50,574 nucleotides of DNA from assembly GCA_950054155.1 (NCBI GenBank), contig CATLOT010000027.1:1-50574 (forward strand), given 5' to 3'. Positions 1 through 50,574 of this stretch are shown piece by piece. The notes beneath the pieces were generated by a model. The model did not search any database, was not told the origin of the DNA, and saw only the letters and a program-made list of their open reading frames with translations. A program made the position numbers and the translations under genes. Each line of letters begins with the position of its first letter. The stretch's first letter is position 1. Origin of the DNA: an uncultured Bacteriovoracaceae bacterium. Lineage in GTDB: Bacteria > Bdellovibrionota > Bacteriovoracia > Bacteriovoracales > Bacteriovoracaceae.

Positions 1-2
1 AA

Positions 3-65
3 GATCAGGTGGATCGGTTGGCGGCTTATATTTGGAAGGTTGCTCAGAGGACGGGAGGGGCTTAG
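3..65 (+). CDS. C-terminal tail of a cytochrome c-like protein (partial)
   Basis: An open frame enters from the left edge and ends at a TAG at 63-65, giving a 20-residue tail with the core LAAYIWKVAQR. This resembles the last helix of class I cytochrome c domains, where LAAYIW is common. Only this tail is visible, with no haem motif, so the assignment is a guess from a very short match. The gene would be convergent with the yciO-like gene that follows. Confidence 0.3.
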   Translation, partial: DQVDRLAAYIWKVAQRTGGA

Positions 66-90
66 TCCCCTCTCTTTATTTTCATTCTTG

Positions 91-116
91 CCAAACTCAA
101 CCTGGCACCTTTTGGT
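91..116 (-). repeat. Dispersed AGGTGCCA repeat, copy 1
   Basis: This 26-bp stretch is identical to 5370-5395 except for one base. On the minus strand its core reads AGGTGCCAGGTTGAGTTTGG. It sits immediately after the stop codon of the minus-strand gene at 116-742. Looser copies with the AGGTGCCA core occur at 30650 and 41663. Confidence 0.6.
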
Positions 117-742
117 TAGAAGAGGGGTTCGCCGGCTCCGAGGCGGATGAGGTCTTCGTGGCCGTCTCTTAGGTCGATGATGGTGCTTGCTCCGACGAAG
201 TCGAGTTCTCCTGGGTCGATGATGAGGGAGGCGGTGCTTTTGAGGGCTTCTTCTAGTTCGTAGGAGTAGACTTCGCCCTCTTCTAGGGGGCGGCCTAGGA
301 GGTGGGAGTCGATATTGGTGCTTAGGAGGGGGCTGGTGTGAACTTTGAGGAGTTCGGTGATATAGGGCTGAGGGACGAAGCGCAGGCCTACTTGATGATC
401 GGTCTTACTTGCTTTGAGAGACTTGATCATTTTCTTGGTGGCATCGAAAATAAAAGTGTAGTGACCTGGTACTTTTCCCCTAATGAGGCGAAAGGCCTTA
501 TCGCTGATATGGGCAAGTTCGCTTGCGCTGCTGATGTCTTCACAGAGGAGGGAGAAGTGATGGGACTTTTCTTCATTTTTAGCTCGGTAAAGCTTCTCTA
601 CTGCACCCTTGTGAAAAGGGTCTGCTAAAAGGACCCAGCTGGTGTCGGTGGGGATGACAACGAGCTCACCTGCTTTTAAAAGAGAACTCGCTTTTTTGAG
701 AATACGATCATCTGGGTTATGGGGAAAAATATATTCAATCAA
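116..742 (-). CDS. yciO: YciO/YrdC/Sua5-family protein
   Basis: The 208-residue protein belongs to the Sua5/YciO/YrdC fold, whose canonical members bind ATP and threonine to make threonylcarbamoyl-AMP for tRNA t6A. Visible marks are the IPTDTSW segment (residues 31-37), the basic AKNEEKS loop, the PGHYTFIFDATK strand (residues 92-103) and LLSTNID near residue 141. Length and wording (FRLI..PGHYTFI) fit the YciO subgroup (about 206 residues) better than TsaC, so true t6A synthase activity is uncertain. Translation probably begins at a TTG that overlaps the TGA stop of the upstream cpaF-like gene (TTGA), implying coupling. An AAGGA lies upstream of that start. Confidence 0.8.
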   Translation of the reverse strand: MIEYIFPHNPDDRILKKASSLLKAGELVVIPTDTSWVLLADPFHKGAVEKLYRAKNEEKSHHFSLLCEDISSASELAHISDKAFRLIRGKVPGHYTFIFDATKKMIKSLKASKTDHQVGLRFVPQPYITELLKVHTSPLLSTNIDSHLLGRPLEEGEVYSYELEEALKSTASLIIDPGELDFVGASTIIDLRDGHEDLIRLGAGEPLF

Positions 743-1764
743 TTAAAGAAATCCTTTTCTAGGCCACCCTCATGGTGAAGGCGGTCTCGATTACTGGGCG
801 TCACTCCTGTGAAACTTAACTTGCCATCTTCTGTTGTGGCAACCATTTGACTTAAAATATTGGGGCCTTCCATTCCCGTGATCTCCATCACCTCGCGCAC
901 GATTCTCTTGCCCTCACGATCGCGACCTAACTGAATAATAAAATCGATTCCTTGGGCCATCTGCTTTCTGACCACTTGAAAGGGAACCTCAAAGCCCGCC
1001 ATTAAGAAAAGATTTTCCATACGGCTTAAACACTCTCCCGGGCTATTGGCGTGGATTGAAGACATCGATCCGTCATGGCCTGTGTTCATCGCCTGAAGAA
1101 GGTCAAAGAGTTCTCCTCCACGCACTTCCCCCACAATGATGCGATCGGGGCGCATCCGAAGGGTGTTCTTCACAAGTTCTCGTGAAGAGAGTCCCTTATA
1201 TTCTTTTGATGGTGAGAAAACCTCAAGACGGACAACATTGGGAAAAGGCAAGGTGAGCTCTTTCGTATCTTCGATGGTAATCACGCGATCTGCAGGGCTC
1301 ATCTCCTTGAGGAGCAGATTAATAAAAGTTGTCTTTCCAACCCCTGTTCCACCTGAGACGATAATATTACAGCGGCTGCCAACTACGGCCTTAAAGAATT
1401 CAACAAACTTAGGGTTTAGGCCAAAGACACTATTGTCATCATCAAAGGAGCGAATACTCTTTGAATAACGTCTTATGGTGACCGCGGGACTTCCCTGGCA
1501 ATAAGGCTCAGAAATAACATTCACCCGGGAGCCGTCAGGAAGGCTGCCATCTAAAATAGGATTGAGAGCATCAAATTCTTTCTTATTAAAGAGCGCGACT
1601 TCCTTGGCGAAGTCATAAATATCTTTCTTACTGATGGAAACATTGAGTTGGATGAATTGCCCTTGCCTCTCTACAAAGACACGCTTGGGATCATTAATGA
1701 CGATCTCTGAGATGCCTTGCTTCGTTGAGAGATCTTGAATGAGTTGCCACACTGAATTTTCCAT
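739..1764 (-). CDS. CpaF/VirB11-like secretion ATPase
   Basis: This is a 341-residue hexameric-type ATPase of the type II/IV secretion superfamily (CpaF/TadA/VirB11), which powers pilus assembly or export from the cytoplasmic face of the inner membrane. Visible motifs are Walker A GGTGVGKTT, the Asp box IEDTKEL, Walker B-like RIIVGEVRGGE and the His box with GHDGSMSSIHAN. The ATG at 1764 is preferred to the longer frame at 1824 because AAGGTGACT precedes it directly and because the longer frame overlaps the upstream gene. No pilin, TadB/TadC or secretin genes are nearby, so its partners are encoded elsewhere or it works alone. It lies 7 bases after the 1772-2464 gene and overlaps the yciO-like gene. 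Confidence 0.9.
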   Translation of the reverse strand: MENSVWQLIQDLSTKQGISEIVINDPKRVFVERQGQFIQLNVSISKKDIYDFAKEVALFNKKEFDALNPILDGSLPDGSRVNVISEPYCQGSPAVTIRRYSKSIRSFDDDNSVFGLNPKFVEFFKAVVGSRCNIIVSGGTGVGKTTFINLLLKEMSPADRVITIEDTKELTLPFPNVVRLEVFSPSKEYKGLSSRELVKNTLRMRPDRIIVGEVRGGELFDLLQAMNTGHDGSMSSIHANSPGECLSRMENLFLMAGFEVPFQVVRKQMAQGIDFIIQLGRDREGKRIVREVMEITGMEGPNILSQMVATTEDGKLSFTGVTPSNRDRLHHEGGLEKDFFN

Positions 1765-1771
1765 AGTCACC

Positions 1772-2464
1772 TTATTCCACCACCGGATTGTGAAAAGCTT
1801 CATTATGATAAATGCTCGCCCCATAAGCGAGGAAGGCCTTCATCATTGTAAATTCTTGTTGAGGAGTGAGCTCGCTTTTAAGACTGCTGTAACCACCACC
1901 GCCGCGAATAAGTTTTTTAACCTTGTCCACTCCTCTAAATTTGATGAGGTAGTGCAAACTCAAACAAAGCCAATCCACCTGGGCCACTCTTGTCTTGGCC
2001 AAGGCCAAAACATCAAGGACGTCCTGGGATATGAGGGCGATATTTTTTTGAATGGGTTTTCCTTGGGCAACTTGCTCTTCGTAATGGCCCATCTTGAGAT
2101 AGAAGCCAATGAGAAAGGCGCGGCTGTAGCCATTGAGATTGAGTGATTTAACCTCGTCTTCAAAGGCCAAAATATCTTCAATACTCTCAAGCGTAAAACT
2201 CTTAGGATAATATCCCTTTGCCTGATGCTCTAAGAAAAAGGCCGCCAGTCGATCGCGCAGTCCCAGCCAACCAAGAGTATTGATCAACTGTTCAAAGCTT
2301 TGGCGATTACCTAAATCGGCCGTCGCCCTTGAGAGAACTGATTGAAAATGAGGACGCTGCCAATAATCACGTTTTAAACGAGCGTAGCCACTGCCACTCG
2401 TTTGCATATTTGATTGCAAGAGAGTGACAAACTCCTCAGGTAAATGAACATATCCGTATGCCAT
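1772..2464 (-). CDS. Hypothetical protein, first gene of the cpaF-like operon
   Basis: The 230-residue product is predicted to be soluble, with no signal peptide or membrane segment. It is helix-rich, with an unusual Gly run (RGGGGYSS) near residue 190. I do not recognise a family. It sits 7 bases upstream of the CpaF-like ATPase on the same strand, so the two are probably co-transcribed, and it may be an accessory of the ATPase (inference only). The start ATG at 2464 has no clear Shine-Dalgarno sequence. The divergent gene starts only 79 bases away. Confidence 0.6.
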   Translation of the reverse strand: MAYGYVHLPEEFVTLLQSNMQTSGSGYARLKRDYWQRPHFQSVLSRATADLGNRQSFEQLINTLGWLGLRDRLAAFFLEHQAKGYYPKSFTLESIEDILAFEDEVKSLNLNGYSRAFLIGFYLKMGHYEEQVAQGKPIQKNIALISQDVLDVLALAKTRVAQVDWLCLSLHYLIKFRGVDKVKKLIRGGGGYSSLKSELTPQQEFTMMKAFLAYGASIYHNEAFHNPVVE

Positions 2465-2509
2465 ACATTCATTTTAACCAAATTTTAAAGGTTTTGGACT
2501 TTTTTATCC

Positions 2510-2537
2510 TTTCATCGTCACTTTTCCCCTTTATAAT
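2510..2537 (+). promoter_or_regulatory. Sigma-70-like promoter giving a possibly leaderless transcript
   Basis: A perfect TATAAT lies at 2532-2537, with a weak TTTCAT-type -35 at about 2510-2515. The expected start of transcription falls on or next to the ATG at 2544, and no Shine-Dalgarno sequence precedes that ATG. Confidence 0.45.
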
Positions 2538-2543
2538 AGAGAA

Positions 2544-3059
2544 ATGCGTTTACCTCTTTTACAAAAAATAGAAATTGAAACTAAAGATATTGATGAGATC
2601 TGCCTCATTCTCAAGAGAAATAATGTAAGCTCATGCCCGACTGTTTTAGTCTTTGATCATCTTAAAGACATTCCCTTGCGCGAAGCCGTTAAGGCGTGCC
2701 AAAAAGCTTTTGAGGTGAGTGAACTCAATCCCCTCCTTCCCTATCCCACTTATATAGTTACTCAAATGGGTATAGAGCAGCGCTACTTTCCAGAGATAAA
2801 AGACACCACCTCTGGACCAAAGCACTTTAGAAAGAAAATCAAGAAAGTAAAAAAAAGAGAGGCGACTCTCTTATCAAAGGCAACGACTTATAGTGAGCGT
2901 ATTCATAACCATAATCTTGTCGAGGACCTCTCCTATCTTTCGCGAAAGGCCCGTGACAATAAGGCCCTTAAGAAGCTTTGTTGTGAGAAGAGTTTCTATC
3001 TCAACCTCTTAGAAGATCTTAAAAATCCCTCTCAATCAGGAGGCGAAAATAATGAGTAA
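2544..3059 (+). CDS. Hypothetical protein
   Basis: This 171-residue protein is predicted to be soluble. It has an N-terminal alpha/beta-looking part (residues 1-80, with VLVFDHLKD and YPTYIVTQ strands), a very basic linker around residues 98-107 (lysine and arginine rich) and a helical C-terminus with two adjacent cysteines. I do not recognise a family. The only ATG here lies about 7 bases after a perfect TATAAT with no Shine-Dalgarno, suggesting a leaderless start. Its 3' end overlaps the next gene by 8 bases. Confidence 0.55.
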   Translation: MRLPLLQKIEIETKDIDEICLILKRNNVSSCPTVLVFDHLKDIPLREAVKACQKAFEVSELNPLLPYPTYIVTQMGIEQRYFPEIKDTTSGPKHFRKKIKKVKKREATLLSKATTYSERIHNHNLVEDLSYLSRKARDNKALKKLCCEKSFYLNLLEDLKNPSQSGGENNE

Positions 3060-3408
3060 GAAGAAGATTTTCCTAAACGATCAAAAGAAGAAAGACCTTG
3101 AAGGTTTTGAGGATATCCTTGATCTCATTGATCCCGATGGCCCCGATATCCAAAATGTGAAAAATCAACAAATCGAAGATTATGAAATCTATGACTTCTT
3201 AGAAAAAGAAAACCTTCGCCTAGAGAAAATTGATCAATTTCTCACCACCCATCTCCCCATTGATAAGAAACACTCCCAAACCAAGAAGCTCATTGAAAAG
3301 GAGCGAAAAGATGTCGCTCTTTTAAGAGAGGAGCTTGTGAGCGCTTGTGCCCAAGAAGACTCAGGGATCAACTATTACCTCGGTGAAATCTTTCGTAACA
3401 CTTTTTAA
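3052..3408 (+). CDS. Hypothetical small acidic helical protein
   Basis: This is a 118-residue, highly charged protein without a signal peptide. It begins with a lysine-rich stretch, continues with an acidic segment (EGFEDILDLIDPDGPD) and ends in predicted helices with coiled-coil character (residues 60-95). The family is unknown. It overlaps the preceding gene by 8 bases and follows an AGGAGG-like sequence inside that gene's end (TCAGGAGGCG), so the two are translationally coupled and probably act together. Confidence 0.55.
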   Translation: MSKKKIFLNDQKKKDLEGFEDILDLIDPDGPDIQNVKNQQIEDYEIYDFLEKENLRLEKIDQFLTTHLPIDKKHSQTKKLIEKERKDVALLREELVSACAQEDSGINYYLGEIFRNTF

Positions 3409-3445
3409 GAGTGACAAAAGGCGCTTTTAATCCTATTGATGAGGG

Positions 3446-4486
3446 ATGAAATCTCTCCTCTTTACGCTCTTTTTCGTCCTCTCTTCAACAAATGCAGAGA
3501 CCATCATTTACAATGAACACAGAGACAGTGATTGGCTTCCCCTCACTTATGTCGTCAACGGTACTTTTGATGTCATTCAAAATCCCTACTGGTTTAGCCA
3601 ACGCCATTACTGGCAGAAGATGGAAGAAGTGTGGCGCCGAGTAAAAGACCCTCACAAGAATATCAAAAGAGATGGCGGCTATAAGAAGCTTATCGAAGAT
3701 GAAGTCTTCTCAAGTCGAGTGCTCCCCAATATTGGTCTTCACTTTCTTGGTGGTGCCTATGACACTCTTTGGCTAAGTGAGTATTTTGAGGCAAAAGGCT
3801 TTGCTTATCCTCGCTTAGGCGCGTTCATCGTGACCTATATGGCCCACTTTGGAAATGAAGCGCTCGAGACAACCTCCTCTGAAATCTCATCCCACGATCA
3901 CATTGCTGATCTTTACTTCTATGATGTCGCGGCCTTTGTCCTTGCAAGCTACCCACGAGCAATGACCTACCTCACAGAAGACATGGGGATGAAAGCATGG
4001 CACTTTAATCCCATGTATGACATTGATGGCGAAGATTTCTTTAATACCGGTCTTAACTATGTTTTTAGGCCAAAATTTGCTTACCTTAATGAGGGAAAAG
4101 TGAAGCCTCTTTTCTACCTTGGCATGCAAACCTTAGGGGGAGCGACCTATCACTACCGTGAGGACCGTGGAGTTTCACTGGCCATGGGGATTAGCCTCAC
4201 CGATCCTTTAAAACAAAAGGGTCGCTTTGTGACCGGGCTCTTCTATGAAGAAAATGGAGAGCTAGAGGCGAGCCTCTTTCTCAATGGCTCAGAAGATTAT
4301 CGCTGGCGCTTAAACCTCTATCAGGGCATTTTTAAGAAAATGGATTTTATTCCAAAAGACTGGCGCGTCTCGCTTATGCTTGGACAAGGAAAGGGGCCGA
4401 CCTACGCTGCAGGGATTAATATCAATCTCCCCATAGGTCTCGGTTTTATCAAGAACTCCCCCTTTACTTCTCACTCCCAATTTTAA
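3446..4486 (+). CDS. Exported hypothetical protein, probable envelope protein
   Basis: This 346-residue protein starts with a clear Sec signal peptide (about residues 1-17, cleavage after SSTNA). The body is rich in aromatic residues and alternates polar and apolar residues toward the C-terminus (GLFYEENGELEASLF and similar), as in outer-membrane or periplasmic beta proteins. Two histidine-rich patches (HFGNEAL, SSHDHIADLY) could bind metal or lie in a membrane-associated segment, but no known catalytic motif is seen. I do not recognise the family. A GAGGG abuts the start with almost no spacing. The gene converges on the MgtC-type gene and the two reading frames overlap by 23 bases. Confidence 0.6.
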   Translation: MKSLLFTLFFVLSSTNAETIIYNEHRDSDWLPLTYVVNGTFDVIQNPYWFSQRHYWQKMEEVWRRVKDPHKNIKRDGGYKKLIEDEVFSSRVLPNIGLHFLGGAYDTLWLSEYFEAKGFAYPRLGAFIVTYMAHFGNEALETTSSEISSHDHIADLYFYDVAAFVLASYPRAMTYLTEDMGMKAWHFNPMYDIDGEDFFNTGLNYVFRPKFAYLNEGKVKPLFYLGMQTLGGATYHYREDRGVSLAMGISLTDPLKQKGRFVTGLFYEENGELEASLFLNGSEDYRWRLNLYQGIFKKMDFIPKDWRVSLMLGQGKGPTYAAGININLPIGLGFIKNSPFTSHSQF

Positions 4487-5243
4487 AGAGATTCTCTTCA
4501 CTCTCCTCAAGATCTTCAGGATCGATCTCAGAGTGGTCACGATTCACTTGATGAAAGCTCACTCTTTCAACGGAAGCAAGGCTTTTGATATCAGTAATTA
4601 AGCGGTCCATTGTTCTCACGTGGCCAATAAGATAGAGAGTTAAGACCTTTCTCTTGTGATCAATCTTATCTTCGTAGACCTCATCAATTTCTATTCTCTC
4701 ACTCTTAATAAGTTCCATCACAGATTTCTTCACACTCCCAAAGGCCAAGGCCTCCACGTGAAAGGTGTCTTCTCCCTTTTCGCTTTCAAGAAAGCGATAC
4801 ACAGGATTAACGAGTTTTAAGACAAAGAGAACTGTGAAACTAAAAAGACCCGCGCTAATGGGATAGCCAAGACCTATTGTGTAACCAATAGCGGCCACAA
4901 CCCAAATCGTTGCCGCCGTCGTCATCCCCACAACATTGCCACGCCCTTGAATAATGGCACCCGCTCCTAGAAAGCCAATGCCACTAACAATTTGCGCTCC
5001 CACGCGATTGGGATCGGCAGGGCCTGCAAAACCCTCAAGATGAAGGACACTCATGGCCGTATAAAGAGTGGCGCCTAAGCAGATCAGGATATTCGTTTTA
5101 AGACCTGCAGCCTTCATTTTCTTTTCTCTGTCATACCCGACAATGCCACCAAGAATAATGGCCGAGATAATTTGGATACCTACGCCGAGGTAGAGGGGAA
5201 CTTCACCGAGCAATTCTATTTTGATATTTTGGAATATGATCAT
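4464..5243 (-). CDS. MgtC/SapB-family membrane protein
   Basis: The N-terminal half is a typical MgtC/SapB membrane domain, with GGIVGYDREKKMKAAGLKTN followed by CLGATLYT, the diagnostic VGAQIVSGIGFLGAGAII segment and a TTAATIWVVAAIG helix. It has about five membrane segments. The C-terminal ~110 residues form a soluble ACT-like regulatory tail with HVEALA and KVLTLYLIGHV strands. MgtC proteins inhibit F1Fo ATP synthase or affect Mg2+ and phosphate homeostasis in other bacteria; the role here is unknown. The start at 5243 is chosen because GATGGAGGAAAA lies directly upstream, in preference to a longer frame beginning at 5279. Confidence 0.85.
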   Translation of the reverse strand: MIIFQNIKIELLGEVPLYLGVGIQIISAIILGGIVGYDREKKMKAAGLKTNILICLGATLYTAMSVLHLEGFAGPADPNRVGAQIVSGIGFLGAGAIIQGRGNVVGMTTAATIWVVAAIGYTIGLGYPISAGLFSFTVLFVLKLVNPVYRFLESEKGEDTFHVEALAFGSVKKSVMELIKSERIEIDEVYEDKIDHKRKVLTLYLIGHVRTMDRLITDIKSLASVERVSFHQVNRDHSEIDPEDLEESEENLFKIGSEK

Positions 5244-5369
5244 TTTTCCTCCATCTAATATTTTAGACACACTTTGCACAAAATACCAAATCTATAAGGT
5301 CTGATTATAGACTAGAACGCTAAGGTACTGAATATTAGAAAAGTTGAAGAACTTAGCCGGCAACTATTA

Positions 5370-5395
5370 CCAAACTCAACCTGGCACCTATTGGT
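5370..5395 (-). repeat. Dispersed AGGTGCCA repeat, copy 2
   Basis: It matches copy 1 at 91-116 with one difference. On the minus strand it overlaps the last codons and the TAG stop of the 5388-7091 gene, so the repeat contributes the final residues NYQ and the stop. Confidence 0.6.
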
Positions 5396-7091
5396 AGTTA
5401 AGAAGAATAGGGCCACCAACATGAGCAAATTCCTCATCGGCAAGGTTGGCGTAATCATAGCCTTCTAGTTGAGATTTAATGAGGGTGAGAAAGAAGTCTT
5501 CAAAATGCGTGATTTGATCAAAGCCAAAACTGGTTTTAAAGGCACTTGCAAAGGCGTTAAAAGAAGTCGCGTCAACTTCTTCCCCGCCATTAAAGAGGGC
5601 ACTCACAAACTCTCTCATTTCCTTAAGAGTCAGACCAAGCTTGCCTTTTTCAATTTGCTCCTGGCCAAGGCTGCCTCTTTGAAGGAGGACAAAGTTTGCG
5701 AAACTAGAAATAAGCACGGCCTCAAAATCAATATCATCCACTTGATAGTTGAGATAGAAATGATCTTGGATGCGGCCACTCTCCTTAAGGGGTTTGAAGT
5801 CTTTATAAAGGCGCACGATAAAGGGCATCATCGCACAGACCAAATCAGCCTGTTCTTTCCAGGCCTCATAGGTTTTAACATTATCAATATAGCTGGCGCG
5901 CTCATCTGGATTAGGACAATAGCGCACAGGAACATCGAGGCTATGGTCAATAAATTCATTAAGGCTTCGGCCAAGAAAGGCCTCTAAATTCGCTTCACCC
6001 CTTAGCGCTTTCTTAAGATCCCCCTGAGTGAAGCGAATGAGGCTATTTCCGATGCGAAAGATTTCTGTAAAATCAAAGAGCTCAAAAATCCCTTCTTCAC
6101 CCACAGTAAAGAACTCACTTCCCTTATTAAGAAGGTAGTCAAAACCAAGAAGAAGGCAGTACTTGGTTTTCTCGCCGGCCCGATTGATCGCAATCGCCCC
6201 ATCTTTAAAACTTCCTCTTAGAGCAACATTGCCATTGACCAAGCGGAGGAAATTAAAGCGCAGGTAGGCCTGGCGCTTTTCATCTTTTAATTTTAAAAGT
6301 TCACTATCAAAGCTTGAGAAACTATCACGAAAGGGACTTAAGGCTTTCTTAGGCAGGACCTGACTCTTTGAAAAGGTACTCACGCCCACAGAGAGAGACG
6401 TCTTCTTTCTAAGCTCATGCTCAAGATAACTCATATTAGCGAAAGGATTATCAATTCTAAGCGCATCATAGTAATCCACAAAACCAGCATCATTGAGGCG
6501 CCCTTTCTTGGCCTGGTATTCATCCTCAACGATCGTTAAGGCCGACTCGGAAACCATTTTGAAAATCCACGTATACGCTTTTTCAACTCCCATCTCTGAG
6601 TAGATTTCACGAATAAGGGCGCGCACTTCGGCCACATAGGGAAAATCCGCGTGAAATTCAAAGAGCAAGAGGCTGTCATCACTCAGAAAGTAATTGTCAT
6701 GATCGGGGTACTGAGGATCTTCAACATCAAAGGTCCAAATATTAAAACGCCCTTTAAGATAGAGAAGAAAGGGAATGCCATTAGCAAATTCACTTCTCAC
6801 CTCATCATCAAGACACTGAGCAAAGGATTGAATCCAAAACTCAAACTCATCAGGATCGAGCTCATCTTTTGTCCAGATATCAAGGTCCTGCATAAGCGAG
6901 CGTTGCTCTGAGCTTAAGGCCGGCAAGTACTCTTGCACCTGAGTGGGACTTAAATCTTTAAGGGCCAGATAAAGAGGCTGAAGAGGAATATTATGAAGGC
7001 TTACTCCCTGCTCGACGAAAGACTCAATCATCTCCATCGTTGAATAGGCATCACTTTCCTTAAGCATCTTTTCTAAAAAGTTTGAACTCAC
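5388..7091 (-). CDS. DUF6178-like protein of unknown function
   Basis: This is a 567-residue soluble protein. Repeated helical segments at the N-terminus (LQPLYLALKDLSPTQVQEYLPAL, then LDIWTKDELDPDEFEFW) resemble the DUF6178 family of delta-type bacteria; this is recognised from memory and not searched. It has no signal peptide or membrane segment. A dispersed repeat forms its extreme C-terminus, so the last few residues may not be ancestral. It starts 8 bases after the end of the peroxiredoxin-like gene on the same strand, suggesting one operon (SRAP, peroxiredoxin-like, this gene). No catalytic motif is evident. Confidence 0.65.
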   Translation of the reverse strand: MSSNFLEKMLKESDAYSTMEMIESFVEQGVSLHNIPLQPLYLALKDLSPTQVQEYLPALSSEQRSLMQDLDIWTKDELDPDEFEFWIQSFAQCLDDEVRSEFANGIPFLLYLKGRFNIWTFDVEDPQYPDHDNYFLSDDSLLLFEFHADFPYVAEVRALIREIYSEMGVEKAYTWIFKMVSESALTIVEDEYQAKKGRLNDAGFVDYYDALRIDNPFANMSYLEHELRKKTSLSVGVSTFSKSQVLPKKALSPFRDSFSSFDSELLKLKDEKRQAYLRFNFLRLVNGNVALRGSFKDGAIAINRAGEKTKYCLLLGFDYLLNKGSEFFTVGEEGIFELFDFTEIFRIGNSLIRFTQGDLKKALRGEANLEAFLGRSLNEFIDHSLDVPVRYCPNPDERASYIDNVKTYEAWKEQADLVCAMMPFIVRLYKDFKPLKESGRIQDHFYLNYQVDDIDFEAVLISSFANFVLLQRGSLGQEQIEKGKLGLTLKEMREFVSALFNGGEEVDATSFNAFASAFKTSFGFDQITHFEDFFLTLIKSQLEGYDYANLADEEFAHVGGPILLNYQ

Positions 7092-7099
7092 ACTTTCCC

Positions 7100-7813
7100 C
7101 TATTTATTTACTTTTAAACTACGCACGACTTTAAGGACCTCACTAGGCTCAGCCCTTTTGGTGTAATCAGGATCAACAAAGCTATAGCGAATCACACCTG
7201 ATTTATCAATGACGTAGGTTCCTGGCATGGGCAGCTCACGTTTGGTGTTGCCCTGGGCCTGATCGAGTTTAATTCCAAAACCTTTGTAGGCCTTTAAGAC
7301 CGTTTCGTCGACCTTTAAAGCTAATCCTAGTTTCTTGGCCGCAAGGTTGTCGGGATCACTGAGAATCGTAAAGGTTAGGTCACGCTTCTTCTTCATCTTC
7401 ATGCCCTCTTTAACGGTGTCTGGACTTACGGCAACAATCCTGGCGCCCGCACGATTAAAGAGATTAATCATCTTTTGATAGGCATCAAGCTCAAGCATAC
7501 AATAAGGGCACCAGCTGCCGCGATAGAAGGTGAGAACCAGGTACTTATCACTATAGAAGTCCTTAAGAGACACCCGGGTGCCCTTGAGGTCTTGTAAACT
7601 GATAAGAGGTACTTTTTGACCGACCCCTAGGGCCTTTTTATCGAGACCCATCTCTTTGAGAGACTTGATCCACTGGCCCATGACCTTCTTCTTTTCAGGG
7701 TCACTCTTTCTTAACGATTCACTTCGCCTTTCACTCAGTTGATCTTCTAATGTCTTAGCCGCGTGCGCGCAAATATTGGCCAGAAGAGAAAGGGCAAGAA
7801 AAAACTTAAGCAT
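7100..7813 (-). CDS. Exported peroxiredoxin-like (AhpC/TSA) thioredoxin-fold protein
   Basis: This 237-residue protein has a signal peptide (residues 1-18, cleavage near CAHA) and a thioredoxin fold of the AhpC/TSA type. The active-site segment is FYRGSWCPYCMLEL, followed by VAVSPD and TFTILSDPDN, and a late PGTYVIDKSGVI strand, the usual order for this family. The CxxC pair makes it a peroxiredoxin-like reductase rather than a classical 1-Cys/2-Cys AhpC. It should act in the periplasm against peroxides or on thiols. AGGAGG lies 6 bases before the ATG. Confidence 0.85.
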   Translation of the reverse strand: MLKFFLALSLLANICAHAAKTLEDQLSERRSESLRKSDPEKKKVMGQWIKSLKEMGLDKKALGVGQKVPLISLQDLKGTRVSLKDFYSDKYLVLTFYRGSWCPYCMLELDAYQKMINLFNRAGARIVAVSPDTVKEGMKMKKKRDLTFTILSDPDNLAAKKLGLALKVDETVLKAYKGFGIKLDQAQGNTKRELPMPGTYVIDKSGVIRYSFVDPDYTKRAEPSEVLKVVRSLKVNK

Positions 7814-7840
7814 GGTGACCTCCTTTTAAAATTAAAGACT

Positions 7841-8566
7841 CTATTCTCCCTCAAAGAGGTCCATTTGGTCACGATTTCTTAAGGACTGTTGAGTCTTTTT
7901 TTGAATGGACTCGACCCGATAAAGGCTTTCCTTGGGGTCTTTTAAAAGAGGGTAATAATCTTCTGGTCGCTCTTCTTTAGCCTCTAACCATCGCGCCCAA
8001 TGCTCTTCCTTTAAAAAGATGGGCATGCGGTCATGGCCTGCGGCCTCGATCTCAGGGACTGGTTCCTGAGTGATCGCGGCACAGGAGTAGAAACTGTGCT
8101 CCCCTTCGTAGAAGTCATAGAGCACGGGAATGCTCATAAGCTCCTCTTGCGCCCGAAAGGCGACAAGCTTCTTAGCCCCGTTTTCATCTTCAACCCATTC
8201 ATAGAATTTCTTGACGGCAATCAAACCATGGTTGCGCCCAAAGATCGCCGACCAGCTCTTTCTCTTTTGCAAAGAATCCAGGCGAGCGTTAAAGAGATTG
8301 TACTTACTGGGCACTTCTTCTTTGGCGTCATGGGGTCTGAGGCGATAGCGCATGGGCCTTATAATGCGGCCAAAACTTTGATGCTCGTGAACCACGGGAA
8401 GAAAGGAGTGGGGATAGATGCGGTCATCTTCATCAGGGCCCTTAAAGAGGTTTGGAAACTCACTCTTTTTCGCCTCAAAGTCTAAAAAAGCACGCTTGTC
8501 TATCCTTGCTTGGAAAAACTCAGCTAACTCACTAAGATTACGATGAACTTGCAGACTAAAACACAT
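7841..8566 (-). CDS. SOS response-associated peptidase (SRAP/HMCES, YedK-like)
   Basis: The protein has 241 residues; Cys2 follows the initiator Met and is the nucleophile that cross-links to abasic sites in single-stranded DNA in the HMCES/YedK family. Other family marks are FNARLDSL (the conserved Asn), KKFYEWVE (conserved Glu) and GHDRMPIFL (conserved His). It shields abasic sites at stalled forks as a covalent DNA-protein adduct. AGGA lies 5 bases before the ATG. It heads the minus-strand group 8566-5388 and is divergent from the desaturase operon, with a 90-base gap. Confidence 0.9.
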   Translation of the reverse strand: MCFSLQVHRNLSELAEFFQARIDKRAFLDFEAKKSEFPNLFKGPDEDDRIYPHSFLPVVHEHQSFGRIIRPMRYRLRPHDAKEEVPSKYNLFNARLDSLQKRKSWSAIFGRNHGLIAVKKFYEWVEDENGAKKLVAFRAQEELMSIPVLYDFYEGEHSFYSCAAITQEPVPEIEAAGHDRMPIFLKEEHWARWLEAKEERPEDYYPLLKDPKESLYRVESIQKKTQQSLRNRDQMDLFEGE

Positions 8567-8655
8567 ATAAATCCTACCCTACCACGGTTGCACAAGCTCA
8601 GTCTTTTTCCTATATTGAGGCGATTATTTCACCTGATGACAAGAGTTTTAACGTT

Positions 8656-9666
8656 ATGCGTAGCGACTATACCTATACTGATAAGCAAAATCCACACGCC
8701 CTAAGAAGCCGTGAAATGCTCAAGAAGTATCCGCAAATTAAAGAGTGGATGAAGCCTTATCCGATGACAGCCTTTTGGATCACTCTTGTCACTCTCACCC
8801 AATTAGTCACGGCCTATGCCATCGTTCACTTTGACCTCAATGGCTGGTGGATCTTTGCCCTCTCCTACACCATTGGAGCCCTTGCCAGTCACGCTCTCTT
8901 TGTCCTCATTCATGAGGCCTGTCACGATGCCATCTTTAAGAAGAAAATTTGGAATAAGTGGTGGGGAATATTTTGTAATATTGGTCAGGGCTTTCCCTCG
9001 GCCATGAGCTTTCGCACCTTTCACCTTCTTCACCACTCCCACCTCAATGAATATGATAACGATGCCGATCTCGCCTTTAATTGGGAGGCCCGTCTCGTAA
9101 AGAATATTTGGTGGCGCAAGGTCTTGTGGTTTTTGGCCTTCTTTCTCATCGAGTCCATTCGTCCCTCACGCCTTAAAAAGGGGAAGACTTTTGAGATGTG
9201 GTCACTCATTAATATCGCCTTTATCATCGGGACAAATCTCGCCATCTATTTCTTCATCGGTCCTTGGGCCCTTGGCTATATTATTCTCTCAAGCCTCTTT
9301 AGTGTCGGCCTTCATCCAGTGGGCGCGCGCTGGGTGCAAGAGCATTACACCTACCAAGAAGGTCAAGAAACCTATGGCTACTATGGCATTCTCAATAAAA
9401 TTCAATTCAATATTGGCTATCACAATGAGCATCATGACTTCTATCGCGTGCCTTGGATTCATCTTCCTAAAATAAAAGCGCTAGCACCCGAGTATTACGA
9501 TAACCTATTCTCACATAAATCTTGGACACTTCTTCTTTTAGACTTTATCTTTAATCCTGAACGGGACCTCTACTTACGAATAGTGCGCAAGCGGGATAAC
9601 AAATCACGAAAGAATGATGAGCAATCCACACAAGGCGCTGGTTCCCAACCCAGTTTTGCTAAGTGA
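8656..9666 (+). CDS. DES1-like sphingolipid/fatty acid desaturase
   Basis: This is a 336-residue integral membrane di-iron desaturase. The three histidine boxes are HEACHD (86-91), HLLHHSH (123-129) and NEHHDF (257-262), separated by hydrophobic segments. The N-terminus (SREMLKKYPQIKEWMKP) and the segment QETYGYYG...GYHNEHHDF followed by PEYYDNL closely resemble eukaryotic dihydroceramide delta-4 desaturase (DES1/DEGS1), more so than ordinary acyl-lipid desaturases. A ceramide or sphingoid substrate is therefore likely. Bacteriovorax stolpii is known to contain sphingophosphonolipids, which supports this. It opens a coupled operon with DUF924, a lipid kinase and a hydrolase. Confidence 0.85.
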   Translation: MRSDYTYTDKQNPHALRSREMLKKYPQIKEWMKPYPMTAFWITLVTLTQLVTAYAIVHFDLNGWWIFALSYTIGALASHALFVLIHEACHDAIFKKKIWNKWWGIFCNIGQGFPSAMSFRTFHLLHHSHLNEYDNDADLAFNWEARLVKNIWWRKVLWFLAFFLIESIRPSRLKKGKTFEMWSLINIAFIIGTNLAIYFFIGPWALGYIILSSLFSVGLHPVGARWVQEHYTYQEGQETYGYYGILNKIQFNIGYHNEHHDFYRVPWIHLPKIKALAPEYYDNLFSHKSWTLLLLDFIFNPERDLYLRIVRKRDNKSRKNDEQSTQGAGSQPSFAK

Positions 9667-9672
9667 GATAAA

Positions 9673-10212
9673 ATGGAATTTAGAGAAGTACTGCGTTTTT
9701 GGTTTGAAGAACTCAAGCCTGAGCAATGGTTTAAGCAAGATGAAGAACTTGATAAGGCGATAAGCGATAAATTTGGGGCCATCCACCACCAGGCCACCCT
9801 CGGCGAACTTGAGGACTGGCGTGACTCCCCTCGTGGCCGCCTCGCTGAGATTCTCGTCATTGATCAATTTTCACGCAATATTTACCGAAATGACGCCAAA
9901 AGCTTCGCATGGGACTCGATGGCACTTTGCCTGTCGCAAGAGGCGATCAGAAGAGGCTGCCAAGAAGATCTTTCAAGCCCTAAAAAAGCCTTTCTTTATA
10001 TGCCATTTATGCATTCAGAATCTGCTCAAATCCACCGACAAGCTGTTGAACTTTATAGTGAACCAGGGTTGGAGTACAACCTTGAGTTTGAATACAAACA
10101 TAAAGAGATCATCGATCGCTTTGGCCGCTACCCCCATCGCAATGCCGTACTTGGGCGGGAGTCCACACCAGAAGAGATCGAGTTTCTTAAACAGGATGAC
10201 TCAAGCTTTTGA
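9673..10212 (+). CDS. DUF924 family protein
   Basis: This 179-residue protein matches DUF924 closely. The family pattern begins with VLRFWFEELKPEQWF, followed by LGELEDWRDSPRGRLAEILVIDQFSRNIYR, the AFLYMPFMHSES segment and HKEIIDRFGRYPHRN near the end. The family has a helical, TPR-like fold and no established biochemical role. It lies 6 bases after the desaturase and its stop overlaps the TTG start of the lipid kinase-like gene, so it belongs to the lipid operon by position. Confidence 0.9.
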   Translation: MEFREVLRFWFEELKPEQWFKQDEELDKAISDKFGAIHHQATLGELEDWRDSPRGRLAEILVIDQFSRNIYRNDAKSFAWDSMALCLSQEAIRRGCQEDLSSPKKAFLYMPFMHSESAQIHRQAVELYSEPGLEYNLEFEYKHKEIIDRFGRYPHRNAVLGRESTPEEIEFLKQDDSSF

Positions 10213-10865
10213 CTAACGACACCGCACCAACAGCAACCCGCAAAAGTCTTCAGATTCCCCGTAGACTCTTTCACTGTTCCATGGGACTTAGTGTGGGTCT
10301 CGTCTATCAATTTCTTCTAACCCACTCACGGGCCATTTATATTTTAGGCTTTTGTGCCTGTATCGTTTATATCCTCGAACAAGTGCGCGTAAATTATCCT
10401 GAGCTTAGCAGTAAAATTAAACTCATTAATAAGTATATCTTTCGCGCAGAAGAACAACTTAAAGAGAGCGCAGGGGTTCCCTACGTGATGGGCCTTCTTC
10501 TCACACTCATCAGTTTTCCAAAAGTGGTCGCCCTGGTCGCCATTTATACTCTGGCCGTGGCCGATCCCCTCTCTGCGATTATCGGCATTCGCTTTGGTAA
10601 GAAGAAAATCTCTGAAAATAAATCATTTGAAGGAAGTGGCGCTTTCTTTCTCTCTAGCTTTATTATCACTTTTCTCGTTTTCTTTTGGTGGAGTAGCTAC
10701 CTAGAAATAATGTTAGGCCCTCTTCTTCTTTTAAGTTTCCTTGTGGCCATTTGCACCACCCTCTTTGAACTCATCCCCTTAAGAATTGATGACAACCTCA
10801 CGATTCCTCTTTTCACGGCGGGAACAACGCTTCTTCTTTGTGGACTTCTAGGAGTGCCTCTTTAA
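10209..10865 (+). CDS. SEC59/DGK1/phytol-kinase-type CTP-dependent lipid kinase
   Basis: This 218-residue polytopic membrane protein has about six helices. Family marks are RRLFHCSMG near the N-terminus, a conserved Glu in YILEQVRVNYPE, ADPLSAIIGIRFGKKK, the NKSFEGSGAFFLSS segment and a late ELIPLRIDDNLTIPL. These are shared by dolichol kinase, phytol kinase and yeast CTP-dependent diacylglycerol kinase. The substrate is unknown; next to a DES1-like desaturase a sphingoid, ceramide or polyprenol alcohol is a reasonable inference. It begins with TTG overlapping the previous TGA, and its TAA overlaps the ATG of the next gene, so expression is coupled on both sides. Confidence 0.8.
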   Translation: MTNDTAPTATRKSLQIPRRLFHCSMGLSVGLVYQFLLTHSRAIYILGFCACIVYILEQVRVNYPELSSKIKLINKYIFRAEEQLKESAGVPYVMGLLLTLISFPKVVALVAIYTLAVADPLSAIIGIRFGKKKISENKSFEGSGAFFLSSFIITFLVFFWWSSYLEIMLGPLLLLSFLVAICTTLFELIPLRIDDNLTIPLFTAGTTLLLCGLLGVPL

Positions 10866-11596
10866 TGAAGTGCTTCGATTCAAAAGTTGAGGCCCAAGGT
10901 CTCTATCAATTTCAAGTCCACGCAAACCATGAATTAAAAGAGCGCCGCTTTGATAGGATCATCTTTCTTCTTCACGGCTATAGCGAAACAGGTTTTAAGA
11001 TCTATAAACGCCTTGGAGTGAAGCTTGATAAGCTCATCGGAAGTAACACGCTCATCCTCGCTCCCAATGCGCCCTTTCCCCTTCCGAAGGCCTTTCCCCT
11101 CAGCACCAATGAAGCGAAGACAAAGGAAGAGCTTCTTCAAGGTTTTGCCTGGTACTTCTATCATAGTGCCACAAATGAGTTTCTCATTGACTATAAAGTT
11201 CCTGCCCAAATGCTCACAAACTATATCACCGAAGTACTAGACCTTTACGCCACGGAGAAGGCACCTTTTCAAATCATAGGTTACTCTCAAGGGGGCTACC
11301 TTGGGCCCTTCTTGGCCCAAGAGCTCGTGAAGAGCTCCCTTGTGCCAGAGAAGGTCATTGCCCTTAATTGCTCTATCAGAAGTGACCTTTTAAACGAGGT
11401 CCCCTCCTATCCTCTTTATCAGTTACAAGGCACAGAAGATAAGATCATTGATACTAAGCTCGCCTTTGAGCGCTTTGAAAAATTAAAAGCGCGTGGCCTA
11501 AAGGCGGGAGAATTTCAATGGATCGAGGGCGTTGATCACTTCCTTAAAGGGGATTTGACAGAGGCGTGTCTTAAAATCGCCACCTCTCCTCAATAG
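10865..11596 (+). CDS. Alpha/beta hydrolase (phospholipase/carboxylesterase type)
   Basis: This is a 243-residue serine hydrolase. It shows the oxyanion segment FLLHGYSETG, the nucleophile elbow GYSQGG, an acid candidate in GTEDKIID, and the catalytic His in GVDHFLKGD, in the usual order for the carboxylesterase/phospholipase group. No signal peptide is seen. The ATG at 10865 overlaps the stop of the kinase-like gene (TAATG) and is preferred over an in-frame upstream codon at 10838. Position suggests a role in lipid turnover. Its end overlaps the convergent CorA-like gene by 26 bases. Confidence 0.8.
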   Translation: MKCFDSKVEAQGLYQFQVHANHELKERRFDRIIFLLHGYSETGFKIYKRLGVKLDKLIGSNTLILAPNAPFPLPKAFPLSTNEAKTKEELLQGFAWYFYHSATNEFLIDYKVPAQMLTNYITEVLDLYATEKAPFQIIGYSQGGYLGPFLAQELVKSSLVPEKVIALNCSIRSDLLNEVPSYPLYQLQGTEDKIIDTKLAFERFEKLKARGLKAGEFQWIEGVDHFLKGDLTEACLKIATSPQ

Positions 11597-12479
11597 CTTC
11601 AATACGAGAATTAAGACGGTGATAAAACTTGGTTCTTCCTAGCCACCACTTCACGAAAACACGATCAATAAAGCGAAGCACGTTAAAGCCAAGAAAGACT
11701 AACCCCACAATCCCCAAGAGAATATAAATCACATAGAAGGTGCCTTGAGGGTTTTCGCTAAAAAAGAGATTTTGGGTGTTCATCCCAAAGAAGCCTACAA
11801 TCAGGTTGAGGGGGAGAAAGAGACCGCTGAGAACCGTTAAGAAGTAGATGTTGCGGTTCATTTTTTCGTCTTTGAGAGAGCTAAAGAAGTTATGAAGGTT
11901 ATCAAGACGTCCGAGAGAGCCTTGGACAGTGTGGTAGAGATAGCTCACTTCGGCGTTAAGAGCTGAATAATCAAGAGCAATATCCTTACCCTCTTCTTTT
12001 AGCTCAAAGGACTTAATAACATCTTTTAAAATAAAGAGTTGGCGCCCTAGGGTGCGCTCCATCTTGGCCATCACCTTCTTAAGATCAAACCAGTCATTAA
12101 GAAAGGCAGAGCTTGCCTTTCTTTCAAAGAGTTGGTCTTCTAATTTCTCTAGTTCCCCTCCATAGAGAAGAACAATTTCTTTAAGCTTTTCGAGGCGATG
12201 AAAGAGCTGATCGACAAAATCAAATTGATGGGCACTGAAGACTTCAAAGTCCCCCTCCCCATACTTAAAAACCTTATCTTGGACAAAGAGAAATTTCTCA
12301 CAGTATGACTCAAGGTGACCATTTTGGTGATAGAGCGAGCGAAAAACGAAGAAATCAACTGAGCCAATTTTATAAAACTGAGTCGGAAGATCCGTCTCCT
12401 TAAGCTCATCGCTAAGCTCTTCTTTTAGGTGCCCAATTTCATCTGCGCTAATAAGCGACTCTATTTCAGACCAGCTCAT
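11571..12479 (-). CDS. CorA-family divalent metal transporter
   Basis: This is a roughly 302-residue CorA-like protein: a long cytoplasmic alpha/beta and helical domain (coiled-coil segments around residues 100-215) and two C-terminal membrane helices joined by the signature GMN (VGFFGMNTQN). CorA pentamers move Mg2+ or related ions through the inner membrane. After the second helix the tail runs as a basic cytoplasmic extension. The start at 12479 is chosen because GAGGGAGGACTA precedes it, in preference to an in-frame ATG nine codons upstream. Confidence 0.85.
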   Translation of the reverse strand: MSWSEIESLISADEIGHLKEELSDELKETDLPTQFYKIGSVDFFVFRSLYHQNGHLESYCEKFLFVQDKVFKYGEGDFEVFSAHQFDFVDQLFHRLEKLKEIVLLYGGELEKLEDQLFERKASSAFLNDWFDLKKVMAKMERTLGRQLFILKDVIKSFELKEEGKDIALDYSALNAEVSYLYHTVQGSLGRLDNLHNFFSSLKDEKMNRNIYFLTVLSGLFLPLNLIVGFFGMNTQNLFFSENPQGTFYVIYILLGIVGLVFLGFNVLRFIDRVFVKWWLGRTKFYHRLNSRIEAIEERWRF

Positions 12480-12515
12480 TAGTCCTCCCTCTTCTTTAAA
12501 AGACAATAGATATCT

Positions 12516-15500
12516 TTATTGTAAGGGAACTTCGGGCGTTTCGTCTTTAGAATTATGAGCTGGATCACCACTTGTTTGCGCTTTAGCCTCGGCCGGCTTA
12601 GTTTTTTTAGAGAACTTCGTGCCAAGGGAGCTCATAAGCTTAAGAATGTCAGTTTGAATGCCAAGCATCGCAGGAATGAGAAAGAGGGTGAGAAAGGTCG
12701 CAAGAAAGAGCCCCCAGCCCATTGAAAGCGCGAGAGGTTTAGTAAATCCGCTATCCCCACCAATGCCGTAGGCCATGGGAAAGACACCACCAAGTGTTGT
12801 GATACTGGTCAGAAGAATGGCCCTGATTCTTGTGAGGGCGCCTGCGATAATTTCATCATGACTGAATTTCTTCTTTGAAGCGACAATATGATTAATGGTG
12901 TCCACCATTATAAGGGAATCATTAACTACAACACCGGCCATTCCAATGATCCCTACAATCGCCATCACATCAATACTTTGGCCATGAAAGTAAAAGGCCC
13001 AAATAACGCCAACGACACCAAAGGGAATGGCCGCACAAATCAGCAGGGGCTGAAAGAGGGAATTGAGGACGACCGCAAGAACGAGAAAAATCAAGAGGAC
13101 ACAAAAGATTGCCATCTTATTCATGGATTTCTTATTCTTGGCCGCATTGTCATCAGCATCCTCCACGATAAAGCGAAGCGACTCAAATTGTGTGCCTAAG
13201 GGCTTTACAAGTTCATCTAATTTTTTAACAAAGACTTCTTTCTTTATTTTTTCGGGATCAAACTTTACATCGACGATATAGGTGCGTTGAAGGTCGCGGT
13301 GGCTAATCTCGCGAAGACGCTTAGTCTTACTCCAAGAGCCTAGGTCTTTAAGGCGATGAATACGCCCAAAGTTTCCAAGAATGGGAAGGTTATTAAGTTC
13401 TTTATAATCAAGCTCATCACTATCTCGAAAGAACGAATACACTTTAATACTCTCGCCATTATAGCGTACTTCTTTAATCTTTCTTTTAATCACAAATTGG
13501 CGCAGCTGCTCACTTAAGGCTATTGGTGTAATATTATAGCTTTTAAGGGCTGAATCATTGAGGTTAAAGCGCCAAGTCTCTATCACAAGCTTAGGATCAA
13601 GATAAACGCTCTTCGTTTCGGGAAGCTCAAGGGAGCGCTCCTTAACAAGGTCAAGAAGGTTCTCAAGATCAACCTGTTGTTTGCCGACGATTTTAACCCT
13701 TACTGTATGGGCCTTATCTTCTTCAAAACCATTCTTTTCAACGAGGGCCTCAAGTTTCTCAAAATCATCTGTCTTAAGTTTGGGAAGCTCTTCATTAAGA
13801 AAGTCACGCACTCGCTTTTTTGCCGCCTCTATATCAGGGTGTGTTTGGCTAAAGCGCACACTATAAAAGCCATAGCGCTTCCCATTATATTCCTTTCCAC
13901 TAACCCAGGCCCAGCCTAAGTTTCCTTCAATATAGGAATAGTCCTTCTTATCAAGCTTTTTAAGAAGCTCCCAAAGGGGCTGCATCTTCTCTTCCGTATG
14001 ATCTAAACTAGGACTCTCCTTAAGGATTGCCACAATAGATACTTTCTCACTTGAAATATTGAGATTAAAATTAAAGGGCACCTTTTCTGAAGCAAAATAA
14101 AAGGTCCAACCACTAAAGGCGACAAAAATGACAATGAGGGGGTAGCGCCACTTAAGGGAAAACTTAAGGAGCCTGCCATAGACCCGCTTCACCATTGCCA
14201 TCAGGCCAGATTCTTTGTGAATAATAGGCTTCTTTACAAAGTGGGCCAGGTGATTAGGAAGAACAAAGAAAGACTCAATTAAACTCATTCCAAGGGCGGC
14301 AATGACAACCCAGGGAATCGCCGCAAGAAAATCAGAAAGGCCATCTCCTCCAAAGAGAATGGGAGAAAAGGCGACGATGGTCGTGAGGACAGTACCGATG
14401 ATAGGAACCATCGTTTTCTTTACAGCAAGGTAAGCAGCTTCCTTGGGCGAGTGCCCCTCTTCAAGAAATTGCATATACTGTTCAGAGACAATAATGGCAT
14501 CATCCACCAGAATTCCAAGAATAAGAATCATCCCTACAACACTAATGAGATCCACCTTCATCCCCATGCCACCAAGAACGATAAAGGTCGCAAAATAGGC
14601 AAGCGGCAGGCCAAAGGTCGTCATAAGAGACGTCTTAAGGCCAAGAAAAGCAAAGAGGACGAGAACGACTAAAATCACCCCCATAATGGCGTTATTCTTT
14701 AAAACATTGAGTTGGCGCTCAATGAAAGAGGAGCTATTTTCAGTGATTTCAACACTGACTCCCTTTGGGGTAAGTTTATTATACTTTTCAACCACAGCAT
14801 TAACATCCTCTTTAGTCGCGAGGGTATCGGCTTCTAGGTCTTTAAAGATGTTGAGGCTTATGGATTTAATACCGTTGGTGTATTGACGATACTCTTCTTT
14901 AGGAAGGCCGTAGCTGACTTTGGCCACATCCTTTAGAAGAACATTATTGCCACTGGCATTACCTTGAATGATCATATTATTAAGATCATCGAGACCTTCT
15001 ACTTTTCTCTCTAACTGCACACCAATGGTGCTCTCTCCCCTTTCAAAAGAGCCCACAGGTAGGGGGCGAAACTGATCGCCAATAAGCCTTTGAATATCGA
15101 CGGGATTTAAGCGATAGCGTGCGAGAGCTTTTTGATCAAATTGAATGCGGATTTCGGGAGTGCTGGCGCGGTCATTGACCTTAACAATTCCCGGTACCTT
15201 TCTAAGGGCGTCAGAGAAATCTTTTAGCCACTTGCGGTGCTGCGGGTTCTCTTTTTCAAAATTTAAAACACTCATGGAAGTAAACCAAAAATTGGTCACC
15301 TTTTGATTAACGACATTGAGTTGCTCAATATCTTGAGGAAGTTCACTTCTGACCCCTTCAACAGCTGCTTTGACTTCTTCAAAGAGGTCCGTTTGCTCAG
15401 TTGCACTAAGCCCTTCTTTCATACGAATGGTAATTCTCGCACTGCCTTCAGTACTGTAGCTATTGATTTGATCAATTCCTGAAAAGTTTTGAACGGCCTC

Positions 15501-15707
15501 TTCAAGGGGAAAGGTGACGTGGTTTTCAACTTGGTCGGGACTCGCCCCTTCTAAAAAGGTTGAAATCTGTATCTGATTAATTTTCCATTGGGGAACCAGA
15601 TCCGTTTTCATATTCATAAACGACACGGCCCCAAGAATCATCACAAAAGCTGAGATAAGATTCACAAGGAAGGTGCGCTCAATAAAGAATTGAATAAGAC
15701 GGTTCAT
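12516..15707 (-). CDS. RND efflux transporter permease subunit, orphan
   Basis: This protein of about 1063 residues has the AcrB/MexF-type layout: an N-terminal membrane helix, a large periplasmic porter domain, a helix block containing GILVDDAIIVSE, a second periplasmic domain and a second helix block with MAGVVVNDSLIMVD and FPMAYGIGGDSG. It should export a substrate using the proton gradient. No membrane-fusion protein or outer-membrane channel gene is adjacent, although these usually accompany RND pumps. The tail is rich in Pro, Glu and Thr. Of the two adjacent ATGs, the second is better spaced from AAGGAAG. Confidence 0.9.
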   Translation of the reverse strand: MNRLIQFFIERTFLVNLISAFVMILGAVSFMNMKTDLVPQWKINQIQISTFLEGASPDQVENHVTFPLEEAVQNFSGIDQINSYSTEGSARITIRMKEGLSATEQTDLFEEVKAAVEGVRSELPQDIEQLNVVNQKVTNFWFTSMSVLNFEKENPQHRKWLKDFSDALRKVPGIVKVNDRASTPEIRIQFDQKALARYRLNPVDIQRLIGDQFRPLPVGSFERGESTIGVQLERKVEGLDDLNNMIIQGNASGNNVLLKDVAKVSYGLPKEEYRQYTNGIKSISLNIFKDLEADTLATKEDVNAVVEKYNKLTPKGVSVEITENSSSFIERQLNVLKNNAIMGVILVVLVLFAFLGLKTSLMTTFGLPLAYFATFIVLGGMGMKVDLISVVGMILILGILVDDAIIVSEQYMQFLEEGHSPKEAAYLAVKKTMVPIIGTVLTTIVAFSPILFGGDGLSDFLAAIPWVVIAALGMSLIESFFVLPNHLAHFVKKPIIHKESGLMAMVKRVYGRLLKFSLKWRYPLIVIFVAFSGWTFYFASEKVPFNFNLNISSEKVSIVAILKESPSLDHTEEKMQPLWELLKKLDKKDYSYIEGNLGWAWVSGKEYNGKRYGFYSVRFSQTHPDIEAAKKRVRDFLNEELPKLKTDDFEKLEALVEKNGFEEDKAHTVRVKIVGKQQVDLENLLDLVKERSLELPETKSVYLDPKLVIETWRFNLNDSALKSYNITPIALSEQLRQFVIKRKIKEVRYNGESIKVYSFFRDSDELDYKELNNLPILGNFGRIHRLKDLGSWSKTKRLREISHRDLQRTYIVDVKFDPEKIKKEVFVKKLDELVKPLGTQFESLRFIVEDADDNAAKNKKSMNKMAIFCVLLIFLVLAVVLNSLFQPLLICAAIPFGVVGVIWAFYFHGQSIDVMAIVGIIGMAGVVVNDSLIMVDTINHIVASKKKFSHDEIIAGALTRIRAILLTSITTLGGVFPMAYGIGGDSGFTKPLALSMGWGLFLATFLTLFLIPAMLGIQTDILKLMSSLGTKFSKKTKPAEAKAQTSGDPAHNSKDETPEVPLQ

Positions 15708-15710
15708 CAT

Positions 15711-16038
15711 CTTCCTTATACCAAAGAGAAGGCCCTAAAAGCGTTGTTGAGAACATTTTACAAGCCCTCATGGCAGCATTTATGGGCACTTTAAAGGATT
15801 TTCAAAACTAAATAAATATTGCGAAAATATAATCTTTTTTTCTTTTTAAGTCACTGAATTTACAAACGCAAAACCTCTTTTTTAGCACTTACAGCTTCGA
15901 GGCCCTTGAGGGGATGGCCCAATTTGTTAGGCTAACGATACCCATGAGACAGAGTCATTGGTTTTTGAGTAGTACGTCCGTCACTGTTGTATGTAAGCCG
16001 ATTCAAAAATCCAATCTTTAGAGAAATCTGGAGATGTC
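15711..16038. promoter_or_regulatory. Divergent intergenic region between RND pump and gliding cluster
   Basis: This 328-bp AT-rich gap separates the divergent RND gene and the CglB-like gene. It holds a TATAAT at 15828-15833 without a convincing -35, a small CCC-TTGA-GGG palindrome near 15912, and a GGAG ribosome site before the ATG at 16039. No ORF or RNA gene is seen. A GCCGATTC at 15997 resembles a sigma-28 -10 but lacks a -35. Confidence 0.4.
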
Positions 16039-17505
16039 ATGTTTACATTAAACTCGTATCAGAAGTCGTTCGCGGCTACTCTGTTCGTTTTATTGTTCAC
16101 TGGCTGTAATCAACAGGAATTCTATGAAAAAGAATTTCTGGCTGGCGTTGGAATCCCCGACGACACCATCACGATTCCAGACAATGGCGGTACGACGAGC
16201 GGCGGCTCTACCTCAGGCGGTTCAACAACTGGTGGTAACGTAGACGGTGGTTCTACTACAGGTGGTTCATCTACCGGTGGTACTTCTACTGCTGGTTCTA
16301 CAACTGGTTCAAGCACAGGTGGTTCATCTACTGGTGGTACCTCAACTGCTGGTTCAACTACTGGTTCTAGCACAGGTGGTTCTACTACTGGTGGTACTTC
16401 AACTGCTGGTTCAACTACTGGTTCTAGCACAGGTGGTTCTTCTACAGGTGGTTCTACTACAGGTGGTTCTTCTACTGGTGGTACTTCAACTGCTGGGTCA
16501 ACTACTGGTTCTAGCACAGGTGGTTCTTCTACTGGTGGTACTTCAACTGCTGGGTCAACTACTGGTTCTAGCACAGGCGGTTCATCTACTGGTGGTTCTA
16601 CTACTGGCGGATCAACGACAGGTGGCGATCCTCAACCAGGTGTTTGTGGTTCAGGTACCCTTCAAAATGCAAGTGACACGTTCACACAGAACACTGCTCA
16701 AAATGCTAAAGTTGACATCCTTTGGGTTGTTGATGACTCAGGTTCAATGGGAGATGAGCAAGCGGCCCTCTCTTATAACTTTGATGTTTTCATCAATGAC
16801 TTCATCCAAAGAGATATCGACTTTCAGATGGCCATTACGACAACTGATCCGAGAAGTGGACGCTCAGGTGTTATGAAAGGTGATGCTAGCCGTCTGACTC
16901 GTGAAGCTGCGAGGGCAGATGCTGACGCTTTTAAGGACTACTTTAAGCAGGCTATTCAGGTGGGAACACGAGGTTCTGGTAGTGAAAGAGGTCTTCAAAC
17001 GTCAAATGATTTCTTTGATAACTACAGAAGCTGGACACGTGATGATGCTTACCTGGTTGTTGTTTATCTTTCAGATGAGCAAGATCAATCATCAGGTGCT
17101 GTGGAAAATTATGTGAATGGTCTGAGAAGTCTTAAAACTCAGCCTGGTATGGTTAAGGCCTACTCAATCGTAACGCAAACTATTGATCCCCGTAAGCAGT
17201 GGGAGACAAGAGGGACTCGTTATGAAGAGGCATCAAACCTTACAGGTGGTGAAATCGCTGATATTCACCAAGACTTTCATACGACTCTTAGTAACTTCGG
17301 TTTCAAGATTCTTGAACTCCTTGATAGCTTCCCTCTATCAGGTGTGCCAGTGAATACTGATATCGAGATTTCAGTGAATGGTCAGCCTATTACAGTTGGC
17401 TGGACCTATGATGCTCAAGCTCGTGTGATTAAATTTGATAGAAGTGCCATTCCAAACGAAGGTTCAATTGTAATCGCCTACTACCAACAGTGTGTAGGTC
17501 AGTAA
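16039..17505 (+). CDS. CglB-like von Willebrand A surface lipoprotein (gliding adhesin)
   Basis: This is a 488-residue lipoprotein. The signal peptide ends in LLFTGC, so Cys23 is the lipidation site. Residues about 50-196 are a Ser/Thr/Gly linker of tandem repeats. A von Willebrand A domain follows, with a MIDAS DxSxS at 232-236 (DDSGS), where adhesion proteins bind a metal ion. The C-terminal part (NTDIEISVNGQPITVGWTY) looks like a small beta domain with a final Cys. CglB of Myxococcus is a VWA outer-membrane lipoprotein adhesin of the gliding machine. The next gene is an outer-membrane barrel and the motor genes follow, so a CglB role is the best reading. The repeat stalk is not a feature I associate with Myxococcus CglB. 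Confidence 0.8.
   Translation: MFTLNSYQKSFAATLFVLLFTGCNQQEFYEKEFLAGVGIPDDTITIPDNGGTTSGGSTSGGSTTGGNVDGGSTTGGSSTGGTSTAGSTTGSSTGGSSTGGTSTAGSTTGSSTGGSTTGGTSTAGSTTGSSTGGSSTGGSTTGGSSTGGTSTAGSTTGSSTGGSSTGGTSTAGSTTGSSTGGSSTGGSTTGGSTTGGDPQPGVCGSGTLQNASDTFTQNTAQNAKVDILWVVDDSGSMGDEQAALSYNFDVFINDFIQRDIDFQMAITTTDPRSGRSGVMKGDASRLTREAARADADAFKDYFKQAIQVGTRGSGSERGLQTSNDFFDNYRSWTRDDAYLVVVYLSDEQDQSSGAVENYVNGLRSLKTQPGMVKAYSIVTQTIDPRKQWETRGTRYEEASNLTGGEIADIHQDFHTTLSNFGFKILELLDSFPLSGVPVNTDIEISVNGQPITVGWTYDAQARVIKFDRSAIPNEGSIVIAYYQQCVGQ
16190..16625 (+). repeat. Tandem repeats encoding a Ser/Thr/Gly stalk
   Basis: The coding DNA consists of near-identical short units; the clearest is a 57-bp (19-codon) unit containing GGTSTAGSTTGSS, present five times, interspersed with shorter GGS-T units. 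High identity between units suggests recent expansion and a potential for copy-number change by slippage or recombination. Long ORFs in other frames across this stretch are by-products of the repeat. Confidence 0.85.
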
Positions 17506-17520
17506 TAAGGAAGTAGAATA

Positions 17521-18255
17521 ATGAAGCTCCCCCAGCTTAATTCTAAAAATCTTTTAAAACTAACAGTGGCCTGGCTCTTTGCCGGGTCACTTTTAGCCCC
17601 AACTCAAGCAGCTGAAGACGATCTCTATGATTTCCTTTGGCTCGATCCCGATAAGAAGGTCTACGTTCTTCAAAACAAAGTCTATAAGAAGGCCGGTAAG
17701 GGTTACGCTAATATTGGCTACTCTTTTGGCCTAGATGATAACTATCAGGACACGACTGCAATGCAATTTGCAGCAGGTTATTACTTTCATGAAGAGTGGG
17801 CCGTAGAACTTCTCTATCATCAATACTCGAATAGTAATAACGAATCCTTTGATAACCTTCAGCGCATCAATGGCTCTGTTCCCTTTATTAGAAAAGTAAA
17901 TAAGAAGTATGGCGTCCTCGGTGTCTGGTCCCCCTTTTATGGCAAGATCAATACCTTTAATAAGATCATCTACTTTGATTGGTCCTTTGGTTTTGGCCTT
18001 GGCCAAATTCAAACAGAGAGTAATGCCCTTACGGTCTCAAGTTCTTCAACCGCTAATATCTACAATGATGAAGATCAAATGGCGCTTCTTGGAAAAACTG
18101 CCTTTCGAATCCACGCGACGGAGAACTTTCATGTGGGTCTAGAGTATCACCGTGATCACTACCGTGCCCCAGGTCCTGCTGTCAGTGGAAACCCTGGGAT
18201 TGAAAAGTGGCGCTCTAATAGCGAATTTGTTATCTCTATCGGGTTTAGTTTCTAA
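17521..18255 (+). CDS. Outer-membrane beta-barrel protein of the gliding complex (GltA/GltB/GltH/CglE type)
   Basis: This 244-residue protein has a signal peptide (residues 1-30, cleavage near TQAAED). The mature start DDLYDFLWLDPDKKVYVLQNKVYKK matches the opening I associate with the myxobacterial outer-membrane barrels that accompany gliding genes. The rest alternates in beta strands and ends in FVISIGFSF, with a C-terminal Phe as expected for BAM substrates. In Myxococcus such barrels anchor the gliding complex in the outer membrane. The gene follows the CglB-like gene by 15 bases and its stop overlaps the next start (TAATG). Confidence 0.75.
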   Translation: MKLPQLNSKNLLKLTVAWLFAGSLLAPTQAAEDDLYDFLWLDPDKKVYVLQNKVYKKAGKGYANIGYSFGLDDNYQDTTAMQFAAGYYFHEEWAVELLYHQYSNSNNESFDNLQRINGSVPFIRKVNKKYGVLGVWSPFYGKINTFNKIIYFDWSFGFGLGQIQTESNALTVSSSSTANIYNDEDQMALLGKTAFRIHATENFHVGLEYHRDHYRAPGPAVSGNPGIEKWRSNSEFVISIGFSF

Positions 18256-19712
18256 TGAAGTATCTTAGCCTTATAATCACATTTTTGATGCTGGCCGAGA
18301 CTCATGCCCTAGTGAGGAAGGCCAGTGAATATTACGATAAAAGTAATGACCGCAATAAGAATGCTTATATTGCTCAAGAGCTCTATAAGTCGCGCTATTA
18401 CTTTAGTTCGGTAGTCTTTGCTAAAGAGCATCTCATCGAAGGAAAGACATTCTCTAAAGAGTTTGAAAATCTCTTAGAAGAGCTTGTTCTTAAAACGGGG
18501 ACCATGTCCTTCTATGGACTCAATCCCAGAGTTTTAAGCCGCTACCCCTCGCCTTCTCTTAAGTTTATTCTAGGCCTGCGTCAGTTTAATTATAAGAATT
18601 ATGAAGCAGCGATCAAAGCGTTAGAAGGCGTTCCAGAGGAGCACCGTTTCGCCCCTGAGGCTTTCTTTATGAAAGGCTCGGCACAGAACCTCATTAACCA
18701 ACTAGGGGCTGCGCAGAAGTCTTATAATACCTGTATAGAAAAAGCTGATACTTTTGAAAATCGCGCAAAGAACACAAAGCTTAAGCGCTACTTCGCCATT
18801 GTCAAAGAGTCTTGTATTATTCATAAGGCGCGCCTTCTCTTTAAAGATAGAAAATACGCAGCGGCCCTTAAGGCCTATGAAGAGATTCCAAAGACCAGCT
18901 ACCGCTGGCCCTATATTCTGATGGAGAAGGCCTGGAGTGCCTATCACCTTGGAAACTACAACAGAACACTTGGTATTCTTGTGACTTACCGCTCGCCCCT
19001 CATGAAGAGTTACTTCTTTCCAGAAGCTGAAGTCTTAAGTGCGCTCTCTTATTTTAAGTTATGCCTATGGGGAGATAGCCTCAATCTGGTGAACCAGTAC
19101 TACTCGGTTTATCGTCCGCACTCAGATGCCCTCAAGAGTATTCTCCTTAAAGAGAAATCAAGTCACACCTATTTTCTTAAGATGCTCTTAAAGCCCATTA
19201 AAGAGATGGAAGATATGAACCCCTTTGTGAGAAACTTAATGACTCAAGTGAGAAAGAGGGTCAAATTCTCTTTGGATTTAGTTAACTTTCAAAAGGCCCA
19301 AAATGAGCTTAAGTTTATTAAAAAACTTAAGAAAAGTGCCCTCCAGCAAAAAATGCTTGAGGCCGTAAACGGCGCCATCAGCTGGCGTACCAAGCATTTA
19401 AATCACTACATCAAAAAGCAAATGTTTGGCTTTATCAATGATATGCACCGCTTTAGCTACGAGATGTTTAATATTAAATTAGAGGTGATGAGCTTAAAGC
19501 GTGACCTGGTTTACGACAATCAAAAGCTCATTTCTAATCGAAGTCGTGGCTCCCATGAGAATATCTCACGCACTTCAACGGAGCACTTCTTTGAATTCAA
19601 TGGAGAATTCTGGGCCGATGAGCTTGGTGAGTATAGTTTTGGTCTTAAGTCCAACTGCAAGCGTGTGGATAAGGTCAAAAAAGTAAGTCAAAGCAAGAGA
19701 GGTCGTAGATGA
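18255..19712 (+). CDS. Periplasmic helical-repeat protein (GltC-like position)
   Basis: This is a 485-residue exported protein with a signal peptide (residues 1-18, ending THA). It has degenerate TPR-like helix pairs, e.g. FKDRKYAAALKAYEEIPKTSYRWPYILMEKAWSAY, and a basic, helical C-terminal half. The Myxococcus GltC protein is a periplasmic TPR protein encoded next to the outer-membrane barrels, and position and architecture match; sequence identity was not tested. It is coupled to the barrel gene (TAATG) and to the small gene downstream (ATGA). It probably links the outer-membrane barrel to inner-membrane parts. Confidence 0.6.
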   Translation: MKYLSLIITFLMLAETHALVRKASEYYDKSNDRNKNAYIAQELYKSRYYFSSVVFAKEHLIEGKTFSKEFENLLEELVLKTGTMSFYGLNPRVLSRYPSPSLKFILGLRQFNYKNYEAAIKALEGVPEEHRFAPEAFFMKGSAQNLINQLGAAQKSYNTCIEKADTFENRAKNTKLKRYFAIVKESCIIHKARLLFKDRKYAAALKAYEEIPKTSYRWPYILMEKAWSAYHLGNYNRTLGILVTYRSPLMKSYFFPEAEVLSALSYFKLCLWGDSLNLVNQYYSVYRPHSDALKSILLKEKSSHTYFLKMLLKPIKEMEDMNPFVRNLMTQVRKRVKFSLDLVNFQKAQNELKFIKKLKKSALQQKMLEAVNGAISWRTKHLNHYIKKQMFGFINDMHRFSYEMFNIKLEVMSLKRDLVYDNQKLISNRSRGSHENISRTSTEHFFEFNGEFWADELGEYSFGLKSNCKRVDKVKKVSQSKRGRR

Positions 19713-19963
19713 GATCATTACTTCTAATCCTTCTTCTTGCGGCCACCACAACAAGCTTTGCTCAAAAGCCCAAGAAGAATGTCATTATCAAGTATAAGAA
19801 ATACGAATCCTTTGACCTTGGAAATCTTGAGATCAAGGGAAAGATTATTGCACCCGGCGATTTATCCGTAAAAGAACGTCAGCGAAAGAGGTTTAGCCGG
19901 CCACTGTTTGAAAGAGATCATTTTGATCCAGAGGTAAGGACCGACATCCAAAATTTGAGATAG
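19709..19963 (+). CDS. Small secreted protein of the gliding cluster
   Basis: This 84-residue protein has a signal peptide (residues 1-18, ending SFAQ) and a short basic mature part containing FDLGNLEIKGKIIAPGDLSV followed by KERQRKRFSRPLFERDHFD. Short proteins with this kind of F-x-L-x-x-L-x-I-x-G-x-I-x-x-P and R-x-x-F pattern occur beside TolQ/TolR motor genes in myxobacteria, as far as I recall; no function is known to me. The ATG overlaps the stop of the preceding gene (ATGA). It is the last gene before the 145-bp gap holding the sigma-28-like promoter. Confidence 0.6.
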   Translation: MRSLLLILLLAATTTSFAQKPKKNVIIKYKKYESFDLGNLEIKGKIIAPGDLSVKERQRKRFSRPLFERDHFDPEVRTDIQNLR

Positions 19964-20020
19964 TTGAGTTATTGAACCAATAAACAATGGCTTAGAAACC
20001 GCTTTTACCGAGACTTCAGG

Positions 20021-20047
20021 TCAAGTTTTGATCTGGTATCCCGATAG
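20021..20047 (+). promoter_or_regulatory. Sigma-28 (FliA)-type promoter ahead of the gliding motor genes
   Basis: TCAAGTTT (20021-20028), then exactly 11 bases, then CCCGATAG (20040-20047). The enterobacterial FliA consensus is TAAAGTTT-N11-GCCGATAA, so the match is 7/8 and 6/8 with ideal spacing. It is 61 bases upstream of the AglR-like ATG, in a 145-bp gap. It would couple the proton-channel genes to the motility sigma factor. Confidence 0.55.
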
Positions 20048-20108
20048 GTAACAAAGCACTAAGAGAAAACCACAAGGTCCGTCTAGGCGGCTATTTGGGG
20101 AGATTAAT

Positions 20109-20855
20109 ATGGAAAATGAAGTAGGAAAAATTGCAACTGATGCCGCTGTCGCTGCGGCCAACGATCCCAGTTTCATCAAGTCCCTTGCGGTCTTTATGGA
20201 TGAAGGTGGGGTTTTTATGTGGATCATCCTGGCGATCTGGACTTTCGGTATAGCCATCGCTGTTGAAAGAGTCAAAAGCCTCTTTTCTTACGACATTGAT
20301 GGGGCGAGCCTGATGAATATGGTGAAGAAGAATGTCATGGTTAATGATGTTCAAAAGGCCATTCAAAACTGCTCTAACTCTAAAGCACTACTCCCCCTAG
20401 TCCTTAAGTCGGGATTAAAGAGGGCCAATCAAAGTAAAGAGCAAATTAGTGATGCTATTGAAGCCACTATTCTTGAAGTGTCACCCAAGGTAGAGAAACG
20501 CATGGGTTACTTAGGTCTCGTTGCCAACGTTTCAACGCTTATTGGTCTTCTGGGAACTATTTATGGTCTTATTGAATCCTTTGCCGCTGTGGCCACTGCT
20601 GATCCAGCCTCTAAGGCAAAGCTTCTTGCCCTTGGTATTTCTAAGGCGATGAACACGACCGCTCTTGGACTGATCTCTGCGATTTCCATTATGGTTGTTC
20701 ACTCGATTCTCACCTCAAAGTCTGAAAAGATTATGGGTGAAGTTGAAGAGTATGCCGTGAAGCTTGTGGATCTGCTTGGTGCTAAGAAAAATGGCCATGC
20801 TGTACCAGGAGGAATTCCTCAAACAGCAGCTGCAGATAAGAAGAAAGCCGCTTAA
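20109..20855 (+). CDS. aglR: AglR-like MotA/TolQ/ExbB proton-channel protein
   Basis: This is a 248-residue inner-membrane protein of the MotA/TolQ/ExbB family with three membrane helices: about 33-54 (FMWIILAIWTFGIAIAVERV), 140-166 (LGLVANVSTLIGLLGTIYGLI) and 180-206. The TLLGT-like segment STLIGLLGTIYG and the MNTTALGL segment in the last helix are the family signatures lining the proton path. It precedes two TolR-type genes, the same one-plus-two set as the Myxococcus aglRQS gliding motor. GGGGAG lies well placed before the ATG. The Ala/Lys-rich tail is cytoplasmic. Confidence 0.85.
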   Translation: MENEVGKIATDAAVAAANDPSFIKSLAVFMDEGGVFMWIILAIWTFGIAIAVERVKSLFSYDIDGASLMNMVKKNVMVNDVQKAIQNCSNSKALLPLVLKSGLKRANQSKEQISDAIEATILEVSPKVEKRMGYLGLVANVSTLIGLLGTIYGLIESFAAVATADPASKAKLLALGISKAMNTTALGLISAISIMVVHSILTSKSEKIMGEVEEYAVKLVDLLGAKKNGHAVPGGIPQTAAADKKKAA

Positions 20856-20870
20856 TCAGGAGATCTGACC

Positions 20871-21392
20871 ATGGGTTTTAGAACAAAGAAGAAAAAAGCA
20901 GCTCCTTGTAAACCAAATGTCATCCCCATTTTGGACGCTGTTTTTATCTTTATTTTCTTTCTTTTGATGTCGGCTCAGTTTCTAGAGATCTATGAAATTG
21001 GCTCTGACGCTCCGGCTGTCATGACAGTTCAAGAGGATAAGAAAGATAAGAAACCACCCCTTAATCTCACCCTCGAGATTAGTAAGGAGCAGATCCTTGT
21101 GAAAACGGGACTTGACGGCAATATCGCTAAGACCATTGGACTTAAGAATGACAATTACGATCTAGAGCTTTTGAGTAAAGCCCTTGTGGACATCAAGAAG
21201 AAGCATGTGGGTGAAACGTCAGTCATCATTAAGCCCTCAAAAGATGTTCTGTATAAGAAGGTCGTCTACATCATGGATACCTGTCGAGAGGTCCCAAGTG
21301 AAGTTGGTGCTGTGGTTGCCAAGAACGATAAAGGCGAGACAGTCGAAACAAGAGAACTATTTAACCAAATTATTTTTGAAACTATTATTTAA
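20871..21392 (+). CDS. TolR/ExbD-like gliding motor subunit (AglQ/AglS type), first copy
   Basis: This 173-residue protein has a short basic cytoplasmic start (KKKKAAPCKPN), one membrane helix (about 20-41) and a periplasmic domain. Asp22 in VIPILDAVFIF is at the position of the proton-carrying Asp of TolR/ExbD/AglQ. The periplasmic part contains VIIKPSKDVLYKKVVYIMDTCRE, as in the ExbD fold, which would bind peptidoglycan or partner proteins. It lies 15 bases after the AglR-like gene with AGGAG before the ATG. Confidence 0.85.
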   Translation: MGFRTKKKKAAPCKPNVIPILDAVFIFIFFLLMSAQFLEIYEIGSDAPAVMTVQEDKKDKKPPLNLTLEISKEQILVKTGLDGNIAKTIGLKNDNYDLELLSKALVDIKKKHVGETSVIIKPSKDVLYKKVVYIMDTCREVPSEVGAVVAKNDKGETVETRELFNQIIFETII

Positions 21393-21413
21393 CCGCTCTT
21401 TTTTAGGAAGGTC

Positions 21414-21941
21414 ATGAGAAAGAAAAGATTTAACACCCGTTCAAAGGCAAAAGAAGAACTCGATGTGGATATCACTTCCCTCCTAGATATTCTGGTCATT
21501 CTGCTGGTTTTTCTTTTGAAGTCTTATAATGCCTCTGACCTCAAATTAGAGGTGGCCAAGAATATTGAGTTGCCTAATTCTAAATCCCAACAACTAGGAA
21601 ATATGGCCGTTATCGTTCAAGTGAGTGCCGAAAAGGACCTCTGGATTAACAATAAGAAAATTGGTCGCCTGCCAGCAAGTATAAGTGAAGAGAAGATTGA
21701 TCTCCTCTACTCCGCTCTTGAAGAAGAAGGAAAGAAGCAAGATGAATTTATCAAAGGCCTTGAAGAAACGGCCCAAAATAATACAGACAAAGGGGCTCTT
21801 GCCACCAGAAAGGCCAACCGGAAGCGAGTCAATATCGTCATGGATCAAAGTCTTCCCTATGAAGTCTTAAGAAAAGTGATGCACACAAGTGCCCTAGCTG
21901 GCTTTCCAGAATTTAAATTTATCGTACAAGGAAACTTTTAA
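21414..21941 (+). CDS. TolR/ExbD-like gliding motor subunit (AglQ/AglS type), second copy
   Basis: This 175-residue protein has the same architecture as its neighbour: basic start, one membrane helix and a periplasmic domain. The family Asp is Asp25 in ITSLLDILVILLVF. The periplasmic domain carries an acidic, lysine-rich helical insert (about residues 85-125: EEEGKKQDEFIKGLEE) absent from the first copy, followed by NIVMDQSLPYEVLRKVMHTS, the usual ExbD end. Two different TolR subunits with a single TolQ subunit is the diagnostic AglRQS composition. It starts 21 bases after the first copy and ends 2 bases before the giant TPR gene. Confidence 0.85.
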   Translation: MRKKRFNTRSKAKEELDVDITSLLDILVILLVFLLKSYNASDLKLEVAKNIELPNSKSQQLGNMAVIVQVSAEKDLWINNKKIGRLPASISEEKIDLLYSALEEEGKKQDEFIKGLEETAQNNTDKGALATRKANRKRVNIVMDQSLPYEVLRKVMHTSALAGFPEFKFIVQGNF

Positions 21942-21943
21942 GA

Positions 21944-24877
21944 GTGAAAATTAAGCTGATCCTCCCATTCATCGCTCTTCTTGGCCTTCTTCAAGGTCTA
22001 AGTGCAGCGGAGCAGGCTGTGAAACCTGTTGTCCATAAAGACGGCATGAGTGCGAAGTGGCATGAGCTTAACCGCTTAATCTCAGAAGAGATGAATACCA
22101 TTAAAACGATCACCAATCGTGGACCGCGCCTGCGTTGGCGCATGATTGAGCTTAAGACAGAGACTATAAAGCTGGTGCGTGAAAAAGAGAATAAGAAATT
22201 TCTCGAAGCAAACCCTGCTCTTATAAGAAAGCGAGGCAAGAAGTCCTATTTTAGAAAGAGTCAGGCCCTCTACCGTGAGGTAAGGAGAGATGGTCTTAAC
22301 CTCATCAAAAAATTCCCACGTTTTCGCTATTTAAGTGAAGTCTATTACACTCTTGCTCTCAATTCTCGTGATTATGGTGGGGATAAAGAGACAGAGAAGT
22401 TTCTTTTGCGCTCACTTAAGTATTCCATTCCAAACTCTCCTATTGTCCATGCCGCCAAGACTTCTCTTGCTGAACACTATTACAATGGTAAGAAGTATAA
22501 GAAGGCGATCCGCTTTTATCGTGATGTTCTCAAGAATCAAACAGATGAGTGGACCACTAAGCACCTCTATAATTTAAGCTGGTGTTACATAAAAACAAAA
22601 GACTACAACCAGGCGATAGAACACGCTAAAGACAGCTTCTTTAAGTCAGAAAAGAAAGAGTATATCAATGTTCAAAATGAAGTTTTAGGAAGTATTGGCT
22701 TCTTCTTTGTCCTTGCAGAACGTGTGGAAGAAGGGGCTAGGTTCTATGTGGATAATGTAGAGCACCCCACTGAATACATGATTAAAATGGCCAAGAAAAC
22801 AGCTGAAGACCGTGGTTATGAGAAGGCCAAATTTGTCTTTGATGCTGCCCTTGAAAATGCCATCTCTAAGAAATACCGAAAAGAAGAGATTGAAATCAGA
22901 CTCTCTCAGCTTGATTTCTATCGTAATTTTAAAAGATTTGAAAACTTTTGGAAAACTACTGTTGCTCTTGATGCTATTCACAAAGTCAAACCCCTAGAAG
23001 AGGATTATCAGACAGAGGCCACAGACAAGATCCGCTCCTTTGTGGGTTACCTCCAAATACGCTTTACCCGTAATAGTAAAACGAATATCACAAACTACAG
23101 TGAAGAAGAAAAAGTGCGCATTATTAAATTCTTTGATGTCCTAGCGCGCATCAACCCCAAGAAAACTGATCATTACCGCTACATGCAAGGGGAAACTCAC
23201 TTTGCGATAAGTGATTTCAACAATAGTTTTCTCTACTACCAAAAGACTCTTGAATTTAATAAGAAGGCCAAAGAGCACGATGAGAAGCTCCGTTTAAAAA
23301 CATTTGACGCTCTCCTTGCCTCTCTTGAAAATGGTCAATTTAAAAAGAAAGTGCGCACGGCCCACACCATCTATACCTTCACCAATCATATCAATATCTA
23401 TCCAAGAAATGAGCGCTCAAGAAAGATCTACTCAAAACTCTTTAATATCTATCTTGAAGAAAAGAAACTCCCCCTTGCTCTAAAAACCCTTGAGCGATAC
23501 ACCTCAGTCTATAAAGAGGATCTTAAGATTCAACAGGGTATGTTCACTCAAATCTTAGACACCCATATTAAGAATAAGAACACCGACCAAATTGCAGCGT
23601 GGATCCCAAAGCTTAAAGCGGGCTACCTTAAGTTTGATAACAAGTATATTGAAAAGACCACTCTTATTCTTGGTGGGCTTCTCTTTGACGGTTACCAAAA
23701 GATGGATGCTAGCGGCAAGAAAGATGAAGCCGCCAAAGGGTACCTGGCACTTTTTGGTAGCGAAAAATACCCCCAATCCATCAAAGCAAAGTCGGCCTAC
23801 CGTGCTTCTTTTCTCTTTTTAGAGCTCAATAAAACAGATGAAGCCCAAAAGTGGATGAATACAGCACTTAAGCTCTTCACCCCCAAAGAGCGCTTTCAAC
23901 GAAAGAAGGAAATCCTCACCTTCGTGAATTCTCTCATGCTCAATCAAGACTTTGTGGCGTCAGCTCAAGTGGCCCACACTTATCTCTCTATTTACTGCAC
24001 AAGTCGCTTTAAGGAAAAGAATGATCTCTATCGTGTCAGCGTCCAATACCAACTCGTAGCTGGAGAGCCCACAACGGCCCTTAAAAATTACAAGATGGGT
24101 AAGCGCTGTAAAGTGCCACAGAAAGTGACTGACGAAGTTCTTCAGGGAATCGGCTCTTTCTTTGTTCGTCATCGCCAAAATAAGAATTTCCTGACCTTTT
24201 ATAAGGCCTTTAAAAAAGAAAGCAAACTCAGAGGCTTCTTTGAAAGATCTTTTTTAAGCTTTTACTGGAGTTACTATCGTGATCAAAATGAAAACGGTGA
24301 ACGCCAAGTGAAGACCTTTCTCAAGGACCTTATTAAAAGCGCACAGTATGAATCTGAACCAATTAAAGAGATGAAGGCCATCTTCGCTTTTGATCAGACT
24401 CTTAAAAAGACCCAAGCCTTCAAATGGGCGCCCTTTCCTAGTGAAGAGTCTTTCAATGAGGAAGCTTTCAATGGGGCACTTGAAAAAAATATTGAGGCCC
24501 TCAAAGGTCTCACACAAACCTACACGCCTTTTATCAAGATGGGCTATCCCCACCTGGTGACCCGCTCTTATAAGGTACTTGAGCACAAGTATAAGCAAGT
24601 AGGAGAATTTCTCTTAGGATATACTCCAAAGGCAAAGGGACTCCCCAAAGAATATGTTGATGGCTTTAAAGGTGCTATGAGAAACCTGGCCATGAACTTT
24701 ATTAATGAAGCGCGCGGACAAAAGACGCTTGCCTACCGCCTTATTAGCCGCGAACTCATTCTTGACCCAGAGGTTCCTAACCTTCTTGATATCAAACCCA
24801 TCATCACTAAGATTGGCCACCGCCATCCAGCGAGCCTCTACGTGCTTCCCAAGGATAGAAAGGGAGGTAAACTGTGA
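21944..24877 (+). CDS. Large periplasmic TPR protein of the gliding complex (GltD-like)
   Basis: This is a 977-residue exported protein starting at GTG with a signal peptide (residues 1-22, LLGLLQGLSAAEQ). Its whole length is helical repeat, including clear TPR units, e.g. HYYNGKKYKKAIRFYRDVLKN and FAISDFNNSFLYYQKTLEFNKKA. Size, TPR content and position between the motor genes and a GltE-like lipoprotein match the large periplasmic TPR component of the Myxococcus Glt system; orthology is inferred, not searched. The GTG lies two bases after the motor gene stop and the TGA overlaps the next GTG (GTGA). Confidence 0.7.
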   Translation: MKIKLILPFIALLGLLQGLSAAEQAVKPVVHKDGMSAKWHELNRLISEEMNTIKTITNRGPRLRWRMIELKTETIKLVREKENKKFLEANPALIRKRGKKSYFRKSQALYREVRRDGLNLIKKFPRFRYLSEVYYTLALNSRDYGGDKETEKFLLRSLKYSIPNSPIVHAAKTSLAEHYYNGKKYKKAIRFYRDVLKNQTDEWTTKHLYNLSWCYIKTKDYNQAIEHAKDSFFKSEKKEYINVQNEVLGSIGFFFVLAERVEEGARFYVDNVEHPTEYMIKMAKKTAEDRGYEKAKFVFDAALENAISKKYRKEEIEIRLSQLDFYRNFKRFENFWKTTVALDAIHKVKPLEEDYQTEATDKIRSFVGYLQIRFTRNSKTNITNYSEEEKVRIIKFFDVLARINPKKTDHYRYMQGETHFAISDFNNSFLYYQKTLEFNKKAKEHDEKLRLKTFDALLASLENGQFKKKVRTAHTIYTFTNHINIYPRNERSRKIYSKLFNIYLEEKKLPLALKTLERYTSVYKEDLKIQQGMFTQILDTHIKNKNTDQIAAWIPKLKAGYLKFDNKYIEKTTLILGGLLFDGYQKMDASGKKDEAAKGYLALFGSEKYPQSIKAKSAYRASFLFLELNKTDEAQKWMNTALKLFTPKERFQRKKEILTFVNSLMLNQDFVASAQVAHTYLSIYCTSRFKEKNDLYRVSVQYQLVAGEPTTALKNYKMGKRCKVPQKVTDEVLQGIGSFFVRHRQNKNFLTFYKAFKKESKLRGFFERSFLSFYWSYYRDQNENGERQVKTFLKDLIKSAQYESEPIKEMKAIFAFDQTLKKTQAFKWAPFPSEESFNEEAFNGALEKNIEALKGLTQTYTPFIKMGYPHLVTRSYKVLEHKYKQVGEFLLGYTPKAKGLPKEYVDGFKGAMRNLAMNFINEARGQKTLAYRLISRELILDPEVPNLLDIKPIITKIGHRHPASLYVLPKDRKGGKL

Positions 24878-25713
24878 AATTCGTGACTCTCCTCACCCTT
24901 TCGCTCTTCTTTTGTGGGTGTGCTACTAAGCACCTCGCCTCCAAAGTGGAGCAAGACAAGTATGATGGCTTCAAAGAGGAAAGTTTTCTTCGCTATACCC
25001 AAGACCGTCTTAATGGACTTGACGCCAATAAGTACGCAGCCCTTAGCCTCTGTCATCAAAAAGACTTTGAAGAAGGTCTCACTACTTTAAGAGGCCAACT
25101 CAAAGAGAAGAAGAAGAGTGCGGATTACTGGAATCAGGTGGGGATGTGCTACTTTTTAAGAGAGGATTATCCCAAAGCCGAGTTCTACTTTAACTTCAGT
25201 CTTGAGCAAGACCGCAATAAGAATTACGCGGCAGCTCTTAATAATCTGGGCATCCTCAAACTTAAGGATCGCCACTTTGATGAAGCGATCACTTATTTTA
25301 ATAAGGCCAAAAGAGGAGGCCATAAAGTGCCTCGCTTTAATCTGGCCCAAGTCTTTTTAGAGTTTAACCTAGTAGATAAGGCGCTTATTGTCCTTGAAGA
25401 CCTGCACCGAAGTGCCCAGAGTGACCCTGACCTCCTCTTTAGTTTGGCCAGTGCCTATCTTATGAAGGGTCGCACAAAGAATGCCATGGGCATTCTCGAT
25501 AAAATACCTAATGAATTTAGAGAGCGCGAAGATATCGCCCTCATCAATGCTGTCACCCTCTATGAACAGAGGAATTACTATGCGGCCAAAGAAGTTCTTG
25601 AGGCCACAACATTTCTCTCCTACTACCCCCTTAAGAAGAGCGCGCAAAAGCTCACTGATTTGGTGGAGGCGGAGATCGCAAGAATTGAAAAAGAAAATAA
25701 GGAACGGGAGTAA
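24874..25713 (+). CDS. gltE: GltE/AglT-like TPR lipoprotein
   Basis: This 279-residue lipoprotein has a signal sequence ending in LFFCGC (probable lipidated Cys16; the Cys before Gly makes the lipobox unusual). At least three TPR units follow, e.g. YWNQVGMCYFLREDYPKAEFYFNFSLEQ and ALNNLGILKLKDRHFDEAITYFNKAKRG. Myxococcus GltE (AglT) is a TPR lipoprotein needed for gliding. It is translationally coupled to the giant TPR gene through GTGA and is followed after a few bases by the FHA/TonB-like gene. Confidence 0.75.
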   Translation: MKFVTLLTLSLFFCGCATKHLASKVEQDKYDGFKEESFLRYTQDRLNGLDANKYAALSLCHQKDFEEGLTTLRGQLKEKKKSADYWNQVGMCYFLREDYPKAEFYFNFSLEQDRNKNYAAALNNLGILKLKDRHFDEAITYFNKAKRGGHKVPRFNLAQVFLEFNLVDKALIVLEDLHRSAQSDPDLLFSLASAYLMKGRTKNAMGILDKIPNEFREREDIALINAVTLYEQRNYYAAKEVLEATTFLSYYPLKKSAQKLTDLVEAEIARIEKENKERE

Positions 25714-25718
25714 TTTTG

Positions 25719-27623
25719 GTGTTGCGTGCAAGAAAAGTAGAAGAGACTATTTTTCATCTAGTGGGCTATAAAGACGGTCAAGTTCTTTATGAGTTTCCCC
25801 TTGATAAGAAGAAGCTCTTGGTGGGTCGTGCCCCCCATGCGGATATCTCTATAGATGATCCTTCCCTCTCCTTTTACCATGCCTTCATCGTGATTGATGA
25901 ACACGGTGGTAAAATCATCGACCTAGAAAGTGATAATGGCATCACGATAAATGGTAATCGTGAAAAACAGGCTTTCTTTGCTGATGGTGATATCCTGCGC
26001 TTTGGCGCCATTGAACTGCATATCAATGAAAGAGTCCTTGAATCTGAATCTGGTCCTATATTTGAGGATCAAGACGCTGGGGTTGTCGACAAGCTTGATA
26101 GTGATGTTATTGGCGACCTCCCGCCCGAACTACCCCCGATGCCAGGACTTGTGGTCATTGATGGGGAGTACTGTGATATTGTCTTTAATGAAGAGGCCTT
26201 CATTCCTGTTGATAAGATTGCCGCTTTAGAAGAAGGCAGAAATTACAAGGAATATATAGACCCAGAAGAAGAAAAAGAAGTTAAACCCATTGCCCGCAAG
26301 AAAGAAGAACTCTCCGTTGAGATCACCGTTCTCGTTAATGGAAATATCCTCTCGCTTGATTATGTCTCAGCGAATAAAGGAACCACCTATGTCTCAAACC
26401 TAGGTCGTCATAAGCACACCATTAGTCTGCCCTGTCTTGAAGAGGAAGATAGACTACCTCTTATAGAAGTCGATGGCGGTCAGGTAAAGGTTCATAAGAT
26501 TCCTGGTTTTCATACCAATAATCGTGAAACCGGGGAAAAAGATATATTTTCTAAGGCCGAGAGCTACACCATTGGACCTAAGGATACACTGAACTTTCAA
26601 AATAAGACGGTTCAAATTATCGTTCGCCTCGCTGATGCTCCCCCAAGCCTTAAAGCTGCTCCTTTCTTTGGAGCGGATCGTGCCTTTCAAAAAGAAGCTA
26701 GTAAAATCTTTGGTGTCGTGATGGGCCTTATGATGCTTCTTCTCTTTATTGACACCAGTGTGGAACCTCCAAAGAAGAAAATTGCCGTTATTTATAGAAA
26801 GGCCATCAAGAGTAAGAAGCCTTCAGATAAGCGTTCAAAGTCAGTTGCTGATAAAGTCGATAAGAATACTGGTATAAAGGAAAACAAACAGCCTAATAAA
26901 GAACCTAAGATGGCGAAGAAGTCTCCAACGAAATCAAAGGTGAAAAAGCAAAAAACTCAGAAAAAGCCGCAGAAGAAACTCGCTGCTGCCGCTCCTTCAC
27001 CGCAAAAGGTTAAGCAAAAGCCAAAAATGAAAGCTTACAAGTTTAAGGCCAATAATAAACTTTCAAGCCTCTTTGGCAGCACTAAAAACCTTAAGCCGAC
27101 TAAGATCAATAAGAATAATGCGGCCCAAGGCACAAGTGGGTTCAAGTCTGTGGCCAATACTTCTGACTCAGCCCTTAAGGCCAATACCAATAGTGATGTA
27201 GGGACCCTCGGTCAAGATTTCAGCGGTAACTATGATTCAAGTACTGGGGCGCAAGGACTTTCAAGCAAGTCTGGAGTGGACACCACTTATCAAGATCCCA
27301 AAACCGTCGTGCTTGGTTCTATGGACCCTGAGCTCTTAAGAAAAATTCTAAAAGAATATCTTCCCCAATTTCGCCACTGCTATCAAAAAGAACTTGAAAG
27401 TAACGAAGCGGCTAAGGGTGTGATTGACCTTCACTTTAGAATTAATCCTAACGGAAGTGTCAGTAAAATTGCCATCAAAGGAAAGAGAGCTCGCTTCAGT
27501 AAAAGTGGGACAGGCTGTATGGCCGGTGTGCTCAAACTCATCGACTTTCCCAAACCAAAGGGTGGCGGTGTTGTTGATGTCAAACAACCTCTAAACTTCT
27601 TCTCTGAAAAGAATAAGTATTAA
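25719..27623 (+). CDS. gltG: GltG/PglI-like protein: FHA, membrane helix, TonB-like C-terminus
   Basis: This protein of about 634 residues has three parts: a cytoplasmic FHA domain (about 32-100: LLVGRAPHADISIDDPSLSFYHAFI then DNGITINGN), which normally binds phosphothreonine; one membrane helix at about 330-347 (GVVMGLMMLLLFID); and a Lys/Pro-rich periplasmic linker ending in an AgmX/PglI-type TonB-like domain (about 537-634: LPQFRHCYQKEL ... GVIDLHFRINPNGSVS). This combination is the hallmark of GltG in the gliding complex, linking inner membrane to periplasm. TTG, GTG and TTG stand in a row; the GTG at 25719 is best spaced from GGGAG. Confidence 0.8.
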   Translation: MLRARKVEETIFHLVGYKDGQVLYEFPLDKKKLLVGRAPHADISIDDPSLSFYHAFIVIDEHGGKIIDLESDNGITINGNREKQAFFADGDILRFGAIELHINERVLESESGPIFEDQDAGVVDKLDSDVIGDLPPELPPMPGLVVIDGEYCDIVFNEEAFIPVDKIAALEEGRNYKEYIDPEEEKEVKPIARKKEELSVEITVLVNGNILSLDYVSANKGTTYVSNLGRHKHTISLPCLEEEDRLPLIEVDGGQVKVHKIPGFHTNNRETGEKDIFSKAESYTIGPKDTLNFQNKTVQIIVRLADAPPSLKAAPFFGADRAFQKEASKIFGVVMGLMMLLLFIDTSVEPPKKKIAVIYRKAIKSKKPSDKRSKSVADKVDKNTGIKENKQPNKEPKMAKKSPTKSKVKKQKTQKKPQKKLAAAAPSPQKVKQKPKMKAYKFKANNKLSSLFGSTKNLKPTKINKNNAAQGTSGFKSVANTSDSALKANTNSDVGTLGQDFSGNYDSSTGAQGLSSKSGVDTTYQDPKTVVLGSMDPELLRKILKEYLPQFRHCYQKELESNEAAKGVIDLHFRINPNGSVSKIAIKGKRARFSKSGTGCMAGVLKLIDFPKPKGGGVVDVKQPLNFFSEKNKY

Positions 27624-28867
27624 TGAGAGTTGCTATCATTGGCGCAGGAGCTGCTGGACACTTCTGTGCCATTCGCATCAAAGAAGAACTCATCGAACGG
27701 GGTGAAGATCATACTCTCACCACCATCACCCTCTTTGAAAAGGGCAGTGATGTCTTAAGAAAGGTGCGCATCTCTGGTGGAGGACGCTGTAACGTCACCC
27801 ACAATCAATTTGATCCAAAACTATTGGCGAGCAACTATCCTCGAGGCTCTCGAGAACTTAGAGGTCCTTTTAACAGCTTTAACCCCTCTCATATGATTGA
27901 GTGGCTTAATAGAAAAGGTGTTAAAACCAAGGTAGAGAGTGATGGGCGCATTTTCCCTGTTACCGATAGTTCCCAGACCATCATAGACTGCTTTAAAGGC
28001 TCAGTTAATAATTATGGGATTGACGTTAAACTAAGCTCAGCTGTTAAGAATATTGAGTTAAATGACAGTGGTCAGTTCCTCTTATCAACCTCACAAGAGG
28101 AGGCTCTCGTCTTTGACTATCTGGTCATCACCACCGGCTCAGATCGCTCAGGCCACTTCCTAGCAAGCCTTCTCGGCCACGCCATTACCCCTCTTGCCCC
28201 AAGCCTCTTTACCTTTAAGGTTAAGAGCCCCCTGCTCTTAGGACTTGAAGGCATCAGTTTTCCAAGCGCGACGATAGATCTCAAACTCGGAAAAAAGAAG
28301 TGGCAAGAAAAAGGCCCCCTCCTTATCACCCATTGGGGTTTAAGTGGACCTGCCATCTTAAAGTTGAGTGCTTGGGCCGCTCGTGAAATAAAAGAGCATA
28401 ATTATCAATTTGATTTTCGCGTGAATTTTCTTGGCCTCAAATTAGAGGAGATCACAGAGAGGCTAAAAACTCTCAAAGCAAAAGAAGCGAAGAAACTTAT
28501 CACTAATACTCCCCTCGATACTATTTCAAAGCGATTTTGGAAGGTTTTTGTCCATGAACTCATACCAGAGGATTGCGAAAGGCCTTGGATTGAAGTCTCC
28601 CAAAAATCCCTTAATAAGCTTTCCCAAGCCCTCTACGCGACAGTTTTTAAAAGTGTCGGAAGCCACCGCTTTAAAGAGGAATTCGTTGAATGTGGCGGTA
28701 TCAACTCAAAGGAGATCGACTTTAAAACCATGCAAAGTAAGATCGTGCCCAACCTCTACTTCGCCGGCGAAGTCCTCGATATCGATGGAATTACAGGGGG
28801 CTTTAATTTTCAAAATGCCTGGACCGGAGCTTTTCTCGCCGCTCAGTCACTCACAAAGAAGGATTAG
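27623..28867 (+). CDS. HI0933/YhiN-family flavoprotein
   Basis: This is a 414-residue NAD(P)/FAD-dependent oxidoreductase of the HI0933 (YhiN/BaiN-like) family. It has the dinucleotide motif IIGAGAAG at residues 5-12, the family motif RISGGGRCNVTH (about 49-60) and a C-terminal GFNFQNAWTGAFLAAQSL flavin segment after YFAGEVLDIDGITGG. The substrate is unknown. Its ATG overlaps the stop of the GltG-like gene (TAATG), so it is co-translated with the gliding operon although no known link to motility exists. It converges on the 28864-29409 gene with a 4-base overlap. Confidence 0.9.
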   Translation: MRVAIIGAGAAGHFCAIRIKEELIERGEDHTLTTITLFEKGSDVLRKVRISGGGRCNVTHNQFDPKLLASNYPRGSRELRGPFNSFNPSHMIEWLNRKGVKTKVESDGRIFPVTDSSQTIIDCFKGSVNNYGIDVKLSSAVKNIELNDSGQFLLSTSQEEALVFDYLVITTGSDRSGHFLASLLGHAITPLAPSLFTFKVKSPLLLGLEGISFPSATIDLKLGKKKWQEKGPLLITHWGLSGPAILKLSAWAAREIKEHNYQFDFRVNFLGLKLEEITERLKTLKAKEAKKLITNTPLDTISKRFWKVFVHELIPEDCERPWIEVSQKSLNKLSQALYATVFKSVGSHRFKEEFVECGGINSKEIDFKTMQSKIVPNLYFAGEVLDIDGITGGFNFQNAWTGAFLAAQSLTKKD

Positions 28868-29409
28868 TGCATTAGAGGGAAGTCAGCAGTATGACTTTTC
28901 TTATTATCAATGCCATCCGTGTCTTTAAAGAGAAATTCAAACTTCATTTTCCAGATATGCTGATCTTTCTTAAGACTTTTAAAGGCCTCTCTGATCTTCA
29001 CTTTCTTAAGAATCACTTCACTGTCAGCGATTTCAACCTGAACATCAGCATAGTCAAAGGCATCCTTTTCAAACACCAGACCAACAGGAGTCAGGCCATG
29101 GCGTTCATGAGCGTCCTCATGTCCACTAAATTCCCTCTTGCCTATCATTCGGTATGTCTTAACCGCCTTAAAATCAACACCCTTACAGTCACCCTTAAAA
29201 GGGATGTGGACATTGACACTCGCAGGATAGCTCGGTTTAAAAATATGGTAAGTCTCATAGTAGAGTTCGTACTTCTTAGTCTTTCTATTATACTCTCTCT
29301 CACCAACACTATCTTTAAAGTAGAGTTTCCCCCAATCAAGACCGCATTGTGCCCTTGTGCTTTTTGGAAGCACCGTTAAAAAGAGTAATGTCATCAGTAA
29401 CGTCTTCAT
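28864..29409 (-). CDS. Exported hypothetical protein
   Basis: This 181-residue protein has a signal peptide (residues 1-20, ending STRAQ). The mature part has two cysteines near its start (CGLDWGKLYF and GDCKGVDF) and alternating beta-like segments, e.g. YELYYETYHIF and YADVQVEIADSEVILKKVKI, suggesting a small periplasmic beta-sandwich. The family is not recognised. It lies 16 bases downstream of the MepA-like endopeptidase gene on the same strand, so the two probably form an operon. Confidence 0.55.
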   Translation of the reverse strand: MKTLLMTLLFLTVLPKSTRAQCGLDWGKLYFKDSVGEREYNRKTKKYELYYETYHIFKPSYPASVNVHIPFKGDCKGVDFKAVKTYRMIGKREFSGHEDAHERHGLTPVGLVFEKDAFDYADVQVEIADSEVILKKVKIREAFKSLKKDQHIWKMKFEFLFKDTDGIDNKKSHTADFPLMH

Positions 29410-29425
29410 CTCTTATTACATCCCG

Positions 29426-30583
29426 TTAATATGAATCTGGATCTTTACCGTTTCTCTTAAAGCTCAAGTGAATATGATCATCATGACCACTACAACTTTT
29501 CGCAATTGTTTGAGAAACACCGTATTCACTAGACATATAGTCATTAATCATCGTTCTTAATTTTGGATCATTGATAAAGACTTTATCAATGCCATAAGGG
29601 TCCACATCAATAAAGGCCTTAATCATTTCATAGGTATTATCGCGGTCATAGCAACCTGAATTATTCACATTACATCTTTCGGCCCGCGCCACGCCATCTT
29701 GAGTTTTCCCGATAAGGCGCAGATCCACGTCTCTTCCTTCTTGGTGTTCGCTATGACCACTGGTGGGTCCCGCTTTAGAAGAGATCTCTCCGACCCCCAT
29801 GATTATTCCTTTCTCAGAGAGGATTTTACCGGCTGCTTTAATATTCCAAACCGTTCTTTCAGAGCCAAAGACATTGCCATCACCATCTCCATAGCGATAG
29901 TAGCCAATATCCTTTTCCATCTCAAACTCTCCCATGGAGCCGTTTCTCACCTCATCGTAATCTTTTGGACTCGGCAACTCCACTAAAGGGCCCTCTTCGC
30001 TAATAGGAACCCAATCAGGTCTTGGGCCAAGATCAAAATTTAGCATCGCCCTTTCTTCATCAGTAAGAGCGTACTGGGGGGTATCACCACTTCGTGAGCG
30101 GTAGCCATCATCCCCTGATTCATAAAACCCAGCAGGACATGACTCACCTGTCGGAGAATCCGTCATGATATCAATATAGTTAACGGCTTCATAAGGATTT
30201 TTAAGATAGTTTTTAAAGCGGCCTTTTGGTTCACCATAAGAGAGGACTTCTTGTTCACCAAGACCAGTGGCCTGAACAGTTGCATTGGGAAAAGAAGTGG
30301 CAGCGCTTATCCCGCCCGCAAGGGACATACAATCCGCTTGTTTGATTCCAAATTGACTATAAACAGGCAAGGCCTTGGCATTGTAGTAACCACAATCAAG
30401 CCCTCCAAAGGAAGTCGAGCCCATTGGGCTAAAAATCTTAGTTAAAGAACTTCCGAGAATTTGTGAGTTATTCACCTGAAGCTGCTTTCCCGTAGTATTC
30501 ATGATCTGTGCCTGAATACCACTTGAAGCAGTAGCGACCATCACGATGAAAAAGAGAGTTTTATATTTACGACGAAAGTTCAT
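29426..30583 (-). CDS. MepA-like LAS metallopeptidase (murein endopeptidase)
   Basis: This is a 385-residue exported protein with a signal peptide (residues 1-26, GIQAQ). The C-terminal third carries the zinc ligands of MepA (penicillin-insensitive murein endopeptidase): GHSEHQEGRDVDLRL (276-290, His and Asp ligands) and SGHDDHIHLSF (365-375). MepA cuts peptidoglycan cross-links in the periplasm. The N-terminal ~240 residues are unlike the E. coli enzyme (which is about 270 residues in total) and contain several cysteines. In Bdellovibrio-like predators such hydrolases can act on prey or self wall; that role here is inference. Confidence 0.8.
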   Translation of the reverse strand: MNFRRKYKTLFFIVMVATASSGIQAQIMNTTGKQLQVNNSQILGSSLTKIFSPMGSTSFGGLDCGYYNAKALPVYSQFGIKQADCMSLAGGISAATSFPNATVQATGLGEQEVLSYGEPKGRFKNYLKNPYEAVNYIDIMTDSPTGESCPAGFYESGDDGYRSRSGDTPQYALTDEERAMLNFDLGPRPDWVPISEEGPLVELPSPKDYDEVRNGSMGEFEMEKDIGYYRYGDGDGNVFGSERTVWNIKAAGKILSEKGIIMGVGEISSKAGPTSGHSEHQEGRDVDLRLIGKTQDGVARAERCNVNNSGCYDRDNTYEMIKAFIDVDPYGIDKVFINDPKLRTMINDYMSSEYGVSQTIAKSCSGHDDHIHLSFKRNGKDPDSY

Positions 30584-30649
30584 TTTAAGATTATCTCTGT
30601 TAACACTAAAATCCCTAAGCCCCTAAATGATTCCAACCTCTTAGAAAAA

Positions 30650-30671
30650 GACAGGTGCCAATGAGTTGAGG
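30650..30671 (+). repeat. Dispersed AGGTGCCA repeat, copy 3 (degenerate)
   Basis: It reads GACAGGTGCCAATGAGTTGA and shares AGGTGCCA plus GTTGAG with copies 1 and 2. It lies 67 bases upstream of the MepA-like gene start. Confidence 0.4.
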
Positions 30672-30816
30672 CAATTTCTTCACCACTCCTCTTATCGGGT
30701 CAGAGCTCGCTAAAAATTAACTAAACGTAAAGTATTATTATTACTAAAGAAATCACCGTCTCTTAAAAAAACCTAAATGATCAGGTAAAAAGATTTCCTA
30801 TAATAAAGAAAGTTAC

Positions 30817-30844
30817 TAAAAACCAAAGGATTTCAAACCGATAA
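30817..30844 (+). promoter_or_regulatory. Possible sigma-28-type promoter for the IPT-repeat lipoprotein
   Basis: ACCGATAA (30837-30844) matches 7/8 of the FliA -10 GCCGATAA. A TAAA lies at 30817-30820, which makes the spacer one base longer than ideal, and the rest of the -35 is poor. The start codon is 48 bases downstream. Confidence 0.35.
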
Positions 30845-30892
30845 GATACTGAGGTTCAAGGAATTGAACATATTGACTTAGGGAATTGAATA

Positions 30893-33800
30893 TTGATTAA
30901 AGCAATGAACACTCTTCTATTTGCCTTTATTTTATTTGCAACAGGTTGTGTTGTCGGTGAAGTTCAATTACCTAAAGAAGAGGCCAGTGGTGCTCAAGCC
31001 GCTCTTGGTCTTACCAGTGTTTCTCCTTCAAGCGGTGTCATCGGTGGAGGAACCACAATCACGTTAACTGGTGTGCTCTTTGAAGTAGGCATGACGATCA
31101 CTATCGACGGCAGCCCATGTGCTAGTGTAACTGTAATCAATTCAACATCGGCAACATGTGTGACCCCCGCACACGTACAGGGCTTTGTTCCTGTAAGTGT
31201 CGCAACTAGCGAAGAAACATCAACCTTAAGTAATGCCTTTTTCTATCAAGGCCCACCGACAATCTCTTCAATTTCTCCTAGCATCGGCCCAGATACTGGG
31301 GGCAGTATTGTTACCCTGACAGGAACAAACTTTTTAGCAGGAGTCATTCCCTACTTTGACGGTGTCGCCTGTAATTTCATCAATAGAATCAGTGACACTT
31401 CCCTTCAGTGTGTTCCTGCTGCCCATGCTTCAGCAACAGTGGCGGTTACTGTCGTGAATCCTGATGGCCAATTCAGTAGTCCAGGACCCACCTACCAGTA
31501 TTCAACAGTTCCCAATCCAACTTCTGTGAATGTCAATGCAGGAGCTATTAGTGGTGGCAATGATATCATCATTGCGGGTACAAATTTTACAGGTGCCGAT
31601 AGCGTTACCGTAGCAGGTATTGCTTGTGCTTCATACGTTGTCGACAATCCTCTTCAGATCACCTGTACAACGGGAAATGCCTCCGTTGCTATTGCCTCTG
31701 GGGATATCGTTGTTAGTCGTTCAGGCTTAAGTGGGACCCTCGCAAGTAGCTACTCTTATCAGCCAGCGCCCACCATAACAGCGATTAGCCCGAGCACGGC
31801 GAATCCCTCCATTGCGAGTACCATTACAATTTCGGGTCTTAATTTTGACACCGTCAATGGCGTCAGCGTTCTCATCGATGATGATCCTTGTACCGTCAAT
31901 GCCCCCTCTTTAACCTCTACTTCTTTTGACTGTGTCACCCCCACTGGTGGTGGTGTGAGCACAGGTGTTTTTGATGTGGAGGTAAGAAACCTCGATGGAG
32001 GCGATGGGGTCACAGCCTATCAAGCCGATAGTGTTACAAATGGCTTCACCTTTCAAGATGCTCCGGCCATCGGAAGTATCACCCCTAATGCAGGTGCCTT
32101 AGCGGGGGGAAGCGTTGCCACCATTTCAGGAACAGGCTTTCTCAGTGGGCTCTCCGCAACTATTGGAGGAGTATCCTGTACAAGTATCACGGCCGTGACG
32201 GCCACAAGCTTTAATTGTGGAATCCCTGCCAATGCCTCAGCGGGCGCTGTTGATGTTGTCGTAACAAATACGGATGGCCAAACGGTGACGGCCACCAATC
32301 TTTATACCTATCAAGTCGCCCCAAGTATCGCGAGTGTCACACCCAATGCTGGAGCTGTTGCGGGGACCTACACGATACGTGTTCTCGGTGCTGACTTCTT
32401 AACAGGAGCTACTGTAAGCATTGGAAGCACCCTTTGCTCATCGACAACTTTTATAAATTCAGGTGAACTCCAGTGTGTTGTGCCCCCTTCGGGCGCAGCG
32501 ACCAACGCCAATGTTGTGGTGACTAACCCTGACTCTCAAATAGATACCCTCACCAATGGATTTAGTTACACAAACCCTCCAACAATAGCGAGTATCTCTC
32601 CTGCTATTGGCGACGATGGCGGGACCACAGATATTACGATTACCGGTAGTAATTTCTACTCCAGTGCCACGGTCACTATTGGGGCCCTTGCCTGTGGTAG
32701 TGTCGTGGTCAACTCAAGTACAGAAATCACCTGCCGCCCACCTGCTCAAGCGGCAGGGACCTATAATGTCACTGTCACAAATGCTGATGGAGGTAGTCAG
32801 AATGTAACAGCGACAGGGGCCTATCGCTACCTCGTGGCCCCCACCGTATCAAGTGTCTCCCCAGACTTTGGCCCTAACACAGGTGGCACGAGCATTACTG
32901 TTACAGGAACAAACTTCTTTAATGGTGCTCAAGTCTACATTGGTTCAAACCTCTGTAACAATATTGTCTTTGTCAGCTCAACGACGATCACCTGTGATAC
33001 TCCAAGTGGTCTTTATGGTGATCGCGCTGTCGAAGTTGAAAATGTCGATGGTCAGTCTGGGATTCTTTCAAGTCCAGGCTTTCTCTATGTTCCTCCTCCG
33101 GCCATCACTCTCATCAATCCAAATAATGGTGACCTCGATGGAGGAACACGAATTGTTATCTCTGGCACAAGTTTTCGCACAGGTGTTTCTGTTGAAATCG
33201 GCGGACTTCCCTGCTCCATTGTCGGGATACCAACATCAACGAGTATCACTTGTGATACAACAGGCCCGGCAACAGAAGGCCTAAAAGACCTCGTTATCAC
33301 CAATACGGACGGTCAATCGGGAACGGAAACAAATGGTTTTCGCCACATCGGCCCTCCGACGATCACCGGTGTCTCACCTGGTATTGGTCCTGACTCTGGT
33401 GGAACAACAGTAACCATTACGGGGACGAATTTCGTTCAACTTGGAAACGCCCTCGGCGTTACTATTGGTGGAGCAAATTGTATTAACCTTAATATTGTAA
33501 GTGAAAATGAAATTAACTGTGAAACGACAGCAGGACCAGCTGGAGCACAGGATATTGTTATTACCAATGGTGATGAGGACCAACAAACTGTCACTCTCAC
33601 CAATGGTTTTACTTACATTCCCCCACCAACAGTCGCCTCTGTCAATATTCCTAATGGCCCTGCCGCAGGAGGCACCACAATTACGGTCACGGGAACCAAT
33701 TTCATCGTGGGAAGTCCAACGACTGTGACCGTCGGAACTTTTGCCTGTACATCCGTTAACGTCACAACAACGACAACCCTCACCTGTGTGACAGGGGCAG

Positions 33801-35806
33801 GCACCGCTGGCAACTATCAAATTACGGTTGAGAACTTTGATGGTCAATCGGCCACAAGTGCCCTTAATATTTTCACTTATGACCCAGCACCAACCATCGC
33901 CTCGATCAATCGCTCAACGAGTCGCATGGCCGGCGGACTGACCCTAACGATCACGGGCTTTAATTTTGTCACCACTCCCAGTGTTGATATTGAAGGGGAT
34001 GCCTGTGTCGTTTTCAGTGACAACCCCACGAGTATTTCTTGTACTCTTCCCGGTAAGGTGACAAGCGGTACTTATGATGTGCTGGTCACTAATCCAGATT
34101 TACAAACTGCTCTCTTAGTAGATGCAATTAATTATGTTCCAGCGCCAACAGTTGATAGTGTCGCCCCCGCAATTGTTGATACAGCGGGCTCTAGTATTAC
34201 TATCACTGGCTCTGGCTTCTTTGATATTGTGGCACCGGTAGTAACCATTGATCCAGGTGGCCTTAATTCTATTTGCACCTCCCCCGTTGTCGGAGGTGGT
34301 GGTACCACAATCACTTGTAATGCTCCCGCAACCGCTGCAGGTGCTTATGATCTTGAAGTCCAAAATGGCGATGATGATCAGCAAGTCACAACTTTTTCAA
34401 GTGGCATTATCTTTTCAGCTCCGCCCACCATCGCAAGCATTACACCAGCCAATGGTCCACTCCCAGGGGGTACCAATATAACGATTAGTGGCACTAATTT
34501 CGTGGATACTCCTCCCCCAGTCATTACTGTCGGTGGAGATAATTGCACGAATATAGTTGTGAGTGATCCCAACACAATTACCTGTGATACACCAGCAAAG
34601 AGTGCTGGAGACTATGATGTCGTGATCACTCAGCTAGGTTCTCTTACAGCAACTGAGGTGAATGGGTTTACCTACGATCCCCCTCCAACAGTAGACTCTG
34701 TTTCCCCGGTCTTTGGCCCGATTGGTGGTGGAACCACTCTAACGATAACGGGCACTGGCTTTATCGCGACTCCTTCATCAGTGATGATCGCAGGAGTATC
34801 CTGTGGCACCGTCACTTGGAACTCAGCGACGGAGATCACCTGTGTAACAGGGGCTACCGCAACGGCCGGAGATTATGATATCACCGTCACAAACCCTGAC
34901 GCTCAGGTTGGAGTGGGCACATCCCTCTATGAATATCTTGATCCCCCATCAATCAGTAATATCACTCCGGACAATGGTGCCGAGCTCGCCTCTCAAGCTG
35001 TCACCATTACAGGTTCCGATTTCTTTGCGCCAGTTACCGTCGCTGTAGGGGGTCAGCCTTGTACACCTGTGACCTTTACAGACAGCTCTCAGGTAAGCTG
35101 CTTTACCGATGCCAGCCTGACAGGAACGACGGCCTATGACGTTGTTATCACCAACGGTGATGGCCAAACAGATACTCTACTTGGTGGCTACACGGCTGAA
35201 GCTATTCCTACAATTGCTTCAGTTGATCCCGCAACGGGAACCCAATCAGGGGGCACGAATGTGACCATTACCGGTACTAACTTTGAAGCAGGGGCCACCG
35301 TTTACTTTGGGGCTCAAGCTGTTTCTCCTGCCACGCTCTCGGCGACAGAAATAACAGTCCTCTCCCCGGCAGGAAGCCCCGGTGCCGTCAATATTAGAGT
35401 GGTTAATCCCACTGCTCAGGAGGTCACCAGCACCAATGCTTTCACCTACTCTTCAAATACAGTTGAGCTTGAATGGCAAGTCGGAGGGACTTCACCAAAT
35501 CCTCCTAACCCCGATGTTTATGGACCAATTTCCACAAATGAAACCCACCAATACACCTTAAAGAATGTGGGCTCTACCACAAGTGCAGTTATCACCGTCT
35601 CTATCTCCGGCTCGGGATTCTTAAAGAGTGACCCCGGAAGTGGCGACGATTGCACCACTCAAACCTTAGCACCAGGATCAGAATGCACGGTAAACGTAAC
35701 CTTCCTTGGAAGCTTCTTACCTGCCGCGAGCTCCTTTAGCGCCACTCTCAACGCGACAGATGGCTCAATGACGGATACTAACGATATGGATGGAACCACG
35801 AATTAA
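30893..35806 (+). CDS. Giant surface lipoprotein with 17 IPT/TIG domains
   Basis: This is a 1637-residue protein with a signal sequence ending FATGC (lipoprotein). Seventeen consecutive IPT/TIG immunoglobulin-like domains of about 88 residues follow, each opening with a P-x-I-x-S-I-x-P-x-x-G-x-x-x-GG-T-x-I-T-I-x-G-x-N-F pattern and holding a pair of cysteines in most copies. The last ~115 residues (TVELEWQVGGTS to the end) differ and resemble an ASH/HYDIN-like Ig domain. The TTG at 30893 has AGGGA eight bases upstream; an ATG at 30905 has none. Such arrays make rigid surface fibres for adhesion. It is followed by a small exported gene after a short gap. Confidence 0.85.
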   Translation: MIKAMNTLLFAFILFATGCVVGEVQLPKEEASGAQAALGLTSVSPSSGVIGGGTTITLTGVLFEVGMTITIDGSPCASVTVINSTSATCVTPAHVQGFVPVSVATSEETSTLSNAFFYQGPPTISSISPSIGPDTGGSIVTLTGTNFLAGVIPYFDGVACNFINRISDTSLQCVPAAHASATVAVTVVNPDGQFSSPGPTYQYSTVPNPTSVNVNAGAISGGNDIIIAGTNFTGADSVTVAGIACASYVVDNPLQITCTTGNASVAIASGDIVVSRSGLSGTLASSYSYQPAPTITAISPSTANPSIASTITISGLNFDTVNGVSVLIDDDPCTVNAPSLTSTSFDCVTPTGGGVSTGVFDVEVRNLDGGDGVTAYQADSVTNGFTFQDAPAIGSITPNAGALAGGSVATISGTGFLSGLSATIGGVSCTSITAVTATSFNCGIPANASAGAVDVVVTNTDGQTVTATNLYTYQVAPSIASVTPNAGAVAGTYTIRVLGADFLTGATVSIGSTLCSSTTFINSGELQCVVPPSGAATNANVVVTNPDSQIDTLTNGFSYTNPPTIASISPAIGDDGGTTDITITGSNFYSSATVTIGALACGSVVVNSSTEITCRPPAQAAGTYNVTVTNADGGSQNVTATGAYRYLVAPTVSSVSPDFGPNTGGTSITVTGTNFFNGAQVYIGSNLCNNIVFVSSTTITCDTPSGLYGDRAVEVENVDGQSGILSSPGFLYVPPPAITLINPNNGDLDGGTRIVISGTSFRTGVSVEIGGLPCSIVGIPTSTSITCDTTGPATEGLKDLVITNTDGQSGTETNGFRHIGPPTITGVSPGIGPDSGGTTVTITGTNFVQLGNALGVTIGGANCINLNIVSENEINCETTAGPAGAQDIVITNGDEDQQTVTLTNGFTYIPPPTVASVNIPNGPAAGGTTITVTGTNFIVGSPTTVTVGTFACTSVNVTTTTTLTCVTGAGTAGNYQITVENFDGQSATSALNIFTYDPAPTIASINRSTSRMAGGLTLTITGFNFVTTPSVDIEGDACVVFSDNPTSISCTLPGKVTSGTYDVLVTNPDLQTALLVDAINYVPAPTVDSVAPAIVDTAGSSITITGSGFFDIVAPVVTIDPGGLNSICTSPVVGGGGTTITCNAPATAAGAYDLEVQNGDDDQQVTTFSSGIIFSAPPTIASITPANGPLPGGTNITISGTNFVDTPPPVITVGGDNCTNIVVSDPNTITCDTPAKSAGDYDVVITQLGSLTATEVNGFTYDPPPTVDSVSPVFGPIGGGTTLTITGTGFIATPSSVMIAGVSCGTVTWNSATEITCVTGATATAGDYDITVTNPDAQVGVGTSLYEYLDPPSISNITPDNGAELASQAVTITGSDFFAPVTVAVGGQPCTPVTFTDSSQVSCFTDASLTGTTAYDVVITNGDGQTDTLLGGYTAEAIPTIASVDPATGTQSGGTNVTITGTNFEAGATVYFGAQAVSPATLSATEITVLSPAGSPGAVNIRVVNPTAQEVTSTNAFTYSSNTVELEWQVGGTSPNPPNPDVYGPISTNETHQYTLKNVGSTTSAVITVSISGSGFLKSDPGSGDDCTTQTLAPGSECTVNVTFLGSFLPAASSFSATLNATDGSMTDTNDMDGTTN

Positions 35807-35815
35807 GGCATGATT

Positions 35816-36457
35816 ATGAAAAAACACCTCTTAAATTGCCTCATCATTCTAAGCGCTCCTCTTATGGCAAGCGAGGATTTCACTCATTGTAATGATCAGT
35901 TCACCTACTTTGGAAAAAGAAAAATCCAAGCCAGCTGCATTGAAACCTTCAAGGAAAACTTGGCCGGTTTAAAGAATAAGAAAGAAGAGGACTATCACCT
36001 CTTATCTTCTCCAAATGCTCTGATCCTTATTCTAGGCCATAAAGTCCATACTCAAGCGGGTGAATACTCCCAAGTCGACTCTCCCCTGACAAGCGCCTAC
36101 AGCTCCTCTGAGAACCTTCTTGCGACCCTGCAACCCAATGGTCTCATCAAGCTCTATGACGCTCGTATTATGGGAAATACCGCCCCTATTAAAGTTTTTG
36201 AAGATCCACGCTTCTATGGTGCCCGTGACATCGCCTTCACTCATAATGGCCTTCTCCTTTTAAACCCGAAGACAAAGAAAGTTCTCTTTCTCGATCACAC
36301 AAAGAAGGTCAATAAGAGTCTTAAACAAAATCCTGATATCGTTATAAGAGAATATGGCTTTTCCAATGATTCAATTAAATCAATAAGTTATGACCCAAAT
36401 ACCCAGGAGATCCTTCTCACCGATCTAAGTGAACAGGTCTTCACTATAAAACTCTAA
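35816..36457 (+). CDS. Exported protein with propeller-like repeats
   Basis: This 213-residue protein has a signal peptide (ending SAPLMAS) and a mature part that looks like a few beta-propeller blades (NLLATLQPNGLIKLYDARI, ARDIAFTHNGLLLLNPKTKKVLFLD, IKSISYDPNTQEILLTDLSE). Two cysteines lie near the N-terminus. The length allows only part of a propeller. The start at 35816 is chosen because AAGG lies seven bases before it; an ATG two codons upstream is too close. It lies 9 bases after the IPT-repeat gene and is probably co-transcribed, so it may assist that lipoprotein (inference). Confidence 0.6.
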   Translation: MKKHLLNCLIILSAPLMASEDFTHCNDQFTYFGKRKIQASCIETFKENLAGLKNKKEEDYHLLSSPNALILILGHKVHTQAGEYSQVDSPLTSAYSSSENLLATLQPNGLIKLYDARIMGNTAPIKVFEDPRFYGARDIAFTHNGLLLLNPKTKKVLFLDHTKKVNKSLKQNPDIVIREYGFSNDSIKSISYDPNTQEILLTDLSEQVFTIKL

Positions 36458-36487
36458 GACACCCACCTATAAAAATTACTGGCCTAA

Positions 36488-36516
36488 TTTCACGGCCGTA
36501 AAGTCCACGATATACT
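36488..36516 (+). promoter_or_regulatory. Sigma-70-like promoter of the L,D-transpeptidase-like gene
   Basis: TTTCAC (36488-36493), a 17-base spacer and TATACT (36511-36516) precede the GTG at 36555 by a leader of about 32 bases that contains AGGAG. Confidence 0.45.
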
Positions 36517-36554
36517 CACTGCGTTACCCATAAACCCAAAACCAGGAGTCCCAC

Positions 36555-38123
36555 GTGGCACCCAAGCATCTTGCTCTTGCCTTAATGGCAGTCGCTGCCC
36601 CCCTCGCAGCCCAACCTTATCAGTATCCTGTTCACCAGGATGCCAGTCTTAATAACTATGGAAGCACAGGATTCCAGGCGGCAAAGTCACCCATGCGCTT
36701 TAGCAGCAAAGAACAGATCCAAGTTGGTTCAACAATTATGGCCAATGACCGCTACCACAGAATTTGGACGAAAGTGGGCGAAGATGATTACAAATACTAT
36801 TCAATGATTGCTCGTCTTGATCGCCTCAAGGTTCTTGACCTTAACGGTGGTGATGAAAATAAGTACATTAAAGTTGAGATTGAAAGCTCAAGTGATAGAA
36901 GACTTATCGGAAAAGAATTCTACACGCGTATTATCGGTCTCTCTGAATACGGTGACTTTAAAGACTTCGATGCTGATGTCTACATGGTTCAAAATATTGC
37001 GACTGAAAAAATTCGTGTTTACCAGAGAATCTGTAAAGACAACTCATGTCCTCCTAAAATGATTTTTGAAACAGACTTCGTGGCCGGACTTAAAAAAGGC
37101 GACGACGATTATAAATACAATACTCACGTTGGTAACTACCGTATCTTTGAATGGGAGAAGTTCTACCAAGACAAAGGTTCCGGCGGTCACTACCCTTCTT
37201 GGTTTGATCCATCGTACCCAGATCAACCAGGTCCAGATGATTCCTGGTCAGCATGGTTTGATGATGAAGTCATGCCATGGGAATACTGTGAAACAGTTGA
37301 TGGTGAAAAGAAGTGTAGCTACAAAGGTATGATGAGAGGTGCCTTTGGTTGGTACACAGCCCTTGTTGAACCTCACTACGGAACAGGTCAATGGACCCAT
37401 GGTACAATTGGCTGGGCCGAAAGCTCTACAGAGAACCTCTACAGAGCTAAAGGTGAAGACTTTCTTGGAAGACTGGCCAATATGGTAACGTCTCTAAGAA
37501 GTAGTGGTTGTTCACGTGTCAGTAACCCCTCAGTTGCTTTCCTTCGCCACATCCTTCCTGTAGGAACACCTCTTATTAAGATCTATGCTCTTGAGTCTTA
37601 CCAAGATCAAGCGTCAATGGAAGCGAATTACAATGTAGGCTCGACCAATACTTGGGACTTCATTCTCACCAAAGACGGCGTAAGACAGACAGGTGAAGCG
37701 GCAACAACAGCTCATAAGAACTACGTTATGCAAAATAGACTCGATACTCCTGATAATATCATTGAAGAAGGAACATACGAGTTTAAGACATACCCCACAG
37801 TTGTTCAGTACCAGTATAAGCCAAGAAGCTCTGGAAATGGATACCGTCGCTCACGTGGATGTGTTGAGGACACAGTTGATAATTATCCTAAAGCAGGACA
37901 AAGAATTGAAGACCGCTCACTCTATGACATTGATAATGAAGATAAAATCAAGTCACGTCAGTGTAACGTCTACAAAATCGATGCTGATAAATTTGTGGGA
38001 CGCTTCTATGTTGATACGGGTCTCATCGATGGATATGACCATCCTCAAGCTGATGGCGTTATCCGTGGCGGATTTCGCTCTCAAAAGTTCCCAAGTTTCC
38101 TAAACGTTAAGAACTACAAATAA
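36555..38123 (+). CDS. Exported L,D-transpeptidase-like (YkuD-type) protein with variant motif
   Basis: This 522-residue exported protein starts at GTG with a good AGGAG and has a signal peptide (residues 1-19). The middle contains a YkuD-like active site: THGTIGW (His282) and, 37 residues on, SSGCSRVSN (Cys319, Arg321), followed by FLRHILPVGTPLIKI, the usual end of the fold. L,D-transpeptidases cross-link or exchange peptidoglycan stem peptides with a catalytic Cys. The His of the usual SHGC is Ser here and the spacing between His and Cys is long, so activity is uncertain. About 280 residues before and 170 after the core are unrelated to anything I recognise. A strong terminator follows. Confidence 0.65.
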   Translation: MAPKHLALALMAVAAPLAAQPYQYPVHQDASLNNYGSTGFQAAKSPMRFSSKEQIQVGSTIMANDRYHRIWTKVGEDDYKYYSMIARLDRLKVLDLNGGDENKYIKVEIESSSDRRLIGKEFYTRIIGLSEYGDFKDFDADVYMVQNIATEKIRVYQRICKDNSCPPKMIFETDFVAGLKKGDDDYKYNTHVGNYRIFEWEKFYQDKGSGGHYPSWFDPSYPDQPGPDDSWSAWFDDEVMPWEYCETVDGEKKCSYKGMMRGAFGWYTALVEPHYGTGQWTHGTIGWAESSTENLYRAKGEDFLGRLANMVTSLRSSGCSRVSNPSVAFLRHILPVGTPLIKIYALESYQDQASMEANYNVGSTNTWDFILTKDGVRQTGEAATTAHKNYVMQNRLDTPDNIIEEGTYEFKTYPTVVQYQYKPRSSGNGYRRSRGCVEDTVDNYPKAGQRIEDRSLYDIDNEDKIKSRQCNVYKIDADKFVGRFYVDTGLIDGYDHPQADGVIRGGFRSQKFPSFLNVKNYK

Positions 38124-38145
38124 GAAATGGTTTAAGGTAACAAAG

Positions 38146-38174
38146 AGGCCCTCTCAATGAGGGCCTTTTTTTTT
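38146..38174. terminator. Rho-independent terminator shared by convergent genes
   Basis: The perfect 8-bp stem AGGCCCTC / GAGGGCCT with a 5-base loop is followed by nine T on the plus strand. It ends the L,D-transpeptidase-like gene and abuts the stop of the convergent minus-strand gene. Confidence 0.9.
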
Positions 38175-39115
38175 AGAGAAAGTCATCAAGACCACAGATC
38201 TCTTTAAGCTTAACTTTAGCCCGATCTTTAACGTAGAAGGGTCCCATAAATTTAATCTTTGCCTTTTCTTGGCATTCTGGATTTTCGGGATTTTCAAAAC
38301 AAAGCTGCTGCTCATAGATTTCATCAAAGAAGCGCTGAAAACTCGTCAGACGCTGGTTCTCAACCTCGAGATTCATCAGATAATTTCTACGATTTTGACC
38401 ACGATTTTGCTCATAACCTTTAATCTTCTTATCTCGCATATCTTTTGAGCGAAACTCATTTCTCTCAAAACGTTTGCCAAGATAACTCCCATCATGAGCA
38501 TCCCTACAAATTTTTCTCTTCTTTTGATTTTTGTCATGAAAACTATCGTCATGGGAAAATTTATCAATAATGAATGTCTTCGCGCAGGTTTCATTGAGAC
38601 TATCCAATTGAAGAGAGAGGTTATCAAAGTCGTCATTAAAATCTTCAAGCGTTGTATTGAGATTAGAAATCTCAGCGCCTGTTGATTGCGCTCCCCCAAC
38701 AAGAGAACTGGCGCCATTATCAGAAGAACCACCAAAAATACTACTGAAAATCCCTTGGGCTTGGGCTTCATTAATAAAAGTGCGTAATAAGAAACGGGGA
38801 AGTGAGGTCGTTTTCTTTTGCCAGCGCGGAGCAAAGGCTTTTTCAAGCGTGAGCGCCTCAGGATTAGTACTATCCCAGTAACCAACACGACCACTTTTGC
38901 TCAAGGCCCTCTTCGATAAGGTCCATCGTCTGAGCGGTATTCCACTTCGCCTTTGGAAAGGTAAAGACCGTGAAATTAGCGATAGGAAACGTCCGGCCTC
39001 CAATAACAGTAAAGCGCTTTAAAGAGCGTATCCCTAACTTTTTATTCGCATGAGCTGAAGCACTATGAATAAGGGAGAATGTGGTCAGGAAAACGATCCA
39101 AGTTTTTAATCTCAT
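38173..39115 (-). pseudogene. Frameshifted exported protein gene
   Basis: Two minus-strand frames join to one plausible product. The first (39115 down to about 38890) encodes a signal peptide (residues 1-23) and ends shortly after DLIEEGLEQKW. The second frame continues with SGRVGYWDSTNPEALTLEK and runs to 38173. Removing one A from the AAAA run near 38897-38900 restores one reading frame of about 313 residues. The C-terminal part is coiled-coil rich (SNLNTTLEDFNDDFDNLSLQLDSL) with four cysteines. The cause may be a real mutation, a sequencing error or, less likely, programmed slippage. The family is not recognised. Confidence 0.6.
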
Positions 39116-39336
39116 GAATCATATTTCGGTCAAACCCACGAAATACTCTAGTTCCCAGGTCGGCTCAAAGTCAAGCGCCACCTCCCCCTCTCATTAAGAT
39201 CAAATAAAAGAAATGTAAGGTTAACCCAAAATCCTGAAATTATTACAGACCAGGCCCTATTATTGTCTTTTTAAAGGACAAACTGATAACAATTATTAGG
39301 TCAGACTTTAATTAAGTTCACTTATTAAGAAGGCAA

Positions 39337-39858
39337 ATGAAAAAAGCAGCACTCACTTTCCTCATTCTTCTCGTCACCTTCTCGGCTCAAGCCGTTGAGA
39401 CCGCTTACTGCCCAAGAGTACTCACCGTCCTCGCTCAGGCGGTCAAACTTCCTCCTCTTAAAGAGGAGCTCTTGCCAGCATCCCAAAGAGAAGAGCACTT
39501 TAAGCTTATGAAGGAAACGCAAAGAGAGTTTTCCTGGGAGCCAACAATCGATATTCGCTTTAACTTAAGCTTTGCTGGAGCTGGTCGCTGTCACTATGAA
39601 GGTTGGGACTTTCAAGGAAACTCAATTCAAGCCCGTATCCAAGGGTCAACTCTTACTGGTGCAAAAGAACCTGCAACACTTTTAATCTATGGCGAGCGAA
39701 AGGCCCTTGAAATTCCCCTCAAAGAAGTTTCGAGAAAAGGTGTCATCGCAAAAGATGAAGAGGTGAAGTTAAGTTATCGTCTTAAGTCTTGTGGCGCTGT
39801 CAGATGTCGCGCCAAGCTCTACCCTATCGGTCAGGCCGTCTTAGACGACCTCTACTAG
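39337..39858 (+). CDS. Exported hypothetical protein
   Basis: This 173-residue protein has a signal peptide (residues 1-19, ending SAQA) and a small beta-rich mature domain with cysteines at YCPRVL, RCHYEG and SCGAVRCR, likely forming disulfides in the periplasm. The family is not recognised. AGAAGG precedes the ATG by a good spacing. The 221-bp gap upstream contains no gene and no clear promoter. Its end overlaps the convergent radD gene by 4 bases. Confidence 0.6.
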
Positions 39859-41621
39859 AAAGATCCTCGCGAGACTTCTTCAGAGAAGATCTTCTCCGTT
39901 ATCTTCCAGTATTTATCCTGCTTTCTGGCAATCACAAAGCGTGGCTTTCTTAAGAGATGGCTATGATCAAGCACCAAATCAATGCTTTTAAGATGAGGAC
40001 TAAACTCAGGTCTCTTAAGATGGGACCTCAGAAAATTAATATTAAACTTCTTTAAGCTGGTCTCATTATTGAGGTAATGAATTTCTTTAAAGTACTTGGA
40101 ATCAAAATCATAATAAGTCACATCGAGATAAGCATTGCCATTGCGATCCACCTTCTCTTCAATATCCATCGAATCAGGAACCAGCACATGCATGCCCTTT
40201 GAAAGCTTCGCTTGCTTAAGCTTGCTGTCAGCATCAATTAAAACATTCTGACAATTGGAGCAGTCCCTCGCCGTGATATCATTTTCCTCTCCACAGCTAG
40301 GACAAATTTTAAAACGAAAGCGATAGCCACACGCTTCTACATCTAAAGTATTGGGGTCTTGAAAAGCACCTCGACACTTGCGCCCATAGTGCTCAAGAAT
40401 ATTCCCCTCTCCATCGGTCTTGCCCCAAAAATCATTGATGTGACCACACTGGGGACAGGGAACTTGAACCGCTTCACTTTCACTACTTGGTTTCTTCTCA
40501 CCCACTTCCGGGGCATAAATATCGTGCCCCATTCCCGTGTAATCAAGAATAAAGCAGTCACTCTTACCCTCGGCAAGCCTTAGTCCTCTGCCAATAATTT
40601 GCTGATAAAGACTCACACTATCTGTCGGTCTAAGAATCGCAATCACATCCACATGAGGAGCATCAAAGCCAGTTGTGAGGACACTGACATTGACGAGATA
40701 TTTAATTTTCTTTTGCTTAAAGTCTTCAATGATTTGATCGCGCACCTGAGTCTCAGTGTCTCCGGTGACCAGCATCGCTTCGCCCTCTGGCAGATACTTC
40801 ATAATCTCTTCGGCGTGGCGAACAGTGGAAGAAAAGATCATCACCCCTTTTCGCTCATAGCTCTCAGTGATGTCGACAATATTCTTTATGATCAGCGGGG
40901 TCAGGCGCTTTTGATTTTTTAAGAGCTCTTCCACTTCACTGGTCGTGTACATGCGCCCCAGTTCCGTGAGCTCCGAGAAGTCATAGCAAGTTACCGGTAT
41001 ATCCACTTTCACTGGACGCGTGAGGAAGCGGTTTTTAATCATATACTCAAGAGGAAGCTCATAGAGGCACTCTTTAAAGAAGCGCTCCCCTTGTTCGGCT
41101 TCACCCGTTCGCAAAACTCCCTCATGGCTGTACTCGTAAATCCAGCCCATCCCCATGCGATAAGGAGTGGCCGTAAGACCTAAAATACAAATGCTTTCAT
41201 TATTATCACGCAGCTTCTTTAAAACTGTTGCGTATTGAGTGTCGCCCTCCTCACTATTGATGCGATGGCACTCATCAACAATAACGAGAGAGAAGTCTTC
41301 AAAGAAGCGCTCAGGGGCCCGTGCCACTGATTGGATAGAACCAAAAATCACCTTTTGGGTCATTTCTTTCTTTCCAAGACCTGCCGAGTAAATCCCCGCT
41401 TCAAGATCAAAAGAAGTGTACTTGCCATGGTTTTGCTCCACGAGCTCTTTTACGTGGGCTAAAACAAGCACGCGCCCTCGCGCCTGACGAGCAAGTTCAG
41501 CAATAACCAAAGACTTTCCCGCCCCGGTGGGAAGGACAATAACGGCGGGGTCTCTCTTCTTTCTAAAATACTGAAGAGTGCGCTCAACGGCTTCTTTTTG
41601 ATAGGGACGTAACGTGTACAT
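39855..41621 (-). CDS. radD: RadD superfamily 2 helicase-like ATPase
   Basis: This 588-residue protein is very close in wording and length to E. coli RadD/YejH (586 residues). It has LRPYQKEAV (Q-like motif), [15 protein letters not shown] (motif I), DECHR (motif II), GLTATP (motif III), [11 protein letters not shown] and [10 protein letters not shown] (motif VI). The C-terminal third holds CxxC pairs of zinc fingers ([20 protein letters not shown]). RadD helps repair DNA breaks and works with RecA and SSB. It is a stand-alone minus-strand gene whose upstream region holds a dispersed repeat. Confidence 0.95.
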
Positions 41622-41662
41622 GCCTTAATCTTAATGAATCCACATGAGGTGTCTACACATTT

Positions 41663-41686
41663 GACAGGTGCCAAGGTTCACCTTGG
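41663..41686 (+). repeat. Dispersed AGGTGCCA repeat, copy 4, with perfect hairpin
   Basis: It reads GACAGGTGCCAAGGTTCA and continues as a perfect 6-bp hairpin (CCAAGG-TTCA-CCTTGG). It shares the GACAGGTGCCAA start with copy 3. It lies 42 bases upstream of radD and has no T tract, so it is not a standard terminator. Confidence 0.45.
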
Positions 41687-41816
41687 GACCATAGCTAGAG
41701 TCTCCCCCATAAGAACATCTAAACACATGAAATTACAATGTTTCAAACACCTAGACTTGGCCTTCGCATTGCAACAATCTGAGTGGAGATAATTAAGCTA
41801 AAGGATTTACCCCCGC

Positions 41817-42191
41817 ATGAAGGACCCAAATAATTTTAAGGAGAACCTCGTCATCTTTCCCACACAAGGTGACGCTGAAAATGATCTCAATCGCGAGCTT
41901 GTCGAGCACTATCAGGAGTCCCATGAGGACCCCCTAGAAAGTCTCTTACAAGAATTTGAAGAGATCTCAAATGATCTTGGTAACAGGACCTATGAGCGCG
42001 AGGAGACCTTTTCTAAGGCCATTGAAAACCTGCCAAAGGTCACGACCCAAAGGATCCTTCCCGAGGATATCCTGGCCCGTGATTTCTCAAAGGCCCTCGA
42101 GTTTCAAACCCGTATCGACCTCATTCACGAGGTCAATAAACGCATCAAATACTACCTCGATGAATTAGAACTCTTTTTACCAAAAAAATAA
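41817..42191 (+). CDS. Hypothetical acidic protein
   Basis: This 124-residue, acidic, mostly helical protein has no signal peptide and an N-terminal half rich in Glu and Asp (HYQESHEDPLESLLQEFEEI) with coiled-coil potential. The C-terminus (FQTRIDLIHEVNKRIKYYLDELE) is also helical. The family is not recognised. It is the last chromosomal gene before tRNA-Leu and the integrated island. Confidence 0.5.
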   Translation: MKDPNNFKENLVIFPTQGDAENDLNRELVEHYQESHEDPLESLLQEFEEISNDLGNRTYEREETFSKAIENLPKVTTQRILPEDILARDFSKALEFQTRIDLIHEVNKRIKYYLDELELFLPKK

Positions 42192-42245
42192 GTAGACATC
42201 CCACTGAAATCAGGTTAAAAAATGCCTTACCTCATCATAATGATG

Positions 42246-42329
42246 CCCGGGTGGTGAAATTGGTAGACACGCACGCTTGAGGGGCGTGTGGCTTCGGCCG
42301 TGCTGGTTCAAGTCCAGTCCCGGGCACCA
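42246..42329 (+). tRNA. tRNA-Leu(GAG)
   Basis: The cloverleaf folds cleanly. The acceptor stem GCCCGGG pairs with CCCGGGC. The D arm contains AAATTGGTAGA. The anticodon stem CACGC/GCGTG encloses TTGAGGG with anticodon GAG at 42280-42282. A long class II variable arm (GGCTTCGGCC) follows, then a T arm with TTCAAGT and an encoded CCA. The gene is next to a tyrosine integrase and probably served as the attachment site. Confidence 0.95.
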
Positions 42330-42423
42330 TCTCAAACTTTCTCTTCAAATTCTATTACTTACAATCAAAAATTCCGATTTGGCCCTATATAGGCTCCGAA
42401 AATTCGCACTGTGGTTCTAAAAC

Positions 42424-43539
42424 CTAGCTTGGACTCGTCAAACTCAACTTCCTCTCCACCATCGATGATCCAAAATTAACCACATTAGATGCTGCCACTA
42501 AATGCTCCGGGGCAAGATGTGCGTAACGCTGAGTCATCTCTAAGCTTGAGTGGCCTAACATTTTTTGCAGATCATAAATATTACCTCCATTCATCATAAA
42601 ATGACTGGCAAAGGTATGGCGCAAATCATGAAAGCGATAGTGTTGGGAAAGCCCCGCCTTTTTAAGAAACTTCTTAAAGTGACGCCCCAAATGATTCACA
42701 TCGAAGGGTTCGCCTTTCTTAAAGTCAATGATCACGAGATCACTCGTTGATTGAGACTGAAGTTCCATTAGATGGGATTTAACAACCGCATTCATGGGAA
42801 GAAAGCGTCGGCTTTGAAAAGTCTTCGTTCGATCTCCAAGCCCATTTCGATCACGCAGACGCGCTATCTCTATCAGACTTGTTCTAAAATTTACCTTATC
42901 CCAACAAAGTCCAGCGATCTCCCCTCTTCGCATTCCGGTATTTACTGCAATTAAAAAGAGAGAATAAAAGTAATGACCTCGACTTACTTGGAGTACACGA
43001 TTCACTTCATCACTTGTCATATAGACATCAGGACGTGGAGCAACTTTTAGATCACGAAGATATTGGAAAGGATTCTTATCAATTTTTCCATCACGAGTGG
43101 CCTCAGTCATCACTCGCTTAAAAACACCAAGAATAAGATTAACGCCTTTAGCATTGTGACCCTTCTCAAGAAGCGCAGCAATTAACTGATGAGCGTGAGT
43201 TATCTGAATTTTATCAAGATACAAATTTCCAAACAGGGGGAGAATATGCTTTTTCAAAGCAGTCCCATAATACTCATAAGTTCTTGTCGCAAGTTGATAC
43301 TTCACTCTCGTTTCAAGCCAATTGATAGCCTCGTCATGAAGAGTAACAAGTTCTACTTCCCGTAGAAGTTTTGGTTTTATACCTGTAGCAAGGTAGCTTG
43401 CTTTTTCAACTTCGAAGCGGGCCTTCCATCTCCCCGCATCGCCCTTTTTCTTAAATCGTGGGGAATACATTGGTTTACCATCTATATAGATTTTTTCTCT
43501 ATAATAAGTGGTTCCGTTTTTTCTTTTGATAACTTGCAT
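42424..43539 (-). CDS. int: Tyrosine recombinase/integrase
   Basis: This is a 371-residue phage-type integrase with three parts: an N-terminal AP2-like arm-binding segment (KRKNGTTYYREKIYIDGK), a core-binding SAM-like domain (about 70-160) and a catalytic domain. The catalytic residues are visible as Arg in NTGMRRGEIAGL, His-Leu-Arg-His in HDLRHTFASHF, the later His in LGHSSLEMTQRY and the Tyr nucleophile in that same segment. It would insert and excise an element at the adjacent tRNA-Leu 3' end. AAAAGGAG lies before the ATG. A terminator-like hairpin stands between it and the upstream excisionase gene. Confidence 0.95.
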   Translation of the reverse strand: MQVIKRKNGTTYYREKIYIDGKPMYSPRFKKKGDAGRWKARFEVEKASYLATGIKPKLLREVELVTLHDEAINWLETRVKYQLATRTYEYYGTALKKHILPLFGNLYLDKIQITHAHQLIAALLEKGHNAKGVNLILGVFKRVMTEATRDGKIDKNPFQYLRDLKVAPRPDVYMTSDEVNRVLQVSRGHYFYSLFLIAVNTGMRRGEIAGLCWDKVNFRTSLIEIARLRDRNGLGDRTKTFQSRRFLPMNAVVKSHLMELQSQSTSDLVIIDFKKGEPFDVNHLGRHFKKFLKKAGLSQHYRFHDLRHTFASHFMMNGGNIYDLQKMLGHSSLEMTQRYAHLAPEHLVAASNVVNFGSSMVERKLSLTSPS

Positions 43540-43564
43540 AGAAAACTCCTTTTATTAAATGAAT

Positions 43565-43634
43565 AAAAAAAGGGTCTTCGCTCTTTCTCGTCTACTTTCT
43601 ATTTGAATGGTAAAGATCATTCCAAGCGAAGACC
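43565..43634 (-). terminator. Rho-independent terminator between excisionase and integrase
   Basis: On the minus strand a perfect 10-bp stem, GGTCTTCGCT / AGCGAAGACC, with a long loop that has its own GAATG/CATTC pairing, is followed by CTTTTTTTATT. It lies 25 bases upstream of the integrase start, inside what would otherwise be an xis-int transcript. Confidence 0.7.
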
Positions 43635-43651
43635 ATAACATGACCACCAAC

Positions 43652-43930
43652 CTAGATCAAAGGAGTAAAGTCTTTAAGACAACTCTTTATATGGTTATGT
43701 AAGTCTTCAACTCGAAATCGAACTAAGGCACCAAGCTTAACGTGCTTAATTTCACGTCTAAAGACCGCTTGCCTAAGCCACGATACTTTTACATTTAATA
43801 CTTTTGACGCCTCATCAATAGTAAGTAATGAACTTCCCTCTGTGAAATGCATATTTTCTCTCACCATCTCCTGAATCGCCGAATCAATATACTGACTTAC
43901 TTCTTTCGATAAACCTCTATCTCTACCCAA
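43652..43930 (-). CDS. Excisionase-like helix-turn-helix protein
   Basis: This 92-residue protein has a winged helix-turn-helix of the excisionase/MerR type: SSLLTIDEASKVLNVKVSWLRQAVFRREIKHVKLGALVRFRVEDLHNHI. Such proteins bend DNA at attachment sites and set the direction of integrase. The start is TTG, supported by GGAGGGG five bases upstream. The terminator at 43565 follows it. The large inverted repeat lies just upstream of its start, so it may bind there (inference). Confidence 0.8.
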   Translation of the reverse strand: MGRDRGLSKEVSQYIDSAIQEMVRENMHFTEGSSLLTIDEASKVLNVKVSWLRQAVFRREIKHVKLGALVRFRVEDLHNHIKSCLKDFTPLI

Positions 43931-43965
43931 ATCAACCCCTCCAAATTTACGTTTAAATTCTCTTA

Positions 43966-44078
43966 TTCCACTGGACCACGCCCCCGAAAACTAGCAACCC
44001 TGACCACACTCTCTCTACTCGTTGAGAGGGGGTGGTCAGGGTTGCGTCCAGTTCAGAGGGGGCGTGGGTCCAGTGGAA
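43966..44078. repeat. 113-bp nested inverted repeat
   Basis: The outer arms 43966-43985 and 44058-44078 pair over 20 bases with one bulged C (TTCCACTGGACC then CACGCCCCC on the right-arm complement). The inner arms 43995-44007 and 44032-44044 are a perfect 13-bp pair (CAACCCTGACCAC). A CTCTC/GAGAG stem closes the centre. The sequence is much more GC-rich than its surroundings. The right arm overlaps the last codons of the 44053-44850 gene. There is no T tract, so this is not an ordinary terminator. Confidence 0.9.
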
Positions 44079-44850
44079 AAATTCTTTGATTTCTAATGCT
44101 TAAATTCGCTACTTTTACTTCACTACTCTTTGTCCACTTGCTCACCCCTTGAGCATGAAAGTGAGCAGGAATGACCTCTTCGGGCCGAACGAAAACATCT
44201 TCAAATAGGGAAAGATGTAATTCCAGAGAACTTTCTTTCATAACCCTTTTCCAAACTTCCCTTATGGCCCGAGAAATAGACTTACTCCCACATATATACC
44301 AAAGAGAAGTCAGCTCCTTTTTCTCAAGATAACGCTCTAAAATATCTTCAATACGTGAACGGCTTTTCAGATTAAGCTCAAGTTCAATCGCTACAGAGAT
44401 ATTTCTAATACCGCTTCTCACCACCATAATGCCATCAGGGATAAGCTTACTTTTGGCCTCCTCAATCTTATACTTTCTAAAAGTTAAAAGCCTAAGTTCA
44501 TGCTCAGTAACCCAATTTTTCGAAATTCCTAACTCTTCTAGAAATAGTCTTAGCTCATTTAATTTATGGTCATGATCCAACTGATTTTTATTCCAATGGC
44601 GTTTAAACGCCTCACTTCCTCCAAAACTTAAGGCCTTCGAGGTCATGGCCCATAAAATCATATTGGGAAGTCCTGTGATTCTCTTAATGAAACCATTTCT
44701 CTCTAAGAGTCTTAGCCTTCTAAGAACTGTCGTTAAGGCAATCTCTTTAAAAAGAAGTTTATTAATCTGTTTTGAGGAGAGCATCCCGTAGTGAGAAAGC
44801 CTATCAAATAATTGAATGTCTCTTTTGGTTATTCTTAATCCCATTGCCAT
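44053..44850 (-). CDS. Replication-relaxation-like protein of mobile elements
   Basis: This protein of about 266 residues has an N-terminal winged helix (ITKRDIQLFDRLSHYGMLSSKQINKLLF then TVLRRLRLLERNGFIKRI). A later part has DHDHKLNELRLFLEELGI and IPDGIMVVRSG...VAIELELNLKSRSRIEDILERY, the pattern of the Replic_Relax family found on plasmids and integrative elements, where the His-rich start and IELELN segment resemble a restriction-like nuclease core. An ATG at 44850 is preferred here; a TTG at 44859 is possible. It overlaps or abuts the small membrane gene upstream. Its last codons lie inside the nested inverted repeat. Confidence 0.6.
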   Translation of the reverse strand: MAMGLRITKRDIQLFDRLSHYGMLSSKQINKLLFKEIALTTVLRRLRLLERNGFIKRITGLPNMILWAMTSKALSFGGSEAFKRHWNKNQLDHDHKLNELRLFLEELGISKNWVTEHELRLLTFRKYKIEEAKSKLIPDGIMVVRSGIRNISVAIELELNLKSRSRIEDILERYLEKKELTSLWYICGSKSISRAIREVWKRVMKESSLELHLSLFEDVFVRPEEVIPAHFHAQGVSKWTKSSEVKVANLSIRNQRIFPLDPRPL

Positions 44851-44851
44851 C

Positions 44852-45172
44852 TCACACAAAGTTTTGAAGGATATCTTCTTTTACCGCCTCACTCGGTCTT
44901 TTAAGATCCCTTACCTCTTTAAAAAGAATTTCCTTGGCCTTAATTAATTCGCTAAGCTCTCTATTATTTTTTGATAAGGCCTCCTTTATTTCGCGGTCCC
45001 TCACCCTATTTTTTTCATTATGCTCAAAATTATTTTGTCTCAGCGCTTTTAAATATTCCTCTTCATAGTGGTCAAACTTTCGATCAAGGCCTCGCTCTAA
45101 AAAGTAGAGGTAGACCCAAGTTAAAACTAAGCAAATAATAGGAATGTAAAAAACAGATTTTTCTAAATACAA
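44852..45172 (-). CDS. Small membrane-anchored coiled-coil protein
   Basis: This 106-residue protein has one N-terminal membrane helix (about 7-25: VFYIPIICLVLTWVYLYFL) followed by a charged coiled coil. It starts at TTG with an excellent AGGAGG seven bases upstream. Its TGA lies within a few bases of the replication-relaxation-like start, so the pair is translationally coupled and the protein may tether that partner to the membrane (inference). No homologous family is recognised. Confidence 0.65.
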   Translation of the reverse strand: MYLEKSVFYIPIICLVLTWVYLYFLERGLDRKFDHYEEEYLKALRQNNFEHNEKNRVRDREIKEALSKNNRELSELIKAKEILFKEVRDLKRPSEAVKEDILQNFV

Positions 45173-45513
45173 TAAGTCCTCCTAGAAAAATAAAACTCTT
45201 ACTTAAAAATGAATTTTTACTTGATAGAATTAAAATAATCAGGTAGATTAAATCATCGAAACCTCCTTTAAATCAGTGTTTCAGACAACACTTATCAATA
45301 GACGAATCGAAAACTCTTCACTAAAAAAATCAAAAAAGAAAGACAATAAAACTCAAAAACACTTACTCTGATGTAAGCTTCTTTATTACCCTTTTGAATT
45401 TATTCACAAGCACCAAAGTAAGATAAAAAAAAAGAAAAAATTATTTCATCATTAAACAACACAAAATAATTTGGACTATAATAGAATCTCGACAATAAAA
45501 AGGATGATTCATT
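45173..45513. promoter_or_regulatory. AT-rich divergent intergenic region of the island
   Basis: In this 341-bp region a TATAAT at 45477-45482, with a weak TTAAAC-type -35, faces the plus-strand gene at 45514. On the minus strand AAAGGAGG stands 5 bases before ATG ATT TAA (45256-45248), a two-codon mini-ORF in the leader of the 45172 gene. No other gene is seen. Confidence 0.45.
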
Positions 45514-46008
45514 TTGAATATTAAAGAACTTGGTGAAAAATTAGACCAAAAAATAGAAAGTGCAGATAATCTTTCCTATGCCGAGCAAGGCATTGGCCTC
45601 TCACCGAAAGACATAGAAATTAAACTCCTGGGCCAAGTCTCACTTTTAGTCGACGAAGAAATGTCATCCAAAATAGAACTTGAGATGACGATGGACTTTG
45701 ATGCCCATGTTAAGGCCAGTTTTGAAATCTCAAGATTTTTGGATGAGCTTTTAAAAGAGCAAGGCATGGAGCTTGATTCTTTAAGTGGGGAGATATGGAT
45801 GCCGAAGGATACCAGATGGGAACTTTGCTACGAGGGTGACTATGTCACAATTTATAAGGCCAGTGCCTTAGATGTTCTCGTGTCTAAGGCGATCAAGGCA
45901 CCTGAGAAGAACAGAAAACTAATACAAGAATCTATTGAAATTTATGGACGAGAACTCTCAGACAAGATCACTCAATATGGAGGGAATCCCGATTTTTTCA
46001 AGAAGTAG
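45514..46008 (+). CDS. Possible nucleotidyltransferase-like protein (DUF6036-like)
   Basis: This 164-residue soluble protein starts at TTG with AAGGATG upstream. Segments MTMDFDAHVKASFEISRFLDELL and DYVTIYKASALDVLVSKAIKAPEKNRKLI recall minimal nucleotidyltransferase-fold proteins (DUF6036/AbiEii-like) that serve in toxin-antitoxin or abortive-infection pairs, but the usual GS-x-A motif is not obvious. The assignment is weak. It is followed after 87 bases by a second gene with its own promoter, and the two form a compact unit within the island. Confidence 0.45.
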   Translation: MNIKELGEKLDQKIESADNLSYAEQGIGLSPKDIEIKLLGQVSLLVDEEMSSKIELEMTMDFDAHVKASFEISRFLDELLKEQGMELDSLSGEIWMPKDTRWELCYEGDYVTIYKASALDVLVSKAIKAPEKNRKLIQESIEIYGRELSDKITQYGGNPDFFKK

Positions 46009-46044
46009 GCCTCTAAGCTTCTGAATATACTGATATTTTCAAAT

Positions 46045-46073
46045 TAGTGCCCGTACACTATTTATGGTATAAT
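46045..46073 (+). promoter_or_regulatory. Extended -10 promoter with palindromic operator
   Basis: TGGTATAAT (46065-46073) is an extended -10 with a consensus TATAAT. The palindrome TAGTG-CCCGTA-CACTA (46045-46060) covers the expected -35 position, as an operator for repression would. The ATG follows at 46096. Confidence 0.55.
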
Positions 46074-46095
46074 GGATTTAACCGAGTAGGATGTT

Positions 46096-46593
46096 ATGGG
46101 AACCCTAGAGAGAACAGGAAATACATTCAATACCCCACAAGAAAATCTAGCTTATTTGCTAGTTAAATACGGGGCTATGGTAACGAACAGACCAGAGAAG
46201 TATGCCAAAGGTCACGTTATCCCTGCTCAAATTGACCTAGAAGCCGCTTTGGAAGATAACCCTAGGCTCTTAGCACCCTTAATCGTTCTCCTCACTCAGC
46301 ACCCCATTTTCTTAAAGAAATTCACAGAGATTCCCCAAGATATCCTTGAAACAGTAAAGGCCCTGAGAAAAGGCGACCTGACCGGCCCAGATTGTCGATA
46401 CGAGAGCTTTAAGAAGCTGGTCAAACTCTGCAATATTAGAAATGACGGAAGAGTCAAGGCCACAACTGAACGTAAGATACGGAAGGAGTGGCGCCTCGCC
46501 CCTGACGTTATCGAAAAAATTGAAGCTCAAGTGAAGAAAGGAAAATTTAAAACAGGCACTGAGTTCATCGAAACATTGGTCAGGAAATTTTAA
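46096..46593 (+). CDS. Hypothetical protein of the island two-gene unit
   Basis: This 165-residue basic, helical protein has no signal peptide. The N-terminal half contains DLEAALEDNPRLLAPLIVLLTQHPIFLKKF. The C-terminal half is Lys/Arg rich and ends with WRLAPDVIEKIEAQVKKGKFKTGTEFIETLVRKF, which could be DNA-binding. The family is not recognised. It has its own consensus promoter with an overlapping palindrome, typical of an autoregulated gene; pairing with the upstream nucleotidyltransferase-like gene is inference. Confidence 0.5.
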   Translation: MGTLERTGNTFNTPQENLAYLLVKYGAMVTNRPEKYAKGHVIPAQIDLEAALEDNPRLLAPLIVLLTQHPIFLKKFTEIPQDILETVKALRKGDLTGPDCRYESFKKLVKLCNIRNDGRVKATTERKIRKEWRLAPDVIEKIEAQVKKGKFKTGTEFIETLVRKF

Positions 46594-46631
46594 ATAATGG
46601 AAGAAGAAATAATTTAGCTTTTAGGTACAAA

Positions 46632-46652
46632 AGTCAGGACTTGCTTTTACAA
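46632..46652 (+). repeat. Degenerate extra copy of the IS terminal repeat
   Basis: AGTCAGGACTTGCTTTTACA matches the left terminal repeat of the nearby insertion sequence at about 18 of 21 positions. It lies 62 bases outside it in the same orientation. It may be a relic of an earlier insertion. Confidence 0.55.
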
Positions 46653-46687
46653 AAGTTACAAAAAGAAGCATGCAATGAAAAATTAGA

Positions 46688-47920
46688 TGCAGTAGTCACG
46701 AGTTGCGTTTACAAAACGCCCTCAGTCAAAATAGATTTTTACTGTAAAACTATTTCTGTTCTTTCTTCTCCATTATCGTAAACCATTTCGCCATACTTTA
46801 GAACTCCCTCAGTAAAAGTTTCGTAGGGAGTTCTTCCAAGGCATCTCTTTCCTTGATTTGTTCGATCAAAATTGTACTTCTTCATGAACTCATCTAGATC
46901 TTTCTGCATCTGCTCAACCGAAGTATAGAGAGTTTTTCTAAACGCAGTAGCGTAAAACTCATTTTGAATCGTCTGGTTAAGTTTTTCGACTGATCCATTC
47001 GTTTGTGGATGCCTAGCTTTAGTTCGACTGTGTTCAATGTCGTTAAGGTGTAGAAACAGCTGGTAATGGTGTTGAGTTTGAACGCCACAATATTCGCGAC
47101 CATTATCTGTGAGAACTCTTAGCACAGAGATTCCATGCTCATCAAAGAACGGTAGTACCTTGCTATTTAAAAAGTCCGCAGCAACAGTCTGGGTCTTATC
47201 AAGATAAAGTTTGGCGAATCCAACATTTGAATAGGTATCAATTCCTGTTTGTTGATAGATCTTACCAATGCCTTTGATATATCCAACGTAGTAAGTATCT
47301 TGAGCAAAGAGAAAACCTGAGTGATGAGTTTCAACTTCTCCATGTGCTTCTTTTTCAAGCTTTTGATCTTCTAGAGCCTTTACTTGAGATTCGGTAAGAA
47401 TATTATTTTCTTTTTTGGACCACTCTTCAAGACGCTTGAGACGAAGATTTTTATTTTCAAGATTGTGACGAAGCCATACACTGCGAACGCCACCAGGACT
47501 GATTAAAGTACCTTTTCTCTTGAGTTCATTAGACACTCTGACTTGGCCATGAGTCGGCTCAATAAGACTGTAGTCGAGGATAGCTTTTTCAGTTTCTGGT
47601 GAACATCGATTGCCAACTCTTGGGCCTTTACGAGTCTTCTCTTTAAGGCCTTCTATTCCTTCTTCTTTAATAACATTTTTTATATCATAGTAGTGCTGTC
47701 TACTAACTCCCATTTGCTTGCAAGCTTTCGAGATGTTCATCATCGTGTCCGCAAAGTCTACTATGCTAAGATTTCTATTAATGAGATACTGTTGCTGAGT
47801 CATACGTTTTCTCCTTTGTTAAAATTATGTTTCGCAACTTCATTTTAACTGAGAACGTATGACTCAAAATTTATACGGCAATTTTAGTCAAGTGTTGTAA
47901 ATGCAATTCGTGACTCTTTC
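46688..47920. mobile_element. IS481-family insertion sequence
   Basis: One transposase gene lies between imperfect terminal inverted repeats. The left repeat begins at 46694 (AGTCACGAGTTGCGTTTACA) and the right one ends at 47915 (complement AGTCACGAATTGCATTTACA), with 19 of 21 matching. The 8-bp direct repeats AAATTAGA at 46680-46687 and 47921-47928 may be the target duplication, which would put the element at 46688-47920. The right copy contains the stop codon of the neighbouring minus-strand gene. Confidence 0.75.
46739..47803 (-). CDS. IS481-type DDE transposase
   Basis: This 354-residue transposase has a helix-turn-helix N-terminus (ISKACKQMGVSRQHYYDIKNVI), an HTH_29-like RKGPRVGNRCSP segment, and an rve integrase core with the triad Asp in FAQDTYYV, Asp in VLTDNGREYCG and Glu in TNGSVEKLNQT. 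The spacing and the PQTNGSVEKLNQT block are typical of IS481. AAAGGAG precedes the ATG. The frame is intact, so the element may be active. Confidence 0.9.
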   Translation of the reverse strand: MTQQQYLINRNLSIVDFADTMMNISKACKQMGVSRQHYYDIKNVIKEEGIEGLKEKTRKGPRVGNRCSPETEKAILDYSLIEPTHGQVRVSNELKRKGTLISPGGVRSVWLRHNLENKNLRLKRLEEWSKKENNILTESQVKALEDQKLEKEAHGEVETHHSGFLFAQDTYYVGYIKGIGKIYQQTGIDTYSNVGFAKLYLDKTQTVAADFLNSKVLPFFDEHGISVLRVLTDNGREYCGVQTQHHYQLFLHLNDIEHSRTKARHPQTNGSVEKLNQTIQNEFYATAFRKTLYTSVEQMQKDLDEFMKKYNFDRTNQGKRCLGRTPYETFTEGVLKYGEMVYDNGEERTEIVLQ

Positions 47921-47923
47921 AAA

Positions 47924-48391
47924 TTAGAAAGCTAATGACTTAAGCTCTTTTTCATCTTTATCAAAGACTTGAATATTTAATGAATCATCAGCATTAAGTT
48001 GAGAACGAAGTCGAATATTATTATCAATGTCTTTTATTAGAAACCCTGCTTTATCACCATTTAGAACGTACATACTTACTCTTTCACTAACTTTCCCATC
48101 AGCATAAGAATCTATTGTAATAGATGCAGTACCATCATCCATCACAACAAAACCCCCATTTTCATCACCTTTATCATTGAATAAGATTAGACCACTTGCA
48201 GCTTCTCTTCTTTGAAAAACTTTACCCAAAACTCTTACGTCTTTACTTGCTGGGTCTAAATGTATTCTTTCAACACCATTGTCATCAACTACAATGACCT
48301 TCTTGGTTTTAATTTGAATTTCCCCACCAAAGAACAAAGCTAGAAATACAACAGTTACCAATAGGTTAAGAATACAGTTAGTCAGTATCAT
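47924..48391 (-). CDS. Membrane-anchored hypothetical protein
   Basis: This protein of about 155 residues has one N-terminal membrane helix (ILNLLVTVVFLALFF) and a beta-rich extracytoplasmic or cytoplasmic domain with repeated short strands, e.g. VIVVDDNGVERIHLDPAS, GGFVVMDDGTASITIDS and NIRLRSQLNADDSLNIQVFD. The family is not recognised. The ATG at 48391 is preferred to an upstream TTG. Its stop lies in the putative target duplication of the insertion sequence, so the original C-terminus may have been altered. It is divergent from, and overlaps the extended frame of, the truncated toxin gene. Confidence 0.5.
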   Translation of the reverse strand: MILTNCILNLLVTVVFLALFFGGEIQIKTKKVIVVDDNGVERIHLDPASKDVRVLGKVFQRREAASGLILFNDKGDENGGFVVMDDGTASITIDSYADGKVSERVSMYVLNGDKAGFLIKDIDNNIRLRSQLNADDSLNIQVFDKDEKELKSLAF

Positions 48392-48437
48392 AGACAATCC
48401 AGAACAACTAAAACAGGCTTACGATTATGTTGCAGAG

Positions 48438-49052
48438 GTGGGTTTTGAAAAAATAGCGGAAGATATAGCGAACGGACTTGAAGAAAAATGGGATGAGTTT
48501 TTAGATGCTGATGGTAATAGAAAATCCGAAATGATTGGCGCTACTGTTGTTGAGGTAGGATTAATCTTCTTGCCTGTAGGCGAAGCAAAAATAGGTATTG
48601 AAGCTGTTAAAACGGCGTTAAAAGGGTCAAAAGTCGCCGAGCGTGCTACAGATATCGCAAAGATTGCCTCATTATTCGGCAGAAAAGTATCGCCAACAAC
48701 TGTGATGAATACTGCTAAAAAATTTACAGAAAAGTTTGGTATTAAATCCTCAAATTTCCTCAAAGAAATTGCAAAAAATGAAACTGGGGCCATAGGTAAC
48801 CTCAACAAAGTAAGTGATCTAGTTAAAAAAACAAGCGATGATGTAGCAGAATGGATAGGAAGAGATGCTAGGTTGATCAAAAAAGATTCGGGGGATATTA
48901 TCGTATTATCGAAGGATGGAAATAAAAGGTTTCGAGTAGATATCAACAGAACCAACCCTCACCAAAATCCCCACGCTCACATAGAAGAGCTTATAGACGG
49001 AAAATGGATAAAATCAGGACCAGTCTATCCGAGAGACGTTCCTCACAACTAG
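48438..49052 (+). CDS. 5'-truncated polymorphic toxin (C-terminal toxin domain)
   Basis: This frame of 204 residues from GTG stays open upstream to 48318, and the extra residues (DNPEQLKQAYDYVAEV) read like the pre-toxin region of polymorphic toxins, followed by LEEKWDEFLDADGNRKSEMIGATVVEVGLIFLPVGEAK, a linker common in Rhs/CdiA-type proteins. The end, RFRVDINRTNPHQNPHAHIEEL then GPVYPRDVPHN, resembles a His-rich C-terminal toxin domain of the polymorphic-toxin type. No delivery domain is present, so this looks like an orphan tip. A small gene 9 bases downstream is the likely immunity gene. Confidence 0.6.
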   Translation: MGFEKIAEDIANGLEEKWDEFLDADGNRKSEMIGATVVEVGLIFLPVGEAKIGIEAVKTALKGSKVAERATDIAKIASLFGRKVSPTTVMNTAKKFTEKFGIKSSNFLKEIAKNETGAIGNLNKVSDLVKKTSDDVAEWIGRDARLIKKDSGDIIVLSKDGNKRFRVDINRTNPHQNPHAHIEELIDGKWIKSGPVYPRDVPHN

Positions 49053-49061
49053 GGCACTATT

Positions 49062-49304
49062 ATGAGATTTTTAGACCAAGATAACGATAAAGCGATTAAA
49101 GAGATTCTTGTTTGCTTAACCCTAAAGGAAGCAATGGAGCTAAAGAACTCTCTAGAAGACCTCATTAGCTGTTCAAAAAACAACCACGCTCACATACCAG
49201 ATGAGAACCTTGAGATGGAGATGACCCTATGTATTTACAGCAAGGAAGAAATTGACTCATCCTTCGATGATAGGACTAAGAAGCTAATTCTAGAAAATTC
49301 ATAA
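49062..49304 (+). CDS. Candidate immunity protein
   Basis: This 80-residue acidic protein (many Glu and Asp, with CSKNNHAHIPDENLEMEM) has no signal peptide. Its small size and acidic charge are usual for immunity proteins that mask a basic toxin. It starts 9 bases after the toxin frame stop. The function is inferred from position only. Confidence 0.5.
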   Translation: MRFLDQDNDKAIKEILVCLTLKEAMELKNSLEDLISCSKNNHAHIPDENLEMEMTLCIYSKEEIDSSFDDRTKKLILENS

Positions 49305-49314
49305 TAAGCCACCC

Positions 49315-49436
49315 GAATCAGTACCCCTGAATCAGTACCCCTGAATCAGTACCCCTGAATCAGTACCCCCGAATCAGTACCCCCGAATCAGTACCCCTAA
49401 AGGGAACCCATTCCCCCAAAGGGAACCCATTCCCCC
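49315..49436 (+). repeat. Two tandem repeat arrays upstream of the toxin-antitoxin operon
   Basis: Six head-to-tail 14-bp units (GAATCAGTACCCCT or CCCCC end) span 49315-49398. Two identical 19-bp units (AAAGGGAACCCATTCCCCC) span 49399-49436. The arrays end about 10 bases before the promoter at 49446. They resemble iterons or multiple operator sites. There are no spacers, so this is not a CRISPR array. Confidence 0.95.
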
Positions 49437-49445
49437 AAAAGCTAC

Positions 49446-49474
49446 TTGACCTGTATGCTAAAAAAGCCTACAAT
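49446..49474 (+). promoter_or_regulatory. Strong sigma-70 promoter for the toxin-antitoxin operon
   Basis: TTGACC (49446-49451), a 17-base spacer and TACAAT (49469-49474) lie directly before the ATG at 49481. Transcription should start at or next to the A of that ATG, and no Shine-Dalgarno precedes it, predicting a leaderless toxin message. Confidence 0.65.
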
Positions 49475-49480
49475 AAACCA

Positions 49481-49774
49481 ATGACCAAGAGGAAAGTCAA
49501 AATTTCTAAAAAAGCAGAAAAACAACTTAGGGCTGTACAACAATCTATTTACTCTGCTTACAAGCTTTGGCTTTCGGTCATCTTAAGTGAAGGCGTAAAG
49601 GGCCTAAGAAGCTATGCCGGCTTTAAAGATCACGCTCTCACAGGCAATCGAAAAGGAGAACGAGCATCACGCTTAAGTAGAACGATGAGAATAATCTACA
49701 AAGTCACTAATAATGGTGAAATTGAACTAATAGACATCATTGAGGTTAATAGTCATGACTACAGAAAAAAATGA
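49481..49774 (+). CDS. RelE/ParE/HigB-type toxin
   Basis: This 97-residue basic protein has a RelE-superfamily outline: KKAEKQLRAVQQSIYSAYKLWLSVI helices, then GFKDHALTGNRKGERASRLSRTMRIIYKVTNNGEIELIDIIEVNSHDYRKK, with the closing VNSHDYRK as in RelE/YafQ-like proteins. It would cut mRNA on the ribosome or otherwise inhibit growth. The next gene encodes an HTH antitoxin and overlaps its end by 20 bases, with toxin first as in higBA. Confidence 0.75.
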   Translation: MTKRKVKISKKAEKQLRAVQQSIYSAYKLWLSVILSEGVKGLRSYAGFKDHALTGNRKGERASRLSRTMRIIYKVTNNGEIELIDIIEVNSHDYRKK

Positions 49775-50054
49775 ACGTGACCCATTGAATGATAAGCTGA
49801 CCTTTCAGGACATTATCACGAGCCACAAAGAGCTTTATGAGCTTTCTTATGCTGAGATTGGAGAAAGTGTCGGTAAGTCCCGCGCCTATATATACGATCT
49901 TGCAGTTGGACGCAAAGTTCCTAGCATCAAACAAGCTAAAGAAATGGCTCCACTTCTGGATTTACCAATAAATGTCTGCGTAGTGGCTGCCATCAATGGC
50001 CTCTTAGAAAAGGAAGGTATCGACTCTTCTCAGTTTAAGGTTGCAGCGGTCTAA
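49755..50054 (+). CDS. HTH (XRE-type) antitoxin
   Basis: This protein of about 99 residues has a helix-turn-helix LSYAEIGESVGKSRAYIYDLAVGRKVPSIKQAKEMAPLL and a short hydrophobic tail (VCVVAAINGLLEKE). It follows the RelE-like toxin, overlapping by 20 bases, and would neutralise it and repress the operon, perhaps by binding the repeats upstream. The ATG at 49755 is preferred to the upstream TTG at 49740. A CGGTCT/AGACCG hairpin at 50047-50064 spans the stop codon. Confidence 0.75.
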   Translation: MTTEKNERDPLNDKLTFQDIITSHKELYELSYAEIGESVGKSRAYIYDLAVGRKVPSIKQAKEMAPLLDLPINVCVVAAINGLLEKEGIDSSQFKVAAV

Positions 50055-50147
50055 AAAAAGACCGTACGTCAGGCGTGAAGCAGGCTCTTGAAGTCGTTTA
50101 ACCTACCTCCTAGACTTGAAGCAAACATTTAAAATAGGAGGACATGG

Positions 50148-50303
50148 ATGTCTCAGCTCAACGAACTTATAGTAGTTCTAGCAACTCTTCCTATTCAAAT
50201 AGATCAACTAGGCAGCAGTTCATCCCTAGGCCAATTCACAAAAGCAAAGTTCAAATTAAAAGAGGGGTTTATTAAAAAATTAATGGTGTTAAGATTTACG
50301 TGA
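50148..50303 (+). CDS. Possible small protein
   Basis: This is a 51-codon frame whose ATG is six bases after a very good AGGAGGA; another ATG four bases upstream is too close to that site and opens a different short frame. The product starts MSQLNELIVVLATLPIQIDQ, then is serine-rich and basic. The family is not recognised. The 3' end overlaps the minus-strand partial gene by 15 bases. Confidence 0.4.
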   Translation: MSQLNELIVVLATLPIQIDQLGSSSSLGQFTKAKFKLKEGFIKKLMVLRFT

Positions 50304-50574
50304 AGGAAAAAAGTAGGTAACGACACCGCCAATAACCGCCCAAACAGGCGAGAACCACTTAGTAGTAAAGTCCATAAGAATTGATAACTTCGTACTGTCG
50401 TTATTAGATATAAAATATAAAGCGAATCCTGTTAAAATCGAAAATGTCACCAAAGCGCCCATGACAATTATTTTTGCAAACGCTATCTGGGCGTTACGGT
50501 GGTGTAAAAAGTCTTGTGTAAATTCGTGATTTTGACAAAAAAATAGGTCCTTCCTTAAGCTTGTTGTTGCATAA
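50289..50574 (-). CDS. C-terminal part of a small membrane protein (partial)
   Basis: A minus-strand frame enters from the right edge and ends at TAA 50291-50289. About 95 residues are visible, with a polar start (FTQDFLHHRNAQIAF), one membrane helix (IIVMGALVTFSILTGFALYFI) and a second one (WFSPVWAVIGGVVTYFF) before PSRKS. The start is not in the window or lies at its very edge. The family is not recognised. Confidence 0.55.
   Translation of the reverse strand, partial: YATTSLRKDLFFCQNHEFTQDFLHHRNAQIAFAKIIVMGALVTFSILTGFALYFISNNDSTKLSILMDFTTKWFSPVWAVIGGVVTYFFPSRKS

What the first reader, a model, noticed from the sequence alone, without database searches (positions are those of the whole stretch)
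8656..11596. DES1-like desaturase in a coupled lipid operon
The desaturase resembles eukaryotic dihydroceramide delta-4 desaturase far more than bacterial acyl desaturases. It is followed with overlaps by DUF924, a SEC59/DGK1-type lipid kinase and an esterase. Bacteriovorax stolpii has sphingophosphonolipids, so this may be a bacterial ceramide modification pathway: desaturation, phosphorylation and deacylation. It would also suggest a job for DUF924.
Basis: partly seen in the sequence, partly recalled or inferred. Interest (0 to 1): 0.65.

Follow-up and report, generated by a model that had tools for sequence, protein, structure and literature searches.

The report
Bacterial ceramide C4-modifying enzyme, DES family
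A predatory-type bacterium carries a relative of the human enzyme that finishes ceramide, in a genome that also makes ceramide the bacterial way, and in several bacterial phyla this gene sits beside ceramide-making genes, so it very probably modifies bacterial sphingolipids; its three window neighbours are probably not part of that pathway.

Summary
The four ORFs are real. The first (8656-9666) belongs to the sphingolipid Delta4-desaturase/C4-hydroxylase (DES) family by sequence: it passes the Pfam Lipid_DES and FA_desaturase cut-offs, has all eight box histidines, is about 37% identical to human DEGS1, and is far from the genome's own acyl-lipid desaturase. Across 129 genomes of the family DES tracks SPT (41 of 43; p=5.5e-12). 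In Verrucomicrobiota, Alpha- and Gammaproteobacteria and one relative of this bacterium, DES lies among SPT/ceramide-synthase/Scs7 genes. So bacterial ceramide (or its long-chain base) is very probably the substrate. Whether the product is a 4-hydroxyl (slightly preferred) or a Delta4 double bond is undecided. The 'desaturation, phosphorylation, deacylation' operon is not supported: DUF924 is linked to DES only inside the genus, kinase and esterase occur in SPT-negative genomes, and neither DUF924 nor esterase tracks SPT. The B. stolpii phosphonate link does not carry over: no PEP mutase here. DES homologues are widespread in bacteria (559+ loci); no paper I found describes their function.

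The parts
8656..9666 (+). DES-family membrane di-iron enzyme (336 aa); histidine boxes H86EACH90, H123LLH126H127, H256NEH259H260
   Evidence: PF08557 40.3 bits and PF00487 97.8 bits; box histidines; 36.6% identity to human DEGS1 over 317 aa; tree
9673..10212 (+). DUF924 protein (179 aa), 6 nt downstream of DES; probably a bystander to the sphingolipid function
   Evidence: PF06041 218 bits; linked to DES only within the genus; no association with SPT, p=0.11
10209..10865 (+). Polytopic membrane protein (218 aa), possible CTP-dependent lipid/polyprenol kinase of SEC59/DGK1 type; 4-nt overlap with DUF924
   Evidence: No Pfam or NCBIfam hit; weak CTP_transf_1 and CdsA profile matches; close orthologues in SPT-negative genomes G015, G021, G024
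10865..11596 (+). Alpha/beta hydrolase (243 aa; FSH1/carboxylesterase-like, GYSQGG nucleophile motif); TAATG coupling to the kinase-like gene
   Evidence: PF03959 33.5 bits; no association with SPT, p=0.11

Best explanation
The gene at 8656-9666 encodes a membrane di-iron oxidase of the DES (DEGS1/DEGS2) family that acts on C4 of the sphingoid base of ceramide-type lipids. The lipids are made elsewhere in the same genome by SPT, a GNAT ceramide synthase (bCerS-like) and a CerR-like reductase, and their acyl chain is alpha-hydroxylated by an Scs7-type enzyme encoded beside that operon. Proposed order: SPT joins serine and an acyl thioester; bCerS N-acylates; CerR reduces the ketone; DES then inserts at C4 either a hydroxyl (phytoceramide; my slight preference, about 0.5) or a trans-Delta4 double bond (about 0.35), using O2 and an unidentified electron donor. 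Shown by sequence: DES family membership and catalytic histidines, presence of the other enzymes' families, strong co-occurrence with SPT, and linkage to SPT/bCerS/Scs7 genes in several phyla. Inferred: the substrate, the C4 position, the choice of product, and the order of steps. The DUF924, kinase-like and esterase genes downstream are most likely neighbours with other jobs.
For: Family: Lipid_DES and FA_desaturase above cut-off; eight box His conserved; 36.6% identity/206 bits to DEGS1 against 23%/37 bits to the own DesA-type desaturase L074; tree separates all DES from that outgroup. Pathway in genome: SPT at G000:C37:5835-7037, the only match to the AOS-type model TIGR01825, best PDB match Sphingobacterium SPT at 375 bits against 273 for the next family; GNAT and NAD-epimerase genes follow it; Scs7-type hydroxylase at 107 bits to yeast SCS7. 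Co-occurrence: DES in 43 of 129 family genomes, 41 with SPT, p=5.5e-12; 20 of 20 DES genera have SPT, p=6e-5; the two exceptions are 84% complete. Linkage: L112, L129, L149 (Verrucomicrobiota; DES-Scs7-SPT, then bCerS after a gap), L144 (DES-Scs7-SPT), L120 (SPT-bCerS-DES-Scs7), L132 and L146 (SPT-bCerS-DES), L147 (CerR-like, then SPT-DES), L182 (Bacteriovoracia; SPT-bCerS-Scs7-DES, the Scs7 gene on the other strand). In the all-neighbour clustering SPT and the Scs7-type gene recur across phyla, almost always on DES's strand. The family includes a human C4-hydroxylase, DES2 (PMC6920741).
Against: In this genome DES is not linked to the SPT operon (different contigs). No lipid data exist for this organism. 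The preference for hydroxylation leans on my memory of a B. stolpii lipid paper that is not held, and B. stolpii itself was not among the 80 named loci kept. A FA_desaturase-family protein in Caulobacter (CC_0202) is reported to hydroxylate the acyl chain, not the base (PMC11324152), so the reaction position cannot be read from the superfamily. bCerS and CerR labels rest on family plus gene order, not on comparison with the characterised proteins.
Confidence: 0.8

Rival explanations
1. One reading: a four-gene ceramide-modification operon (Delta4-desaturation, kinase phosphorylation, esterase deacylation, DUF924 accessory).
For: Tight spacing in this genome; DES-kinase-esterase adjacency also in G022 and G077, and looser linkage in G016, G039, G040, so the neighbourhood is older than the genus.
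Against: DUF924 joins only in the genus; in G022 it is on another contig. Esterase (OR 0.56, p=0.11) and DUF924 (p=0.11) do not track SPT; close kinase orthologues occur in SPT-negative G015, G021, G024. Flanking unrelated genes are equally syntenic in G022 and G077. None of the three was found near DES outside Bacteriovoracia-type genomes in the loci kept.
Confidence: 0.08
2. The enzyme acts on the sphingolipid but on the amide-linked acyl chain (alpha-hydroxylation or desaturation), like Caulobacter CC_0202.
For: Same superfamily as CC_0202, reported to hydroxylate the acyl residue.
Against: An Scs7-type acyl hydroxylase lies beside the SPT operon here and directly beside DES in Verrucomicrobiota and L120, so that step already has a candidate; the Lipid_DES N-terminal domain is present here, and PF08557 is absent from the Caulobacter control.
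Confidence: 0.1
3. Ordinary acyl-lipid desaturase that merely resembles DES.
For: FA_desaturase superfamily; DES is not in the SPT operon of this genome.
Against: Lipid_DES domain, large gap to the own acyl-lipid desaturase, SPT co-occurrence and operon linkage.
Confidence: 0.03

Closest known systems
Eukaryotic DES family (DEGS1 dihydroceramide Delta4-desaturase; DEGS2 C4-hydroxylase)
   Same: Both Pfam domains, all histidine boxes, HNEHHD third box, 36.6% identity to human DEGS1
   Different: Bacterial gene in the context of the bacterial ceramide pathway (GNAT bCerS, CerR); activity untested; first box HEACHD against HEIAHN
Bacterial ceramide pathway of Caulobacter (Spt, bCerS, CerR; PMC11087976)
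   Same: SPT followed by GNAT and NAD-epimerase genes in this genome
   Different: Caulobacter has no PF08557 protein (control); here a DES and an Scs7-type hydroxylase are added, and SPT is of Sphingobacterium rather than alphaproteobacterial type
Yeast Scs7 / animal FA2H ceramide fatty-acid alpha-hydroxylase
   Same: Companion gene next to the SPT operon, 107 bits to SCS7
   Different: No claim that DES does this step
Bacteriovorax stolpii sphingophosphonolipids (PMC6148460)
   Same: Same family of bacteria; SPT-based sphingolipids
   Different: No PEP mutase in this genome, so no phosphonate head group expected

Membership tests
DES (sphingolipid Delta4-desaturase / C4-hydroxylase) protein family | N-terminal Lipid_DES domain (PF08557) above gathering score | tested here: met
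   40.3 bits against 23
DES (sphingolipid Delta4-desaturase / C4-hydroxylase) protein family | FA_desaturase domain with three His boxes HxxxH, HxxHH, HxxHH | tested here: met
   97.8 bits; all eight His present
DES (sphingolipid Delta4-desaturase / C4-hydroxylase) protein family | Groups with DEGS1-type proteins and not with acyl-lipid desaturases | tested here: met
   only one eukaryotic row (recalled sequence, checked by Pfam) and one outgroup row
DES (sphingolipid Delta4-desaturase / C4-hydroxylase) protein family | Organism has the genes to make sphingoid bases (SPT pathway) | tested here: met
   SPT and following genes; co-occurrence
DES (sphingolipid Delta4-desaturase / C4-hydroxylase) protein family | Delta4-desaturase or C4-hydroxylase activity on (dihydro)ceramide | not testable with these tools
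   Needs enzyme assay or lipidomics
   DUF924 p=0.11, esterase p=0.11 with OR 0.56, kinase orthologues in SPT-negative genomes
SEC59/DGK1-type CTP-dependent lipid kinase (10209-10865) | Recognisable CTP_transf/SEC59 profile | tested here: inconclusive
Sphingophosphonolipid pathway as in B. stolpii | PEP mutase for the C-P bond | tested here: not met
   PF13714 absent from the 99.9% complete genome

The most novel reading that the evidence does not exclude
A widespread bacterial branch of the DES family provides the C4 tailoring step of bacterial ceramides (bacterial phytoceramide or Delta4-ceramide), encoded together with SPT, bCerS and Scs7-type genes in several phyla. Its bacterial diversity, including one Bacteriovoracaceae protein 50% identical to human DEGS1, makes a bacterial source for, or gene exchange with, the eukaryotic enzymes possible.
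Probability: 0.6. Interest if true: 0.65.

Novelty: new member of a known kind. Interest (0 to 1): 0.5.

Why it matters
Core bacterial ceramide enzymes (Spt, bCerS, CerR) were identified only recently; which enzymes decorate the sphingoid base in bacteria is, as far as the papers I could search show, open. Sphingosine (Delta4) and phytosphingosine (4-OH) are what distinguish most eukaryotic from simple bacterial ceramides, so a bacterial DES linked to ceramide operons gives a directly testable candidate and bears on how the eukaryotic pathway was assembled.

Tried and rejected
Four-gene ceramide pathway: rejected on co-occurrence and synteny. DUF924 function from context: not supported. Phosphonate head group: PEP mutase absent. 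A redox partner encoded next to DES: the neighbours scanned were aldo/keto reductase, amidoligase-like, aldolase, peptidase, CDP-alcohol phosphatidyltransferase and alcohol dehydrogenase proteins. Viral contigs as a source of eukaryote-type DES rows: 96 pattern hits, none a relative. No PDB chain matches DES convincingly by sequence. Papers on B. stolpii lipid species, on bacterial ceramide synthesis and on B. stolpii SPT (JASMS 2007; PMC8891067; PMC1951810) are not held. No searched paper describes function for bacterial DES homologues; absence from this library is not proof of novelty.

Full report
Observation. The window is a whole contig (G000:C27) of a 3.52-Mb, 99.9% complete genome in 61 contigs. 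Its closest relatives in the genome collection are titled Bacteriovoracaceae, Bacteriovoracia, Bacteriovoracales or Halobacteriovoraceae MAGs. Four same-strand ORFs occupy 8656-11596. DES and DUF924 are 6 nt apart; DUF924/kinase overlap by 4 nt and kinase/esterase by 1 nt. DES passes PF08557 and PF00487; DUF924 passes PF06041; the esterase passes FSH1; the kinase-like protein passes nothing.

Is it really a DES? The eight box histidines are present. Identity to human DEGS1 is 36.6% over 317 residues, against 23% to the genome's own DesA-type desaturase. The DEGS1 sequence was written from memory; it scored 74 bits for Lipid_DES and 91 for FA_desaturase, as the real one should. A 71-row tree separates all DES rows from the acyl-desaturase outgroup. 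It places the window protein with other Bacteriovoracia, and pairs DEGS1 with the G014 protein, SH-aLRT 95. The single outgroup branch is very long, so rooting inside DES is not reliable. The best 80 come from Bdellovibrionota, Bacteroidota, Verrucomicrobiota, Pseudomonadota, Myxococcota and others. So the protein is a member of a widespread bacterial branch, not an isolated oddity.

Does the organism make sphingolipids? One gene matches the AOS-type acyltransferase model, at G000:C37:5835-7037. Its best PDB match is Sphingobacterium SPT at 375 bits, against 273 for the next family and 236 for cysteate fatty acyltransferase. The top NCBIfam model is serine palmitoyltransferase, 484 bits, below its strict 640 cut-off. 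It is followed by a GNAT protein and, overlapping it, a NAD-epimerase, the gene types expected for bCerS and CerR, enzymes known from Caulobacter (PMC11087976). On the opposite strand lie a PAP2 protein and an FA_hydroxylase whose best PDB match is yeast SCS7, 107 bits. PEP mutase is absent, so the phosphonate head group of B. stolpii is not expected.

Link between DES and sphingolipids. In 129 genomes of the family, 43 have DES and 71 have an SPT at 45% identity or more; 41 have both. The two DES-only genomes are both 84% complete (Fisher p=5.5e-12; by genus 20/20, p=6e-5; without the own genus p=1.7e-11). Relatedness inflates genome-level p-values; the genus-level value is the safer one. Thirty genomes have SPT without DES, as expected for an optional tailoring enzyme. 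Gene order gives independent support. DES-Scs7-SPT, with bCerS further downstream, occurs in Verrucomicrobiota (L112, L129, L149; L144 has DES-Scs7-SPT). SPT-bCerS-DES, with or without Scs7, occurs in Beijerinckiaceae and Methylobacteriaceae (L120, L132, L146), SPT-DES in a gammaproteobacterium (L147), and SPT-bCerS-Scs7-DES in a Bacteriovoracaceae relative (L182). When all genes near DES were clustered without preselection, SPT and the Scs7-type gene recurred across phyla, almost always on DES's strand, with part of the bCerS set also recovered; most other recurrent clusters are local synteny within one lineage.

The neighbours in the window. DES-DUF924-kinase-esterase is confined to the genus. 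DES-kinase-esterase without DUF924 is found in G022 and G077, and looser linkage in G016, G039 and G040; but flanking unrelated genes are also collinear in G022 and G077, so this may be ordinary synteny. Esterase and DUF924 do not follow SPT (p=0.11 each; esterase odds ratio 0.56). Close kinase orthologues occur in SPT-negative G015, G021 and G024. DUF924 shows a weak association with DES (p=0.013 without the own genus), which I do not interpret further.

Which reaction? The family includes Delta4-desaturases and the C4-hydroxylase DES2/DEGS2 (PMC6920741, PMC11765627). From memory, B. stolpii sphingophosphonolipids carry mostly iso-C17 phytosphingosine and alpha-hydroxy fatty acids (Jayasimhulu 2007; paper not held). 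If close relatives share that chemistry, the Scs7-type gene explains the alpha-hydroxyl and DES is the natural candidate for the 4-hydroxyl. That tips me slightly to hydroxylase (about 0.5 against 0.35 for desaturase; the rest other positions). Two further PF04116 proteins in this genome could in principle be C4-hydroxylases instead.

Verdict. The operon-pathway story and the proposed job for DUF924 are not supported.

Noticed in passing
L027:7160-8212 (G014:C75): A Bacteriovoracaceae genome encodes a DES 49.7% identical to human DEGS1 (recalled sequence), far closer than the other bacterial DES proteins; possible gene exchange with eukaryotes or a relic of the shared ancestor.
   Followed up: partly
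L028:1175-2179 (G004): DES of a same-genus genome has HxxHN in place of HxxHH in box 2 (H127N), unique among 95 aligned rows apart from its duplicate record L082.
   Followed up: no
L026:5835-12959 (G000:C37), L183:10924-16001, L184:521-6105: Conserved cluster SPT, GNAT, epimerase, then PAP2 and Scs7-type hydroxylase on the other strand and a further small protein (START-like by eye, no Pfam hit), in several Bacteriovoracaceae.
   Followed up: partly
L088:5001-5906; L112:7294-8049: CDP-alcohol phosphatidyltransferase between bCerS-like and DES genes (L088) and after bCerS (L112): candidate sphingolipid head-group enzyme.
   Followed up: no
L083, L084, L085, L188, L189, L191 (next to DES): An aldo/keto reductase gene lies beside DES on the same strand in six Bacteriovoracia loci; role unknown.
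   Followed up: partly
   Followed up: partly
L112:42-1865: MMPL-family transporter directly upstream of the DES-Scs7-SPT cluster in a Verrucomicrobiota genome: candidate sphingolipid exporter.
   Followed up: no
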